Shown: piece by piece, positions 1 through 56,824 of the stretch
How positions within the stretch are numbered: the stretch's first letter is position 1
Layout of the letters: each line of letters starts with the position of its first letter
Source: a virus
Length of the DNA: 56,824 bases
Reading direction: 5' to 3' (one strand)
IMG/VR virus record: IMGVR_UViG_3300023172_000035
Location: 1 to 56,824 of that record
The notes under the pieces: model-generated
What the model was told of the DNA's origin: nothing
The model's input: only the letters and a program-made list of their open reading frames with translations
Databases searched by the model: none
Program-made: the position numbers and the translations under genes

Positions 1-72
1 ACAGCCCTCAACCATAACACTACTTCTAGCAAAAGTTCCGTTGGGGTACATAAGTAGTGGAGTTCTTTTCAT
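1..72 (-). CDS. Small acidic protein, 5' fragment cut by window edge
   Basis: This leftward ORF begins with ATG at 70-72, overlapping by one base the TAA of the XkdW-like gene upstream, and runs off the left edge after 24 codons. The visible residues (MKRTPLLMYPNGTFARSS and on) are identical to the start of the complete gene at 56505-56681. If the genome is circular, this is the same gene seen twice. Function unknown. Confidence 0.7.
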   Translation of the reverse strand, partial: MKRTPLLMYPNGTFARSSVMVEGC

Positions 73-120
73 TAACTTAGTTCTTCTTCTGTTGGTTGTG
101 TTTCAGTTGGGTGATTCCAT
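1..120. repeat. 120-bp direct repeat, left copy
   Basis: Bases 1-120 are identical to 56610-56729. The repeat covers the first 24 codons of one small leftward gene and the last codons of an XkdW-like gene. Identity ends abruptly after base 120. Because it lies in coding sequence at both window ends, it most likely marks the join of a circularly mapping genome. Confidence 0.9.
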
Positions 121-242
121 TGTGCTATGTATGGACCTTGACCATTGCTATCATCTTGTAAAACTATTGTGCCTGTATCAGGCATAAAGTCATCTATCGT
201 TAAATTTGGTCTTAATTCTAATATCTTTTCTACTAATGTCAT
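72..242 (-). CDS. XkdW-like small tail-associated protein (copy A)
   Basis: A 56-residue protein, MTLVEKILELRPN to PTEEELS. The pattern of an N-terminal helix, a short acidic segment, YIAQWNHP and a final PTxEEL resembles the XkdW family of phage PBSX-type tail regions. ATG at 240-242 overlaps the upstream TAA by one base (TAATG), so translation is probably coupled to the C1q-like fibre gene before it. Copies B (778-939) and C (56681-56824) are paralogues. A role as fibre-assembly partner is inferred from position only. Confidence 0.65.
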   Translation of the reverse strand: MTLVEKILELRPNLTIDDFMPDTGTIVLQDDSNGQGPYIAQWNHPTETQPTEEELS

Positions 243-778
243 TATGTTGCACTCACTAAAAAACCTTGAAATGTAACAGTAGCACTTCCAAATACTGCTG
301 TATTGGTAGCTACTCCATAATTATGATATGACCAAAACTCAACATAATCAGATGAGCCATTTAAGTGTAACAATGCACTAGTTTGTGTTGATGATTGAGA
401 GGCAGATGAGCTTCCTTCAAAACCTGTATCATTTGAACTATTCTTATAGATTCTTGCTACTAGCACTTTACCATCACTTGTTCCTGTATATCTAACCATT
501 CCTTTAATATAATAATATCCTGCTACATTGGGAGTAAACCTAGAAACTGATGTGTCATAACAACTTGCTGTATCAAACACTTCTGTATCAAATGATATTT
601 TAGTAAATACGTTACTTGTTACTGATTGAGCAGATGATTGATATGCTCTAAATGCAGGTCCAACAATTCCAACTGTACCTGTAGTTGAAGGTAAAGTAAG
701 AGTATTAGTTCCTGCTACAGCAGGTGCTGAGATTGTGATCTCACCACTCGTATCACCTGTTAATTTTATACTTGCCAT
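242..778 (-). CDS. Fibre tip protein with C1q/TNF-like domain
   Basis: 178 residues. The N-terminus (MASIKLTGDTSGEITISAP, then TLTLPSTTGTVG) is the Gly/Ser/Thr-rich linker common in marine phage fibre proteins. From about residue 40 to the end, the FRAYQSS...FTKISFDTEVFDT...FTPNVAGYYYIKG pattern matches a C1q-like jelly-roll, a receptor-binding fold. It sits between two XkdW-like genes and is one of two C1q-like proteins here (the other is 939-1382). Likely a distal adhesin. The fold is well supported by pattern; the receptor is unknown. Confidence 0.7.
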   Translation of the reverse strand: MASIKLTGDTSGEITISAPAVAGTNTLTLPSTTGTVGIVGPAFRAYQSSAQSVTSNVFTKISFDTEVFDTASCYDTSVSRFTPNVAGYYYIKGMVRYTGTSDGKVLVARIYKNSSNDTGFEGSSSASQSSTQTSALLHLNGSSDYVEFWSYHNYGVATNTAVFGSATVTFQGFLVSAT

Positions 779-939
779 TATGCTAATTCCTCATCTGTAG
801 GTCTTGATTCTGTTGGGTGATTCCATTGTGCTATGTAATCTCCACGACCATCTGAATCATTTTGTACAATTATGTTATCCATAAAATCTGCATCTGTTAT
901 ATTTGGTCTTAATGATTTAATTTTTTCTACTAGTGTCAT
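778..939 (-). CDS. XkdW-like small tail-associated protein (copy B)
   Basis: 53 residues, MTLVEKIKSLRPN to PTDEELA. The start is taken at ATG 937-939, which overlaps the upstream TAA by one base; longer frames upstream lack this coupling. It is clearly paralogous to copy A (72-242) and close to the partial copy C at 56681-56824. A (C1q-like protein + XkdW-like protein) pair therefore occurs twice in tandem. Function in tail assembly is inferred. Confidence 0.65.
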   Translation of the reverse strand: MTLVEKIKSLRPNITDADFMDNIIVQNDSDGRGDYIAQWNHPTESRPTDEELA

Positions 940-1382
940 TATGCTTTCCTTATAAAGTGTGCTTGAAACCAATTATCATCTTCTGTTACTTCAAAAGATG
1001 TGCCTGATGTGTAACCATAACACTCAAAATAATCATCTGCATCAGCATAAACTAAAACATTTAATCTTGGATATTTCATTCCCTCTACAATACTTCTTCT
1101 ATAAACTGCTCCATTTTTATAAAGAGCAACAGCATTAGTTGTTGAAGATGAACCTCTATTGCCCATACTAAACATATAGTATCCTGCTACTGTAGGTGTA
1201 AATCTATAATTTGTAGCATTGTCATATTTAGAATCTGTATCCCACATTTCTGTTGCACAAGCCATTTTTGTCCAAGTAGTAGCTGAAACAGATTGGTTAG
1301 ATGAAATTCTTGCACTAAAAGATGGTGCTGATATTAATAAATCTGTATTATCATTTTTTGTACCATGTAAAATGATTGCCAT
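939..1382 (-). CDS. Fibre tip protein with C1q-like domain
   Basis: 147 residues. A short leader is followed by SFSARISSNQSVSATTWTK, FTPTVAGYYMFS and a hydrophobic C-terminal strand, the layout of a C1q/TNF-like jelly-roll. Compared with 242-778 it lacks most of the N-terminal linker and is strongly diverged. It lies directly downstream of an S74-type fibre gene and upstream of XkdW-like copy B, consistent with a module of the receptor-binding tip. Confidence 0.65.
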   Translation of the reverse strand: MAIILHGTKNDNTDLLISAPSFSARISSNQSVSATTWTKMACATEMWDTDSKYDNATNYRFTPTVAGYYMFSMGNRGSSSTTNAVALYKNGAVYRRSIVEGMKYPRLNVLVYADADDYFECYGYTSGTSFEVTEDDNWFQAHFIRKA

Positions 1383-2215
1383 TAATTATTCTCCAATGCT
1401 GTAATTCTTTCTTCTAATTCTTGTATTGTTTTGACTAGTAAAGGTACAAGTTTACTTTGGTCTATTCCTTGATAGATTGCATCACCATTATCATCAACTG
1501 CATCTTTTGTTCCTGTTACTGCTACAGGTACAACATCTGAAACTTCATGTGCAAGAAATCCCTCTACTGTTTCTGATTCACCTATGAAATTAAACTTACA
1601 AGGTTTTAATCTTTTAACTTCTGTTGTTGCATCAAATGTATAATTGACATTTTCTTTTAGTCTGTAATCTGATGACGTATTAAAGTTTGTTACAGATGCT
1701 GTCCAACGAATACTGCCGACCTCACTACCAGCTACATTAAAAAAAGGAATACCCCAACCACCATTAGAAACTCCATTTTGAAATGATGCAACATGTTCAC
1801 TACCATTTCTGCTTTTTACCTGAAATGCACCACCTGATGAACTTATATTGCTTGTTGTTGCTACTAGCAAATCACCATCAGAATCTATTCTCATACGTTC
1901 TGTGCCACCAGTATATGCTATCCATGTGTCATCAAATAATTGCATACTTCTGACATTGTTTGGTCTTATATCAATAGAATGGTCTGTGTTTGTTTGTATG
2001 TTAAAATCTGAATTCCCTGCTGATATTTGCCCTGTTACTGTATTTGTTGTGTCAGTAAAAGTTATTGATGGAGTGTCAGGGTGTTCTAATGTTAAATTAC
2101 CACTACTATCCATGTGTACTTTAGTTGTACCATTAGTTTGTAGGTCTATTTCACCACTTGTATCTGATACAAACTTTAATCCATCACTTGTATCTGCATT
2201 AATTTTAACTGTCAT
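1382..2215 (-). CDS. Tail fibre protein with C-terminal S74 chaperone domain
   Basis: 277 residues with the start at ATG 2213-2215: an AGGAG lies about ten bases upstream and the ATG overlaps the upstream TGA (ATGA), so the longer upstream frame is rejected. The N-terminal half is beta-rich repeat sequence (DTSGEIDLQTNG, MDSSGNLTLE). The last 80 residues (SDYRLKENV, LKPCKFNFIGE, VEGFLAHEVSDVVP, then a coiled-coil TIQELEERITALE) are an intramolecular chaperone of endosialidase (peptidase S74), which trimerises the fibre and normally cleaves itself off. Confidence 0.85.
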   Translation of the reverse strand: MTVKINADTSDGLKFVSDTSGEIDLQTNGTTKVHMDSSGNLTLEHPDTPSITFTDTTNTVTGQISAGNSDFNIQTNTDHSIDIRPNNVRSMQLFDDTWIAYTGGTERMRIDSDGDLLVATTSNISSSGGAFQVKSRNGSEHVASFQNGVSNGGWGIPFFNVAGSEVGSIRWTASVTNFNTSSDYRLKENVNYTFDATTEVKRLKPCKFNFIGESETVEGFLAHEVSDVVPVAVTGTKDAVDDNGDAIYQGIDQSKLVPLLVKTIQELEERITALENN

Positions 2216-2691
2216 AGTATAACTAGCCTCTCTCCTGATGGGATCGTTACTGTAACCCCTGAATTGATTGTAAGTGGTCCAACACACATTGCTGATTTAC
2301 CAGTTGATAAAGTATAACTTGTTGTAACTGTCCTTGAGTTTTCATTAAAAACTTTGTCTGTACCACCGCCAGTAGCACCGCCCCCCATTTCTGATATATC
2401 TTCAAATAACTTAGCTACAGGTCTTAATTCAAATCTGTCCCCAGTAGAAAACGCCCTAGCTGATGTATTATCTTGTGCTCTGACTACAGTTAAAGAGTCG
2501 GTTGACCTAGCTGTAACTTTAACAATTTCAAGATTGTTTGAAGTATCTATAAGAGTCCCATAAAAATAATCATCAGTGCTTAAGGTAGGAAATCTAGATC
2601 CTTCACCTGAAGCTAGAGTAATAGTTGTAGCAGAATCTGTAATACCTGCTGATAATGTGCTAAATCCGTTATTTGTAACTTTAACTGTCAT
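2212..2691 (-). CDS. Tail fibre base protein, N-terminal adaptor domain
   Basis: 159 residues. Residues 1-100 (TVKVTNNGFSTLSAGI, LEIVKVTARS, RAFSTGDRFELR) are homologous to residues 1-100 of the fibre at 5693-6679, so this is a shared virion-attachment module. After GGGATGGG the C-terminal half (residues 112-159) differs and is short. It overlaps the S74 fibre gene downstream by four bases. It may be the anchoring half of a two-part fibre whose distal half is 1382-2215; that pairing is inference. Confidence 0.7.
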   Translation of the reverse strand: MTVKVTNNGFSTLSAGITDSATTITLASGEGSRFPTLSTDDYFYGTLIDTSNNLEIVKVTARSTDSLTVVRAQDNTSARAFSTGDRFELRPVAKLFEDISEMGGGATGGGTDKVFNENSRTVTTSYTLSTGKSAMCVGPLTINSGVTVTIPSGERLVIL

Positions 2692-2700
2692 ATGCGTATT

Positions 2701-3453
2701 CTACCTGTTTAAAAACAATTTCTCTATAAAAAAAGCAGGTGGATCTAACTCCCACCATTTGTGTCCATGTCTGTAATCTTTCGATATTGTATGATGATAA
2801 TTGTGCCAACCCTCACCCCAAGATAATAGACTAGCTAATATACTATTGTAAGACTTATCATCACCTCTTGGCTCTACTACTTGATATCCACCAAACTTTT
2901 TAGAGTGTGGTATGACTGCAAATGCACCTGCTGCTTGATAAGCACAGGCTGCAGGAAAACTAAATGCAAATATACCCAACATTGGGTTTATCAAATAAAG
3001 TACAAAAGCATAACCTAATAACATCTTCCAATAGTGTTTAGTAATAAACATATAATCTTTATCTTTGAGTATGTCTTTGACCATTGTTTTAGGTACAGTT
3101 ATTGGATCATATAGGGTAAGCCATGCTCTAACATAACCAATATTGTGAGGTGCTTCATTATCTTTAATACCACCACTATATCTATGATGATATCTGTGCA
3201 TAGCTGTCCATGATAATGGGCTACCAAATCCGCATGGTATTGATAAATATTTTAATAATTTTGTTTTAAATGGTGTAGTTTCAAATGACCTATGAGATAC
3301 AAATCTGTGCATTGCAATATTAACGCTAAATATCATAACAAAAAACCATGCAGCAACTCCATAAATAATATATTCAGGAAACATTATTGAACCTGTAATA
3401 GCTATTATGGTATTAAGTAACGCTAATAACTGTATCTTTCTTGCTTCTTTCAT
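2701..3453 (-). CDS. Membrane fatty-acid desaturase (second of tandem pair)
   Basis: 250 residues. It carries the three histidine boxes of the delta-9 acyl desaturase family: HRFVSH (49-54), HRYHH (86-90) and HNYHH (217-221), separated by hydrophobic membrane segments (about 8-44 and 140-180). The di-iron centre would introduce a double bond into an acyl chain in the membrane. All boxes are intact and the length is near that of bacterial family members. It overlaps the first desaturase by 32 bases, so the two are co-translated. Substrate and electron donor are unknown; no ferredoxin or cytochrome b5 gene is visible. Confidence 0.85.
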   Translation of the reverse strand: MKEARKIQLLALLNTIIAITGSIMFPEYIIYGVAAWFFVMIFSVNIAMHRFVSHRSFETTPFKTKLLKYLSIPCGFGSPLSWTAMHRYHHRYSGGIKDNEAPHNIGYVRAWLTLYDPITVPKTMVKDILKDKDYMFITKHYWKMLLGYAFVLYLINPMLGIFAFSFPAACAYQAAGAFAVIPHSKKFGGYQVVEPRGDDKSYNSILASLLSWGEGWHNYHHTISKDYRHGHKWWELDPPAFFIEKLFLNR

Positions 3454-4144
3454 TAGTCCATCCTAGCAAAGTTATAATAGAAACCCAAATATCAAACTTG
3501 TAATATCTTAATTCTGGTTTGATATGATGGTTCTTGTGGTGTGTTTCATTAAATATTAAAGGGTAAAGTATAGGTCTATTCTTGATTCCATCTTCTTGAT
3601 GACACATTACATTGATACCATAGTTAGTAATAGCATTGGTCATAGCACTAGGCAGTAACCACAAATATAAATACATCTCTAAACCTAGTAACGACAACAA
3701 TATCAAGTTAATAGATAAAGCATAAAGTCCTATATGTTTAGTTACATGAGCTACAAACTTATTTCTAAATAAATCTATACATCTTTTAGGTTCAGCATAA
3801 TGGTAATAACTCATAAATATCATATAAGGTACTGAACAATACTTAGGACTATGAGGGTCTTTTTTTGTATCTGCATAGTGATGATGAGTTCTATGCCAAG
3901 CACTCCATGTTATTGGTGTGCCTGTAAGACTACCTACAGAAAACATTGTTAGCACATTTTGTAACCATACAGGTGGATTCCACAATTTGTGAGCCGCATA
4001 TCTGTGTAAGAATAATCCATGTATGCAATCACCTAAAAACCAAAACATAATGTAGGATATTAATAGTTGTTCCCATGTTAAAACGTACAAGCAATAAGGA
4101 ACACTTGCTAGAAAAATCCAATATATTGAAGTTAAAATTCCCAC
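3413..4144 (-). CDS. Membrane fatty-acid desaturase (first of tandem pair)
   Basis: 243 residues from a GTG at 4142-4144, which shares its G with the upstream TAG (TAGTG) and has GGGAG five bases before it; an upstream TTG is possible but has no such support. Histidine boxes HRYAAH (47-52), HRTHH (84-88) and HKNHH (203-207) are complete, with membrane segments between. It is a diverged paralogue of 2701-3453 rather than a recent duplicate. It lies among tail-fibre genes and would alter host membrane unsaturation if active. Confidence 0.85.
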   Translation of the reverse strand: MGILTSIYWIFLASVPYCLYVLTWEQLLISYIMFWFLGDCIHGLFLHRYAAHKLWNPPVWLQNVLTMFSVGSLTGTPITWSAWHRTHHHYADTKKDPHSPKYCSVPYMIFMSYYHYAEPKRCIDLFRNKFVAHVTKHIGLYALSINLILLSLLGLEMYLYLWLLPSAMTNAITNYGINVMCHQEDGIKNRPILYPLIFNETHHKNHHIKPELRYYKFDIWVSIITLLGWTNERSKKDTVISVT

Positions 4145-4647
4145 TAATACTCCCAACAATGTCTAACATTGTTAGGGGAATCATCATTTATTTCTCTTGT
4201 ATATGTGCCTAAACACACACCATCGGTTTGTAATCTTTGAAAATATGTATCTACTCTACTGTCTTTAACACAAGTAATTATATATTTAGATACACCTATA
4301 GATTCCTGATATGTTCTATGTGCTGTGTGCCATTCTGCACTATGAAATACTGCTTTACTCCCGTTTACTGTACCATTTAAAACCCATGCCCAAACAAAAG
4401 TATCTAATGGATTATGATTACCTACTATCCAATTAATAGGGTTTCCGTCTTTCTTAACTAAAATACCGTGCCTACTTACTGCCTCATAGTTAAACTGTTC
4501 TTTAGTCCATTCTTTTATTTGGTCATCAGTACTTAATGTACTAGGATACAATAATGTACCTGATTTAATATCATCTAATGATGTTTGGAATAAACTATCA
4601 AACAGTGTGTCATCTATTGTATCTGCTCTTTCAAATGTTATTGCCAT
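4144..4647 (-). CDS. Possible GNAT-like acetyltransferase
   Basis: 167 residues. The order of an N-terminal helix pair, WIVGNHNPLDTFVWAW, a long middle segment with KYIITCVKDSRVDTYFQRL and a closing strand is compatible with a GNAT fold, but no clear acetyl-CoA loop (Q/RxxGxG/A) is seen, so the call is weak. It is translationally coupled to the desaturase that follows (TAGTG overlap). It could instead be a fibre-associated protein. The high Trp and His content is unusual for a structural protein. Confidence 0.35.
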   Translation of the reverse strand: MAITFERADTIDDTLFDSLFQTSLDDIKSGTLLYPSTLSTDDQIKEWTKEQFNYEAVSRHGILVKKDGNPINWIVGNHNPLDTFVWAWVLNGTVNGSKAVFHSAEWHTAHRTYQESIGVSKYIITCVKDSRVDTYFQRLQTDGVCLGTYTREINDDSPNNVRHCWEY

Positions 4648-4656
4648 AAACCTACC

Positions 4657-5709
4657 TCAAACTATTTTTAATGTGTATGTTGCACTAGTGCTATTTAAAA
4701 AATTATATAAAACATTATTAGCCTCGTCTAAAAGGTAAGAACTATTCCCTGCTGAGATTGTCCTATAAGTATCTGCCCCACTTGGTTCAAAATCTGATGT
4801 TCCTAAACTACTTATTCTGTAAACATACGTTTTATTATCATTATTTCTTGACAGCACAAAAAATCTCATTCTGTCTTTCAAACCATTAGCATCACTACCT
4901 GTTACCTCTATTTTCCCACTATAACCACCACCAACTTCTTGGGCTGTAGCATTTGTTCCATGTACAGATATTACTGTAGTATATTGAGAATTGTTTTCAG
5001 GATTTCTAACTGAATTTGTACCTGAAGTTACAGAACCTCTATTACCAAAACTATTCAGGACGCTACTATTTAAGTTAAACCCCCTGTGATATAAAGTCTC
5101 CCCTTTACCAGTTGTAGATGTCCAGTTACTGACTTGAAATGTCATAGTACAAAATGGGTCATCATCTGCAAATTTTACTATCTCAACATCATAAGTTGAA
5201 TTGAGATTCATTATAGGAAAAGATCCTGTAATATTTTTGTCAGTACCTGATGTACTAAAATCAATCTCACCATATCTTCTTCTTTTAGTTGTACTTCCAA
5301 GTTTTACAGTATCAATATCCATTCTATCACCTGTAACTCTAAAAGTAGTTGGTTGAGTTCCTGTGGTTATTATAGTATCACTAATAGGAGCTTGATATGC
5401 CCTGTTCAACCCTATTGTATTTGTGCTTAAACTAAAACTACCAATGTTAGAATTTGAGTTAGGTGTGTTTTCATGTCTACCATAAAAATATTTAGAAGCT
5501 TTATCTAATACTCTACCAGCAGTTACAGTACCGTCTGCTAAATAAGTAATGTTTGATGTACCATAAAAGTTGGCAGCCATTTGTATCTGTCCACTTGCAG
5601 CTGCATTACCTTTACCATATAGAGATGACATAGCTATTTGACCCGAGCCTAAACCAAACTCATTCCTAATATCACTAAGTTTTATTTGACCACTACTTAC
5701 TAAAGGCAC
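4657..5709 (-). CDS. Tail fibre / tail protein
   Basis: 350 residues. The N-terminus has three SGQI repeats (SSGQIKLSDI, GSGQIAMSSLYG, ASGQIQMAANFYG), a motif typical of marine phage tail proteins. The rest is beta-rich, Ser/Thr/Asn-rich, with no enzyme motif. Its start overlaps the end of the S74 fibre at 5693-6679 by 17 bases. Likely part of the same fibre or its tip. Confidence 0.6.
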   Translation of the reverse strand: MPLVSSGQIKLSDIRNEFGLGSGQIAMSSLYGKGNAAASGQIQMAANFYGTSNITYLADGTVTAGRVLDKASKYFYGRHENTPNSNSNIGSFSLSTNTIGLNRAYQAPISDTIITTGTQPTTFRVTGDRMDIDTVKLGSTTKRRRYGEIDFSTSGTDKNITGSFPIMNLNSTYDVEIVKFADDDPFCTMTFQVSNWTSTTGKGETLYHRGFNLNSSVLNSFGNRGSVTSGTNSVRNPENNSQYTTVISVHGTNATAQEVGGGYSGKIEVTGSDANGLKDRMRFFVLSRNNDNKTYVYRISSLGTSDFEPSGADTYRTISAGNSSYLLDEANNVLYNFLNSTSATYTLKIV

Positions 5710-6679
5710 TTTTTAACTCCTTAATTTCCTCTTTGAGTTCCTTAATACAGTTAATTAAAAGACCATGTATAGCGTCATACTCTACTGTTTTATATTTCTT
5801 ACCATCTACAAGTTTAAGTTCTTTTTCTCTAACAGCTTCAGGTAAAACTTTTTCTAATTCTTGTGCAATGATTCCAGCAGACTTTTGTCCATTGTGTCTT
5901 GTAAATGTAACACCTCTGACTTCATCTATTTTATCTAATGCGTTAGGTATTAACTCTATATCAGACTTTAATGCAACATCTGATATTGTAGTTGAGAAAG
6001 CAATAACATCTCCATCTACATGTAAGTCGCCATCTGATTCTAGTCTCATGTCTTCAGCGTCATTTGTTTTGAATCTCATGCTATTGTCAGAGTGATAGTA
6101 AGCTATTTGTCCTACATCTGGGTCATTTGTATCTTTAAAGTTTATATAACTTACACCTGTGTTTGCTGCTGATATATTCATTCCAGCATCTCCACCTGTG
6201 TTTTCTACTTCTAATAAATTAGCAGGACTTGCAGTTCCTATACCTACTCTGTTGTTTGTAGAATCTACTTTTAATGTAGATGTATCAATAGTCAAATCAC
6301 CACTACAAGATATAGCACCTGTACCCGTAATATTATTTGAGTTTAAATCTAAATCAGCCGCTAATGATGTAAGGGTAGTAGCAGCATCGAGTAGAGATTG
6401 TGCTGTAATCCTAAGTTCTATTCTGTCGCCAGTAGAAAAAGCTCTAGCTGTCGTACTTTCTTGTGCACGAGTAACAGTTAATACATTACCGGATCTAGCC
6501 GTAACTTTTACAATTTCTAAATTATTTGATGCATCTATAAGAGTTGCTCTAAAATATTCACTGCCTGTTAAGGATGGAAATTTTGATCCACCACCAGATA
6601 CAACAGTTATACTTGTATCAGAATTTGTAATGCCAGACGCTAATGTAGATATAGCATTATTAGTAAACTTTATTGTCAT
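5693..6679 (-). CDS. Tail fibre with adaptor domain and C-terminal S74 chaperone
   Basis: 328 residues. Residues 1-100 share the adaptor module of 2212-2691. The middle (about 110-225) is a beta-repeat shaft with GIGTASPAN and NDAEDMRLESDGDLHV. From about residue 235 the S74 chaperone follows (SDVALKSDIELI, RHNGQKSAGIIAQELEKVLPEA, YDAIHGLLINCIKELKEEI). It is a full fibre with attachment, shaft and autocleaving chaperone in one chain, whereas the 2212/1382 pair seems to split the same parts over two genes. Confidence 0.85.
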   Translation of the reverse strand: MTIKFTNNAISTLASGITNSDTSITVVSGGGSKFPSLTGSEYFRATLIDASNNLEIVKVTARSGNVLTVTRAQESTTARAFSTGDRIELRITAQSLLDAATTLTSLAADLDLNSNNITGTGAISCSGDLTIDTSTLKVDSTNNRVGIGTASPANLLEVENTGGDAGMNISAANTGVSYINFKDTNDPDVGQIAYYHSDNSMRFKTNDAEDMRLESDGDLHVDGDVIAFSTTISDVALKSDIELIPNALDKIDEVRGVTFTRHNGQKSAGIIAQELEKVLPEAVREKELKLVDGKKYKTVEYDAIHGLLINCIKELKEEIKELKSAFSK

Positions 6680-6695
6680 TTAAAGCCCCTTTGTT

Positions 6696-7136
6696 TTAGC
6701 TTACAGTCACAGTCCATGTAATCCCTAATGTATCAGCCGCACCTTTGTTTATCACAGAAAATACAGTTCTACACAATAGAGTACCACCTGAACTTGCATT
6801 TAATAATCCAGCTTCCGTAATAGCACCTGTACCTGTACCAGCACCAAATGATGCTACGTAGGCAACAGAGTTTGTAGTTACAGTAGTAGAAGTAAGAGCA
6901 ACACGCCCTGCCTCACTACCTAGTGCAGTATCGCCAGCTGCAGCCGCAGTTGAATCTGTACCAATAGCCATGTGTGACATAGCAGCATCTGTAGTATCTT
7001 TTAATCTAGACGCAATTAAGTTTTTACCTGTGGTAACAACTAAATTAGGTACTACAACTTCTTGCTTTACGTTTCCTTCTGGATTAGTAACAGTAATTTT
7101 AAGTTCGCCTGTTACTTTAATTAAATCATTAATCAT
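6696..7136 (-). CDS. Virion/tail structural protein
   Basis: 146 residues, beginning MINDLIKVTGELKITVTN with AGGAG eight bases before the ATG. The sequence is an all-beta pattern with GTDSTAAAAGDTALG and ITEAGLLNASSGGTLLCRTVF, a pattern common in phage tail-fibre-associated proteins. It lies between the repeat protein at 7149-8210 and the fibre cassettes. No enzymatic motif. Confidence 0.5.
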   Translation of the reverse strand: MINDLIKVTGELKITVTNPEGNVKQEVVVPNLVVTTGKNLIASRLKDTTDAAMSHMAIGTDSTAAAAGDTALGSEAGRVALTSTTVTTNSVAYVASFGAGTGTGAITEAGLLNASSGGTLLCRTVFSVINKGAADTLGITWTVTVS

Positions 7137-7148
7137 TCATCCGTCTCC

Positions 7149-8210
7149 TTAAGTATTAGCTCCAGCTGAAAGTGGAGTAGCATTACATACATGTCCACCC
7201 AACGAACTATCATCAACATCAGTATAATGGAATGTGACAACAAGTCCAGCGTTGGATGAATCGCCTTCTGTTATTTTATCATCGTTAACTATGATTTGCC
7301 CTACATAACCAGGTCCACCAATGATACCTGTATTAGGCTCATCTCTAGTAAATATAAACCCGACTGTACCATCAGATATGTTAACAAGTTCTGGATACAT
7401 AGGTGTTGTAACCCCAAGAGTAAGTGTTGTACTTATGCTCTCAGACGCAGAAACACTGTCTGTAGATACTAAATCTACAGTTATAGAATTTACAGCATCC
7501 GATGGTATAACACTATCAGCCTTAACTATACTTGGTTGTAAAATTGAAGATTCAGACATAGTTACTGAATCAGACCTACTAGTCGTAAACTCTTTAGCAT
7601 CAGACTCAGATGCAGATACTGAATCAGTAGGGACAGTATTTATAGTTTTTGCATCAGACTCAGACACAGATACTGAATCAGTAGGGACAGTATTTATAGT
7701 TTTTATATTAGATTCAGATGCCGTTACGCTGTCAGATTGTGGTATATCTGGCTGTAATGCTGGTGAATCAGAGGCTGATACTGAATCTGTTTTACCTGCA
7801 GGTGTTATTGTTTTAGCATCAGAATCGGTAACATTTATAGGGTCTGGATCAACATCATCATCACTTGGGTCAAAATCTACTGAAGAATTTATTATCTTAT
7901 TTGGTGTATCAGTTATTGTTACTGAATCAGACTTAACTAGCTGAGCATCAAATACTGGGTCGCTATCTGAAGATGTAACAGAATCTCCAGGAATCAAACT
8001 AATTTCAAGAACTGGGGAGTCAGTTATAGATACTGAATCAAATTTCTTACGTGTTGGTACTAATTCAAAAGCTTTTATACCTAGCCTAGAAGTATTTACT
8101 GTAGCTGATATCTTATTACCATCACTAACTACAGAACTAACACTATTAACACTAACGCTAAATGATATAGCCGTTGCGGCAATAGCGGATACAAGTCTTA
8201 TATTAGCCAT
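7149..8210 (-). CDS. Serine/aspartate-repeat virion surface protein
   Basis: 353 residues. A short hydrophobic N-terminus is followed, from about residue 55 to 265, by many degenerate copies of DSVS(A/V/I)SES spaced 15-25 residues apart, two of them nearly identical 18-residue units. The last 90 residues (from TLTLGVTTPMYPELV) are non-repetitive with paired beta strands. The composition (very rich in S, D, T, V) suggests an extended stalk with a C-terminal domain. It overlaps the upstream 8210-8542 gene by one base. Function unknown. Confidence 0.55.
   Translation of the reverse strand: MANIRLVSAIAATAISFSVSVNSVSSVVSDGNKISATVNTSRLGIKAFELVPTRKKFDSVSITDSPVLEISLIPGDSVTSSDSDPVFDAQLVKSDSVTITDTPNKIINSSVDFDPSDDDVDPDPINVTDSDAKTITPAGKTDSVSASDSPALQPDIPQSDSVTASESNIKTINTVPTDSVSVSESDAKTINTVPTDSVSASESDAKEFTTSRSDSVTMSESSILQPSIVKADSVIPSDAVNSITVDLVSTDSVSASESISTTLTLGVTTPMYPELVNISDGTVGFIFTRDEPNTGIIGGPGYVGQIIVNDDKITEGDSSNAGLVVTFHYTDVDDSSLGGHVCNATPLSAGANT
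7597..7704 (-). repeat. 54-bp tandem duplication in repeat gene
   Basis: Bases 7597-7650 and 7651-7704 match at about 52 of 54 positions. Each encodes an 18-residue unit, KTINTVPTDSVSASESDA or its SVSV variant. The near identity against a background of degenerate copies indicates a recent in-frame duplication, so stalk length is probably variable. Confidence 0.85.
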
Positions 8211-8542
8211 TAGAAGTTACTTCTTACTCTAAACTTTAGTAGGTCATATACAGTGTGTAAATTACCATTGAAGTTAACTACTATTTCACCTTCATATGAG
8301 CCTTCATCAACATCTAATTCACCACTAGTAAAATTAAATTGTACTTTACCATCAGAACCATCATTAGTTTTTGCACAGCTAATCGTTGATAATACTGATG
8401 TCCCACCTACAGCTCTAAACTTTACTGATACTGAAGTAGTAGCCGCTGATAAGTCTAATGCAGTATTAGCCACATCATCGTTTAATGTCAATTGTATGAG
8501 TGGTAACTCATCTCCTTTTACTAATTTAATTACATCTGCCAT
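8210..8542 (-). CDS. BppU-like N-terminal domain, small tail/baseplate protein
   Basis: 110 residues. MADVIKLVKGDELPLIQLTLNDD, then ALDLSAATTSVSVKFRA and DVDEGSYEGEIVVNF is the Ig-like pattern of the N-terminal domain of baseplate upper protein BppU, which attaches receptor-binding proteins to the tail. Here it stands alone, directly upstream of the repeat protein. A docking role is inferred. Confidence 0.55.
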   Translation of the reverse strand: MADVIKLVKGDELPLIQLTLNDDVANTALDLSAATTSVSVKFRAVGGTSVLSTISCAKTNDGSDGKVQFNFTSGELDVDEGSYEGEIVVNFNGNLHTVYDLLKFRVRSNF

Positions 8543-8548
8543 AGTCTA

Positions 8549-9205
8549 CTACCCAAATGGTTGTCCTTGAACTCTCATGGATGCTCTTCCAGCACCAAGA
8601 TTAGCTCTAGCTCTACGCTCCGATAATTTAAATGCAAACTGTTTTGCATGATATGAAGCTAATTCTCTATCACTCCAGCTATTATCTGGTAATACCAACA
8701 AATGCTGTAGTGCTCCATGCATGATAACATTTTCTAATTCATCTAAAACTGTTTTATCCATACTTGTTGCTGATCTCAATGGTTTTAAACATACAATCAT
8801 TCTTATATCATAAGTCTCAGCACTATCTGGTACTGGTGCTACTGAGAAATGATCGGGGTCTAACTGAGCTATATATCTAGGTTTTGCCCTATTATCAGTA
8901 GGTTGATTAGGCCATTTAGGATATAACTCATATAACTTATCTAAAGTTACTGGCTCTAATATTTCATCATTTACTGTAGCTGTAATAAATGCATGTACTT
9001 CAGCATCTGATGGAGACTCATATGCATAATCGTGAGCTCCCACAGTCAAACGTATTCTTGGTTGTTCATACCGCCACGCTAGAGTACGTTCACATGCTTC
9101 TATCGCAGCATCCCGAACATAATTCTCTACAACAGGTGTCGGACATCCTGGAACACTTGGTAGTAATCTATTTACTATATCTGAAAAATTTCTTGTTCCT
9201 GCCAT
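8549..9205 (-). CDS. Head-tail adaptor / tail completion protein
   Basis: 218 residues, MAGTRNFSDIVNRLLPSVPG onward, with an N-terminal helical half and a middle beta region (RLTVGAHDYAYESP, RYIAQLDPDHFSVAPVP). The pattern and the place between the coat/adaptor genes and the tail genes fit a podovirus adaptor or tail-completion protein. Its start overlaps the previous gene's stop by one base. Confidence 0.55.
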   Translation of the reverse strand: MAGTRNFSDIVNRLLPSVPGCPTPVVENYVRDAAIEACERTLAWRYEQPRIRLTVGAHDYAYESPSDAEVHAFITATVNDEILEPVTLDKLYELYPKWPNQPTDNRAKPRYIAQLDPDHFSVAPVPDSAETYDIRMIVCLKPLRSATSMDKTVLDELENVIMHGALQHLLVLPDNSWSDRELASYHAKQFAFKLSERRARANLGAGRASMRVQGQPFG

Positions 9206-9870
9206 TATGTGAGGTCCTCCTCAATCTTTTGCTTGTTTACTGGCTGTAAACCTGCAGTTTCTGTATCTGTAAATATTCTATTAGAAGCAGAAACTCCTAA
9301 TGCTTGTGTAAATGATTTCAAAAATAATTCTGCTCTACCTGAATTGACATGCTCGTTATCAATAGACTCAGCTAGATATACTGTCCCATCTACAACAGCT
9401 GGTAGAAAAGCATCTGGTAGTAAAGCTACTGTAGTTGTCCCATCATAAGTAGGAGGAGATTGAGAGTACTCTACTTTTAATACCTGAGAAGCTGGAGCTT
9501 TTGGGTATATAAAAAATTTGTTTGGGTTTCTAGCATGCCTCATAAAATTTCTACATGCACCTGCTGCATCGTTAATCCATTGTGGATACGATTGATCTAA
9601 AATTTCTCTATTTGTTTCTGTTACTCCATTACCACCTACAACAGAAAATACTTCTATAAGTCTTATAGAATCACTAGGGGCAGATTGTAATACCTCATTT
9701 TCAGTACATGTAACTGTACCCATATATGCAAATAAGTCTGGCCTCAATACTGAAATACGTTTAAGAGCTTGGTTTGCAAACCCTAAAAGTACTGTATCAG
9801 AATACCTTTGAGGAGTATTTTCATCCTGTATTAGCCTTCTAACTTCAGTAATGACATCATTTAAAATCAT
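9205..9870 (-). CDS. Phage adaptor protein (DUF6682-like)
   Basis: 221 residues: MILNDVITEVRRLIQDE, FANQALKRISVLRPDLF, APSDSIRLIEVFSV, FFIYPKAPASQVLKVEYSQ. This layout of N-terminal helices followed by beta strands resembles the DUF6682 adaptor family that links portal and tail in short-tailed phages; the family name is from memory. It is followed with one-base overlap by a second adaptor-like gene. Confidence 0.6.
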   Translation of the reverse strand: MILNDVITEVRRLIQDENTPQRYSDTVLLGFANQALKRISVLRPDLFAYMGTVTCTENEVLQSAPSDSIRLIEVFSVVGGNGVTETNREILDQSYPQWINDAAGACRNFMRHARNPNKFFIYPKAPASQVLKVEYSQSPPTYDGTTTVALLPDAFLPAVVDGTVYLAESIDNEHVNSGRAELFLKSFTQALGVSASNRIFTDTETAGLQPVNKQKIEEDLT

Positions 9871-9871
9871 T

Positions 9872-10114
9872 TTAAAATTCTAATCCTTTTGTAGCTTCTT
9901 CAGCTAACTCTATATTAACAGCTTTTTCCTCTTCAGGAATCACTTCTGTTTTTAAATTTACCTTTGTTTTTCTACCTTTTTGTTTTTTAGGTAAAAATTT
10001 TTCTGGAAAAGCTTGTTCCTCAGTGACTTCTTCAGTTAATGGGTTATCTGCGAGTATTTGGTTCCACCCATAGACCTCACCATCTTTTGTATTTCTTAAC
10101 CATCTTCCTGCCAT
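9872..10114 (-). CDS. Small charged protein of unknown function
   Basis: 80 residues. The N-terminal part (GRWLRNTKDGEVYGWNQILADNP) looks folded; the rest is Lys/Glu-rich and probably disordered. It sits between the decoration gene and the adaptors, just after the strong hairpin at 10135-10159. Similar small proteins with a YxWN motif occur beside capsid genes in other phages, but no function is known to me. Confidence 0.5.
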   Translation of the reverse strand: MAGRWLRNTKDGEVYGWNQILADNPLTEEVTEEQAFPEKFLPKKQKGRKTKVNLKTEVIPEEEKAVNIELAEEATKGLEF

Positions 10115-10134
10115 TTATTTCTCCTTTTAGGTAA

Positions 10135-10159
10135 TCGGGGGGTTAAAGTTACCCCCCGA
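10135..10159 (-). terminator. Strong G/C hairpin downstream of capsid genes
   Basis: TCGGGGGGT at 10135-10143 pairs perfectly with ACCCCCCGA at 10151-10159 around a 7-base loop. There is no T-run after it on the minus strand, so it may be an attenuator or an mRNA-protecting hairpin that keeps coat and decoration transcripts abundant over the genes that follow. Confidence 0.6.
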
Positions 10160-10172
10160 CCATTGTTACATT

Positions 10173-10631
10173 TTACTCTGAACAATCAACCATTACGGCT
10201 GTCAAAGTCATAACCGCTGCATCCGCAGCATTGTTAAGAACAACGTCAATCGTATCAGCTGCTGTGTAAAATCTACCAGACTCATAAGCGTCTGTACCTG
10301 CAACAGTGAGGTATGCTGCTGTAGCATTAGCATTAACACCGTCAAGATATCCATCTGGGTTACCGCCATCACCGACATCAACAGTCAATGTTCCGCCTTC
10401 AGCAGTTGTCACATTCAAAGCCACGTTAGTGACGTATGTGTTTGCAGGAACCCTGATTACTTCAAGTACATCAGCCGCTGCAAGAGCTGTAAGCCCTGCT
10501 GCTGCTCGTGCTGTAGTAATTGCTGCGAAGTCTAGCTCCACGCTAATGGTTGAAACTTTGTTTATACCTTTAGCAACGTGTGCTGCACCAGTACCAAGTT
10601 TGTAACCTTTACCATCGTTATAAGTAGCCAT
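10173..10631 (-). CDS. Probable head decoration / minor capsid protein
   Basis: 152 residues, Ala/Thr/Val-rich, beta-rich (VLEVIRVPANTYVTNVALNVTTAEGGTLTVDVGDGG). It lies 19 bases downstream of the coat gene and before a strong hairpin, the usual place for an abundant decoration or head-fibre protein. Locally higher GC and strict use of C/G-ending codons (compared with fibre genes) suggest high expression. The exact role is inferred. Confidence 0.55.
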   Translation of the reverse strand: MATYNDGKGYKLGTGAAHVAKGINKVSTISVELDFAAITTARAAAGLTALAAADVLEVIRVPANTYVTNVALNVTTAEGGTLTVDVGDGGNPDGYLDGVNANATAAYLTVAGTDAYESGRFYTAADTIDVVLNNAADAAVMTLTAVMVDCSE

Positions 10632-10650
10632 ATCTAATTATCTCCTATGG

Positions 10651-11556
10651 TTATACAGTTACAATCATTGTAGCAAGAGCTTCTGGTTTAACGACTTTAT
10701 AACCGTAAACTTGAAGGCCACGAATGATGTTACCGAAAGTTGTTTCTGAACGGATTGTTTCCATGTTTGTCATTTGTGACGCAAATGTGAACCCCATTGT
10801 GTGTCCGCCAATTACGCTGAACTCACTTCCGTTCTTATATAAATTGTGACTTACATAAACTGTAAATCTGTCAATCATACCTAGACGACCATTTCTTAAT
10901 GGTGAGTTTCCATCACCAGTAATAGATGCATCTTTAAGATCTGATTGCTTGATTAAGCCAGCCATTTTTGCAGGTATTACAAGAAAACGCCCTGTTTCAG
11001 GACAGTTAGCTTCATCAAGAACTGTACCCATATCGACAATTTTACCAATTACGTTTGTAGTGGTAAGTGCCTCTGGAGTACCTGCTACACCAAGGTCAAT
11101 GTTACCAGAGATTGCTCCAGCTGTTTGTCCTTTGTTACTTGCAGATACGTCAGGTAACAAATCAGTTAATACTCTTTGGTCAATTTTAATCTTCATACGC
11201 TCTGAAGCGTCTTTAGACCATTGATCCATCATAGCAATATCTGATTGTACTTCATCTACATCGTCTTCAACACAAGCGAAGTATTCGCCTTTGTCGATTA
11301 GCAATTGTAGTTTAGCTTTGTCAGGATTCTCTACTGTAAGAGTTTGACCCTTAACATAGGTTTGAATTGTTATTTCAGGAGTTGTACGGATATTGACCGT
11401 ATCTCCCATATTACGAATTTCACCTTCGTAATCGGTGTTTGAGATTGCTGATAATACAGTTGCATCATAGAAATTCTCAATTAATTTACCAGACCATATT
11501 TCAGGTATAAAATTACCTGTATAATTAGGATGACCTGATGATGTTGCAAAAGCCAT
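10651..11556 (-). CDS. Major capsid (coat) protein
   Basis: 301 residues, MAFATSSGHPNYTGNFIPEIWSG; EIRNMGDTVNIRTTPEITIQTY; DKGEYFACVEDDVDEVQSD; then a C-terminal GNIIRGLQVYGYKVVKPEAL. The E-loop-like segment, spine helix and terminal beta strand order is that of HK97-fold coat proteins of short-tailed phages. It is immediately downstream of the scaffold gene and upstream of the decoration gene. SD AGGAGG precedes the ATG. Confidence 0.85.
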   Translation of the reverse strand: MAFATSSGHPNYTGNFIPEIWSGKLIENFYDATVLSAISNTDYEGEIRNMGDTVNIRTTPEITIQTYVKGQTLTVENPDKAKLQLLIDKGEYFACVEDDVDEVQSDIAMMDQWSKDASERMKIKIDQRVLTDLLPDVSASNKGQTAGAISGNIDLGVAGTPEALTTTNVIGKIVDMGTVLDEANCPETGRFLVIPAKMAGLIKQSDLKDASITGDGNSPLRNGRLGMIDRFTVYVSHNLYKNGSEFSVIGGHTMGFTFASQMTNMETIRSETTFGNIIRGLQVYGYKVVKPEALATMIVTV

Positions 11557-11574
11557 AATAGCCTCCTTTTACTA

Positions 11575-12609
11575 TTAATTAACTATGCGACCTTCTCGCT
11601 GTGCAGCGAAAATGTCACGTTCCATTCTGCCACGCTCATCATCTCTTCCCTTATACTTACCTGTTCTAACATCTTTAAAAAATTTTTCGATGTCTTTAGG
11701 TGAATAAGTTTTAGCATCATTAGTTACAGGTTGTCCAGCACGTCCTCGTCCCGGAGCAACTTGCTTTTGTAATTCAGCAGATTGCGTAGCATTTTTCTCA
11801 CGAGCACTATTACCAATACCACTTACACCTTCAAAAGTTCTAAAGAAATTTATAACTCTACCAACATCTAGTTTACGCTGTGCGTCTTCTAAATGTGTCT
11901 GGCGGTTAATACCTGTTAGTGGATCTACCTCTAAAAGCCAAGATTGAAAATCTGGATTGCTATTAGTCTCATTCCAATTAGGTATTTGATGGTTTAAAGT
12001 ATCCCAAAACTGTTTTTCAGAATTAGTTTTTTGTTGCTGTTGAACTTGCTGTACTTGTGGTACAACACCTTTCAACGCTGCTATTTCTGCTTCCAGCTGT
12101 TTAACACGACCCAATTGTCCCGCTATTTCTTCTTTAGCTGCTTTACGCATGATTTCAATAGAATCACCATAGTCTTCCATTTCAGCATCAGTAATTAATT
12201 TTTCAACTGTTACTTCTTTTTCAACTGGCTTTTCTACTTTATTCATCTCGCTTAGTAAAGATTCTAACTGGGATACACGACTGTTTAATTCTCTGTTCTG
12301 TGCATTTAAGCTTGGAACTTCTTTATTATACATGCCCTGTAACGTTCTATACTTTTGTTCCCATGTTTCCTTTTTTTCTTCTTTGTCTGTTTCGCTGTGC
12401 TCTTCAGCTACAGACTCAGTTGCTTGCTCTTCGACACTGTCGGCCTGCGACTCAGCTACTACTTCAGTAAAAGCCTCAGCTTGTTTTTCTTCAGGCTCTT
12501 TTTCTCCTGATTCCAAACCAGCATTAGATTCTGCTGTTTCATTGTTGAGTTCTTTATACAATGCTTGTACATCCTCAGATTGCTTTTGAACTTGCTTTGG
12601 TATTGCCAT
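11575..12609 (-). CDS. Scaffolding protein
   Basis: 344 residues, very acidic and Gln/Glu-rich in the first 100 (ESGEKEPEEKQAEAF, then EEHSETDKEEKKETWEQKYRTLQG). A long coiled coil covers about 85-200 with QVQQVQQQQKTNSEKQF, and the C-terminus is basic (GKYKGRDDERGRMERDIF), the coat-binding feature of scaffolds. Its position between portal and coat genes supports the call. Confidence 0.75.
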   Translation of the reverse strand: MAIPKQVQKQSEDVQALYKELNNETAESNAGLESGEKEPEEKQAEAFTEVVAESQADSVEEQATESVAEEHSETDKEEKKETWEQKYRTLQGMYNKEVPSLNAQNRELNSRVSQLESLLSEMNKVEKPVEKEVTVEKLITDAEMEDYGDSIEIMRKAAKEEIAGQLGRVKQLEAEIAALKGVVPQVQQVQQQQKTNSEKQFWDTLNHQIPNWNETNSNPDFQSWLLEVDPLTGINRQTHLEDAQRKLDVGRVINFFRTFEGVSGIGNSAREKNATQSAELQKQVAPGRGRAGQPVTNDAKTYSPKDIEKFFKDVRTGKYKGRDDERGRMERDIFAAQREGRIVN

Positions 12610-12651
12610 AATGTTTCGCTCCTAACGGTATGCGTTAACTAACAGCTGTCG

Positions 12652-12867
12652 TCATGACTTTGCTGCATTATCAGGGGACTCTTTTATTACTGTATATATC
12701 TCTTTCAAAACTTGACACCGCCCCTGTGCAAGTGACACGTTTTGAGTAACATTAGGTAGCTGCTTCAACTCATGGTTTAACCATCCCTCTAACCATTCCA
12801 GTGTTTGAGGGTGTTGGCGTGCCATAATAGCTAAAGCCTTAATAACGTCTGGTTCTGGTCTAATCAA
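12652..12867 (-). CDS. Small protein between portal and scaffold, TTG start
   Basis: 71 residues, MIRPEPDVIKALAIMARQHPQTLEWLEGWLNHEL. The start is TTG at 12865-12867, with GGAGG six bases upstream and a TTGA overlap with the portal stop codon; no ATG fits as well. It is all-helical by pattern. Unknown function; possibly a head-assembly factor because of its place. Confidence 0.5.
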   Translation of the reverse strand: MIRPEPDVIKALAIMARQHPQTLEWLEGWLNHELKQLPNVTQNVSLAQGRCQVLKEIYTVIKESPDNAAKS

Positions 12868-14900
12868 GATTGACCTCCAGTGTTACGGTTACTAACTGTG
12901 TTTGCTGCCATTCCACCTTTTGGGGAACCATCTGGTTGGGTTGGTGTTGGAGCTTGTTGCGACTGTGTCGCTCCAAACTGTGCTGCCATCCTTTCCTGGT
13001 ATCGTCCTTTCTCCCTAGTTGGAATAATTTCATCCACAGGCATTTGCAAACTTTTAGCCACTTCTCTAAGAATAGAGGAGCGACCTTCCTTACCAACAAT
13101 TTCCATATCAACTGGGTTGGCGGTTGCATTAAGGAATTCAATTCTACGAAGATTAACAGTTTCTTTAACTGCGAGATTAACTGCACCTTTTGGCAGAATC
13201 TCTACGTCTCCTTTAATGGATTCGTCTTCATCATATCGCATATTATACACAAACTGTCTGTGTACAACAGGTTTTATAACATCAGAATCTATATGCATAA
13301 CTACTTGACGTATACCTTTACCTGCTGATCCCATCAGCATAGATAGTCCTGATGCTGTACGACCAGCACCTTTTACATTCAAATCACCATATACATACGA
13401 TGGTATACCTGAATGATCGTCAGCTAGTTTACTAAATCTTTCATATACACTCATTAGTGTATTTGCATTATCAGCTGGCTGATTAAATCTAACTGCAGGA
13501 GAACTTGACCCTAGTGGATCGTTTGTTACCTGCCATATTTTCCATGGGTGCATCTGTGTAATATCTTCGTTAGGTGGAATCCTTTCTAGATTAACTTCAA
13601 CCTGTGGCCCACTTGATATACCCATGTTGTTAACTAATGCACGAGCTGCTGCATTACATACACCTTGTAAATCTTCTATAATTTCTGGTATGCCTTTACC
13701 CCAGAAAGCTCCTGGGTGCTTGATAAATGATGTCTTAGCATATGGTTTTTCACCTAGTGGGTCATAGTTTAGTACAGCTTTGATAACATAATTACCTACC
13801 ATCCATACGTTTGCATCATACTCACGAGCTTCATCAGGTACTTCTTCTTCAGTTAGCCCCCACTCTACAAGCATTTTACCGCTTACCTTACCCCAAAATT
13901 CTACAGCATCATATATTTCTGTAGGTCTATCAAATGCGTGGAACTTTCTTTCTTCTTCATCTTTAGCTAGTTCTACATCTTCTGATATCCATGAATCACC
14001 ATTACCATAATCTAGTACTTCTCTGATTGCATCATCATCGTAACCTGGCACACCTATTAGATCTGCTAACTCTGTACGACTTAATGGATGATGCTCAAAT
14101 AAGTATCCATCATTAATGTTAGTAACTCCGGGCTCTGGGTACATTCTAAATGGGTCTACACGTTCAAACTCTGGTGCTATAATTTCATCAGCTTCTACTG
14201 TGGTATTACCCATTTCATCTTTTGCGTAACTTAATTTCCTTTGCCTACGAACAATAGGCCCTTTAATAAAAGCACAAGGGTAAGTTACTAAGTCTGTAAT
14301 AAAGTCATTGAATGATTCGCCCCAACCACCTTGTGCAAACTGGTCAGAGATTTTAGTTTTCATTCCACGAGCTCTATTGTCAGCGGCCTGCAATAATTTA
14401 AATCTATATTCTTGAGCTATCATTTCTTTAAGCTCTGCCATTCTAGCTGGATCTGGTGCTTGCCCTTCTCTTTCTACAATCGTTACAACGTCTGCAGCAA
14501 ATGATCTTTCTATCTCTGCTAGTTGACTAGGTTCTAATTCGGGTATTGGTGTAGACTGCAAATCCCATGGGGGTGTTCCTGTCTCTAGTAATATATCACG
14601 AAGCCAACTTTCAGCTGCTCTACACTTGACTTCAGTAATCATCATGTAAATATCAGAGCCGCCTTGTTGTTTTATCTGGTTAAGTTTATCTGCTTCGTAC
14701 TGTCCGTTTCTTTGGCGAAGACCTTTGAGCATAATATTTTCTATAGGTTTTTTAGCTTGACGTGCTGCGTCCCAGCATTTACGTAAATGAGAAGCAAGCC
14801 CTAAAATTAGAGGTTCGTTTTGCCTTTCTTCTAAAGCTTTCTTAGTAGCTTCTTTCTCTCTTCGAGTTAGCTCTTCGTTATCGATTACTTGTAATACCAT
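12864..14900 (-). CDS. Portal protein
   Basis: 678 residues, the size of portals of short-tailed phages. It begins with a long helix (TRREKEATKKALEERQ) and contains RAAESWLRDIL, WDLQSTPIPEL, YLFEHHPLSRTEL, ERIPPNEDITQMHPWKIW and GIPSYVYGD, the last being characteristic of this portal group. It forms the dodecameric DNA channel at one head vertex and docks the terminase. The C-terminal tail (QQAPTPTQPDG...) is low-complexity. Neighbours are TerL upstream and the scaffold downstream. Confidence 0.8.
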   Translation of the reverse strand: MVLQVIDNEELTRREKEATKKALEERQNEPLILGLASHLRKCWDAARQAKKPIENIMLKGLRQRNGQYEADKLNQIKQQGGSDIYMMITEVKCRAAESWLRDILLETGTPPWDLQSTPIPELEPSQLAEIERSFAADVVTIVEREGQAPDPARMAELKEMIAQEYRFKLLQAADNRARGMKTKISDQFAQGGWGESFNDFITDLVTYPCAFIKGPIVRRQRKLSYAKDEMGNTTVEADEIIAPEFERVDPFRMYPEPGVTNINDGYLFEHHPLSRTELADLIGVPGYDDDAIREVLDYGNGDSWISEDVELAKDEEERKFHAFDRPTEIYDAVEFWGKVSGKMLVEWGLTEEEVPDEAREYDANVWMVGNYVIKAVLNYDPLGEKPYAKTSFIKHPGAFWGKGIPEIIEDLQGVCNAAARALVNNMGISSGPQVEVNLERIPPNEDITQMHPWKIWQVTNDPLGSSSPAVRFNQPADNANTLMSVYERFSKLADDHSGIPSYVYGDLNVKGAGRTASGLSMLMGSAGKGIRQVVMHIDSDVIKPVVHRQFVYNMRYDEDESIKGDVEILPKGAVNLAVKETVNLRRIEFLNATANPVDMEIVGKEGRSSILREVAKSLQMPVDEIIPTREKGRYQERMAAQFGATQSQQAPTPTQPDGSPKGGMAANTVSNRNTGGQS

Positions 14901-14903
14901 ATT

Positions 14904-15146
14904 TTATTTTGGCTTTACTTTTTTTCTAAAGTCGTAAGCTCCGCTGTCTCTTTCTTTAATAAATTTTTTCTCTGCTTCATCTCTAGCTTTTTTGAATTCA
15001 GGTTCATCTTCATAGAAAGATTGTTTTATGGATAAATCTCTAATGTCTTCTTTTGTTAACACAGTCTTACCATCTTTATAAGATTTAGTTTCTACGAGGC
15101 CACCCTTCTCGTATTTCTTAATTGTATAATTTTTATATCCTGGCAT
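14904..15146 (-). CDS. Small lysine-rich protein upstream of portal
   Basis: 80 residues from ATG 15144-15146 (MPGYKNYTIKKYEKGG). An ATG four codons upstream is rejected because it forms part of the GGAGG ribosome binding site itself. The protein is basic and helical in its second half (FKKARDEAEKKFIKERD). It is the first gene after the promoter at 15168-15196. Unknown function. Confidence 0.5.
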   Translation of the reverse strand: MPGYKNYTIKKYEKGGLVETKSYKDGKTVLTKEDIRDLSIKQSFYEDEPEFKKARDEAEKKFIKERDSGAYDFRKKVKPK

Positions 15147-15167
15147 AGTTACCTCCAATTATTTCAG

Positions 15168-15196
15168 AGTATATACTTAATTTTACCTTTATCCAA
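15168..15196 (-). promoter_or_regulatory. Sigma70-like late promoter
   Basis: On the minus strand TTGGAT (15191-15196) and TATACT (15168-15173) are separated by exactly 17 bases, a good match to -35 and -10. Transcription would start a few bases before the GGAGG of the 15146 gene and read portal, scaffold, coat and tail genes. It directly follows the hairpin at 15207-15235. Confidence 0.6.
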
Positions 15197-15206
15197 CAAA
15201 ATAGAT

Positions 15207-15235
15207 CTCCTGCTAGGGAGTAAAGCTAGCAGGAG
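15207..15235 (-). terminator. Hairpin terminator after terminase gene
   Basis: CTCCTGCTAG (15207-15216) pairs perfectly over 10 bp with CTAGCAGGAG (15226-15235), loop 9. On the minus strand it is followed by ATCTATTTTGTT, a modest T-rich tail. It would end or reduce the terminase transcript before the structural promoter. Confidence 0.6.
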
Positions 15236-15244
15236 CAGTGAAAG

Positions 15245-15279
15245 ATAGTTATAAGTGAGAGGAAAAGTCATATAACTAT
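15245..15279. repeat. 9-bp inverted repeat between TerL and terminator
   Basis: ATAGTTATA (15245-15253) and TATAACTAT (15271-15279) are perfect inverted copies 17 bases apart. It may be a protein-binding site or a second, weak hairpin in the terminase 3' leader. Confidence 0.4.
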
Positions 15280-15310
15280 AGTCGCAAATATGAAAGCTAC
15301 TATTAGCATA

Positions 15311-16687
15311 TCAAGTCCAACCACCTGCTGCAACAGGTTTTATCTCTCTTTTCTGTGTAATTAATCCATCTGCAGTGCTATTTATATGCAACATTAAGTA
15401 TTGCAGGGCTTCAGCTACGTGTGAATGTTTATTTTTTTCTATGTTTCCGTTCTTCTTATGGAACCTATACCCACCCATCATTGCTGCTTTTAGTCTTGTA
15501 CACCTAGGATCTACAAGAAATGCTGAGTCTCCATCTACTTGACGCATAAGAAAATCATCTACAGCTGATAGTCTAGCTGATACATTATTTGTTTTAGCTG
15601 GCATAACTCTAAAACCTTCAGCTTTTATAATATCTACAGCTGAACGCTCATCAGTCTGAGCTCGTTGTATACCTGCAGGATCTGATATAACTAATATCGG
15701 TGCTGCTGAAAACCTTTCTGTAATCAGTGGTTTTAAAACGGTACGTACAAATCGTTGTATACCCATGTCAAAGCTTACAGCTTCGTCTAATATTAATATT
15801 CTACCTCTTGGATCTTGCTGTCCTATAACAGCTGCAGGCGTTAATCCTAAATCCATACCAATAATAATAGGCCTCACACCATTTATAATTGGCTGTAAAG
15901 TTTGATCTGCCATGTGGTAGTCAGGCCTAAAGTATTTATATACAGGCTGACCTGCAGTACTTAGTCCATATTCACCATCAATGTATACACGGATATATTC
16001 ATCTGATCTACCTTGAGTGTCGTAGTATCCTTCAGGTAGATTCTCAATGTTTTCTGCATCTTGACTTCTACCTGATGGCTGCTTGAATACGTCCCACCCA
16101 TTATCATTCGGACTAACTCCATCCGTAGAGTCAAGATGTTCCATTTGATAATACCACCACGTATCCATAGTGGGAGGGTTAGTGTCCCCCCACATCCCGA
16201 ACCATGTAGGTCCTCCATCTTTTGCTGATGGGAAACGACCAATACGTTTTGACATAGCATCTACGATATCTGGGTTAATATCCCGACACTCGTTAAACCA
16301 TGCAAACGTTAATTCTAATGAGTTCAGGTTAGCAACGTCATCCGAATCATCAAGTGCTCTGAACATTATCTCGCATTCTACATCCCCTACTTTTAAAAAA
16401 TATGTCTTAGTTGTTCTCATGTAATTACCACACACACCCGGTGGAAACCAATCATGAAATGTTTTAATTGTTGTATCTTGAAGCTGTCTTGCAGTCTCAC
16501 GAACTATAGCCACCCTTGATCTTCTTATACCTTGCTTGTTAGGCTTTTGCATAGATGCTCGTCTGACTACCTCAAAACAAGATGCTACTGATTTACCAGA
16601 ACCTACAGGTCCCATCAATACACGCATCTTACTGTCAGACATCATAAACTCTTTACATACTTTAGTTGGTGTATAATCTATTTCCAT
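15311..16687 (-). CDS. terL: Terminase large subunit
   Basis: 458 residues. ATPase domain: Walker A GPVGSGKS at 26-33, Walker B region LTFAWFNECRDI near 130-140. Nuclease domain: IIIGMDLGLTPAAVIGQ (about 275-290) gives the first catalytic Asp, ILVISDPAG near 345 the second. It packages DNA into the prohead through the portal. It lies directly after TerS and its nested neighbour, with a 2-base gap. All motifs are intact. Confidence 0.9.
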   Translation of the reverse strand: MEIDYTPTKVCKEFMMSDSKMRVLMGPVGSGKSVASCFEVVRRASMQKPNKQGIRRSRVAIVRETARQLQDTTIKTFHDWFPPGVCGNYMRTTKTYFLKVGDVECEIMFRALDDSDDVANLNSLELTFAWFNECRDINPDIVDAMSKRIGRFPSAKDGGPTWFGMWGDTNPPTMDTWWYYQMEHLDSTDGVSPNDNGWDVFKQPSGRSQDAENIENLPEGYYDTQGRSDEYIRVYIDGEYGLSTAGQPVYKYFRPDYHMADQTLQPIINGVRPIIIGMDLGLTPAAVIGQQDPRGRILILDEAVSFDMGIQRFVRTVLKPLITERFSAAPILVISDPAGIQRAQTDERSAVDIIKAEGFRVMPAKTNNVSARLSAVDDFLMRQVDGDSAFLVDPRCTRLKAAMMGGYRFHKKNGNIEKNKHSHVAEALQYLMLHINSTADGLITQKREIKPVAAGGWT

Positions 16688-16689
16688 AA

Positions 16690-16989
16690 CTATACCGTTT
16701 TGTCTATTTGTTGATAATTAACTAACAGCGTAACACAATATTTTATTGGATGCTTCTTAGACCTATCTATCTTAGCGTTGTAAGATAATCCCAAATCATA
16801 TAGTGATCCAGTCAGTTCATTAAATTCGTCTAAAGTATTGACAATAGCTACGGGCTGCCCCTTATACGTTTCTGTAAATCTATGGATTACTTTCGATAAG
16901 TTGAGATTCCTCTGTGCTTTCTCCAGCATCGATGACCCTTGTGGTATGCTCTTGCCCCCCGAGATTAATCGTAATTTTGACTCCGCCAC
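16690..16989 (-). CDS. Small protein nested on TerS, GTG start
   Basis: 99 residues. The start is GTG at 16987-16989, supported by AGGAGG six bases upstream; this site is inside the TerS coding region, so the two genes overlap out of frame by 110 bases. The sequence (LEKAQRNLNLSKVIHRFTETYKG, VNTLDEFNELTGSLYDLG) matches no family I recognise. Its position between TerS and TerL suggests a packaging accessory role, which is inference. Confidence 0.55.
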   Translation of the reverse strand: MAESKLRLISGGKSIPQGSSMLEKAQRNLNLSKVIHRFTETYKGQPVAIVNTLDEFNELTGSLYDLGLSYNAKIDRSKKHPIKYCVTLLVNYQQIDKTV

Positions 16990-17371
16990 TTGTTTCCTCC
17001 TGTTCTTTGTTAGATGTTTCTAATCCACCCCACTTAACTGTAGATTTAATTAGATCTGCTTTCACCGCAGCCGAAGTCTCTGGACTATGAATTAATGTCC
17101 AACTAGTCGTAAGTAACTCCTCTGCTTGTGCACGAGCTTTAAGCTTAAAGGTCATTCCTTTTTCTTTGATCTCAGTTCTGTATGACTCTACTTTCTTTAA
17201 GAATACTTTATCTTTGTTGAAAATTATTATGTCATCTGCAGATATGTTGTGGCGTGTGCGAACCTCATCTAAAGATTCACCGCTGCCTTCTAACATAAGA
17301 GCTACATCAAATGCTAAACGGTCTGACCATTTCGTGTGTTTTAATGGAAGTGTGTCCATATCGGCAATCAT
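16880..17371 (-). CDS. terS: Probable terminase small subunit
   Basis: 163 residues. The N-terminal half contains a helix-turn-helix-like stretch (DRLAFDVALMLEGSGESLDEVRTRHNIS is in this region, about 17-44), the middle is helical (KVESYRTEIKEKGMTFKLKAR), and the C-terminus ends with a beta segment VKITINLGG seen in small terminases of related phages. It is the first gene of the leftward arm, directly before TerL. No good SD precedes the ATG at 17369-17371. Confidence 0.65.
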   Translation of the reverse strand: MIADMDTLPLKHTKWSDRLAFDVALMLEGSGESLDEVRTRHNISADDIIIFNKDKVFLKKVESYRTEIKEKGMTFKLKARAQAEELLTTSWTLIHSPETSAAVKADLIKSTVKWGGLETSNKEQEETSGGVKITINLGGQEHTTRVIDAGESTEESQLIESNP

Positions 17372-17457
17372 TAAGGAAAATCAAAGGTTTGTCAACCAAA
17401 AGTCTGAAACTTTACACGTTGGTTTTTTTGGTCTTGCTATGAGAGGTTTACTTATAT

Positions 17458-17495
17458 GGGGGGGTGGTTACATTTCGCAGTCCGACTACCCCCCC
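17458..17495. other. Very stable poly-G/poly-C hairpin
   Basis: GGGGGGGTGGT (17458-17468) pairs with ACTACCCCCCC (17485-17495) over 11 bp with one G-U, loop 16. Runs of seven G and seven C are striking in an AT-rich genome. It could insulate the two arms or be a packaging or origin signal beside TerS; none of these is shown by the sequence. Confidence 0.6.
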
Positions 17496-17567
17496 TGCCT
17501 TGTCATGTCATATGTCTAGCTATGGTTAGAGAATATCTTAATACTTTACATAGATGTCAGCTTAAAC

Positions 17568-17609
17568 TTGACAGAGAAAAATTAATCATGCAAAGTGTAA
17601 TCAAGCTCA
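17568..17609 (+). promoter_or_regulatory. Early rightward promoter P1 (conserved pair)
   Basis: TTGACA at 17568-17573 is followed at fixed distance by TCATGCAA (to 17593) and CAAGCTCA (17602-17609). The same blocks with identical spacing occur at 18807-18848. The region expected for a -10 box reads CAAAGT, not TATAAT-like, so an activator or another sigma may be needed. The first transcribed bases would form a hairpin (AAGCTC/GAGCTT). Confidence 0.6.
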
Positions 17610-17643
17610 AGGGGAGCTTATTAACAAACATAGGAGAGACAAT

Positions 17644-17967
17644 ATGTCTAAACTATTCGATGGAGAAGTCAATATTAATATTGGTGACTCTAAAAACGGT
17701 AAGGTCGTAAGAGTTTACACCGACCTCAAACAAGGAATGGAAGTGTACTCAAATAAAAAAGGGAATGTCGAGGAAGGTCTTAAGAAAGCTATCAAAGCTG
17801 TCAAAGACAAGAAAGCGACAAGGTTGGATACCTACTCATTCTGGGTAGAGACTCTAACTCAGAAAGGAAAAGCCGTCTTGTGCTACCACAAAGCCATCAA
17901 AGGTAGAGTGCAAATCAAGAGGGAAGACCCTAACAGAGTCCAAAGCTCTAACAGGGAAGACATCTAA
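17644..17967 (+). CDS. First early gene, unknown function
   Basis: 107 residues, MSKLFDGEVNINIGDSKNG, with AGGAG before the ATG. It is basic (many Lys) and predicted alpha/beta; KAVKDKKATRLDTYSFWVETLTQ is in the middle. As the first gene after promoter P1 it is probably made very early and may act on the host. I recognise no family. Confidence 0.55.
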   Translation: MSKLFDGEVNINIGDSKNGKVVRVYTDLKQGMEVYSNKKGNVEEGLKKAIKAVKDKKATRLDTYSFWVETLTQKGKAVLCYHKAIKGRVQIKREDPNRVQSSNREDI

Positions 17968-17976
17968 CAACCAAGT

Positions 17977-17998
17977 CCTCCTCCCGAAAGGGAGGGGG
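17977..17998 (+). terminator. GAAA-tetraloop hairpin after the first early gene
   Basis: CCTCCTCCC (17977-17985) and GGGAGGGGG (17990-17998) form a 9-bp stem (one G-U) capped by a GAAA tetraloop, just before the AGGAGTAAA of the next gene. There is no T-run, so it may protect or process the RNA rather than end it. Confidence 0.55.
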
Positions 17999-18009
17999 CA
18001 GGAGTAAAA

Positions 18010-18117
18010 ATGAAAAGAATGACACAAAAATCATGGAACGAACTACAAAAACTAAAGGAAATAATAAACATTAACCATATATCTACTAAAAGATTTAGAA
18101 GATTAATTAATAACTAG
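18010..18117 (+). CDS. 35-residue basic peptide
   Basis: MKRMTQKSWNELQKLKEI and on, ending RRLINN. AGGAGTAAAA lies just before the ATG, the same initiation sequence as its neighbours, which is the main reason to believe it is translated. Basic and helical. Function unknown. Confidence 0.45.
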   Translation: MKRMTQKSWNELQKLKEIININHISTKRFRRLINN

Positions 18118-18126
18118 GAGTAAAAC

Positions 18127-18276
18127 ATGAGTATATTTAAAAACATTAAAGTACATTACTTTGATAAGAACCAACCTAAAGTAAAAACATTTGATAATGC
18201 ATTAGAAGCTAACTTGTTTATCAAATTCCCACCACAGGATGTAAGAATAGTTAGCTGGATCCCACTATCTAACTAA
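18127..18276 (+). CDS. 49-residue early protein, unknown
   Basis: MSIFKNIKVHYFDKNQPKV to IVSWIPLSN, with AGGAGTAAAAC before the ATG. The pattern of a short strand, helix and strand is compatible with a small folded domain. It is the last gene before the terminator at 18287. Function unknown. Confidence 0.5.
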   Translation: MSIFKNIKVHYFDKNQPKVKTFDNALEANLFIKFPPQDVRIVSWIPLSN

Positions 18277-18286
18277 CCAACAGACC

Positions 18287-18325
18287 TGAACATGTCTATA
18301 AACTGTTCATTCTTTTTATTTATTT
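18287..18325 (+). terminator. Intrinsic terminator of the first early operon
   Basis: TGAACA (18287-18292) and TGTTCA (18304-18309) form a 6-bp stem followed by TTCTTTTTATTTATTTTTTT. The T-rich tail is strong. It ends the transcript of the three genes at 17644-18276. Confidence 0.6.
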
Positions 18326-18899
18326 TTTTAATTATATATATCGGCCATGGCTCGGGGGGTTATAGCTCGTCTTTAAGCCGACTGTAATCACGTTCTTAAA
18401 GCTGGAGTGTAAGGTTTAGCCTAAAGTTGACACTATATACACTATCTAGGTAATACCTTACGCAGTCTTTAGGGTTTTATATACTCAAACCTTACATCAC
18501 AAAGGTACCAACACGTTGATACGTAAGGCTTACAGCCATTCATGTAAGGTATTACTATCTAAACTATCTAGATTATCTATGTAAAGTAATGTCTTTGATA
18601 CTATTTTTGTTTCTATTACGATATATAAGGTCTCGGGTGTTAAGACATTACCTAAAAAAACTTAGATAAACTAGATAGTTTAGGCTAACTTATTGATTCT
18701 TAAGGACTTATACTATCTAAGTTTACATGCCTACCTACGTTTACCCACTGTCTATTCCAGATACTTCGCATAAGCTGACATAGTAAACTTTACTACTGCC
18801 GGAAACTTGACAGGAAAAATTTTCTCATGCAAGGTTTCCCCAAGCTCAGGGATTTCCCCTTAGCGAGATTTATATAACCCTATTGGGTAGGAGTAAAGT
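18326..18899. promoter_or_regulatory. Long non-coding region rich in inverted repeats
   Basis: 574 bases without a gene. It has GTAAGG in both orientations (18409, 18456, 18490, 18523, 18544), including GTAATACCTTAC/GTAAGGTATTAC (18450-18461 with 18544-18555) and GTAAGGTTT/AAACCTTAC (18409-18417 with 18487-18495). Arms 18560-18595 and 18642-18682 form a long imperfect hairpin (20 bp with two mismatches plus 10 bp perfect). CTATCTA recurs four times. TTGACA at 18427 with TAATAC at 18451 could be a promoter overlapped by one repeat. Candidate replication origin or operator cluster. Confidence 0.6.
18807..18848 (+). promoter_or_regulatory. Early rightward promoter P2 (conserved pair)
   Basis: TTGACA (18807-18812), TCATGCAA (to 18832) and CAAGCTCA (18841-18848) repeat the blocks of P1 at identical spacing. 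The -10 position reads CAAGGT. It drives 18900 and possibly the genes after it. Its leader can fold (GGG ATTT CCC within GCT/AGC). Confidence 0.6.
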
Positions 18900-19238
18900 A
18901 TGAGTAAGATAGATGAAAGTAACTTTTATGTGTGTATTAAACCTACAGTTCATAAAGGTGAGGACTCTTTAAAGATTGATATCTGTGATGAGAGTGAGCC
19001 TAATAAGTACCATTGTAGTGAGTCTAAGAAATGCTATGATGATATGGTTGCTATGAGTAACCACATCAAGTGTGGCTTAGTAACTTGGTCGCCTAAGAAT
19101 GCTATGGGCTTTATACCTAAGATATCTTTAAACAGATATGGTAGTGCATTTATGATGTTGTCTAATGGGACATCAGGTAAGTCTAGAGCCCCTGCTAAGG
19201 CATTAAGTCTTAAAGATGTATTGGCTATCAAAGTCTAA
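18900..19238 (+). CDS. Early protein of unknown function
   Basis: 112 residues, MSKIDESNFYVCIKPTVHKG. The start has AGGAGTAAA. Six Cys/His residues are spread over the first 60 residues (C12, H18, C29, H38, C39, C45) but without a clear zinc-finger spacing. The C-terminal part is Lys/Ser-rich. It is a single-gene unit between P2 and a strong terminator, so it is probably expressed highly and early. Confidence 0.55.
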   Translation: MSKIDESNFYVCIKPTVHKGEDSLKIDICDESEPNKYHCSESKKCYDDMVAMSNHIKCGLVTWSPKNAMGFIPKISLNRYGSAFMMLSNGTSGKSRAPAKALSLKDVLAIKV

Positions 19239-19253
19239 TACGTTCCCCTTGAG

Positions 19254-19288
19254 TTCCCCTAGTGATGTACTAGGGGAATTCTTTTATT
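19254..19288 (+). terminator. Strong intrinsic terminator
   Basis: TTCCCCTAGT (19254-19263) and ACTAGGGGAA (19269-19278) form a perfect 10-bp stem with a 5-base loop, followed by TTCTTTTATT. It ends the P2 transcript. Confidence 0.8.
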
Positions 19289-19320
19289 CAAAATATTAAA
19301 GATTAAATAAGGAGTAAATT

Positions 19321-19458
19321 ATGAACTATTTAAAACAACCTAGTAAAGAAACCTATCAGCAAAGAGATAGAAGAATAGAGGCAGTAGAGATGTATTGGAG
19401 TTTCCCTAAAGCATTGCGTATAGGGTTAAGTAGGAACAAGTTATTGAGAGTTAAATAA
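19321..19458 (+). CDS. 45-residue basic protein, unknown
   Basis: MNYLKQPSKETYQQRDRRIE to LLRVK. AGGAGTAAATT precedes the ATG at the usual distance. Basic and helical, no recognisable family. It follows the terminator at 19288, so it needs its own promoter or read-through. Confidence 0.45.
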   Translation: MNYLKQPSKETYQQRDRRIEAVEMYWSFPKALRIGLSRNKLLRVK

Positions 19459-19468
19459 GGAGTAAATG

Positions 19469-19669
19469 ATGAGTAAGTGTGCTTTATGTAATGATGATAT
19501 TAACCCTAAGAGAGTAGCTCTAGGTTATGATACATGCCTTAGGTGTGGTGAGGTAGAGGCTCGTAGGGTTAGACATACAGTAGTTCCATTACATAAGTCT
19601 AACTACATAGTGGTGAGTAATAAGAATGACCTCAAAGGAATTAATAACAAAGGTGGTAAGCATGGATAA
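19469..19669 (+). CDS. Small zinc-ribbon protein
   Basis: 66 residues, MSKCALCNDDINPKR, then TCLRCGEVEARRVRH. Two CxxC pairs 17 residues apart form a probable zinc knuckle, and the tail HTVVPLHKSNYIVV is conserved in similar small proteins of marine phages. The second of two adjacent ATGs is chosen because it sits six bases after GGAG like its neighbours; 19466 is the alternative. Function unknown. Confidence 0.55.
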   Translation: MSKCALCNDDINPKRVALGYDTCLRCGEVEARRVRHTVVPLHKSNYIVVSNKNDLKGINNKGGKHG

Positions 19670-19814
19670 CATAAGTCTAGAGCAGACATACCTACTGACA
19701 GTAGGTGATGAGAAAGTAAAGATATGTCTATATCAGTCTAATAATGATGATGATACTGACATATGGTTAGAAGTAGAAGATAGTCCTAAGGCAACTATAG
19801 AACAAGTTACTTAG
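19662..19814 (+). CDS. 50-residue acidic protein, unknown
   Basis: MDNISLEQTYLLTVGDEKV to ATIEQVT. The start at 19662 lies inside the end of the zinc-ribbon gene (8-base overlap) after GGTGGTAAGC; an ATG at 19626 is less likely. Acidic and beta-rich. The sequence around its start (GGTGGTAAGCATGGATAA) recurs at 19814. Confidence 0.45.
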   Translation: MDNISLEQTYLLTVGDEKVKICLYQSNNDDDTDIWLEVEDSPKATIEQVT

Positions 19815-19861
19815 GTGGTAAGCATGGATAAGCGTAATCGTAAGGTTATTGTTACCATGTG

Positions 19862-19967
19862 GGGTAGGTAGTGGCAAAGTAGGGCAAGTCCCACGCCTAT
19901 CTACCCTTAATGAATTACTAGCATGGGGCTAGTACAAACGAGCCTATGTATGAGATGGCATAGGCTC
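19862..19967 (+). ncRNA. Three-hairpin structured leader or small RNA
   Basis: Three successive stems fill this gene-free stretch: GGGTAGGTAG (19862-19871) with CTATCTACCC (19897-19906), one G-U, and an inner GTGG/CCAC; TACTAGC (19916-19922) with GCTAGTA (19928-19934); and GAGCCTATG (19940-19948) with CATAGGCTC (19959-19967). The AGGAGTAAAC of the MoxR gene follows. The structure looks selected, either as a cis leader for the MoxR operon or as a separate RNA. Confidence 0.5.
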
Positions 19968-19985
19968 ACCATATAGGAGTAAACT

Positions 19986-20999
19986 ATGAAAGCTAATGAG
20001 CTGATAACTACTATCAAGGCATTGTTTCCACTTAAGAGGACACTTTGTGTTGAGGGTAGCCCCGGTGGTGGTAAGACTACCATTGTCAGAGATGTGGCTA
20101 AAGAGTTAGGTGTTGGTTACATTGAGTTACACCTACCGACCATGTTGGTAGAAGACTTCGGTGTGCTATATCCTAAAGCTGACAGCAACAAGTTGGAGTA
20201 CAAGCTACCTGAGTGGTTTCCATCAGAAGATAGGACTGACATACCTGATGAGGGTATTCTATGTTTTGATGACAGAAACCAAGCTAGTGCTGATATTCAA
20301 AAGGTCTTAGCAAACGTATGCCAAGCTAGAACATTGCATGGTGCAAAGCTTAAAGATGGTTGGCATGTGATATCTACAGGTAATAGACAAAAGGATAGAG
20401 CTGGTGCTAACAGGGTGCTATCTCATCTACGTAATCGTGAGACTGTAGTTGAGCTTGAGACTAACCTAGATGAATGGGTTAAGTGGGCATTGATGAATGA
20501 TGTTAAGCAATCTGTTGTGTCGTTCTTGCAGTTCAGACCAAATCTATTGCATGATTTTGATCCTCAGAGGGAACAGAATCCATCACCTCGTTCATGGGTA
20601 GAGGGTGTATCTGACATCATTGGTGTTATACCAAATGATATTGCTGAACAACAAGCAATCATGGGTGCAGTTGGTGAGGGTGCTGGTGCTGAGTTTATCA
20701 GTTTCCTAAACATTCAGTCTAACCTACCTAGCCCTGACAGAGTGTTTGAGAATCCTCAGACAGCACCAATACCTGAGGAAACTAGTCATCTATATGCATA
20801 CTGTGGTGCAATTGCTTACCAAGCTGACAAGAATATTGACAACCTTATCAAGTACTGTCGAAGACTATCTAGCGACACAGTAGGTAAGGCTGAGTTCTCT
20901 ATCTTGACAGTCAAGTTAGCAGTTAACAAGTTCGGTACTAAGCTACAAGGTCAAGAGTTTTCCAAGTGGTGTGTCGAGAACGCTCAGTATCTAAACTAA
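19986..20999 (+). CDS. MoxR-type AAA+ ATPase
   Basis: 337 residues. Walker A GSPGGGKTT at 24-32, Walker B ILCFDDRNQAS near 90-100, then sensor-like STGNRQKDRAGANRVLSHL. MoxR ATPases remodel or activate partner proteins, usually with a VWA-domain partner, here probably the protein at 22307-23461. The ATG has AGGAGTAAACT before it. It is the first gene of a tightly packed run (20999, 21456, 22307) with overlapping starts and stops. Confidence 0.8.
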   Translation: MKANELITTIKALFPLKRTLCVEGSPGGGKTTIVRDVAKELGVGYIELHLPTMLVEDFGVLYPKADSNKLEYKLPEWFPSEDRTDIPDEGILCFDDRNQASADIQKVLANVCQARTLHGAKLKDGWHVISTGNRQKDRAGANRVLSHLRNRETVVELETNLDEWVKWALMNDVKQSVVSFLQFRPNLLHDFDPQREQNPSPRSWVEGVSDIIGVIPNDIAEQQAIMGAVGEGAGAEFISFLNIQSNLPSPDRVFENPQTAPIPEETSHLYAYCGAIAYQADKNIDNLIKYCRRLSSDTVGKAEFSILTVKLAVNKFGTKLQGQEFSKWCVENAQYLN

Positions 21000-21469
21000 T
21001 GGGTTATCGTAGTGAAGTGTTATGTGCTGTAGGGTTTCCCACTAGGGATAAACTTGTAGAGTACATGACACTACATAGACTGAAAAGCTATCCACATGAT
21101 ACTAGACATTTACTAGATGAGTTCATTAGTAAGGCTAAGATTATTGAGGGTGATGGTCATGCTGTTGCATTTCACCAATATGAAAGCATCAAGTGGTATG
21201 AAAACTATGAAGATGTACAGATTATATCGCAGTTCATAACAGGTGTATGTGAACATGATAACCAAGCTGTAGGTAAGATAGCAAGGGTAGGTGAGGAACA
21301 AGGCGATATTGAAAATGATACATATGACCAAATACCAAGTGGTGGTAATCATGATGTGTATGAGGCTTTGGATAATCTATTTTACCCTGTGTCGTATGTG
21401 TGTATAGACATACCAGAGGGTGAGTTACAACAATTAAAAACTATAGGAGAGTTACATGAAACTAAGTGA
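20999..21469 (+). CDS. Conserved phage protein in MoxR operon
   Basis: 156 residues from the ATG that overlaps the MoxR stop by one base (TAATG), beginning MGYRSEVLCAVGFPTRDKL. The family with an MGYRSEV start recurs in phages, function unknown to me. The C-terminal SYVCIDIPEGELQQLKTI closes a small alpha/beta domain. It overlaps DUF3150 downstream by 14 bases. Confidence 0.55.
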   Translation: MGYRSEVLCAVGFPTRDKLVEYMTLHRLKSYPHDTRHLLDEFISKAKIIEGDGHAVAFHQYESIKWYENYEDVQIISQFITGVCEHDNQAVGKIARVGEEQGDIENDTYDQIPSGGNHDVYEALDNLFYPVSYVCIDIPEGELQQLKTIGELHETK

Positions 21470-22307
21470 TAAGGCATTGCTAGTACAACTTAATGTATCA
21501 CAGTGGACAGCTCGTAAGCTAGACAAGAAAGCTACAGACCTTGTAGCCCAAGCTAGTAATACAGGCAACCACGCTGGTAGGTACAACAAGTCATTACTAC
21601 CAATGAATGAATACCTAGACAATGTGCATAAGAAAACCACATTGATTAGGAAAGAGTATTATCACAATACACTACCTTGGGGTATTGATGGGACAATGAT
21701 ACTACCAACTGATAACTATCTAGACTTCATGGCGAAGTTCAGACAGTACAAATCAGAATGGGAAATGCTAGTAGATAATTTTCTAGTAGCGTATCCACAG
21801 TTGCAGTTGAATGCACAAAGATATCTAGGTGATTTATATAACCCCAATGACTATCCAAGTGCAGATGTATTGAGGCGTAAGTTCAGTATGGACATGACTG
21901 TTCTACCTGTACCATCTAATGACTTTAGAGTTGGTATTGATGAGCAAGAACTTGCTGACATACAGCAACAAGTTGAGGCAAGAGTTCAGCAGTCTACCAA
22001 AGTTGCTATGCAAGAGGCATGGCAAAGATTATACGACAAGGTAAAGAGTATGGCTGAGAGATTGTCGGATACTAAAGCAGTCTTTAGAGATACGTTAGTA
22101 ACCAATATACAAGATGTATGTGATGTATTGAAAAGACTAAACGTAACAGGTGATGAAGACCTAGAGAACATGAGGCTCATGGTTGAAGGCACCTTAGCAA
22201 ACAACAACCCTGAAAGTCTAAGACTAGACCTTGACTTGAGAAAGAAAAAGTCTAGTGAGGCTAAGGATATATTAGACAGAATGGGTGCATTTATGGGACA
22301 ACAATAA
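21456..22307 (+). CDS. DUF3150-like protein
   Basis: 283 residues, MKLSDKALLVQLNVSQWTAR then KLDKKATDLV. The N-terminal strand with QWTARK and the long helical middle (EQELADIQQQVEARVQQ) match the DUF3150 family found beside MoxR/VWA pairs. It probably links the ATPase to the VWA partner. One-base overlap (TAATG) with the next gene. Confidence 0.65.
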   Translation: MKLSDKALLVQLNVSQWTARKLDKKATDLVAQASNTGNHAGRYNKSLLPMNEYLDNVHKKTTLIRKEYYHNTLPWGIDGTMILPTDNYLDFMAKFRQYKSEWEMLVDNFLVAYPQLQLNAQRYLGDLYNPNDYPSADVLRRKFSMDMTVLPVPSNDFRVGIDEQELADIQQQVEARVQQSTKVAMQEAWQRLYDKVKSMAERLSDTKAVFRDTLVTNIQDVCDVLKRLNVTGDEDLENMRLMVEGTLANNNPESLRLDLDLRKKKSSEAKDILDRMGAFMGQQ

Positions 22308-23461
22308 TGATTGATGAAATAACACAGAAACGACTAGAGAAGAAACTTAAGAAAGCTAAGGCTCAGTTGATACTAGACTATCCATTCATTGGTAACATTG
22401 CGTTCACCCTTGAAACTGTATGGGATACTAGCATACCAACAGCTTGTACTGATGGCGAAATGATTAAGTTTAATCCTCAGTTTGTAGATGACATGAGTGA
22501 TGATGAGTTTAAGTTCTTACTTGCTCATGAATGTATGCACCCTATGTTAGAACATTGCTTTCGTAGGGGTAATAAAGATCCATATAAATGGAATCAAGCA
22601 GGTGATTATGTCATTAACCAAATACTGATTGATGATAGTGTAGGTAAAATGCCTAGCTGTGGTGGTCTGTATGACAGAAGACTACATGCTGAGGGTGGTG
22701 GTACTACTGAGGGTATATACAACCTACTACCTGAGACACCTGAAGATGAACAAGGTATGGGTGGTGAGGGTAAGCCACTAGATAATTGTATGGACAGTAG
22801 TGGTACTGAATCAGACAGAAATAGACAACAAGCTAAGTGGAAAGTTAGAGTGGCTCAGTCAGCACAATCAGCTAAGATGATGGGCAAGATGTCAGCCGGA
22901 CTTGAACGACTAGTAGATGACATGCTTAAACCTAGAGTGGATTGGCGTGATGTCTTACACAGATTTGTTGTCAAGGCTAGGACTGATGATAGAACATTCT
23001 CTAGAGCTAACAGAAGATTCTTACCACAAGGATTGTACTTACCGAGTGTATCAGGTGAGGCTATGGGTGAGCTAGTGTTTGCAGTGGATTGCTCAGGCTC
23101 TATCAGTCAAGATGAGATAAACCAATTCGCTAGTGAGATTACTACTGTATGGCAAGACCAATGCCCAACAAGTATTCATGTGATATATTTTGATAGTGAG
23201 GTATGTCACTATGACAAGTTCGAGAGAGGAAATGATGAGCCTGTTATCAAGCCACATGGTGGTGGTGGTACAGCATTCAGCCCTGTCTTTAACTTCATGA
23301 GTAAGAATGGTATCGAGCCTGTTGCTTGTATATTTCTTACTGACCTCTACTGTAGTGACTTTGGCACAGAGCCACAATGTCCTGTGCTATGGGTATCTAC
23401 TGAGAGGAATAATACGAGTGTGCCTTTTGGTGAGGTAGTCAAAATGCATGATGAAAAATAA
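22307..23461 (+). CDS. Metallopeptidase-like VWA protein (DUF2201)
   Basis: 384 residues. The N-terminal domain has HECMH at 74-78, a zincin HExxH motif, in LLAHECMHPMLEH. The C-terminal domain is VWA-like with a MIDAS DCSGS at 261-265, and FLTDLYCSDFG later. This is the DUF2201 (putative metallopeptidase plus VWA-like) arrangement. With the MoxR ATPase it would form a chaperone/remodelling pair; the zinc site looks intact, so proteolysis is possible. Substrate unknown. Confidence 0.75.
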   Translation: MIDEITQKRLEKKLKKAKAQLILDYPFIGNIAFTLETVWDTSIPTACTDGEMIKFNPQFVDDMSDDEFKFLLAHECMHPMLEHCFRRGNKDPYKWNQAGDYVINQILIDDSVGKMPSCGGLYDRRLHAEGGGTTEGIYNLLPETPEDEQGMGGEGKPLDNCMDSSGTESDRNRQQAKWKVRVAQSAQSAKMMGKMSAGLERLVDDMLKPRVDWRDVLHRFVVKARTDDRTFSRANRRFLPQGLYLPSVSGEAMGELVFAVDCSGSISQDEINQFASEITTVWQDQCPTSIHVIYFDSEVCHYDKFERGNDEPVIKPHGGGGTAFSPVFNFMSKNGIEPVACIFLTDLYCSDFGTEPQCPVLWVSTERNNTSVPFGEVVKMHDEK

Positions 23462-23481
23462 CTATAACCAAGGAGTAAATA

Positions 23482-24198
23482 ATGGCTACAGTTAGAATGA
23501 GTGGTGTCCTCAAACAAGACATCTTAAGAAACTTATCACAATCTTATAACCATAGACTTGTAGATTGGGATACTAATAATCCAAGACCTGAAGATTGGGG
23601 TAGTAGAATATACGATTCTCTAGTGCCACAGGACTTGAAAGATAAACTAAAAGCAATACCTAAAGGTTGGCTTGAGACAACGAGGACAATTGCCCTTAAT
23701 GGATTTAAAAATGTTGCTGATGATAGCTTACTTAAATTACCTAGAGAGCTTACAAGTAATTGCTATAGTGATGAGCCTTATTACATAGAGAAAACTCTTA
23801 GTGCGTCTCGTCTTGAGTGGGAGTTACCTGAAAAAGTACCTGTACCTGTACATAAAGAGGAAAGTTTATTCTCATATGAACGACTAATTGTTGCTGATGA
23901 CAGTAGGTTTGAGTGGCTTAGAATTGAGTATGCTAAGTGGATTCAACCACTACAAGAGTTATTAGCTGAGAGGAGAAAGATGATAGACAATGTGAAAGCG
24001 TTACTTGATTCTCATAAGACACTAGCCCCAATGCTTAAGAAGTGGGATGGATTATGGGGACTTCTACCTGAAGAGGCTAAGGACAGACACAAACAAGTTG
24101 TGGAGAGAAATGTTAGCTCTACTGAGGATAAGACTGATGGCATTGACTTCAATGAAGTTACATCTCATCTAACAATGAACAAACTAATGGAGAAATAA
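23482..24198 (+). CDS. Unknown phage protein
   Basis: 238 residues, MATVRMSGVLKQDILRNLSQ. Mostly helical with a Trp-rich core (WGSRIYDSL, IPKGWLETTR). The lay-out recalls the Nmad5 nucleotide-modification-associated family, but I cannot confirm this. AGGAGTAAATA precedes the ATG. Transcribed with the MoxR/VWA genes. Confidence 0.4.
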   Translation: MATVRMSGVLKQDILRNLSQSYNHRLVDWDTNNPRPEDWGSRIYDSLVPQDLKDKLKAIPKGWLETTRTIALNGFKNVADDSLLKLPRELTSNCYSDEPYYIEKTLSASRLEWELPEKVPVPVHKEESLFSYERLIVADDSRFEWLRIEYAKWIQPLQELLAERRKMIDNVKALLDSHKTLAPMLKKWDGLWGLLPEEAKDRHKQVVERNVSSTEDKTDGIDFNEVTSHLTMNKLMEK

Positions 24199-24199
24199 T

Positions 24200-25240
24200 A
24201 TGGGTATATATCATGATACTAGTTATGACTATAACAAAGGTGAGTTATATCATAAATATACTAGCCCTGATGACTACTATGAAAATAATACATGCAGATA
24301 TCACAGCATGAGTTGGGATAGTCTAAACGATATAATGTGTACATGTAGGAACAAGGCTAAGGGTAAGCCTATCAGTTCATGGGGTAGACTTAAACAAGAT
24401 GACAATGGTGATATCTTTTTATGTGATGATTGGAACGTAGATGGTAGGTATTGGACTGTATCTAAAGACAATATAGTTACATTCCACATAGACTCTAACA
24501 ATACAGGTGGGCAGACTGTTGTATCATCAATGCCAAATTGGTTTCCTGTAGGACTTCACAGACAAGGTGCTGGTGATTACAGAGTAGTATTTGGTTGGGA
24601 CCACTACAAATATACAAAAGCTTTTACAGACAAATCAGATAAGATTGAGTGGACTGAGAGATTTAAACTAATGGAGAGTGATAGAGATTTCTTTTCTAAC
24701 TCACCATATGTATTTGATGGGTTGCAATATGATCTAAATAATCATTGCTTTATTAATGCTAAATCTATGGAGAAATCTGTAGAGTATCCTGATAAACGAA
24801 AACAATGGAGAGGATTACTAACTAAACATAAACGAGTACTGAAATCTATGATTAGTATTGGTATGTTTAACAAATTCAAAGAAGACTTAGACAAACTACC
24901 AAATGAAGTTACAAGTACATACAGGTGGTATAATCTACCTTGGAATAGAGTTGATTTCGTAGAGTATGTATTATCACACATGGCAAAAGATGAGTTACCC
25001 GAAGTGCTACTTAGAATGTATGCGTTTCATTTCGCAAATAAAAGTGACACAATAACTACAGGGCAAGTGGATAGTTTCTTTTCTGAGTATGGGTTTTCAT
25101 TTAAAGAATACTTGGGTGTATTCAAATCACTTGGGTACAAACACCAACACATTGGTAGAAAATACTATGGCTTAAAAGACTTAACAAGTAACCCTAATGA
25201 GCAATCATTAGAATCTATAATTAAATTATTTACAATATAG
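24200..25240 (+). CDS. Unknown phage protein
   Basis: 346 residues, rich in Tyr, Trp, Asp and Lys (MGIYHDTSYDYNKGELYHKY). No motif of a known enzyme was seen. It follows the previous gene by one base and precedes a run of very small genes. Host-directed or nucleotide-related roles are both possible; none is supported. Confidence 0.45.
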   Translation: MGIYHDTSYDYNKGELYHKYTSPDDYYENNTCRYHSMSWDSLNDIMCTCRNKAKGKPISSWGRLKQDDNGDIFLCDDWNVDGRYWTVSKDNIVTFHIDSNNTGGQTVVSSMPNWFPVGLHRQGAGDYRVVFGWDHYKYTKAFTDKSDKIEWTERFKLMESDRDFFSNSPYVFDGLQYDLNNHCFINAKSMEKSVEYPDKRKQWRGLLTKHKRVLKSMISIGMFNKFKEDLDKLPNEVTSTYRWYNLPWNRVDFVEYVLSHMAKDELPEVLLRMYAFHFANKSDTITTGQVDSFFSEYGFSFKEYLGVFKSLGYKHQHIGRKYYGLKDLTSNPNEQSLESIIKLFTI

Positions 25241-25250
25241 GAGAAATAAA

Positions 25251-25433
25251 ATGAGTGAGAGAGATGTAGATAAAGTAAACATAGCAGTATGTGATTGTAC
25301 TAATGGAGAGGTAACTCTCTATTGGAAAGTGCAATTAGTACTAGGCACAGAGGAAGAGTGGGTAGCTGAAAGACACAACATAAGTAATTGTTCTTGGGCT
25401 ACATTTAAATCAGTTAGAGAGGTAATACTATGA
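25251..25433 (+). CDS. 60-residue protein, unknown
   Basis: MSERDVDKVNIAVCDCTNGE to FKSVREVIL. AGGAGAAATAAA lies before the ATG, and the stop overlaps the next ATG (ATGA). Three Cys residues, beta-rich. Function unknown. Confidence 0.5.
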   Translation: MSERDVDKVNIAVCDCTNGEVTLYWKVQLVLGTEEEWVAERHNISNCSWATFKSVREVIL

Positions 25434-25684
25434 GTAAAGATGTAAAACTAAAAGACTTAGATAAAGCTAAGATACTTCAAATATGTATGGGTAGAAGACT
25501 ATTAATTGATAAGGTTAAAGTATGGCTGAGGTCTGAGATATCAGACAATCAAGATGTAGCTGACGCTAAGGATAACAACGAGGAAGAAGTAACTAGTGAT
25601 GGTACTGATGATATTATCTATGGCAGACATGAATGTGCAAAGTGTTTGTATGAACAGATATTAGAATGGGAGAAGAAGATATGA
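25430..25684 (+). CDS. 84-residue acidic protein, unknown
   Basis: MSKDVKLKDLDKAKILQICM, then an acidic middle (NNEEEVTSDGTDD) and CAKCLYEQILEWEKKI. A CxxC near the C-terminus may bind metal. It overlaps the previous stop and the proteasome-like gene's start by four bases each, so the three are coupled. Confidence 0.5.
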   Translation: MSKDVKLKDLDKAKILQICMGRRLLIDKVKVWLRSEISDNQDVADAKDNNEEEVTSDGTDDIIYGRHECAKCLYEQILEWEKKI

Positions 25685-26148
25685 CAATAGTTGTATGGGA
25701 TGGTGAAACACTAGCTACTGATATGCAAGCTAATGATGGCATGCAGAAGTGGAAGTCAGAGAAAGCTTGGTATATAGATAAAGACTTTGATGAAGTTCAG
25801 ATTGTATCTGGTGTTGGTATACTACAAGATATAATAAGACTTCGTGAATGGTATAGGACAGGGTGTTCCGAAGATAAATTCCCCATAGCATTTGGATCTC
25901 ACAGGGTTACACCCACAGCAAAACTTATTGTGGTGACTAAGCCTGAGGGTTTGTTGTTATACGATGGTATACCACAACCAATTGAATATGGATTTAAACC
26001 ATGTGCATTTGGAGAGGGTAAAGATTTTGCCCTAGGTGCGTTATCTATGGGTGCTACATCTGTTGAGGCAGTTAACGTAGCTAATGAACATTCTTTACAT
26101 TGTGGTAAAGGTGTTACAGAATTGACTTTAAAAGTTAAAGAGCATTAG
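25681..26148 (+). CDS. Proteasome-like Ntn hydrolase (HslV-type fold)
   Basis: 155 residues from the ATG overlapping the upstream TGA (GGAGAAGAAG before it); this puts Thr directly after the initiator Met (MTIVVWDGETLATD). Numbered from that Thr, Thr1, Asp13 and Lys27 (SEKAWYI) fit the nucleophile, Asp and Lys of proteasome beta subunits. GEGKDFALGALSMGATSVEAV matches the conserved C-terminal helix region of phage members. A peptidase or remnant fold; no HslU partner is present, though a MoxR ATPase is 5 kb upstream. Confidence 0.65.
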   Translation: MTIVVWDGETLATDMQANDGMQKWKSEKAWYIDKDFDEVQIVSGVGILQDIIRLREWYRTGCSEDKFPIAFGSHRVTPTAKLIVVTKPEGLLLYDGIPQPIEYGFKPCAFGEGKDFALGALSMGATSVEAVNVANEHSLHCGKGVTELTLKVKEH

Positions 26149-26159
26149 GAGGGTAAACA

Positions 26160-26342
26160 ATGCCAAAATATAAGACAACAGGTTGGGTTAAAGTTAGAGA
26201 TAAACTTTCTTGTTCAGCAGAGGAATTGTTAGAAAGTATTATGGAGGCTACATCTGACATGGGTATATCAATATATAATGATGAGGATAAAGCAGAACAA
26301 GATGGTGTAGACTTACACATAATTATAGATAGGGAGGAGTAA
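26160..26342 (+). CDS. 60-residue acidic protein, unknown
   Basis: MPKYKTTGWVKVRDKLSC to HIIIDREE, with GGAGGGTAAACA before the ATG. Strand-helix-strand pattern, acidic. Its stop overlaps the AGGAGTAAATG of DUF3310. Function unknown. Confidence 0.45.
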   Translation: MPKYKTTGWVKVRDKLSCSAEELLESIMEATSDMGISIYNDEDKAEQDGVDLHIIIDREE

Positions 26343-26573
26343 ATGAATATAAAAAGTAACGATATGGTCGCAAAGCCACACCACTATGCAAGGTATAAGA
26401 TTGAGCCAATAACATTTATTGTTGAGAACGAGATACCTTATTGTGAATCAAACGTAATCAAGTATGTCTGTAGGTGGCAACACAAACACCCAACTAAACA
26501 AGGACAGATTGAAGACTTAAAAAAGGCTAGGCAGTATTTAGATATATTAATTAAGAAAGCAGAACAGGGGTAA
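26343..26573 (+). CDS. DUF3310 protein
   Basis: 76 residues. PHHYARYKIEPITFIVENEIPYCESNVIKYVCRW and a C-terminal DLKKARQYLDILIKKA (given here as key parts) are the DUF3310 signature (HY, IEPI, NVIKY.CR, DL.KA..YL), common in phage replication regions and sometimes annotated as nucleotide-kinase-like. GGAG lies only three bases before the ATG, closer than usual. Confidence 0.8.
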   Translation: MNIKSNDMVAKPHHYARYKIEPITFIVENEIPYCESNVIKYVCRWQHKHPTKQGQIEDLKKARQYLDILIKKAEQG

Positions 26574-26575
26574 AA

Positions 26576-26764
26576 ATGAGACTAAAGGTAAACACATTTG
26601 TAGAAACTACTTATGAATTAAAAGACAAAGACATTCCTGATGACTTTGATAATTGGTCAGATGATGAGAAAGCTAATTACTTTGAAAAGTTTGGTAAAGC
26701 AATAGTAAAAGACGTAGGGTATTGTGGTTATCCTAATACACCTGTTGTAACTATTGAGGAATAA
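26576..26764 (+). CDS. 62-residue acidic protein, unknown
   Basis: MRLKVNTFVETTYELKDKD to TPVVTIEE. Short beta strand, helical middle (DDFDNWSDDEKANYFEKFG) and closing strand. It lies between DUF3310 and the DNA polymerase. Function unknown. Confidence 0.5.
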   Translation: MRLKVNTFVETTYELKDKDIPDDFDNWSDDEKANYFEKFGKAIVKDVGYCGYPNTPVVTIEE

Positions 26765-26767
26765 TTA

Positions 26768-28630
26768 ATGGATATAGTAACGATTGATTTTGAAACCTAT
26801 TACGATAGGGACTACTCTCTATCTAAAATGACTACTGAATCTTACATCAGAGACAAAAGGTTTCAGGTCATAGGCGTAGCAGTCAAGATAAACAATGGTA
26901 AGACCGAATGGTATAGTGGAGATGATGTCGGTAGATTTCTTCACACACTCATGCTATCAGACAAATACCTACTAGCACACCATTCGGCTTTTGATGGTGC
27001 TATTTTATCGTGGCACTATAATATAAAGCCTAAGTTTTGGTTTGACACTATGTCTATGGCTAGACCACTACATAACATGACAATAGGTTGCTCATTAAAT
27101 GCACTGTCATCTTGTTACAAGCTAGGACAAAAAGGAACTGAGGTCATTAATGCATTAGGTAAAAGGTTAGAGGACTTTACTTCGGAAGAACTAAAGCAGT
27201 ATGCAAACTACTGTATTAATGATGTTGAACTTACATATAAATTGTTTAAGGTTTTAGTTAAGGGGTATCCGCAATCAGAACTTAAGGTTATAGACCAAAC
27301 AATTAGAATGTATACCGAGCCTGAGATTGAATTAGATGTTGACTTACTTGGTGATCACCTAACAACTATAAAGGCAAACAAACAGAAACTTGTTGACACG
27401 CTAGCAACCAAGTCTTCTGGATCAGATGTGAAGAAAGTACTCATGTCGAATGTTATGTTTGCTGAGCTTTTGAGAAAGGTCGGAGTCGAGCCACCGACAA
27501 AAGTATCTATAAGAACAGGCGAGCCAACTTTCGCTTTTGCCAAAACCGATAAAGAATTTACAAAGCTTGCTGAACACCCCAAGCAAATCGTACAACAACT
27601 TGTCTCAGCAAGGCTAGGTGTTAAGTCCACTATAGAAGAAACACGAACAGAGAACTTAATAAAGGTTAGTGGGAGAGGTAAGTTACCAATCATGCTTAAT
27701 TATTATGGAGCACACACAGGTCGATTTAGTGGTGGAGATAAGATGAATCTACAGAACTTACCTAGAAATGGAGTGCTGAGAAAATCATTGACAGTACCAC
27801 AGGACAAGATGTTGGTGGCTTGTGACTCATCGCAGATTGAGGCTCGTGTTGTCGCATATATAAGTGGGCAGAAAGATTTAGTCGAGGCTTTCAGGCAAGG
27901 CAGAGATGTATATAGTGAATTTGCTAGTGAAGTTTATGGTAGAAAGATTACCAAACAGGACAAGCTAGAACGATTTGTAGGTAAAACATGCATACTAGGA
28001 CTAGGATATGGTATGGGTGCAGAGAAATTTAAGAATACCTTATCATTAGGACAAGGTGGTATGTCAGTAGACATTGACATTAATGAGGCAAAAAGAATTG
28101 TTAACTTATATAGACAGAAAAACCACAAGATAGTTTCCTTTTGGGGCGTATGTGATTATGCACTGAGAGGAATGCTACACAACAGGGAAGACTCTATATT
28201 AGATAACATGTTGGCGTATGATTCCAAAGGGATTGTACTACCAAATGGACTTCGTATCAGATACCCTATGCTACGAAGAACTAGAGATGGGTTTGAGTAC
28301 ATATCTAATGCAAGAACTTATAGGAAGTTAAAGACTACAGGTAAGATTGAGGATAAGGAATGGACTAAAATCTATGGAGGGAAAGTAACAGAGAACATCG
28401 TGCAAGCTCTTGCAAGAATAGTTATATCAGAACAAATGATAGAACTCAGTAAGTATTATAAAGTTTTATTCCAAGTACATGATGAACTAATTTTGATCAC
28501 AGATGCAGAAAAAGTATCTGAGACACGAGAACACGTTGAGACAATCATGTCAATGCCACCACGCTGGGGTAAGGATTTACCTGTAGCTTGTGAAAGTGGG
28601 GTTGGCTATAACTATGGAGAATGTAAATGA
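26768..28630 (+). CDS. DNA polymerase, family A
   Basis: 620 residues. The 3'-5' exonuclease domain begins at the N-terminus (IDFE with D7 and E9) and continues with LLAHHSAFDGAIL and the YCINDVELTYKL motif. The polymerase domain has motif A CDSSQIEAR (D353), motif B region FVGKTCILGLGYGMG, and motif C VHDEL (H571, D572, E573). It replicates the phage genome. Length and order are normal for phage enzymes with exonuclease and without the 5' nuclease. The polymerase stop overlaps the next ATG (ATGA). Confidence 0.92.
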   Translation: MDIVTIDFETYYDRDYSLSKMTTESYIRDKRFQVIGVAVKINNGKTEWYSGDDVGRFLHTLMLSDKYLLAHHSAFDGAILSWHYNIKPKFWFDTMSMARPLHNMTIGCSLNALSSCYKLGQKGTEVINALGKRLEDFTSEELKQYANYCINDVELTYKLFKVLVKGYPQSELKVIDQTIRMYTEPEIELDVDLLGDHLTTIKANKQKLVDTLATKSSGSDVKKVLMSNVMFAELLRKVGVEPPTKVSIRTGEPTFAFAKTDKEFTKLAEHPKQIVQQLVSARLGVKSTIEETRTENLIKVSGRGKLPIMLNYYGAHTGRFSGGDKMNLQNLPRNGVLRKSLTVPQDKMLVACDSSQIEARVVAYISGQKDLVEAFRQGRDVYSEFASEVYGRKITKQDKLERFVGKTCILGLGYGMGAEKFKNTLSLGQGGMSVDIDINEAKRIVNLYRQKNHKIVSFWGVCDYALRGMLHNREDSILDNMLAYDSKGIVLPNGLRIRYPMLRRTRDGFEYISNARTYRKLKTTGKIEDKEWTKIYGGKVTENIVQALARIVISEQMIELSKYYKVLFQVHDELILITDAEKVSETREHVETIMSMPPRWGKDLPVACESGVGYNYGECK

Positions 28631-28893
28631 CAGACATAATAGGAACAGATGGAAAAGAAATTAAATCTGAAAGTAAAATGAAGAAAGATAAAGTACTTAA
28701 AGTACTTGAGGAAACACTACTAGTTGCGAAAGAAAGTAAAGAAGTTGAGCAAGTATTCGTACTAGTAAAAATAAAAGGTGTCTATGTAAGACACTCTACA
28801 CAGATAGATGACGTACCTAGTGAACTAGGTAGGATAGATATGCTTAAAAATGATATACTAACTAGAGCAAACTCGAGGGCTCAAAGTGAATGA
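28627..28893 (+). CDS. 88-residue protein, unknown
   Basis: MTDIIGTDGKEIKSESKMKK, then a helical Lys/Glu-rich part (VLKVLEETLLVAKESKEVEQ) and a beta hairpin FVLVKIKGVYVRH. It is translationally coupled to the polymerase upstream and the nuclease downstream (ATGA overlaps). A replication accessory role is inferred from position only. Confidence 0.5.
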   Translation: MTDIIGTDGKEIKSESKMKKDKVLKVLEETLLVAKESKEVEQVFVLVKIKGVYVRHSTQIDDVPSELGRIDMLKNDILTRANSRAQSE

Positions 28894-29555
28894 CAAAAGA
28901 ATTAACTCATAGCTATTCATCAATCAAGATGTACGAGCAGTGCCCAAAGAGGTACATGCACCAACGTATAAATAAAGATGTTGTAGATAAAGGTAGTGAC
29001 GCTACTATCTATGGAGAGAGAGTACATAAGCAGTTGGAAGACAGGCTAAGTATCGGTACCCCACTACCTAAAGAGTCAATTAAACATGAACAAGTTTGCA
29101 CAACAATCGAATCACTTACCAAAAAGGCAGACCTTTACCTTGAACAGAAGCTGTGTTTGAATGCTAATCTTACACCAACAGGTTGGTACGAGAGTGACGC
29201 ATGGCTGAGATCCATCCTTGATGTGTTAATCATAAAAGATAACAAGGCTATCGTAATGGATTGGAAGACAGGTAAAAGAAACCCTGACTTTACTCAACTA
29301 GAACTTTTTTCACTACAGGTATTTAAACACTACCCTAAGATAGAAGAAGTTAGAACAAGTTTCATATGGTTAAAGGAAGGTAAGACAGACTCAGAAACTT
29401 TCACACTAAAGGATACTAAGGTTATGTGGGCAGACCTACTATCTAGAATTGAAAGAATCAATCAATCATATGAGTCAGGTAAGTTTCCAGCTAGACCTAG
29501 TGGCTTATGTAGATATTGCCCAGCTCAAAAATTATGTGAGTATGCTCGTATCTAA
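28890..29555 (+). CDS. Cas4/RecB-like PD-(D/E)XK exonuclease with Fe-S cysteines
   Basis: 221 residues. HSYSSIKMYEQCPKRYMHQR gives the first Cys (18); catalytic region AIVMDWKTGKR (about 122-130), QLELFSLQVF after it; C-terminus LCRYCPAQKLCEY with Cys 207, 210 and 216. One N-terminal and three C-terminal Cys is the 4Fe-4S arrangement of Cas4/AddB-type nucleases. It would degrade or resect DNA during recombination or repair. Confidence 0.8.
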   Translation: MTKELTHSYSSIKMYEQCPKRYMHQRINKDVVDKGSDATIYGERVHKQLEDRLSIGTPLPKESIKHEQVCTTIESLTKKADLYLEQKLCLNANLTPTGWYESDAWLRSILDVLIIKDNKAIVMDWKTGKRNPDFTQLELFSLQVFKHYPKIEEVRTSFIWLKEGKTDSETFTLKDTKVMWADLLSRIERINQSYESGKFPARPSGLCRYCPAQKLCEYARI

Positions 29556-29558
29556 TAC

Positions 29559-29586
29559 TTGACATACATGTAAATCTATATATTAT
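29559..29586 (+). promoter_or_regulatory. Sigma70-like promoter before VRR-NUC gene
   Basis: TTGACA (29559-29564) and TATTAT (29581-29586) are 16 bases apart, in the 32-base gap before the VRR-NUC gene. The -10 ends one base before that gene's ATG, so the transcript would lack a leader for it and probably serves the helicase and later genes. Confidence 0.5.
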
Positions 29587-29587
29587 T

Positions 29588-29923
29588 ATGAGTAATACAC
29601 CTGAGGGTAAGATAAAAAAGAAACTTGACACTATGTTAAAGTCTCTGGATGTGTGGTTTTATAGCCCACAATCAGGCATATATGGTAAGTCAGGGATACC
29701 TGATCGAATCGCTGTAGCAAATGGTAGATTCATAGGTATTGAGTGTAAGGCAAATAAAAGTAGGAAACCTACAGCCTTACAAGTTAGGTGTATGAATGAT
29801 ATTGAGAGAGCTAATGGTAAATGTTTCGTAGTTTATGATGACGATACCATTAATGAAGTGAAAGATTATATAGAGAACGTAGCATATGATAGTAGTAGAA
29901 CAGGCAAAGGCACTAGCACTTAA
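29588..29923 (+). CDS. VRR-NUC domain nuclease
   Basis: 111 residues. SGIPDRIAVANGRFIGIECKANKSRKPT then LQVR: the GxPDR, ExK and Q motifs of the VRR-NUC family (PD-(D/E)XK fold, structure-specific nuclease, Holliday-junction-like substrates). It stands alone, as in many phage replication modules, and overlaps the SNF2-type helicase by 38 bases. Confidence 0.85.
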   Translation: MSNTPEGKIKKKLDTMLKSLDVWFYSPQSGIYGKSGIPDRIAVANGRFIGIECKANKSRKPTALQVRCMNDIERANGKCFVVYDDDTINEVKDYIENVAYDSSRTGKGTST

Positions 29924-31436
29924 ACCTAAATACCCAAACAGAATTTTGGAGACTGTTCCAGAATCCAGACCAATGACGTACAACAACCATGAACTTGTTG
30001 TCACACCGCATACTATAGAGTCGGTTCAAATTTTGAGACAAGTCGGACTCAAAGCACCAAGTCCTATTTTATATTATTATGATTGGTCAGGAGAATTTAC
30101 ACCTTACCACCATCAGAAAATGACATCAGCATTTTTAACTATACATCACAAGGCGTTGGTACTGAATGAAATTGGTACAGGTAAAACTCAATCAGCTCTA
30201 TGGGCAGCCGACTACCTGATGGGACTAGGTAAAATCCGTAAGGTTTTAGTTATCTCACCTTTGTCAACTTTAGAAAGGGTATGGGGTGATGGTATATTTA
30301 AAAGCTTTCCACATAGGCAAGCAGTTACTTTACATGGTACTAGTGCTAAGAGAAAGCAACTTCTTAGAACTGATTCTGATTTCTATATTATAAACCACGA
30401 TGGTTTTGGAATAATCTCAGAAGACATACATGGTATGTTTGATTTAATTATAGTGGATGAGGCAGCCGTATTGAGGAACCCATCTACTAATAGGTTTAAA
30501 TTATTCCGTAGGTTTATGGAGAAGAATAAAAGCACTAGGCTTTGGTTGATGACAGGTACACCTACACCAAACGATCCAACTGACGCTTGGTCTTTAGCTA
30601 AACTTGTTGACAGTCCTTATAACACTAAGACATATACAGCGTTCAAGGAATCAGTAATGATTAAAGTAAGTCAGTGGAAGTGGGTACCAAGAGTAGAATC
30701 TGTAGACATAGTAAAACAAGTACTACACCCTGCAGTTAGGTATACAAGGGATGAGTGTTTTGATTTACCTGAGACAGTATTCCAAACACGTAAAGTCGAA
30801 CTAACACCTGACCAAAAGAAACACCACGACAAGATGTTAAAGAACTTTGTAACTGAACTAGAAGAAGAAGGTACAATCACGGCAGTCAACGAGGCAGTTA
30901 AACTACAGAAACTTGTACAGATAAGTTGTGGTGTTGTTTACGGAGACGATGGTGATCACATTGAGGTAGATTGTACACCAAGAGTTAATGTAGTTAAGGA
31001 AGTAATAGAACAAGTCGATGGTAAAGTAATAGTTTTTGTACCACTTACTGGTACATTAAATATGTTAGAGAGGATTCTCTCAAAACAGTGGAGTGTTGGA
31101 GTAGTTAATGGAGCAGTTTCATCTAAGAAAAGAAACGAAATATTCTATAACTTTCAACATAAAAAAGATCCCCACATTCTTATAGCTCACCCAGCCACTA
31201 TGGCACATGGGCTCACACTTACAGCAGCAAGTACTGTTATATGGTATGGACCTGTGACTAGTAATGAGCAATACATTCAGGCTAATGGAAGAATAGAAAG
31301 GATAGGTAAAAAGCATGTATCAAACATTGTACATATTGAGGCAACTGAGCTTGAGTATAAGATGTATGAGAGGCTTAAGAGTAAACAGAAACTACAAGGT
31401 ATATTGTTAGACTTAATTAAAAAGGAGAGGTCATAA
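29886..31436 (+). CDS. SNF2-family helicase
   Basis: 516 residues. Walker A GTGKT at 97-101 (NEIGTGKTQSALWAADY), motif II VDEAA at 190-194 (DEAA instead of DEAH), motif III LMTGTP, motif V/VI region IQANGRIERIGKKH. It is the phage SNF2-like helicase that accompanies VRR-NUC and DUF2815 genes; it would translocate on DNA for replication or recombination. The start lies inside the end of VRR-NUC; another in-frame ATG follows at 29973 (MTYNNHELVV). Confidence 0.88.
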   Translation: MIVVEQAKALALKPKYPNRILETVPESRPMTYNNHELVVTPHTIESVQILRQVGLKAPSPILYYYDWSGEFTPYHHQKMTSAFLTIHHKALVLNEIGTGKTQSALWAADYLMGLGKIRKVLVISPLSTLERVWGDGIFKSFPHRQAVTLHGTSAKRKQLLRTDSDFYIINHDGFGIISEDIHGMFDLIIVDEAAVLRNPSTNRFKLFRRFMEKNKSTRLWLMTGTPTPNDPTDAWSLAKLVDSPYNTKTYTAFKESVMIKVSQWKWVPRVESVDIVKQVLHPAVRYTRDECFDLPETVFQTRKVELTPDQKKHHDKMLKNFVTELEEEGTITAVNEAVKLQKLVQISCGVVYGDDGDHIEVDCTPRVNVVKEVIEQVDGKVIVFVPLTGTLNMLERILSKQWSVGVVNGAVSSKKRNEIFYNFQHKKDPHILIAHPATMAHGLTLTAASTVIWYGPVTSNEQYIQANGRIERIGKKHVSNIVHIEATELEYKMYERLKSKQKLQGILLDLIKKERS

Positions 31437-31843
31437 TGCTAACTGTAAATAAAGTTATTGAGGCATACCTTAAACTTAGAAGTCAGAAGGAAGTTATAGA
31501 GTCCGAGGCACAAGAAAAAGTTAAAGGTATAAAAGAACAAATGGCCAAGCTAGAGGCTTGGATTAAGAATAGGGCTGATGAAGAAGGTGTTGATTCCTTT
31601 AAAACAGCTAGAGGTACAGCATTCCTAACCACTACTGACTTTGCACAAGTAGCAGATTGGGATGCAGTCCTCGAGTTTATAAAAGATAATGAGGCTTTTG
31701 ATTTACTAGAGAAAAGAGTTAGTAAAACAGCAGTCCGTGGATACATTGAAGAAGATAAAGTAGTACCATCAGGTATTAACTATGGAACTCGTATCAATGT
31801 TAATGTAAGAAAACCAGCAAATAAAGCGGAAGACAATGAGTAG
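31436..31843 (+). CDS. Conserved replication-region protein, coiled coil
   Basis: 135 residues, coupled to the helicase (TAATG). Residues 10-50 form a coiled coil (LRSQKEVIESEAQEKVKGI, KEQMAKLEAWI); the rest is a small domain with FKTARGTAFLTTTDF and DAVLEFIKDNEAFDLLEKR. Its coiled coil recalls Gam-like nuclease inhibitors, but this is not firm. Between helicase and ssDNA-binding genes. Confidence 0.5.
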   Translation: MLTVNKVIEAYLKLRSQKEVIESEAQEKVKGIKEQMAKLEAWIKNRADEEGVDSFKTARGTAFLTTTDFAQVADWDAVLEFIKDNEAFDLLEKRVSKTAVRGYIEEDKVVPSGINYGTRINVNVRKPANKAEDNE

Positions 31844-32513
31844 GTCAAAGCTTTCTATAAAGAATTCAACTTTTTCCATAATCACTGATGGGGAATGCGA
31901 CAGTCTATCTGATACAAGTTTAGAAGTTGTGTTCGTTGGGGCTAACCCAAACCTATCTAAGATATGGTATGAAAGTGAATGGTCAGGTGATAGAGATTCT
32001 AATACACCTGATTGTTTTTCCCTTGATGGTAAGACACCTAGTAGTAGTAGTGTGTCACCTCAGAACGATATCTGTGCATTATGTCCACGTAATGCATGGG
32101 GTTCTAAGATAACACCTCAAGGATACAAGATTAAAGATTGCTCTGATATAAAAAGAGTAGCCGTTATTCTTGTAGATAAACCAAGGCGTGGTGTGTGTCT
32201 GTTAAATATAACACCATCATCACTTAAGAACTTAAATGCATATCACAAAACACTATCAATGAGGGGTATTGCTCCTGAGATAGCTAAGACTGTACTATCA
32301 TTTGATGAGAGTGTTGACTACCCTAGATTGAAATTTAACTTCGGTGGTTTCTTATCAGAAGATGTTCAGAAATATGTTGATACGTATGTAGGATCTGATG
32401 ATGTGAAGTATGTCACAGGAGAACTTACTATGCCTAGTGGACAATCAGCTACCGCAGAGGACTTTGGTTTCTCTGTTGAGGTAGGTTATGTAACTAATAA
32501 AGAGGAAAAATAA
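31836..32513 (+). CDS. Unknown replication-region protein
   Basis: 225 residues. DICALCPRNAWGSKI, then KDCSDIKRVAVILVD gives three conserved-looking Cys, and LEVVFVGANPNLSKIWY is a beta-rich start. Proteins with CxxCPxNxWGS beside DUF2815 occur in other phages; their function is unknown to me. It overlaps the previous gene by 8 bases and abuts the SSB gene. Confidence 0.5.
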   Translation: MSRSKLSIKNSTFSIITDGECDSLSDTSLEVVFVGANPNLSKIWYESEWSGDRDSNTPDCFSLDGKTPSSSSVSPQNDICALCPRNAWGSKITPQGYKIKDCSDIKRVAVILVDKPRRGVCLLNITPSSLKNLNAYHKTLSMRGIAPEIAKTVLSFDESVDYPRLKFNFGGFLSEDVQKYVDTYVGSDDVKYVTGELTMPSGQSATAEDFGFSVEVGYVTNKEEK

Positions 32514-33239
32514 ATGGCTAATAAAACATTTACAACCCCAGTGGGTGTCGCAAATTACCCTTATATAAGTAAACCCGACACTCAATTTGATGCAGAAGGA
32601 GTCTACAAAGTTACTCTTGCTGTACCTGAAGACGAGGCTAAACCTGTAATTGACTTAATCAATGCTGAGTTATTAGCTGGTATCAAAGCACTTAAAGAGT
32701 CAAAACCTAAGACTAAGTTTAAGAATGCTCCACTACCATATGCTAAAGAGTTAGATGATGACGGCAATGAAACAGGTAATGTCTTAATTAAATTTAAATC
32801 TAAAGCAGCATACAAACCATCTGTCTTTGATGCAAAGAATAACCCTATGATTAACCATAATATATGGGGTGGTTCTGAGATTAAAGTTAATGGAGCTATT
32901 GCTTTCTACAGCTCACCATCTATTGGTCAAGGTGTTACTCTAAGACTTAGAGCAGTACAAGTTATCCAATACGTTGAAGGATCTGATGGGGCAAGCAAAT
33001 TTAACTTTGAAGAAGAAGATGGATATGTAGCAACTAGCTCTTCCGAAGAAGAGTCTGAGGCACCAGAACAAGTTGACATAAGTGTGAACGTTCCTGCAGT
33101 CCAGGCGGAGGAAAGCAAACCTGTTGCTAAACCTAAACCAGCTGCTAAACCAGTCCCAATAGAAGAGCCTGAAGATATACCAGTAGTGTCATCAGATGAT
33201 GACCTAGCTGCTGAGATAGCTAAGCTTGTTGGGGAGTAA
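32514..33239 (+). CDS. ssDNA-binding protein (DUF2815, gp2.5-like)
   Basis: 241 residues. The first 165 form an OB-like fold with KVTLAVPEDEAKPVIDLI and GSEIKVNGAIAFYSSP, the DUF2815 pattern. After a Pro/Ala/Lys linker the chain ends in an acidic tail with SSDDDLAAEIAKLVGE, the partner-binding tail of phage SSBs. It coats ssDNA at the fork and binds polymerase and primase-helicase. Confidence 0.82.
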   Translation: MANKTFTTPVGVANYPYISKPDTQFDAEGVYKVTLAVPEDEAKPVIDLINAELLAGIKALKESKPKTKFKNAPLPYAKELDDDGNETGNVLIKFKSKAAYKPSVFDAKNNPMINHNIWGGSEIKVNGAIAFYSSPSIGQGVTLRLRAVQVIQYVEGSDGASKFNFEEEDGYVATSSSEEESEAPEQVDISVNVPAVQAEESKPVAKPKPAAKPVPIEEPEDIPVVSSDDDLAAEIAKLVGE

Positions 33240-33242
33240 TAA

Positions 33243-33524
33243 ATGAGTAAGCTACCTCTAGACTTTAAGAAAGTTGAGGCTTTAAGAAAGCATATGTTAC
33301 TTACTACTAGTAATATGGCTACACTCCTAGAGGTATCTCGTATGACTTACTACGGATGGGTTAAAGGTAAGCCTGTCCGTAGAAAGAATGATGAGAGGGT
33401 ACGAGATATGCTAAGGAAACTACTGTCTATAATGGAAGATGGGTGGCCTATGCCTGAAATCATAGCATTAGAACAGAAGTTTAGGTTCGAGAGGCTCCTT
33501 GAGGTTTTAGAGAAAAAGGAATAG
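33243..33524 (+). CDS. HTH transcription regulator (Cro/CI-like)
   Basis: 93 residues. Residues 18-45 form a helix-turn-helix (LTTSNMATLLEVSRMTYYGW then KGKPVRRKN); the C-terminal half is helical (RVRDMLRKLLSIME). It is the only clear DNA-binding regulator in the window and may act at the inverted repeats at 18.4-18.7 kb. It is followed by the structured gap at 33534-33589. Confidence 0.65.
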   Translation: MSKLPLDFKKVEALRKHMLLTTSNMATLLEVSRMTYYGWVKGKPVRRKNDERVRDMLRKLLSIMEDGWPMPEIIALEQKFRFERLLEVLEKKE

Positions 33525-33533
33525 TATAACAAA

Positions 33534-33589
33534 TGGTGGCTAGTTACGTCTAAAATCCCCAGTCGTTAACCAGCGGGATCTAGTCACCA
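33534..33589 (+). ncRNA. Long folded intergenic RNA element
   Basis: TGGTGGCTAG (33534-33543) pairs with CTAGTCACCA (33580-33589) over 10 bp with one G-U, enclosing an inner ATCCC/GGGAT stem that abuts the outer one. Together 56 bases fold between the regulator gene and the primase gene. Possible small RNA or attenuator; not a tRNA. Confidence 0.45.
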
Positions 33590-33610
33590 TAACATTAAGG
33601 TAAAGCAAAT

Positions 33611-36460
33611 ATGAATATGTTGGAATTTCTCCAGCAAGTTTTACCAGACGAAGGATTTTATGTAACCACTGTAATTAACCCTGATGGGAGAAGGCAGGGA
33701 TTCTTTAAGTCTGTGGAAGAACTTGCAAAGGTATGTGAAAGATTAGATAAAACAAATAATAATACTTACTTTGCTATATCAGCATTCAAACAAAAGGGTA
33801 ACAGGAAACAAGATAATGTAAGGGCTACCAAAGTCGTAGCTATAGATATAGATTGTGGTGGTAACAAACCATACCCATCATGGAAAGAAGGCTTAGTAGA
33901 ATTAGGTAAGTTTGTATCAGAATTAAAATTACCAAAACCTATGATAGTACATTCAGGTAATGGACTACATGTGTATTGGATATTAGATGAAGAACTACCA
34001 CCCGAGCAGTGGAAACCTCTAGCTGAGGCAATGAAACAAGCTGCGATACAAAAAGAATTTAAGATAGACGCTGGTCTTACAGCAAATAGTGCATTGGTAT
34101 TAAGACCTGTGGGCACTCACAACCCAAAGAATGGTAATGAAGTTAAAGTATTAGTAGAGTCTGAGCCAATAACTGTTGAAACTCTAACTAAATGTTTGTC
34201 GTATTACTATTACCCGGCAGCTGCAAACGAAAGTCAGACACAGGACAACTCGTTGTTAGATAACTTAGCTACTAAAAATGAGTACCAACCAGCAGTGGGT
34301 TCTATTGTAGCTAAAAAATGTAAGCAGATAGAGTGGGCTATAGACAATCAGGATAAGGTAGATGAGCCTCTTTGGTATAGCTTGATAGGGGTAGCAGCTT
34401 TTTGTCAAGACCCTGAAACAACAGCTATAGAATGGTCTAAAGGGCATTCAGGATATAGCGAGAGGTCTACATTACAGAAGTTAAACCAATGGAAAGAGTC
34501 TGCATCAGGTCCAACTACATGTAGTAAGTTTGAATCTAGTAGGCCTACAGGGTGTAAAGGGTGTAAGTATAGGGGTAAGATAGGCTCACCAGCTAGACTT
34601 GGTGTGCAATACCAAGAGTCTCCTATAATAAACGAGGCTCCTGATAAGGTAGCTAATTCTGTACCTATGCCTAAACCATTTAAAAGAACTAAAGATGGTA
34701 TCAAAGTAACAATTGATGATACCGATATTGATATATGTAAGTTTGATATATACCCAGTGGGGTATGGGTTTGATGAGTCATTAGGGTATGAAACAGTTAG
34801 GTTTCATTGGAACAGACCACATATGGGGTGGCAAGAACTATGTCTAAGACAAGCACATTTAACTGATGGTAACAGGGAATTCCCTACTGCCATAGCAGAT
34901 CAAGGTATTGTACTTTACAATAAGAAACAAACGGAGTATTTTCAACTTATGCTAAGAACTTACATGGAAGAGTTAAAACAGATTAGAACTATGACTAACC
35001 TTTATGCAACTATGGGTTGGAAAGAAGATAATACATCTTTCTTATTAGGTAATACATTAATTAAACGTAAACCTGATGGCTCTGTAATAGAGGAAAACAT
35101 AAGTCTAGCATCTGTAATACAAAGACAAGGTGGAGATTTATATAGTACTAAAGGCTCTTTAGAACAATGGGTAAACCTCACATCAATTATGGAGAAAGCA
35201 CATTTAAAATCTCACATGTTTGCATTAGGTGTAGGATTCTCAGCCCCACTATATAATTTTACAGGGTTAAAAGGATTGACAATATCTTTGTATGGACCAA
35301 CAGGTGGTGGTAAAACACTAGCACAATATTGGGCACAGTCTATATATGGTGATCCTGAGAAGTTACACTTCGCTGCTAAGTATACTCAGATGGCTTTGTT
35401 CTCACGTCTTGGTACGTATGCTAACTTACCACTAACAATAGATGAAGTAACTATGATGAGTGATAAAGAGGTAGGAGACTTTTGTTATTGGGTATCACAA
35501 GGGCGTGATAAAGCAAGACTTAATAGGAATGCTGAAGAAAGAGATGCTAAGAAATGGGCAACACCAGTACTAGTATCTACCAACAAATCTCTACAAAGTA
35601 AACTTATAGCATCTGGTCTTGATACTGATGCACAGATGGCAAGGTTACTAGAACTTACTGTACCACAGGCTGATGTATTTATAAGAAACAGTGACGTTGG
35701 TAAGAAGATTTATCAAGCTATACATACTAACTATGGTTATGCTGGTAAACAATTTATAAAGAATTTAGTAGAGATGGGGCAAGAAGGTATACAGTCAGCT
35801 ATAGCTGAGGCATCAGATAATTTTAATAAAAAATATAGATGTAGTTTTGGCGGTCAAGAAAGGTATTGGGAGCAATCTATTATTCTTGCTGACTTATCTA
35901 TGAGTCTTGCAAAAGATTGGGGCTTAATAGAATACGATTATGAACAGTCTACTGAGTGGGTGTTAGCACAGATAGGTGCAATACGTAGGTCAGTACAAGA
36001 GAATCAAGTAGATGCATTTGATCTTGTTGCAGAGTACATGGCAGATGCAGCAGATACATCAGTTACAATCATGCATACAACAGGACAGAAAGCACAACCT
36101 GATTTTTCTAGAATACCAAGAGGTGATATAAGAATAAGGCTTGATGTATTTAGAAGGTCAGCAGCAGATGCATTTGATAAAGGAACTATGATGATTGATA
36201 GGACTCACTTTAGAAAATGGTTATCTATGCGTGGTGCTGACTATAAGACATTCAAACAAGAACTTATTGCAGAGAATGCTATTGCTACACCTAAGTCAGA
36301 GAAAGCGTCACTAGGTAAAGATACTCCTGTGAAACTAGCACAGACTTATGTAATAGGATTTAATTTAACACACCCAAGATTCCAGAGTTTACTTGACAAT
36401 GCAGATGTAGAGGCAGATGATTTATCATATGGTCAACTACAAGCATTAAATAATGAATAA
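33611..36460 (+). CDS. Primase-helicase (AEP-like primase + DUF927 ATPase)
   Basis: 949 residues. The N-terminal part has KVVAIDIDCGG (about 75-83), VHSGNGLHVYW and ALVLRPVGTHNPK, motifs of archaeo-eukaryotic-type primases. Cysteines (CSKFESSRPTGCKGCKY) lie near 310-325. The C-terminal part is a DUF927 helicase: GLTISLYGPTGGGKT with Walker A at about 560, and LTIDEVTMMSD as Walker B. It would prime and unwind DNA in one chain. Confidence 0.85.
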   Translation: MNMLEFLQQVLPDEGFYVTTVINPDGRRQGFFKSVEELAKVCERLDKTNNNTYFAISAFKQKGNRKQDNVRATKVVAIDIDCGGNKPYPSWKEGLVELGKFVSELKLPKPMIVHSGNGLHVYWILDEELPPEQWKPLAEAMKQAAIQKEFKIDAGLTANSALVLRPVGTHNPKNGNEVKVLVESEPITVETLTKCLSYYYYPAAANESQTQDNSLLDNLATKNEYQPAVGSIVAKKCKQIEWAIDNQDKVDEPLWYSLIGVAAFCQDPETTAIEWSKGHSGYSERSTLQKLNQWKESASGPTTCSKFESSRPTGCKGCKYRGKIGSPARLGVQYQESPIINEAPDKVANSVPMPKPFKRTKDGIKVTIDDTDIDICKFDIYPVGYGFDESLGYETVRFHWNRPHMGWQELCLRQAHLTDGNREFPTAIADQGIVLYNKKQTEYFQLMLRTYMEELKQIRTMTNLYATMGWKEDNTSFLLGNTLIKRKPDGSVIEENISLASVIQRQGGDLYSTKGSLEQWVNLTSIMEKAHLKSHMFALGVGFSAPLYNFTGLKGLTISLYGPTGGGKTLAQYWAQSIYGDPEKLHFAAKYTQMALFSRLGTYANLPLTIDEVTMMSDKEVGDFCYWVSQGRDKARLNRNAEERDAKKWATPVLVSTNKSLQSKLIASGLDTDAQMARLLELTVPQADVFIRNSDVGKKIYQAIHTNYGYAGKQFIKNLVEMGQEGIQSAIAEASDNFNKKYRCSFGGQERYWEQSIILADLSMSLAKDWGLIEYDYEQSTEWVLAQIGAIRRSVQENQVDAFDLVAEYMADAADTSVTIMHTTGQKAQPDFSRIPRGDIRIRLDVFRRSAADAFDKGTMMIDRTHFRKWLSMRGADYKTFKQELIAENAIATPKSEKASLGKDTPVKLAQTYVIGFNLTHPRFQSLLDNADVEADDLSYGQLQALNNE

Positions 36461-36602
36461 TGAAATAATCCTTATAGGTTTTATCCTGTCACTGGTACTA
36501 TTATTTCCACACAGGATAAAAACTTTCTTCTTAAAACCCACACTTTCTATAGTGGAGTTCATTTTAGTTATACTTATTTTACTTTACATAACAAGTATTT
36601 AG
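36453..36602 (+). CDS. 49-residue protein with two membrane segments
   Basis: MNNEIILIGFILSLVLLF, a short basic loop (PHRIKTFFLK), and a second segment FILVILILLYITSI. The ATG lies inside the end of the primase gene (8-base overlap). Two membrane spans with a basic hinge suggest a small membrane protein, perhaps holin-like, although it lies in the early arm; expression is not proven. Confidence 0.5.
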   Translation: MNNEIILIGFILSLVLLFPHRIKTFFLKPTLSIVEFILVILILLYITSI

Positions 36603-36620
36603 TGTTAAGTATTAAGTATT

Positions 36621-36830
36621 ATGTGTAACAACATACCATATACTTCTAAAGAGATGGAGTTTATTCATGCCATCTTTATCATAGATCCCAATGCAAAATT
36701 TAAAGTTGTTTCTAGGTTAGAGACTAGAGATGACTACAAATATGGAGCTATAGAATGGGAAGATGGGTACATGCCTATACCATATGAACATGTAGCTGAA
36801 GTTATAAATGAAAATATAAGGGCTAAATAA
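36621..36830 (+). CDS. 69-residue protein, unknown
   Basis: MCNNIPYTSKEMEFIHAIF, then DDYKYGAIEWEDGYMPIPYE. Acidic, mixed alpha/beta. No SD is obvious. It lies before the phosphoesterase gene. Function unknown. Confidence 0.45.
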   Translation: MCNNIPYTSKEMEFIHAIFIIDPNAKFKVVSRLETRDDYKYGAIEWEDGYMPIPYEHVAEVINENIRAK

Positions 36831-36843
36831 CCAAGGAGAGGAC

Positions 36844-37869
36844 ATGCCAAGCACTAATAGGTCTAGCATATCGCTGGCCACAGCACACGATATAGTAAGA
36901 GCCTGGAACTTACCAGGGATGAAAAAGCAAAAAGATGTTTTTGAATACTTAGGGCTATCTACAGATTCAGGAACAATGTCTTTTTATAGACAACAAGCAG
37001 AAGAATTAACAGGCATTAAGCTAATGCCACATAACAACAATCGTAATGTAGTTGTAAGAAGTGAACGTCTTAACTTACCACCCCTAACTAATCGTGTAGA
37101 GATAACTGACCACCCATATTCAATGCTGGTATTTTCTGATGCACATTTTGAAGGGCACGAAACAGTATCTTTTAAAATTATGTGTGAAGTATTAAAAGAT
37201 TTAGTTAAAACAAGACAACTTAAATGTGTTGTAGCTAATGGTGATATTATGGATTTATCAGTCTTATCTTCGTTTGCAAAGTTTCACACAGAGATAAGAC
37301 CAAAAGAACGTACAGTACAAAAAGAGATATATGATTCACAAGCTCAAATAAACAAACTTCAAAAGATAATAGATAAAGCTAAATACCCTATTAAGCAAAT
37401 AGCAACCTTTGGTAATCATGAAACTAGATTATCTAAAGTAGCTATGTCTTGGGGTAGAGCCTTTGAAGATTTAGAAGCATTTAAAATACAAACTTTATTT
37501 CCTGATTGGGATTGGGCTATGTCTCATTTAGTAGATGATACAGTTTTAATTAAACATAGAATGAGAGGTGGTGTCCATACTGCATATCAAAACTCTATGA
37601 GGTCAGGTATACATATTGTAACAGGACATACACACCAACTGAACTTTAGAACATTTAACACATATTCCACAACATCAATGTCTATACAGACAGGACACTT
37701 ATCAGAACAATACCATCCTTACCTTGAAGATAATGTAGCTAATGATTGGAACAATGGGTTTGCTGTAATAACTGTTGACCCACAAGAGAAAACAGTTCAT
37801 CCTGAACTAGTACAAGTAAGCAATCTCCATCGTTCAGCATTCTTTAGAGGTAAAAAATACACAGTATGA
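36844..37869 (+). CDS. Calcineurin-like metallophosphoesterase
   Basis: 341 residues. Metal-binding motifs in order: SDAHFEGH (D99, H101), ANGDIMD, FGNHE, and TGHTH. The first 80 residues form a helical extension with a possible HTH (AHDIVRAWNLPGMKKQ). Related phage and bacterial enzymes cut DNA or nucleotides (SbcD/MPE-type). AGGAG precedes the ATG. Likely a nuclease or phosphatase of the replication arm. Confidence 0.8.
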   Translation: MPSTNRSSISLATAHDIVRAWNLPGMKKQKDVFEYLGLSTDSGTMSFYRQQAEELTGIKLMPHNNNRNVVVRSERLNLPPLTNRVEITDHPYSMLVFSDAHFEGHETVSFKIMCEVLKDLVKTRQLKCVVANGDIMDLSVLSSFAKFHTEIRPKERTVQKEIYDSQAQINKLQKIIDKAKYPIKQIATFGNHETRLSKVAMSWGRAFEDLEAFKIQTLFPDWDWAMSHLVDDTVLIKHRMRGGVHTAYQNSMRSGIHIVTGHTHQLNFRTFNTYSTTSMSIQTGHLSEQYHPYLEDNVANDWNNGFAVITVDPQEKTVHPELVQVSNLHRSAFFRGKKYTV

Positions 37870-38147
37870 AAAGGGTTAGGATAGAAAACACAAAAGAAAT
37901 CAAAGAGAAATACCCTATAGTTATCATAGATTGGGAAGATCATACTGCTGACTCTGGGTGGGTAGATGATGTAGATGTTATTGAGCCAGCATATTGTCGT
38001 AGTATAGGGTGGCTTATCAAAGAAACTAAATCAGAATATAAAGTAGCCGACTGTGTTACTGCTGATTCAGGTCAAGGTGGTATTCAATGTATCTTAAAAA
38101 GAACAGTATTAGATATGTGGTATGTTGATATGCTAGATGAGGACTAG
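37866..38147 (+). CDS. 93-residue protein at the convergent end
   Basis: MKRVRIENTKEIKEKYPIV, then IDWEDHTADSGWVDD. It is acidic and alpha/beta. It is coupled to the phosphoesterase by ATGA overlap and its last 4 bases overlap the giant leftward gene's stop. Function unknown; a similar acidic protein often closes phage early arms. Confidence 0.5.
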   Translation: MKRVRIENTKEIKEKYPIVIIDWEDHTADSGWVDDVDVIEPAYCRSIGWLIKETKSEYKVADCVTADSGQGGIQCILKRTVLDMWYVDMLDED

Positions 38148-41100
38148 TAATCATTAATTACACTTTCATATGCGTCTAATAAAAACTCTGTTTCAGGTCT
38201 AATATTTTTAGGAGCAAACTTTTTATATCTTTCAACAGCAGGCATTGACCAAGCTTTGTGTGCTCTTCGTGCTGAAGGTAGCCAATTTTTAAACTCAAAT
38301 TCAGTACCTCTAAACTCTCTATTGTGTTCTTTAACTTCTTTTTCAATATACCTCATAGTTTTTTTATCTTTATTTATCTTAGCTTTCACCCAAGCATCTG
38401 TATAAGATTTCTTAATTGATTTAACATAGCCATCTGTTTGTTTACTCATTCTTATAATATCATTCTGATATGTAGCACCAGCTGGGTAGAAGTTTAAAAA
38501 CCTAAATATAGTTTGCATGGTAGAGGCTTCTTTCATTAGCACCTTACCTTCTTTATTTGTAACAGCACCATCGTTAAGGTAAGTAAACCCATCTGATATA
38601 CCTCTAAGTGCACCGAATGGTTGATTCTTTAATACATCAGCCCAAGAAGTTGTTTCATCTTTAAGACCTATAAATTCTGCACCTTGTTGTGACAACAAAC
38701 TCATAGTTGCTACTGACTGTTCAAATGCTGAGAACACAGGACCAAAGAAGTTTTTAGTTTCTTGCCAGTTATCTGATCCTGCTTTACCGGCACCAGTTAG
38801 TGGTATTAAATCACCGAAGCCTAATCTAGTAGACATGGTAGCTCCAAGATAGTAATCTAAAACACCTCTCATAACTATTGGTGATAGCCCTGGTGCAAGT
38901 TCATTTAAGAAATCATTAAGTTGTTTTTCTATAGTAGCTTGTTTAAAACCAAACTTCTGCATTAGCGTATCTGCTAAATCTGATGCATCATCGGCAAAAG
39001 GTAAACCTTTTAGTCCTGACATTAAAACAATTAAACCTATCATATAAGCTTGTTCTTTTACATTTAATTGTCTCATGAGTTCTACAGTAATAACTACAAA
39101 CTGTTTATACATCATGATAAGACCAAGTATAGGTCCTCTAGCCATAGCTGGTCTGTTAAACATTCCATATTCACCTTGAGATGTGTTAACAGCTTTTAAT
39201 GCAAATTCTTCTGCGGCCTTTTGTATTTCATTTTGTTTTAAATCACCAGCTCGTTGTAGCTTATCTCTTTGTAATCTGTATGCTGCTAAGAAAGTTGTTC
39301 TTCTGTTTAATTGTTCTGTAATAGAGAATGTTTTCATCCAAAGTCTAACGAAGCCAGCTAAATTTTTTCTAGCCATTAGTCCACCTCTAGCTGTACCAAC
39401 TAAAGCGTTAAACTGTGCAGCTTGAAGTACACCTTGTTCAGTAGCATCAAGTAGTACTTGAGCTTCATCTTGTGATAAACCATATTTTTCTTGTAGTGCT
39501 TTACCTTCTGGAGTTTTCGCAGCTACTTCTCGAACATGAGATAGTTGCTCTAGTTTTAAATTTTTTACATTGCGAAGTGCTTTTAGTATAGCTGCATTTG
39601 AGTTCATTAAACCAAACCCACCACCATATCCAGTCTTAGGATTATATGTAGCTAGGAAAGGAACACTATGGGTAGCCATTGATATCATATTTATCATACC
39701 TGTAGCTACAGATCCACCAAGTTGTGAAGTTACTGTTAGTAATTTAAAACCAGAACCTACTTCACCCGCTAAAAAGTCTTCTGTAGATACATCTATTTTT
39801 CCAGCTTGGCCATAGTAATCTACTAACCCTGAAGCAACATCTCTATAACTTCTACCTTCTCCTTCAGTTTTAACCTGTACTGCTTCTCTGTTCCTACCAC
39901 TACCTTTATATACAGTAATAGTTTCGCCTGTTACATCACCAGCTGAATATCTATACATATTTGCATAAGAATCGTACTGTTGTTGAGCAATTTTTATTTG
40001 GTCATCGTTACCTGTACGCTCAACGTTTTCCATTTTTTCTTTTAGTCTGTTTAGTTTGTTCTTATCACCCATCCACAGTTTATTATCTGTTGTATATCTG
40101 TTTAATTTATGTGAATAAAACACTTTACCAGCCGAATGAGACATGGTTTCTAGATGTTCTGATACACTTCTTATTACATCTGTATCCCAACCTCCTGTAC
40201 CTGAACGTTGTAAACTTCTTCTTGCTCTATCAGATTGTTTAGTTAAAGCAGTAGTTACCTTCTTCATTTGCTCTGTTTTTAAATTTATATTTAGTCTAAC
40301 TAAGATACTGGTGAACTCATCTAAATTCATAGAACTTGCAAGTGGAGCAGACTCACCGACTCTACTAGTTTCTGGTCTTAGATTTACTTCAACATCTTGT
40401 AAGTTTTTATCTTTAAATTTATATTTAGTATCACTGAAGTCTTCTATTAATCCCTGTGCAAGATCTCGTGCATCTTTTTTAGAGCCAACTTGGTAGTATG
40501 GCAATACACTTTTAGTGTGGTCATCAAGTTCTATTTCATTACCGTTATCATCAAATGCTCTAAGTGTTACTTGATATTCACCACGTCTAGTAAATGGTAC
40601 ATATGCACCCATGATAGTACGTTTAGCATTGAACTCATTGTTTACATTTTTTAAATCTAATATTAATAAATTTTCTATGATTTTAGTTAGTTTTTTTGCA
40701 TCTGTTGAATTTCCTGAATATATTTGGTGAAGTTGTTGTAGACTATTTACAACATCAGTAAATCCTTCACTACCTCTTTCTAATATAGGAACTTCATTAG
40801 TATCACCACTAACCCAGTCATTAAGTTTTTTTGGTTCCCATAAAGCACGGTTAACATCTCGTAAAAAACGTTCTGCTGCTTTTTGTGATTCAGGGGCATA
40901 CCTTATACCCACACCATCTAACGTTGAGTTTTCAGAATATATTTCTATATACTTATCTAGTATTGCTTTAGCTGCAGCTTCATCTTGTACAGTAGATCCG
41001 ATGCCTCGTTTGTTTTCTGCAACATCTCTTACTAGTTTTAGTATGTCTTGTTTTTCTACTTCAATAGCTTCTAAGTTAGACTCTAATAAATCTTTGGCTG

Positions 41101-44100
41101 CTTCGTTTACAGTGTTTCTATTTTCCTCAAATATTTTGTATATCCTATCTGTTATTTGAAACTTTGGTTTATATGCAAATGCTGCACCATTTACATTAGG
41201 TGTGCCGTCTTCTAATATATCTAACACAACATCAAATCCATTTTCTAATTCTTCTTTACTCGGCATATTATCTTTTTTCATTTTATCAAAGACAGCTTTA
41301 TTAATAACACGCTCACCAAATTTATTAGTTGTAACTAAAGATTCAGCTTCGTTTATAGAATTTTGAGTTATACCTTTACTTTTAAATAAAGCATAGAAAG
41401 CTAACAGCTCACCAGCTTGAGTTAGTTCATCATTGGTAGGACCATCAGCATCTATTAATCCTGCACTTAATTTATCAAGAATTTTATTCTTTAGAGTGTG
41501 AGTAAACTTCGTCATATCTTGATAGTTTTGCTGGTACATTCTTGTTCTTGCTGTTTGACCTTGGAATAGAGCAAAGATTTTAGATAGCCCTTCACTACGC
41601 AAAGCAATGTTATCTAGTGTCTGTAATTTTTCTAACTGTTTACCAAACCACTTAGCTACATCCTTAGGTGAATCACTATCATATAATTTTTTACCTTTTT
41701 GTTTTGCTTTATCAAAGAAAGATTTGAAGTTTAAGATGCCAGCTGGCTCACCACTTATGTTTATCATTTGATTTGCTAATGATTTACCAGCTACAGATGT
41801 AGATGACTCTACATAGTAACGACCATAACTGCTTTCGTTTCTTATTCTTTCTATATTCTTTGCCATTTGACGTACCGTTACAACTCCACTACCGCCTGTA
41901 CGTAAGTTCTTACGAGATTGATATACTAAATATCTTGTCATCTCATCACTGAAAGTCATAAAAGGTATGTAATCTTTACCAGAACCAAATGCTCTACTTA
42001 TAAAGTTTTTAATAGCATTCCAAAATCTTGCAAGTATGTGTGAATCAACGTGAGCTGCATAATCAGCTAAAACTTCTTCTATAGCCTCATATCTTTCTTC
42101 ACCATTATTCATACGTATATTTGCTTTTGCTTTTATAGAAGGGTCACTTTCATATATGTCATCAAGAATTAGTTTTAATTCTCCTTTAGGTACAAACGCA
42201 CTAAACCCAAAATGTCCTAATGCTTCATGAGCTATAACACTACGAAGTGTTTGTTCGTCTTTAATGAAGTCTGTGAATATTATTATCTGATCACTAAAAG
42301 AATATCCTAACGCATTGACAGTAGCAAAATCTTCTCTAGCTGCAACTGCTCTATCGTATAATTTAGGATTAGTATCTCTTAAATCATCTCTGTTTTTAAC
42401 TACAGTAACTTTAGGTTTTGTCTCAAGTTTTTGTAGTACTTGTTTAACTATCAATTGTGCTTTACCTTTAGGTACTGGTTGAGTAATTTTTGTACCATCA
42501 TATCTATAGAAGTCACCTGTCTCAGAATCAGCCTCATCTATAATTTCATCAAACGAAGGAGCTGCTTTTTTAGACACAGGCTTAGGTATAAATCTTTGTG
42601 TCCCATCTATATTTGAAATACCTAAATTTAAATTACCTTGATTATCAAAGTAATCTTTTAGTTTAACCCCGTTCATCATAAACTCTGGGTTTGCTTGGTC
42701 AAATAAATCTTCTATATCTATAATACTACGAACTTTTTTACCTTTGTTAGCACCTTTAGTAACAGTTTTATTAATGATTAGATCTTTAGGTTTACCACTT
42801 ATATGACTGTCTATTAAATTAACAAGTTTTTGTGTAGCTAGCTCTTCAGTTAATATTGTAGGTTCTTGAGTTGTATCACCAACGACACCTGTAACTGGTT
42901 CTTGTGTTGCCCTCATTTCAGATGGTAGGCCTATTATTTTACCATCTCTTTTACTTATGATTGCATTTAAAGCTGAAAGTTTATCTTCAGCTATGATTGC
43001 CCAATCTGATTTAACACCTCTTGTTTGATAAGTAAGACTTCCACGTTCTGATATAACATCAATAAATTCTTCTCTTAATATGTTTAACTGTTGGTCTGAA
43101 AAGTTTGTAAGAAGTAGAAAGTCATTAACAAATTTACGTTCTGACTTACCTCCTAGTATATCTCTATTAGTATTAGGGTTTGGATTATCAGAACCATAAG
43201 CTATATCTATCATATCTCTTATAGTCTCTCTAAGCATTTGTTCATCAGAAGTAGTATTACCTTCCAACTCTTCTATTAACATTTGTTGTTCTATTAATCG
43301 TTCTGCATTTGGCAGATTTGCTTTTTGCTCATCAAACTCTCTTAAAGCTGCTGATGTATATTTACTTCTTAGTTTAGCCATGTTCATTTCAGGCCTTGTA
43401 AATGATGGGTCACTTCCAAACTGTTGTTTAAGTTCTGGTGATATAGCATCGTAACTTAAAACTGTACCTAAAGATGCCCATACGGTGGCTGGATCTCTAG
43501 TAGGTTTAGGAGGTGTTACTACACGATTTTCCCTCGCCCTATCGGTTGATTCTTGAACTTGTTCTTTGCGATCTTGCCTACCCCTTTTAAGCTGTTCTGC
43601 TTTCGATTCTTGTCTCGTAGTCGTGCTTCCAGCTTGAGCTTGTCCTTGGTCTTCTTGATCTTCTCTGGTAGTTTTAGCAACTGCTGGTTGCTCGTCTCTT
43701 TCTCGAACTCCTTCGCCACGTCTGGTCGGTTCTTGCGTAACCACCTCATCTGTGCCTTGCTCTTGAACGGCATCTTGTGTACCTCCTGTTGTTACTGCTG
43801 CAGCTGTAGCGGCAGCTTGATTTTCTAATATTTTAGTTTGTGCTTCGGCTTGTTTTACTCTTTCAGCTTCTAGTTTTTCAGCAGTTTTTCTACGTTTAGC
43901 TTCTTCTCTTTCAGCTTGTTTTAGAATTTTTGCATTTCGTTTATTTAATTCGTCTCTTTGTTTTTGCTCATTAACAATTTGTTGTAGTTTATTATCTTGT
44001 TCTGCTGTTGTAGTCATATTAGCTTCACGCCTACTAATAGCAGCTGTAACAGCTTGAAGGTCTTTATCTTCTCTTTTGGTTAATTTTTTCTTACCTACTA

Positions 44101-46225
44101 GTCTGTCTCTTTGAGCTATTAACTCTTGTTGGTCAAGAGTGCTTAAAGTTCTACCTGTTTTTAATTTATATAAATCATTGTTTATATCTGTTTCTGGTTT
44201 AACTTGAGTTTGGGACTGGCCAGAGGGAGTGCTATCGAGTAGAGGGGTTTGAGTCTTCTGACCAGCCTGTTGTACTGTTTGTAAAATCGGATTAGGTGCA
44301 GGTGCATCTACAGTTTCAGCAACATTAAAATCTGTTATGGGTGTAGGAGTAGCTGTTGTAGTTTCTATAGGTGTAGGAGTAGCCGTTGTAGTTTCGGGTG
44401 TTGTAGGAGTAGGTTGTCTTCTTCTATTTCTAGCACGACCTGTTGGTGTAAGTAAACTTCCTTGCCCTGTTGGTACCGTAGGAATTTGAACATTAGGTTC
44501 AACCGTTGCATCTTGAGTCGGTGATGCTTGTAAAGTTGTAACACCCGTATCACCAGCCACTGTAACTGGGGTTGGTTGAGCTTCTGGTGTAACCACAGGT
44601 GTAGCAACAGCAGAAGCAGTAGGTTGTGGTGCTACCCCTGTTTGATTTCTCCTAAGGTCTCTACTTCTTGATACTACTTCAGAACCAAATAATGGTATCT
44701 GTCCGCCTTTTTCTGTTTTAGGTTCATCAGTAGTTTTATCTTTATTGTTTGGCTCTGCGTCTTTGTTACCTTCTGGGTTTAATACATCAGCAACCTTATC
44801 TGTTTTAAGATTTGCAATACCACCGATAGGACCACCAATTGCAAAACCTGCTGCAAACGCATTGAGTAATCTTCTAAATGTACCAGCATCTCCCAACTGG
44901 TCTGTACCACCTAGTAATATAGATTCTTGTGCTAATTCAGTAGCACCTTCTAATGCACCACCAACTGCAATACCTTCACCAGCTCGTCTGATAAGACTCT
45001 TAGGACCACGTTTTAAAGCAGAACTACCCTTTTTAAATTTAGCTGGGTTTAAGCCTAATACTTTACTTGCTAAAAGAAATTCGGGTATAACTTCAGCCGC
45101 AGCATATGGGAACGAACCTATAAAAGCTGTGCCTCTATCACCAACACCTGTCTCTAATACTTCACCATAGATATCAGCTTGGCCTAATTGTTGACCTCCA
45201 AGTATAGATGCACCTGCTGCACCACCTATACGAGCTTGAGTTGCACCAGCTTTTTCTGCTATTTTAAACCCAGCATATTCTGCAGCTTTTCTATTCTCTT
45301 TACCCGTAAATGGATTGTTATACTTAACATCGTTTTTAACTTTTGTTGCACCAGCCATACCTGATACTTCACGAAGAAGTTTTTTCTCGGCAGTAGTCAT
45401 TGGCTGCTTTAAAGCATATTTTTTAGCAGCAGCTAATACACCTTGCTTAAATGATTCTTTGCCTGCTAGTGCACTTAAAGCACCACCGAATGCTGAGAAA
45501 GGATTCGCACCACCACCAGCTAGCCCACCAATTACACCACCAGCTAAAGCTACAACCAGAGATTCAAATATCATAGGACCTTGTTGTGCTAAGTTTGCTA
45601 CAAACCAATCTACTAATTCATTAGTTCCTTTATCAAATTTACCAGCTTCGTTTAAAAACTCTCTTTGAAATGGTTGGTTTTTATATAAATCTGTTAGTGC
45701 TTCATCAACCCACTCTTTGCCTGTCTCTTCTTTACCGTAGAATTGTAGGCCTCTACCAGTAAGTAACTTTAGATTGTCCATACCAATTTCCAAGTTTCTA
45801 AGAGCTAGTGTACCTGTACTAGGATTTTTTATATCTTGTATGTAACTAGTAAAAGTTTCTGGACTAACTCTAACCCAGTCTTGTGCTACGTCCATCGGAG
45901 CTTCAGCTGTAGGTTGTGATAAAAATTGTTTTGCATCAAGTGCTGATTGATAATCATCAATGTCAAAGGTAGCTCCATTGACAAACATCTTTTGTTTTGA
46001 TGGGCTAAATAATACTTGGGGGCCTAAGTTTACTTGTTCAGGCTCTTCAAGCTGTGATGTATCAGTAACAATATCAAGTAAAGCAGATGACTGAGCTAAA
46101 TCTTGATCTGCTTGGTTAGAGAAGTTACTAGAAGTATATGGGCTAGCTGGAATGCCAGAAGCCACAGCATCTGAAGCTGTGATATTCGCAGGTATCTGTG
46201 GTGTTAAACCTACTTTATCTACCAT
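38144..46225 (-). CDS. Giant internal virion protein with zincin-like domain
   Basis: 2693 residues, one open frame of 8 kb. Residues about 215-255 are Gly/Ala-rich and hydrophobic (VVALAGGVIGGLAGGG); about 510-690 are Pro/Thr-rich; 690-900 are Lys/Glu/Gln-rich coiled coil and low complexity, the part overprinted by 43519-43773; HEALGHFG at 1333-1340 is an HExxxH-like zincin motif; hydrophobic segments near 2165-2200 and 2395-2410 follow. Such chains are ejected with the DNA in short-tailed phages and may open the cell envelope. It ends the leftward arm. Confidence 0.65.
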   Translation of the reverse strand: MVDKVGLTPQIPANITASDAVASGIPASPYTSSNFSNQADQDLAQSSALLDIVTDTSQLEEPEQVNLGPQVLFSPSKQKMFVNGATFDIDDYQSALDAKQFLSQPTAEAPMDVAQDWVRVSPETFTSYIQDIKNPSTGTLALRNLEIGMDNLKLLTGRGLQFYGKEETGKEWVDEALTDLYKNQPFQREFLNEAGKFDKGTNELVDWFVANLAQQGPMIFESLVVALAGGVIGGLAGGGANPFSAFGGALSALAGKESFKQGVLAAAKKYALKQPMTTAEKKLLREVSGMAGATKVKNDVKYNNPFTGKENRKAAEYAGFKIAEKAGATQARIGGAAGASILGGQQLGQADIYGEVLETGVGDRGTAFIGSFPYAAAEVIPEFLLASKVLGLNPAKFKKGSSALKRGPKSLIRRAGEGIAVGGALEGATELAQESILLGGTDQLGDAGTFRRLLNAFAAGFAIGGPIGGIANLKTDKVADVLNPEGNKDAEPNNKDKTTDEPKTEKGGQIPLFGSEVVSRSRDLRRNQTGVAPQPTASAVATPVVTPEAQPTPVTVAGDTGVTTLQASPTQDATVEPNVQIPTVPTGQGSLLTPTGRARNRRRQPTPTTPETTTATPTPIETTTATPTPITDFNVAETVDAPAPNPILQTVQQAGQKTQTPLLDSTPSGQSQTQVKPETDINNDLYKLKTGRTLSTLDQQELIAQRDRLVGKKKLTKREDKDLQAVTAAISRREANMTTTAEQDNKLQQIVNEQKQRDELNKRNAKILKQAEREEAKRRKTAEKLEAERVKQAEAQTKILENQAAATAAAVTTGGTQDAVQEQGTDEVVTQEPTRRGEGVRERDEQPAVAKTTREDQEDQGQAQAGSTTTRQESKAEQLKRGRQDRKEQVQESTDRARENRVVTPPKPTRDPATVWASLGTVLSYDAISPELKQQFGSDPSFTRPEMNMAKLRSKYTSAALREFDEQKANLPNAERLIEQQMLIEELEGNTTSDEQMLRETIRDMIDIAYGSDNPNPNTNRDILGGKSERKFVNDFLLLTNFSDQQLNILREEFIDVISERGSLTYQTRGVKSDWAIIAEDKLSALNAIISKRDGKIIGLPSEMRATQEPVTGVVGDTTQEPTILTEELATQKLVNLIDSHISGKPKDLIINKTVTKGANKGKKVRSIIDIEDLFDQANPEFMMNGVKLKDYFDNQGNLNLGISNIDGTQRFIPKPVSKKAAPSFDEIIDEADSETGDFYRYDGTKITQPVPKGKAQLIVKQVLQKLETKPKVTVVKNRDDLRDTNPKLYDRAVAAREDFATVNALGYSFSDQIIIFTDFIKDEQTLRSVIAHEALGHFGFSAFVPKGELKLILDDIYESDPSIKAKANIRMNNGEERYEAIEEVLADYAAHVDSHILARFWNAIKNFISRAFGSGKDYIPFMTFSDEMTRYLVYQSRKNLRTGGSGVVTVRQMAKNIERIRNESSYGRYYVESSTSVAGKSLANQMINISGEPAGILNFKSFFDKAKQKGKKLYDSDSPKDVAKWFGKQLEKLQTLDNIALRSEGLSKIFALFQGQTARTRMYQQNYQDMTKFTHTLKNKILDKLSAGLIDADGPTNDELTQAGELLAFYALFKSKGITQNSINEAESLVTTNKFGERVINKAVFDKMKKDNMPSKEELENGFDVVLDILEDGTPNVNGAAFAYKPKFQITDRIYKIFEENRNTVNEAAKDLLESNLEAIEVEKQDILKLVRDVAENKRGIGSTVQDEAAAKAILDKYIEIYSENSTLDGVGIRYAPESQKAAERFLRDVNRALWEPKKLNDWVSGDTNEVPILERGSEGFTDVVNSLQQLHQIYSGNSTDAKKLTKIIENLLILDLKNVNNEFNAKRTIMGAYVPFTRRGEYQVTLRAFDDNGNEIELDDHTKSVLPYYQVGSKKDARDLAQGLIEDFSDTKYKFKDKNLQDVEVNLRPETSRVGESAPLASSMNLDEFTSILVRLNINLKTEQMKKVTTALTKQSDRARRSLQRSGTGGWDTDVIRSVSEHLETMSHSAGKVFYSHKLNRYTTDNKLWMGDKNKLNRLKEKMENVERTGNDDQIKIAQQQYDSYANMYRYSAGDVTGETITVYKGSGRNREAVQVKTEGEGRSYRDVASGLVDYYGQAGKIDVSTEDFLAGEVGSGFKLLTVTSQLGGSVATGMINMISMATHSVPFLATYNPKTGYGGGFGLMNSNAAILKALRNVKNLKLEQLSHVREVAAKTPEGKALQEKYGLSQDEAQVLLDATEQGVLQAAQFNALVGTARGGLMARKNLAGFVRLWMKTFSITEQLNRRTTFLAAYRLQRDKLQRAGDLKQNEIQKAAEEFALKAVNTSQGEYGMFNRPAMARGPILGLIMMYKQFVVITVELMRQLNVKEQAYMIGLIVLMSGLKGLPFADDASDLADTLMQKFGFKQATIEKQLNDFLNELAPGLSPIVMRGVLDYYLGATMSTRLGFGDLIPLTGAGKAGSDNWQETKNFFGPVFSAFEQSVATMSLLSQQGAEFIGLKDETTSWADVLKNQPFGALRGISDGFTYLNDGAVTNKEGKVLMKEASTMQTIFRFLNFYPAGATYQNDIIRMSKQTDGYVKSIKKSYTDAWVKAKINKDKKTMRYIEKEVKEHNREFRGTEFEFKNWLPSARRAHKAWSMPAVERYKKFAPKNIRPETEFLLDAYESVINDY
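43519..43773 (-). CDS. Overprinted gene inside the giant ORF (MPFKSKAQ family)
   Basis: 84 residues in another frame on the same strand as the giant gene, beginning MPFKSKAQMRWLRKNRPDV. This start matches a recurrent family of small phage proteins (MPFKSxAQxRW). AGGAGGT lies seven bases before its ATG, a near-perfect SD. The covered part of the giant protein (about residues 818-902) is low complexity. Very basic; the family's function is unknown, DNA or capsid association is plausible. Confidence 0.7.
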   Translation of the reverse strand: MPFKSKAQMRWLRKNRPDVAKEFEKETSNQQLLKLPEKIKKTKDKLKLEARLRDKNRKQNSLKGVGKIAKNKFKNQPIGRGKIV

Positions 46226-46237
46226 ATTACTTTCTAC

Positions 46238-47752
46238 CTACTGAGTTTTATCACCATATGCCATTTCATATGGATTAGCTTTTATAAAATTACCTTCTCT
46301 ATAGTCTATTGGTTTTAATCTATAATTAGTTTGCTCAACATCACCAATTTTTGTTTCAAATTCTTCTACTGCGAAAACTTTACCACCTTTTTCTATATAT
46401 GGTTCTCCACCAACGTTTACAACTTTAGCTCCTTGATCTGCTTCTTTCTGTAGCATTATCTTCATTTTTTCTGTTTTAGCATTTGCTACTGCTATTTGTA
46501 ATTCTTTAGCAATATCTAAATTAGACTTAAATTTCTGCATTGCCATCTCAGCATTAGACTTAGCAACTTGTTGTTTGTAAGTTGAATCAAATTGTAAACG
46601 TAATTGTGCAGATAATTCGTTAAGGGTTACTTCCTCACTAGATAATTCACCATCTACATACACGTCAAATTTATCGTCATCTCTTTTTACAATTTCAGTT
46701 TGATTTGCAGAGTAAGCAGATGCAACTTTTGATGCACGACCTGTACTACCTCGTGCTAAATCATTTATTCCTTGCATACCTTCTAGATATAATATTTGTT
46801 TATCATGGTTGCCTACTATACCTTTATATTGATCAGCAATATTTCTGACTTTTTTATAAGAGTCAAGATCAGCCATGGAGCCTGAATTTTGATATACTGC
46901 ATAATACTGTTGAGCTAATCTATAATATCTATTAGCTTCTTCTGCATTAGACTTCCTACTATCTAGTTCTTTTTTAATATCTATTCCTATACCACTTGGG
47001 TTCTTCATATATTTTTTAGATCTTTTGGTATAATCTTCACGAACTCTTTCATCAGCAGTTTGAATTTTTTCAGACACATCTCCGTCTTTTTGAAGTCCTA
47101 ATTTTTTACCATCAGATACTCTTACAACTCTACCTGTGTTATCTATTTTTACTTCTTTCTCTTTTTGAAATTCTTCTATACTAGGTGGTGTATCTTCTGA
47201 TAGCTTACCAGTAAACAAACCAGGTAATTGATCTCCTGGTTTAAAAGTTTGATAGTCAGCTTGCCCTGCTATATCCCTAGATAAGACAGATTTATCTGTC
47301 ATTTTAACATCTGTAAACTTAGGTCCTAACCCAATAAACATACCTCTTGTTCCAGAACCAAATCTAGGTAAGCCTAAACCTACATTTTGTTTTTGCCTTG
47401 CAGCTTGTTCTAATACAATATTTCTTGGTAGAGATGGAGAGCCTGCGAAATCTGCATCTTGCTCTCTAAGCATTCTATCTTGTTCACTACCAGAGACAGT
47501 TTTATATGGGCCTGTAGCTCCTTCAACGGGCATTTGCCTTAGCCCCGCTGATTGTGGTGCAGATAAATCAGGTGCATCAGGAATAAAAGAAGTTTGTTGT
47601 TGTTCTTGTGCTTTTCTTATTCTATCTCTAATCTCTTCAGCATCAATCCTAGCTTGATTCTGTCTTTGTATCTGAGCTAATTCATTATAACCTTTAGCAG
47701 CAGTTATATAAGCATTTGGGTCTAATGTTAATCCCGTTTTAAATATACTCAT
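46238..47752 (-). CDS. Internal virion protein
   Basis: 504 residues, Gln/Lys-rich and largely helical (QRQNQARIDAEEIRDRIRK; KRSKKYMKNPSG; QEEFETKIG-like end). No enzyme motif was seen. It lies between the Gly-rich protein at 47749 and the giant ORF, the place of internal virion proteins in this phage type. Four-base overlap with the upstream gene. Likely part of the ejected core. Confidence 0.5.
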   Translation of the reverse strand: MSIFKTGLTLDPNAYITAAKGYNELAQIQRQNQARIDAEEIRDRIRKAQEQQQTSFIPDAPDLSAPQSAGLRQMPVEGATGPYKTVSGSEQDRMLREQDADFAGSPSLPRNIVLEQAARQKQNVGLGLPRFGSGTRGMFIGLGPKFTDVKMTDKSVLSRDIAGQADYQTFKPGDQLPGLFTGKLSEDTPPSIEEFQKEKEVKIDNTGRVVRVSDGKKLGLQKDGDVSEKIQTADERVREDYTKRSKKYMKNPSGIGIDIKKELDSRKSNAEEANRYYRLAQQYYAVYQNSGSMADLDSYKKVRNIADQYKGIVGNHDKQILYLEGMQGINDLARGSTGRASKVASAYSANQTEIVKRDDDKFDVYVDGELSSEEVTLNELSAQLRLQFDSTYKQQVAKSNAEMAMQKFKSNLDIAKELQIAVANAKTEKMKIMLQKEADQGAKVVNVGGEPYIEKGGKVFAVEEFETKIGDVEQTNYRLKPIDYREGNFIKANPYEMAYGDKTQ

Positions 47753-49092
47753 GTTGTTAAACCACCCATATAACCTTGAGTATTTTTCTCAAGTTGGTCA
47801 TCTAGATAAGAATCTGGAGATACCTCTGCCAAACCGGCTCTTATAGATTCATCAATTCTTTCTTGATCTTCCGCATCTCTACCAGTTTGTAGATTAAATT
47901 GAGACATATAACCAGCTACATTTTGTCTTTGTTTATTACCTAAATTTGAGCCATAAGCTAAAGTACCTTGTAAACCTGCTAACCTGTCATAATAGTTTGT
48001 AGGACTTGAGGCAGGCATAGTCTTACGAGCTGCTTCTGTATAGTCAGTTTGTAATCCAATACCTTGAAGATACCCTTTATCAAAAGCTGTTTGTCTTTGT
48101 CTAGCTGTTTCTAGATTTGTTCTGACATTTTCACCTGCTGTAGGAGTTCTAAATGGGTCAAATGCTTGTTCATCTTCTTGCTGTTTTCTAGCACGAGCTG
48201 AAGCTATTAATGCTCTATTAGCAGACTGAGCTGCAAAATATGTTGGGTCAACTAAACCAGCTTGTTGTAGATATTGTTTCGATATTGCAATCTGTTGATT
48301 ATAAGCATCTAAATCTCTAACTTTTAGCTCTTCTAATTCTTGTCTTCTAGCTTCTACTAGTTCTTGTTCTTCAGGTGAGAAACCTGGAAGACCAGCTTCA
48401 GGTACCATAGCTGCAGCAGTAAGTTGTCCTACAGCTTGTAGTGTTGCCGAAGCTAAAACATCTGGACTAGTTATTCTATTTAATACTTTAGAGCCTGCCC
48501 TTTGTACGTTACTTAATAATTCTTGACCTAATCCTTGAGTTGTCGTATTTGTTACAGCTGATTGTTGTAAAGCTCCTGGAATACTTATACCAGCTCCTGG
48601 AACAGGAACACTTAAAGCAGGACCAGATACTGCAGGTCCAAACACTGCTTCAGTAGGAGATGCTGATGATAAACCAATTTCTGGAATTGGCGGTAAACCT
48701 GATCCTCCAGCTGCTACGGCTTCTCCAGTTGCAGTAGTAATCGCTGGTTCTCCTTGTAAGTAACCACCGACAGCACCACCGATACCACCCATAAGAGCAC
48801 CTCTAGTTATAGGTTGTCCACCGATTGCGGCTGCAATACCACCTATAGCTGCACCTGTGATTGCAGAAGCAACTGTGCTACTGACTGTCAAACCTGTTGC
48901 GGCAGATATAGCACCAGATACACCTAGTGATGCAGCAATTCCAGGGGCTGCAAAAGGCACTGCTACTGCAGCTACCGTTGCAATAACTCTTGTGATACCC
49001 CCACCACCATGCATTGTAGGGTTGAGTGGGTGTAAAGTAATTTCGTTACATTTTCTAATAGAAACTGCTAGTGGATTTAATTCTGTAGACAT
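47749..49092 (-). CDS. Internal virion protein with Gly/Ala hydrophobic segments
   Basis: 447 residues. Residues about 33-120 contain several Gly/Ala-rich hydrophobic stretches (VIATVAAVAVPFAAPGIA, ASAITGAAIGGIAAAIGG, GGIGGAVGGYLQG), compatible with membrane insertion during DNA ejection; the remainder is helical (EEQELVEARRQELEELKV). No signal peptide. Neighbours are other virion genes. Confidence 0.55.
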   Translation of the reverse strand: MSTELNPLAVSIRKCNEITLHPLNPTMHGGGGITRVIATVAAVAVPFAAPGIAASLGVSGAISAATGLTVSSTVASAITGAAIGGIAAAIGGQPITRGALMGGIGGAVGGYLQGEPAITTATGEAVAAGGSGLPPIPEIGLSSASPTEAVFGPAVSGPALSVPVPGAGISIPGALQQSAVTNTTTQGLGQELLSNVQRAGSKVLNRITSPDVLASATLQAVGQLTAAAMVPEAGLPGFSPEEQELVEARRQELEELKVRDLDAYNQQIAISKQYLQQAGLVDPTYFAAQSANRALIASARARKQQEDEQAFDPFRTPTAGENVRTNLETARQRQTAFDKGYLQGIGLQTDYTEAARKTMPASSPTNYYDRLAGLQGTLAYGSNLGNKQRQNVAGYMSQFNLQTGRDAEDQERIDESIRAGLAEVSPDSYLDDQLEKNTQGYMGGLTT

Positions 49093-49563
49093 CTAGTCCT
49101 CCGTTATATTCTGTCTAAGCTGGACATATTGTTGTTTAAAACCAACATCCTCTAAAACTCTTTGCATTGCTGGGTGTACAGAGCATTCCATTTTCTTAAT
49201 ACCGCATATCCTTGCCCAACCACAAACATGTTTCCAGAACATATTTATCATATTTTTTAAATCTTTGCCACCTAATGCAACTACATTCATGGCTGTATAC
49301 TTTGGATAATATACCAATTCTAAAACTAAAGCTAACTTTACGTCAGGTATTTCGGTACTGTCATTTTTAACTGCTATAATAAACATCTCACCCTTTAAAG
49401 CTTTGGAGTAAATATCTTCTATATCTAGTTCTCCATCCATTTGTTTATCAATACACTTTTGAAGTAGTGGTACACATTGACCCCAATACCTATCTATAAG
49501 TTCTTTTGTTGATAATAACTGAGGTTCATATTTTAGTTCTTCTTTCTTTACCTCAGCCAACAC
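49093..49563 (-). CDS. GNAT-like virion protein, GTG start
   Basis: 156 residues. The start is GTG 49561-49563, sharing its G with the upstream TAG (TAGTG). VKLALVLELVYYPKYTAMNVVALGG, KNMINMFWKHVCGWARICGI and MECSVHPAMQRVLEDVGF follow a GNAT fold order, similar to the GNAT-like domain of podovirus internal proteins. It is probably a virion or assembly protein; acetyltransferase activity is not supported. Confidence 0.5.
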   Translation of the reverse strand: MLAEVKKEELKYEPQLLSTKELIDRYWGQCVPLLQKCIDKQMDGELDIEDIYSKALKGEMFIIAVKNDSTEIPDVKLALVLELVYYPKYTAMNVVALGGKDLKNMINMFWKHVCGWARICGIKKMECSVHPAMQRVLEDVGFKQQYVQLRQNITED

Positions 49564-50300
49564 TATTCTTTATCCTCATAGTTAGCTAACATCTTATCAA
49601 AAAATTCTGTACCTTTTGCCATAACAACATGTTTAGGTATGACATACTCACCACCTTCCATCTCAGCGTTGTTAACACCAGCTACTTTTACTGGTATACC
49701 ACCGTCTTTATGTGATGGGCCTTTTAATACACCACCCTCTTGCATTTGTTGTGTTGGAGCCCCACCAAAGTTTATATCTGCATCTAATGACTTACCAACT
49801 ATAATAAGTGCTATAAGTAATCCTTCATCATACTCAGCAGGTATATCTTGTTCTGTAGCTAATCCTTTTTGGATAGCAAACTGTCTAATCTGTGGGTACA
49901 TAGCAGGGTTTTGCAATACAACTTTTGCTAACTCAACTGCCATATTTAATTCTTGTAAATTTAATTCACCTGATTGTATGCCTGCTTCTACACCTGCTCT
50001 AATTCTAACAAGTACTTCTGGATTCTGAGATACCATCTGTTGTATCTGCATATCAAGAGTTCTACCATCTGTAGGTCCTTGTTGTGGCTGCATAGATAGC
50101 CCTGCTGGTTGTACCATACCACCTTCTTGATATGTATTTGGTTGATCTTGAGGCATATCAAAACTACCCATAGCTGGCATATCTACAATTGCTTGTATCT
50201 GTGGGGGTAGGTCTAATGATGGTGAAGCTGACGTATCTACATCAGTATTCATATTATCTCCCATTATACCTACATTATTTTCCATATCTTCGTATTGCAT
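49563..50300 (-). CDS. Conserved structural protein (GGEYVIP motif)
   Basis: 245 residues. Acidic, Met/Gln-rich first half; the second half contains LKGPSHKDGGIPVKVAG, AEMEGGEYVIPKHVV and MAKGTEFFDKMLANY, a motif set that recurs in virion proteins of marine phages. No transmembrane segment. It lies between the small helical protein and the GNAT-like gene. Confidence 0.5.
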   Translation of the reverse strand: MQYEDMENNVGIMGDNMNTDVDTSASPSLDLPPQIQAIVDMPAMGSFDMPQDQPNTYQEGGMVQPAGLSMQPQQGPTDGRTLDMQIQQMVSQNPEVLVRIRAGVEAGIQSGELNLQELNMAVELAKVVLQNPAMYPQIRQFAIQKGLATEQDIPAEYDEGLLIALIIVGKSLDADINFGGAPTQQMQEGGVLKGPSHKDGGIPVKVAGVNNAEMEGGEYVIPKHVVMAKGTEFFDKMLANYEDKE

Positions 50301-50304
50301 TATA

Positions 50305-50652
50305 TTATCCTTTTATCTGTTTTATTAAAGCATTTAGTACAGCTCTTGTATATGCTAAATCATTTGCTAGTGTTTGTACATCTGTAACTAACTTTACATA
50401 GTCTTCAAGTGCTACTACTTCTTGTCCACTTATTGTGAATCCATTACCTTTTGCTGTAACTTGACGCATATCCTGTGTTGACATTTGCTCTACACCAATA
50501 TCGCCTCTAAGTACTGCTCTACTTGATGAATCTTCTTCACCTCTAAGGCCAGCTAAAAGCTCAACATTCTGTTTTACTGCCGATACTAAAATAGATGTAG
50601 TATCAGAAAGTTCTTGTTCTGGTATTCCTGGAACTGATACAAACCTAGCCAT
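50305..50652 (-). CDS. 115-residue helical virion protein
   Basis: MARFVSVPGIPEQELSDTTS, then a long helix (SILVSAVKQNVELLAGLRGEE region) and a C-terminal one (LVTDVQTLANDLAYTRAVLN). Small and helical, downstream of the 792-residue tail protein with one-base overlap. Likely a virion component. Confidence 0.5.
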   Translation of the reverse strand: MARFVSVPGIPEQELSDTTSILVSAVKQNVELLAGLRGEEDSSSRAVLRGDIGVEQMSTQDMRQVTAKGNGFTISGQEVVALEDYVKLVTDVQTLANDLAYTRAVLNALIKQIKG

Positions 50653-53030
50653 TATATTGCACTTAATCCTTTAGGAGTTTCACCTAAATGTATTGACCTG
50701 ATCCTAGCTGATCCTGATACAGACACCTCAATTGTGTCAGTACGATACCCAGTAGGTAATCTAAATATATCACTTGATGATATAGTTCCTTGGAATATTA
50801 ACTCTTTATTAGCAAATAACTTAAATGTAACTGGGAGTGCAGATGTAATTTCTATTAAGCTTTGTGTCTGACCATCACCATTTACAGGAAATGCATTTAA
50901 ACTACCTACATTCTCTACTCTAGTACTACCATCTAGATAGTCAGTAGGACCATTTAAACAACCTAGTTGTTCACTTGCAGCCCATATAGCCGCATTATAT
51001 GTAGGTACACCAAGGTTATAATTTTGCTGGTTTATAACTTCTTGGTCTATATCAGTATAATCTGCTACTACTCTTGCAGCTCCTATATTCATATAGTCTG
51101 CTGTGACAATAGTTTTTGATTTCCACTCTAATGGTGCAAGAACCTGACCATCATTATCCCACTCGAATATATCACCTAAAGCATCTTTAGTGAAATACAT
51201 AACACCTGATACACTATCGGTGTAGGCAGCTGTAAAAGTATAATCTATAGAAACTAAAAATCCTTTTACTTGTTCGTTTGTCTCAAATATAAATGAGCCT
51301 GTTGAATGTGATCCAAAATATTTACCATTATAAAAATGACCTATGATAGTAGATGGGTCTAAAGCATCTGACCAAGTATCCCAATCGTGTATATTAGCAG
51401 TTACTATACTAACCCCACCTGCTGAATACGCAGCTAGCCCTGCATGTGTAGCCCACACAACACCATAACCCATATTAACAATTGATTTCTTAGATACACA
51501 CGGATACTCAGCATTTATCTTTTGGAATGTCATAATTTCTGGATTATTACCAGAAACTATATATGGATATTTTTCGGTTAATACAATTAAGTAAGATGAT
51601 GTAACTGCTATACCAACAATATTTTCATCAAATGTTAGCCTATCTTTTATAGGCCATGCATGTGGTTTATCAGGAAAAGAAAAACATAATTGGTTATCAA
51701 AAAAGCCTGCCAACATGTTGTTATTAAAACTAGTTAGTCCTTTCATTGTAGATTTAGGTTTATCATAGTTTTCTGACTCAACGATTGTAGTTAACCCAGA
51801 TACTAGAAAATCATCAGTAAAGTCATAGGAGCTATCACCCCAATATCTAGCTGACAAAGAACTTAGTTCTGCTACATCATGATATAAAGTACCATTAGTA
51901 TCTGCTGTAGATGATACGTCAGAACCTGAGTTTGAATATGTAAATTGATATCTATCTATAACACTAACGACTGTACCATCTGTCACATTAAAGTTCCCGC
52001 TATCAGCCGTGGACCCTGATATCTTAAATCTTTCTCCTACTACTAAGTTATGGGGGTATTCTAGTTTTACCGTAGCTACGTTACTAGTTCTAGATACAGT
52101 AGCTGTAGATGTAGGAAACCATAGTGTATCAAGTAGGAAGAAATCTGAAGCTGCTGCAGATGTGACACTTCTATATAACCTTACACCTCGTACAAAATTA
52201 TCACCAGATGGTTTAGCTGTAGGTAAACTAGTTATAGTAACTGTCTGACCTTCTTTTATAAATAATTCATTTGATACATCCGATGGTATTGATTCTTCAC
52301 CCCACGGAGTTATATGTGTGTATATGTAAGTTCTAATTTGTGTACTACCAGCCATATCTGCTCGACCTGTAGTATTTGCTGTTTTAGATACCTGATCACC
52401 AGGATTATAATATTGAAAATCTGTTGAGTTAATTACAGTAACTTCTACGTTTGTAGCATTAAAAGACTCAGCTTCTGTAGAGCCTGAAAAATCTCTTATA
52501 GTAACCACATTACCTGAACGAAGATTATGGCTGGCCGCCCCATAATATGTAGATGTATTACCAGAATCCCTTTCATAATGTGTTGAATTAACTACAGTAA
52601 AAGATGTAGCTGTAGCTGTGACTGTTGTAGTAGGTACATCTAAACCTAACTCATAATAGCCATTACTTACAGGATATGGCTCACTACCATTAGTAGCTAA
52701 ATCATAATTACTTACTTTAGGTACGCCATCTCCAGTATAATAAAATCTTTGCTCGTTATCAGATGAATCAGAAGCATGAACTAAGTCAACATCAGAAGTC
52801 CAGCTAAGCCATACTAATGCATCAGTATCTGGATTTTTTAATGCATGTAAACTTTCAACTACCTCTGACCTTTCTGTGTTATCTACAATCTTTGGTATTG
52901 TATATGGTATTAAATCACCAGAATATAACTTAACATTAAAAGCTGTTTGTGCTGCAGAAGTCGGTAATAGCTCAGAAGAAAACTTCGGAGCCTCACCTAA
53001 AAATCCTGTTATCTTAATCGGTCTTGCCAT
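50652..53030 (-). CDS. Large tail protein (nozzle/stabilisation-like)
   Basis: 792 residues, beta-rich throughout. Segments such as SSYLIVLTEKYPYIVSGNN and GYGVVWATHAGLAAYSAGG recur as blades of a beta-propeller-like domain seen in short-tailed phage stabilisation/nozzle proteins; the C-terminus has small beta domains. It is the largest tail gene besides the giant ORF and is coupled to DUF5872-like 53030. The precise tail role is inferred. Confidence 0.6.
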   Translation of the reverse strand: MARPIKITGFLGEAPKFSSELLPTSAAQTAFNVKLYSGDLIPYTIPKIVDNTERSEVVESLHALKNPDTDALVWLSWTSDVDLVHASDSSDNEQRFYYTGDGVPKVSNYDLATNGSEPYPVSNGYYELGLDVPTTTVTATATSFTVVNSTHYERDSGNTSTYYGAASHNLRSGNVVTIRDFSGSTEAESFNATNVEVTVINSTDFQYYNPGDQVSKTANTTGRADMAGSTQIRTYIYTHITPWGEESIPSDVSNELFIKEGQTVTITSLPTAKPSGDNFVRGVRLYRSVTSAAASDFFLLDTLWFPTSTATVSRTSNVATVKLEYPHNLVVGERFKISGSTADSGNFNVTDGTVVSVIDRYQFTYSNSGSDVSSTADTNGTLYHDVAELSSLSARYWGDSSYDFTDDFLVSGLTTIVESENYDKPKSTMKGLTSFNNNMLAGFFDNQLCFSFPDKPHAWPIKDRLTFDENIVGIAVTSSYLIVLTEKYPYIVSGNNPEIMTFQKINAEYPCVSKKSIVNMGYGVVWATHAGLAAYSAGGVSIVTANIHDWDTWSDALDPSTIIGHFYNGKYFGSHSTGSFIFETNEQVKGFLVSIDYTFTAAYTDSVSGVMYFTKDALGDIFEWDNDGQVLAPLEWKSKTIVTADYMNIGAARVVADYTDIDQEVINQQNYNLGVPTYNAAIWAASEQLGCLNGPTDYLDGSTRVENVGSLNAFPVNGDGQTQSLIEITSALPVTFKLFANKELIFQGTISSSDIFRLPTGYRTDTIEVSVSGSARIRSIHLGETPKGLSAI

Positions 53031-53296
53031 TATGTAACCCTTTTAACTCTTCTTGGCTTACCAGCTGGTTGGCCAAGGTTTTTCTTTTGGTTAATTCTAC
53101 TACGTTTTTCTGAAGCAGTTAACTCTGAAGATGTTTTAGGAGTCTTATCTGAAACTCTTTTAGATGGTCTGCAATACGGCACACCACGTTTCTCGCCCTT
53201 TTTTCTACCGCATGGTTTACCTGTACGAACATCTATCCATTTCTCTTTAAACCAACGTTTTAGATCAGCTCCTTTTTGTGTCTTCCTAACTGCCAT
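53030..53296 (-). CDS. Small basic protein, DUF5872-like
   Basis: 88 residues, Lys/Arg-rich. FKEKWIDVRTGKPCGRKKGE, then GVPYCRPSKRVS (key parts) resembles DUF5872, a short domain known mainly from large eukaryotic viruses and marine phages; the family name is from memory. Cys pair at GKPCG and PYC. Likely DNA- or RNA-associated. Confidence 0.55.
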   Translation of the reverse strand: MAVRKTQKGADLKRWFKEKWIDVRTGKPCGRKKGEKRGVPYCRPSKRVSDKTPKTSSELTASEKRSRINQKKNLGQPAGKPRRVKRVT

Positions 53297-53448
53297 TACT
53301 TTTTACTTTTATTACCCCAGTTTTTAGCCCCTACTTTTCTGCATTTTGCTAAAGCTCCTGAAGCATAAGCTGAAGGCCATACTTTATATCTGGCTTTTAC
53401 TTTATAATAACAAGCATCTTTCTTAGATTGTACTTTTGGTGCTGCCAT
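53296..53448 (-). CDS. 50-residue basic marine-phage protein
   Basis: MAAPKVQSKKDACYYKVKA to AKNWGNKSKK. The pattern KDACYYKVKARYKVWPSAYA is very common in marine phage small proteins, where it is often next to DUF5872-like genes, as here. TAAGGAGATAAT lies before the ATG; it overlaps the DUF5872-like ATG by one base. Function unknown. Confidence 0.6.
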   Translation of the reverse strand: MAAPKVQSKKDACYYKVKARYKVWPSAYASGALAKCRKVGAKNWGNKSKK

Positions 53449-53449
53449 A

Positions 53450-53884
53450 TTATCTCCTTACAAGTGAGCCACCAAAATACAAGCCAATAATACTACTAAC
53501 TACATGTGTATCTAATGGTGTAATTACTAATCCATTAAGTGGCTTCCATTGTGTCATATCTGTATCTGATGCAAATATCCACCAACCTTGTTGTACTGTT
53601 TCTACATAACCTACATAAACAGGCATGTTAGGGTCTATAAATGGTGCTAACTTAGGTAAGACGATAATCGCCACAACACACATAAGGGCTATCCATCTAC
53701 GAGTATTCTTAGTAAAAGCATCTGTTACTTCTCTTGCTTTATCTATTTGTTGTGCTGCGAACTCTGATCTTTGTAGCAATAGTTTTTGTTCATCTGCTCT
53801 ATCTTTAGCTTTTTGTGCCATGATTGAAAGCACACCACCTAGTACAGTACTAGCTAACATGCTTAATAATTCCATTGGTATCAT
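53450..53884 (-). CDS. Membrane protein (holin candidate)
   Basis: 144 residues: MELLSMLASTVLGGVLSIMA as one membrane segment, a Lys/Glu-rich helix, then ALMCVVAIIVLPKLAPFI as a second; the C-terminus ends in a hydrophobic SSIIGLYFGGSLVRR. Two or three spans and the place beside other small membrane genes suggest a lysis or virion-membrane role. Two ATGs (residues 1 and 4) are possible starts. Confidence 0.5.
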   Translation of the reverse strand: MIPMELLSMLASTVLGGVLSIMAQKAKDRADEQKLLLQRSEFAAQQIDKAREVTDAFTKNTRRWIALMCVVAIIVLPKLAPFIDPNMPVYVGYVETVQQGWWIFASDTDMTQWKPLNGLVITPLDTHVVSSIIGLYFGGSLVRR

Positions 53885-53885
53885 A

Positions 53886-54113
53886 TTATTGCCCTAGTGG
53901 GTTATCGCTTCTTGCTTTAATTTCATCTACTTTTGCTTTTAGTACTGCAATCTCAGCTTTATTTACAGCTATATCTTGTTCCAGAGGTTTAATATCTGGA
54001 GCAGATTGTGATTCAAGCACATCAATCCTTTGTATTAGTTGACCTTGAAATACAAAAAGAGAGCCAAGAGTTATTACTAACCCTACTAATCCTGCTATAA
54101 ATTTAATATCCAC
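53886..54113 (-). CDS. Small membrane protein with coiled coil, GTG start
   Basis: 75 residues: one N-terminal span (FIAGLVGLVITLGSLFVFQG), then a coiled coil (LEQDIAVNKAEIAVLKAKVDEI). The GTG at 54111-54113 has AAGGAGG four bases upstream. The arrangement resembles an inner-membrane spanin, but no outer lipoprotein partner is evident. Between the holin candidate and the exported acidic protein. Confidence 0.5.
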   Translation of the reverse strand: MDIKFIAGLVGLVITLGSLFVFQGQLIQRIDVLESQSAPDIKPLEQDIAVNKAEIAVLKAKVDEIKARSDNPLGQ

Positions 54114-55329
54114 GTATCCTCCTTAAATGTTCTTCTGCTCTAATTCTATTATCTACCGCAGTCTGAACATCTTGCTCATATTCTGCCGCAGGATCATTAT
54201 AGCTAATTTGACTCTCAGAATATATATCCCTAACATCAGCATAATATTGTGCATCTTCATAGTTTCCACCGTCAATATTTGGTTGGTCTTTAAATATATT
54301 ATTGTTAATTTGACCGTAGTTGTCTATTGATATATCGCTTTTCATTACACTTACCAATAATAAAGAAGTACCAACTAGTCGTTGATTTATATTATTTGTA
54401 GCCCTATTTATTCTTTTCTCAACATCTTCTACTGTAATAGATCTAGTATTGACTCTAGGACTTTCTTCACCCCCGCCTTCTTCAAGCGTCTCAGGTGTGC
54501 TTTCGTTATTTTCTGATTCTTCAACATTAACCTCATTTGATTCACTTCCTCCGTTACTAAGGCTTGTTTCTGCTTCTCCGACAGTTTCATATACTACTTC
54601 CTCCTCAGCAACAATAGTCTCTTCTTCTGGTTTAAATACAATAGTTTCTTCTATAAATTCTTTTTCTTCAAGCTTGATTTCTTCTTCAAATTTTACTTCT
54701 TCTATTTTTATTTCTTCTTTAATATCTACTTTAACTTCTTCAAACTTGTATTCTTCTATTTTTATTTCTTCTACATCATCGACTACTGATTTAATCTCTG
54801 CTGTTTGTGTGCTAGATAGAAATACAGGGTTTGGTTCGTACTCAATAACGAGTGTTGGTTTTTGTAAATCAACTGCCCAATGTCCAGATAATTGTGTTGA
54901 TTCACTAAAGTTAAATCTAACATCTATTGTGTAATCAGTATTACCATTTCTAGTTTCTGTATGACTATCAGTATAAGTAGTAAAAGGTTGATATGTATCT
55001 AGTGTTATCTTTCTTGATTGTGTAGTAACTGTTCCATCACTTGCAGTAATGGTCTGTATCATTTCAGTTTCACTAGTATCATTATTCCAATGATAAATGT
55101 CAGCACCTAATGTTGATGTCCAACCCCATTTGATTTGGTCTTCTGTAAGTGTGTCAGATAGTTTAACTTCTGTTTCTACATATTGACCATGAACACCTGC
55201 AACTGTATTGTTGCCATGTCTAGCTGTGTTTGTTCCAGACCACGTACTGAAATCCTGATTAAGAAGATTACCTGTGGTGTCTGAATTTGCCACTAGAGGT
55301 AGCATTAACAGAATCAAAAACTTTTTCAT
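54103..55329 (-). CDS. Exported acidic-repeat protein
   Basis: 408 residues. Signal peptide MKKFLILLMLPLVANS. Residues about 20-170 are a beta-rich domain; 180-250 hold repeats of (E)EIKIEE(Y/V)KFEE-type, very rich in Glu and Lys; the rest is acidic, then helical to the C-terminus (HLRRIRGY). It overlaps both neighbours (11 and 62 bases). Probably periplasmic; a charge-repeat stalk or surface protein of unknown function. Confidence 0.55.
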   Translation of the reverse strand: MKKFLILLMLPLVANSDTTGNLLNQDFSTWSGTNTARHGNNTVAGVHGQYVETEVKLSDTLTEDQIKWGWTSTLGADIYHWNNDTSETEMIQTITASDGTVTTQSRKITLDTYQPFTTYTDSHTETRNGNTDYTIDVRFNFSESTQLSGHWAVDLQKPTLVIEYEPNPVFLSSTQTAEIKSVVDDVEEIKIEEYKFEEVKVDIKEEIKIEEVKFEEEIKLEEKEFIEETIVFKPEEETIVAEEEVVYETVGEAETSLSNGGSESNEVNVEESENNESTPETLEEGGGEESPRVNTRSITVEDVEKRINRATNNINQRLVGTSLLLVSVMKSDISIDNYGQINNNIFKDQPNIDGGNYEDAQYYADVRDIYSESQISYNDPAAEYEQDVQTAVDNRIRAEEHLRRIRGY

Positions 55330-55882
55330 TACCTAGTTTATCCCATCTTTGTTTAGCTTTTTGCCCTATTAATCCATCTATAGGACATGGAGTTCCAGCG
55401 TCCATCATTGCTTTCCACACGTCAACGTCTTGACACATAAGTGATATTGAAGCTACTTTCATACCTAGAGTATTTAAAAGTTTAGCTTTCTTTCTGCGTT
55501 CACAAGCTTCATCTACCATATAGCTCCCAAATGAGCCTGAGAAGCCGATTACGGTCACTCCTGCTGCAAGTGGTATGACACAGCTGTCTTGTCCATAAAC
55601 GCTCATACTGGGCGAATTAGCACTGTTTACAGCGGTTTCAGCATTTGTACTATTACTTGTGGTATTTGTAGTGGTATTAGTTTGTCCACCTGTATAGTTA
55701 TTGGTTGTTTCTTGCGAGTAACCACCTGATATAGAAGTATTACTACCTGATGTATTGGTTTGATTATTTGTTGTAGCCCCTGATGATGTCGTATCAGATA
55801 CTGCATCTTCTATTGCGTAACCTAAGATTATAATTATAAGTATAATGATTGCTGCAAATAATTTATTTACCACTTCTTGCAT
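55268..55882 (-). CDS. Membrane-anchored protein with Thr/Asn-rich stalk
   Basis: 204 residues from ATG 55880-55882; a TTG two codons upstream is rejected because the GAGG is too close to it. N-terminal span LFAAIIILIIIILGYAIEDAV, then a long low-complexity Thr/Asn/Ser stalk (about 30-90), and a cysteine-containing C-terminal domain (CVIPLAAGVTVIGFSGSFG; SLMCQDVDVWKAMMDAG). Likely in the host envelope, function unknown. Confidence 0.5.
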   Translation of the reverse strand: MQEVVNKLFAAIIILIIIILGYAIEDAVSDTTSSGATTNNQTNTSGSNTSISGGYSQETTNNYTGGQTNTTTNTTSNSTNAETAVNSANSPSMSVYGQDSCVIPLAAGVTVIGFSGSFGSYMVDEACERRKKAKLLNTLGMKVASISLMCQDVDVWKAMMDAGTPCPIDGLIGQKAKQRWDKLGNEKVFDSVNATSSGKFRHHR

Positions 55883-56112
55883 GACCAATACCTCGCTGTC
55901 ATTTTAGATGGAGGTCTAGAATCACAACCGTGCCTAGCCCTAAATGATTTACGCCTATTAGGTTGGTTCTTTTTGATCTTCATATTAGCATCACCGAAAC
56001 GGATAACTTTTTCTTTACCATTTTGACAAGCTTTTACAACAAACTTTTTACCACCAGATATCTGACGTTTAGGCTTATTACAAGCCATTTTAGACTTATC
56101 TATTTTAGCCAT
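55867..56112 (-). CDS. Cys/Lys-rich protein, DUF5754-like
   Basis: 81 residues: MACNKPKRQISGGKKFVVKA, KVIRFGDANMKIKKNQPNRR, KSFRARHGCDSRPPSKM and ARYWSCKKW. The KVIRFGD, ARH, C and W end pattern is shared with a small protein family (DUF5754-like) of marine phages and large eukaryotic viruses. Basic; may bind nucleic acid. It overlaps the next gene by 16 bases. Confidence 0.55.
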   Translation of the reverse strand: MAKIDKSKMACNKPKRQISGGKKFVVKACQNGKEKVIRFGDANMKIKKNQPNRRKSFRARHGCDSRPPSKMTARYWSCKKW

Positions 56113-56114
56113 AA

Positions 56115-56300
56115 CTATTTACTTTTTTTCCTACACTTACCAGCTTTCTTACAAGCTCCTGGTGTAGGACAGGTAGGGCAAGGCTTAAAGACTTTACCGC
56201 CTTTTTTATATTTCATCTTGCTACCACAAGAGCCGACTTTACCGCCACTCTTATACATAACAGTTTTCTTAGTCTTTTTCATTTTTGTTCCGTATGCCAT
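56115..56300 (-). CDS. 61-residue Cys/Gly/Lys-rich protein
   Basis: MAYGTKMKKTKKTVMYKSGG, then CGSKMKYKKGGKVFKPCPTC and PTPGACKKAGKCRKK. Two KYKKGGKV-like repeats and five or more Cys residues. It may be a small metal- or DNA-binding protein. The ATG overlaps the membrane protein's stop codon by one base. Function unknown. Confidence 0.5.
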   Translation of the reverse strand: MAYGTKMKKTKKTVMYKSGGKVGSCGSKMKYKKGGKVFKPCPTCPTPGACKKAGKCRKKSK

Positions 56301-56524
56301 TATAATAACCTCAATATTTCTGTAAATTTATCACTCATTAAGACAAAAACAACGATTGCTCCATAAGCTACGTATTTGAATCTAAATATTTCTATTTTAA
56401 TTTCTTTAACTTCATCTTTTACATCACGCATATCTGCTTCTATGTGTGCAAGATGATTAGTCTTGATGATATGTACATCTTGTTTAAGTAATTCTATTTC
56501 TGTTTTAAGGTCTTTGTCGTCCAT
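56300..56524 (-). CDS. XhlA-like coiled-coil membrane protein
   Basis: 74 residues: a coiled coil at 5-48 (LKTEIELLKQDVHIIKTNHL) followed by one C-terminal span (VAYGAIVVFVLMSDKFTEIL). The order resembles hemolysin XhlA, a phage lysis accessory protein. Overlap with 56505-56681 is 20 bases. A lysis role is plausible but not proven; no endolysin was recognised nearby. Confidence 0.5.
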   Translation of the reverse strand: MDDKDLKTEIELLKQDVHIIKTNHLAHIEADMRDVKDEVKEIKIEIFRFKYVAYGAIVVFVLMSDKFTEILRLL

Positions 56525-56681
56525 TACTTTCCGCCTTTTTAACTGCTTCAGTTTGATCTATTACTTTAGCTTCTACCTCATCTTCTAACTCAGGTTCTTC
56601 TACTATCACACAGCCCTCAACCATAACACTACTTCTAGCAAAAGTTCCGTTGGGGTACATAAGTAGTGGAGTTCTTTTCAT
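56505..56681 (-). CDS. 58-residue acidic protein (complete copy)
   Basis: MKRTPLLMYPNGTFARSS, then EGCVIVEEPELEDEVEAKV and VKKAESNGRQRP. The first 24 codons are identical to 1-72. The ATG overlaps the TAA of the partial XkdW-like gene by one base. Acidic in the middle, function unknown. Confidence 0.55.
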   Translation of the reverse strand: MKRTPLLMYPNGTFARSSVMVEGCVIVEEPELEDEVEAKVIDQTEAVKKAESNGRQRP

Positions 56682-56729
56682 TAACTTAGTTCTTCTTCTG
56701 TTGGTTGTGTTTCAGTTGGGTGATTCCAT
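56610..56729. repeat. 120-bp direct repeat, right copy
   Basis: Identical to bases 1-120. After 56729 the sequence leaves the copy-A sequence and instead follows copy B of the XkdW-like gene (778-939) at roughly 87% over about 95 bases. Confidence 0.9.
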
Positions 56730-56824
56730 GAAGCTATAAAATCTCCATTACCATCTGAATTGTTTTGCACAATTATGTTATCCATAAAATCTGCATCTGT
56801 TACATTTGGTCTTAATGATTTAAT
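56681..56824 (-). CDS. XkdW-like protein, partial (copy C)
   Basis: The 3' part of an XkdW-like gene (about 47 codons), cut by the right window edge; the visible residues run IKSLRPNVTDADFM to WNHPTETQPTEEELS. Its end equals copy A, its middle resembles copy B (DADFMDNIIVQN). Either a third paralogue, a strain variant, or an assembly join. Confidence 0.6.
   Translation of the reverse strand: MKSLRPNVTDADFMDNIIVQNNSDGNGDFIASWNHPTETQPTEEELS

Follow-up and report, generated by a model that had tools for sequence, protein, structure and literature searches.

The DNA analysed here, a stretch of 56,824 nucleotides from IMG/VR virus record IMGVR_UViG_3300023172_000035 (hereafter the window), carries a giant leftward ORF with a second ORF nested in its low-complexity part (Table 1). 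The nested ORF is complete, has its own start, and is read on the same strand as the giant in another frame: a giant codon starts one base 5' of the small ATG, which places the small gene in the +1 frame. Its 84-residue product reads MPFKSKAQMRWLRKNRPDVAKEFEKETSNQQLLKLPEK...QPIGRGKIV. Both the second same-strand frame and the AGGAGGT seven bases before its ATG had been noticed in the first-pass annotation, and both were confirmed. The G+C content of the overlap is 48.8%, versus 35.5% in the remainder of the giant. At its C terminus the giant matches phrog_11358 (E = 5e-45) and phrog_10089 (E = 3e-13), with a tblastn value of 9e-22; the likeness to these F116-like proteins covers 19% of the chain at ca. 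25% identity, and from the annotation of the relatives the giant resembles a virion-type gene. Another ORF, of 80 codons with a TTG start, lies in the same linker region (44365-44607, minus strand).

Table 1. Features of the nested locus in the window
Feature	Coordinates	Strand	Remarks
Host giant ORF, 2,693 aa	38144..46225	-	C-terminal 520 aa resemble F116-like giant virion/'PLxRFG'/DarB-like proteins
Giant codons 818-901, low-complexity linker overlapping the small gene, QDAVQEQGTDEVV...	43523..43774	-	Third-position change suppressed; host amino acids relaxed
Nested small gene, MPFKSKAQ family	43519..43773	-	84 codons; stop codon within coordinates; +1 frame of giant ORF
Shine-Dalgarno (SD) AGGAGGT	43781..43787	-	7 nt spacing to ATG of nested ORF

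SD matches of at least 5 nt precede 23 of the 57 starts in the window phage; among random positions, 6.4% have such a match and 0.4% one of 7 nt. An SD-like match of at least 5 nt stands before the nested start in all six sequences of the window group (cluster C below, window included); the leader in one relative, L028, is AGAGGTGA. It is very likely that ribosomes start internally, at AGGAGGT-N7-ATG on the giant mRNA. The length of the nested ORF is by itself weak evidence for a gene. When the codons of the window giant were shuffled synonymously, the local frame stayed open in 2.5% of trials and a run of equal length arose somewhere in the giant in 5.1% (1.5-5.8% in the giants of relatives), figures that speak for a chance open frame in a K/E/Q-rich linker and no gene at all.

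What happens to the frame in related phages bears on this point. Relatives in IMG/VR that cover the site (L001-L005, L028, and L124) all keep the small frame intact inside the giant ORF and in the same phase; stops breaking it were looked for, and none was found. The frame, the SD-like leader, and the QPIGRGKIV end are conserved across lineages whose giants are ca. 65-70% identical, and the nested ORF can still be recognised in L028, whose giant is ca. 41% identical to that of the window. The linker of L028 is unalignable, and this relative was therefore left out of the codon comparison and its nested ORF read directly. The L028 giant gene (L028:7251-16847; 3,198 aa) is ca. 500 codons longer than that of the window, the surplus lying mainly in the linker that bears the nested gene.

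Selection on the two frames was compared in three lineages (window, L002, and L004). At host codon positions 1, 2, and 3, the overlap contains 77, 50, and 27 differences, respectively, versus 1743, 1268, and 2690 in the giant outside it, so that giant third positions account for 17.5% of differences in the overlap and 47.2% elsewhere. None of 2,442 other 84-codon windows of the giant was as low (minimum 32.7%). The third-position share was used because plain synonymous-rate windows proved unspecific: giant codons 410-480 and 680-740 also scored low, but these are slow at all positions. The first of these stretches (44786-44995 in the window) has 0.04-0.09 differences per site, with all three codon positions conserved, and one antisense frame is almost without stops in relatives; it may represent either a conserved domain or a recent exchange.

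The dNN/dNS ratio of the small frame is 0.25 (bootstrap 0.12-0.45), indicative of purifying selection on the nested frame, and the host-frame dNN/dSN ratio in the overlap is 1.44 (0.71-3.62). Constraint is thus measurable on the small protein but not on the giant linker. Small-frame ratios in three other groups of host genes are 0.13, 0.17, and 0.26. The check on synonymous sites proposed in the first-pass annotation therefore came out in favour of the nested gene, with synonymous change in the host frame suppressed, and the proposal that the linker tolerates the overlap is backed by the relaxed host-frame ratio. As far as selection can tell, the nested gene is all but certainly real. The chance-frame explanation is refuted by these conservation tests, given the features kept across lineages and a third-position suppression unique to the overlap within the giant, and has virtually no probability left. 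We infer that the nested ORF is translated from its internal start, that its product has the function discussed below, and that the linker is disordered.

The protein belongs to a recurrent small phage family, as had been proposed from its MPFKSKAQMRW start: among the matches listed there are 133 distinct members, with the MPFKSKAQ start present in nested and stand-alone copies. The family N-terminal pattern, M-P-F/I-K/R-S-K-x-Q, is present in the window protein, and in an alignment of 47 sequences (A1) residues M1, P2, S5, K6, and Q8 are invariant. The window protein had no match among PHROG profiles at E ≤ 10, and neither a direct Pfam search nor tblastn against annotated phages gave anything useful. 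Its link to phrog_1375, which is listed in PHROGs as function unknown, runs via relatives from IMG/VR: L004 scores 0.089, and stand-alone relatives score ca. 1e-5 to 1e-7. With phrog_1375 the window protein shares the N-terminal xPFKSKAQxR pattern; it differs in a C-terminal extension of ca. 40 residues, in being nested in a giant gene, and in lacking a profile score of its own. In the literature searched, no earlier description of the MPFKSKAQ peptide, phrog_1375, or nested phage genes of this type was found.

An AlphaFold2 model of the window protein contains helices at residues 6-15, 17-26, 29-33, and 43-74; the N-terminal domain is compact and helical, and most of residues 1-60 have a pLDDT above 90. 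A fold search found no similar solved structure in the PDB, and its hits among viral models were all uncharacterised phage proteins belonging to this type of family. The product would be a basic helical protein of 84 residues, a member of the MPFKSKAQ (phrog_1375-like) family. Elsewhere the domain is fused to the N terminus of longer proteins (L009:10001-13087, L041:3988-4536, and L145:2097-2837), which carry glycine/alanine-rich segments and may be virion proteins.

A degenerate form of the N-terminal pattern recovered at least 120 further loci in IMG/VR. Of the 133 distinct family ORFs among the matches listed, 91 sit within a longer frame, and the phase is identical in every case. Nesting in the window giant stands, but it is not limited to that gene: it is recurrent, and mostly found in a gene at the scaffold position. 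Clustered without masking, the host proteins all fell together because of the shadow peptide; masking of the overlap separated them. Cluster A (65 sequences, ca. 410 aa) occupies the place where a scaffold gene is normally found, flanked by a portal (phrog_6547) and a capsid-type protein (phrog_13704). Clusters B and D are giants of ca. 2,000-3,100 aa, cluster C is the window group, L044 and L072 are singleton hosts, and two short host frames (L036 and L058; under 190 aa) are doubtful. In profile comparison, the giant of MW202828.1 was linked to B, and parts of D were linked both to B and to the elemovirus giant; no link appeared between C and the B, D, MW202828.1, or elemovirus giants. Since A is yet another kind of protein, the hosts comprise at least three unrelated families. 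In L116, of the scaffold-position group, the small ORF has a shifted Arg-rich tail and the host frame is truncated, probably through a sequencing frameshift.

The mode of initiation is not uniform across the nested groups. None of the 65 cluster A starts has a 5-nt SD match, and the leader is A-rich (58% A). SD-independent initiation occurs in Bacteroidota, and the leader would fit this mode if the hosts of cluster A belong there. Among 19 matching contigs binned into GTDB genomes, nested copies occur in seven, several of them labelled Bacteroidota, in bins that may be contaminated.

A further 37 members of at most 90 aa stand alone and encode the same peptide; in L034, the small gene lies directly 3' of a D-type giant and not inside it. 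Exactly one copy was present in each of 25 records checked, most of them chosen for having a copy, so that the count speaks to the absence of duplicates and not to universal presence. In a tree of the 40-residue peptides, which are too short for events to be counted, there are 10 changes between the nested and stand-alone states versus 31 in shuffles, which suggests that several such changes took place.

The stand-alone members also bear on the possibility that the small frame is a shadow, in which the conserved element would be the giant-frame linker motif EDAVQ[EK]Q[SG]TDEV and MPFKSKAQMRW its by-product. That motif does recur in scaffold-position and giant proteins. However, the host-phase frame is closed by stops in 31 of the 37 stand-alone members (and stop-free in six), within the overlap the second positions of the small frame vary least and its third positions, which coincide with host first positions, vary most, and the host ratio there is ca. 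1.4. The shadow explanation is largely refuted already, and we regard it as extremely improbable.

For the nested gene, codon choice would keep both frames open. The host codon starts on the small-gene third base, and T at this base followed by AA, AG, or GA would therefore stop the giant; T occupies it in 3.5% of cases in nested members versus 18.1% in stand-alone ones, a near-absence by which TAA, TAG, and TGA would be avoided. The remaining frame, as read from the sequence, usually has a stop where ATG precedes an A (Met-Arg/Lys), so that a host frame is possible in one phase only. The cost to the giant chain would be small, the overlap sitting in a variable linker that accepts residues set by the small gene.

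The same +1 phase in every nested case could also reflect ribosomal frameshifting from the giant frame, yielding a chain in which the small domain follows an N-terminal piece of the giant, and fusion to the front of a longer chain in L009, L041, and L145 can be cited in its favour; yet in these known fusions the domain is N-terminal, which is the wrong end for such a model. Moreover, a stop shuts the small frame just a few codons 5' of the ATG (six in the window), the stretch before the ATG is not conserved between lineages, and inspection of the sequence showed no slippery heptamer. This very Met is the first residue of stand-alone copies, and in all cluster C copies an SD-like motif stands ahead of it. 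Frameshifting is thus very improbable, and initiation at the nested ATG remains our reading.

Gene neighbourhood gives an indication of function. Stand-alone members often adjoin the terminase large subunit gene (L008, L035, L047, L052, L060, L119, L133, and L140) or portal-like genes (L052, L071, L095, and L149), and others adjoin head genes; one 39-aa member, from a seawater phage, is flanked by a head-to-tail connector and head genes. The protein may be a small accessory factor that binds nucleic acid or the head, is produced alongside the structural proteins, and acts in head assembly or DNA packaging, a role for which this neighbourhood gives about an even chance. Small basic phage proteins often serve host takeover, regulation, or counter-defence, and in line with such a product of a real nested gene, some stand-alone copies are distant from head genes: FlowerPower gp48, which lies before a holin, and L098, which adjoins ribonucleotide reductase. 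The enrichment beside terminase and portal genes and the nesting within scaffold-position or structural genes argue against a role away from the head, which we consider possible but rather unlikely. Taken as a whole, a genuine nested gene with an internal start, encoding a helical MPFKSKAQ protein with a likely head or packaging job, is in our view a highly probable explanation of the locus.

Out-of-frame nested genes are known in phages, including lambda Rz1 within Rz and phiX174 E within D, and like the gene described here they are complete small genes with their own start, in another frame of the same strand. Those are single lineages with one host gene, whereas the MPFKSKAQ peptide is one old family found in several unrelated hosts and also standing alone. 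Either the small gene must have changed place, then, or a host frame expanded across it. The usual account of overlapping genes is that a new gene arises within an older one. Such classical overprinting, with the small gene as the newcomer, is not what we find, the small family being older and far wider than the window host gene. Because it is widespread, stands alone elsewhere, and was apparently closed over by several unrelated hosts, the direction of origin is probably reversed, the host frame having closed over an older small gene.

On this reading, the family is older than its host genes, and each phage keeps one copy, which either stands alone in the head/packaging region or has been engulfed by an adjacent late structural gene. 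One could extend this to a 'nomadic' overlapping gene, ancient and probably required, repeatedly swallowed in the same phase by unrelated late structural genes. The host frame would then be the younger of the two, and selection would favour a place among head genes because the factor and its structural partner could be produced from one message and at one site. We find the arguments for this extension evenly balanced. Gene callers discard ORFs of this kind, and a gene present in many marine phages is thus missed by standard annotation.

Cultured carriers exist. The ORF is present in all 68 Flavobacterium elemovirus records (MT497074.1 and 67 more); in MT497074.1 the enclosing gene encodes a 'structural protein' of 3,668 aa. 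The elemovirus copy is the same small ORF in the same phase inside a giant gene; it differs from the window in that no similarity could be detected between its host giant and that of the window, and in that it has no SD. The elemovirus homologue of the scaffold-position gene is without a nested copy. MW202828.1, found via its scaffold gene and not the peptide, has a single copy nested in a giant gene. The small ORF is listed in none of the elemovirus and MW202828 annotations inspected. With nested and stand-alone forms coexisting, such carriers allow direct tests of what becomes of a gene once another frame has captured it, and of the role of a conserved head-region protein with no assigned function. 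The copies of MT497074.1 (L150:3582-3707) and MW202828.1 (L155) carry a short insertion and two cysteines (K-A-C-Y ... W-D-C-K-K-W), a variant partly seen in L118 as well.
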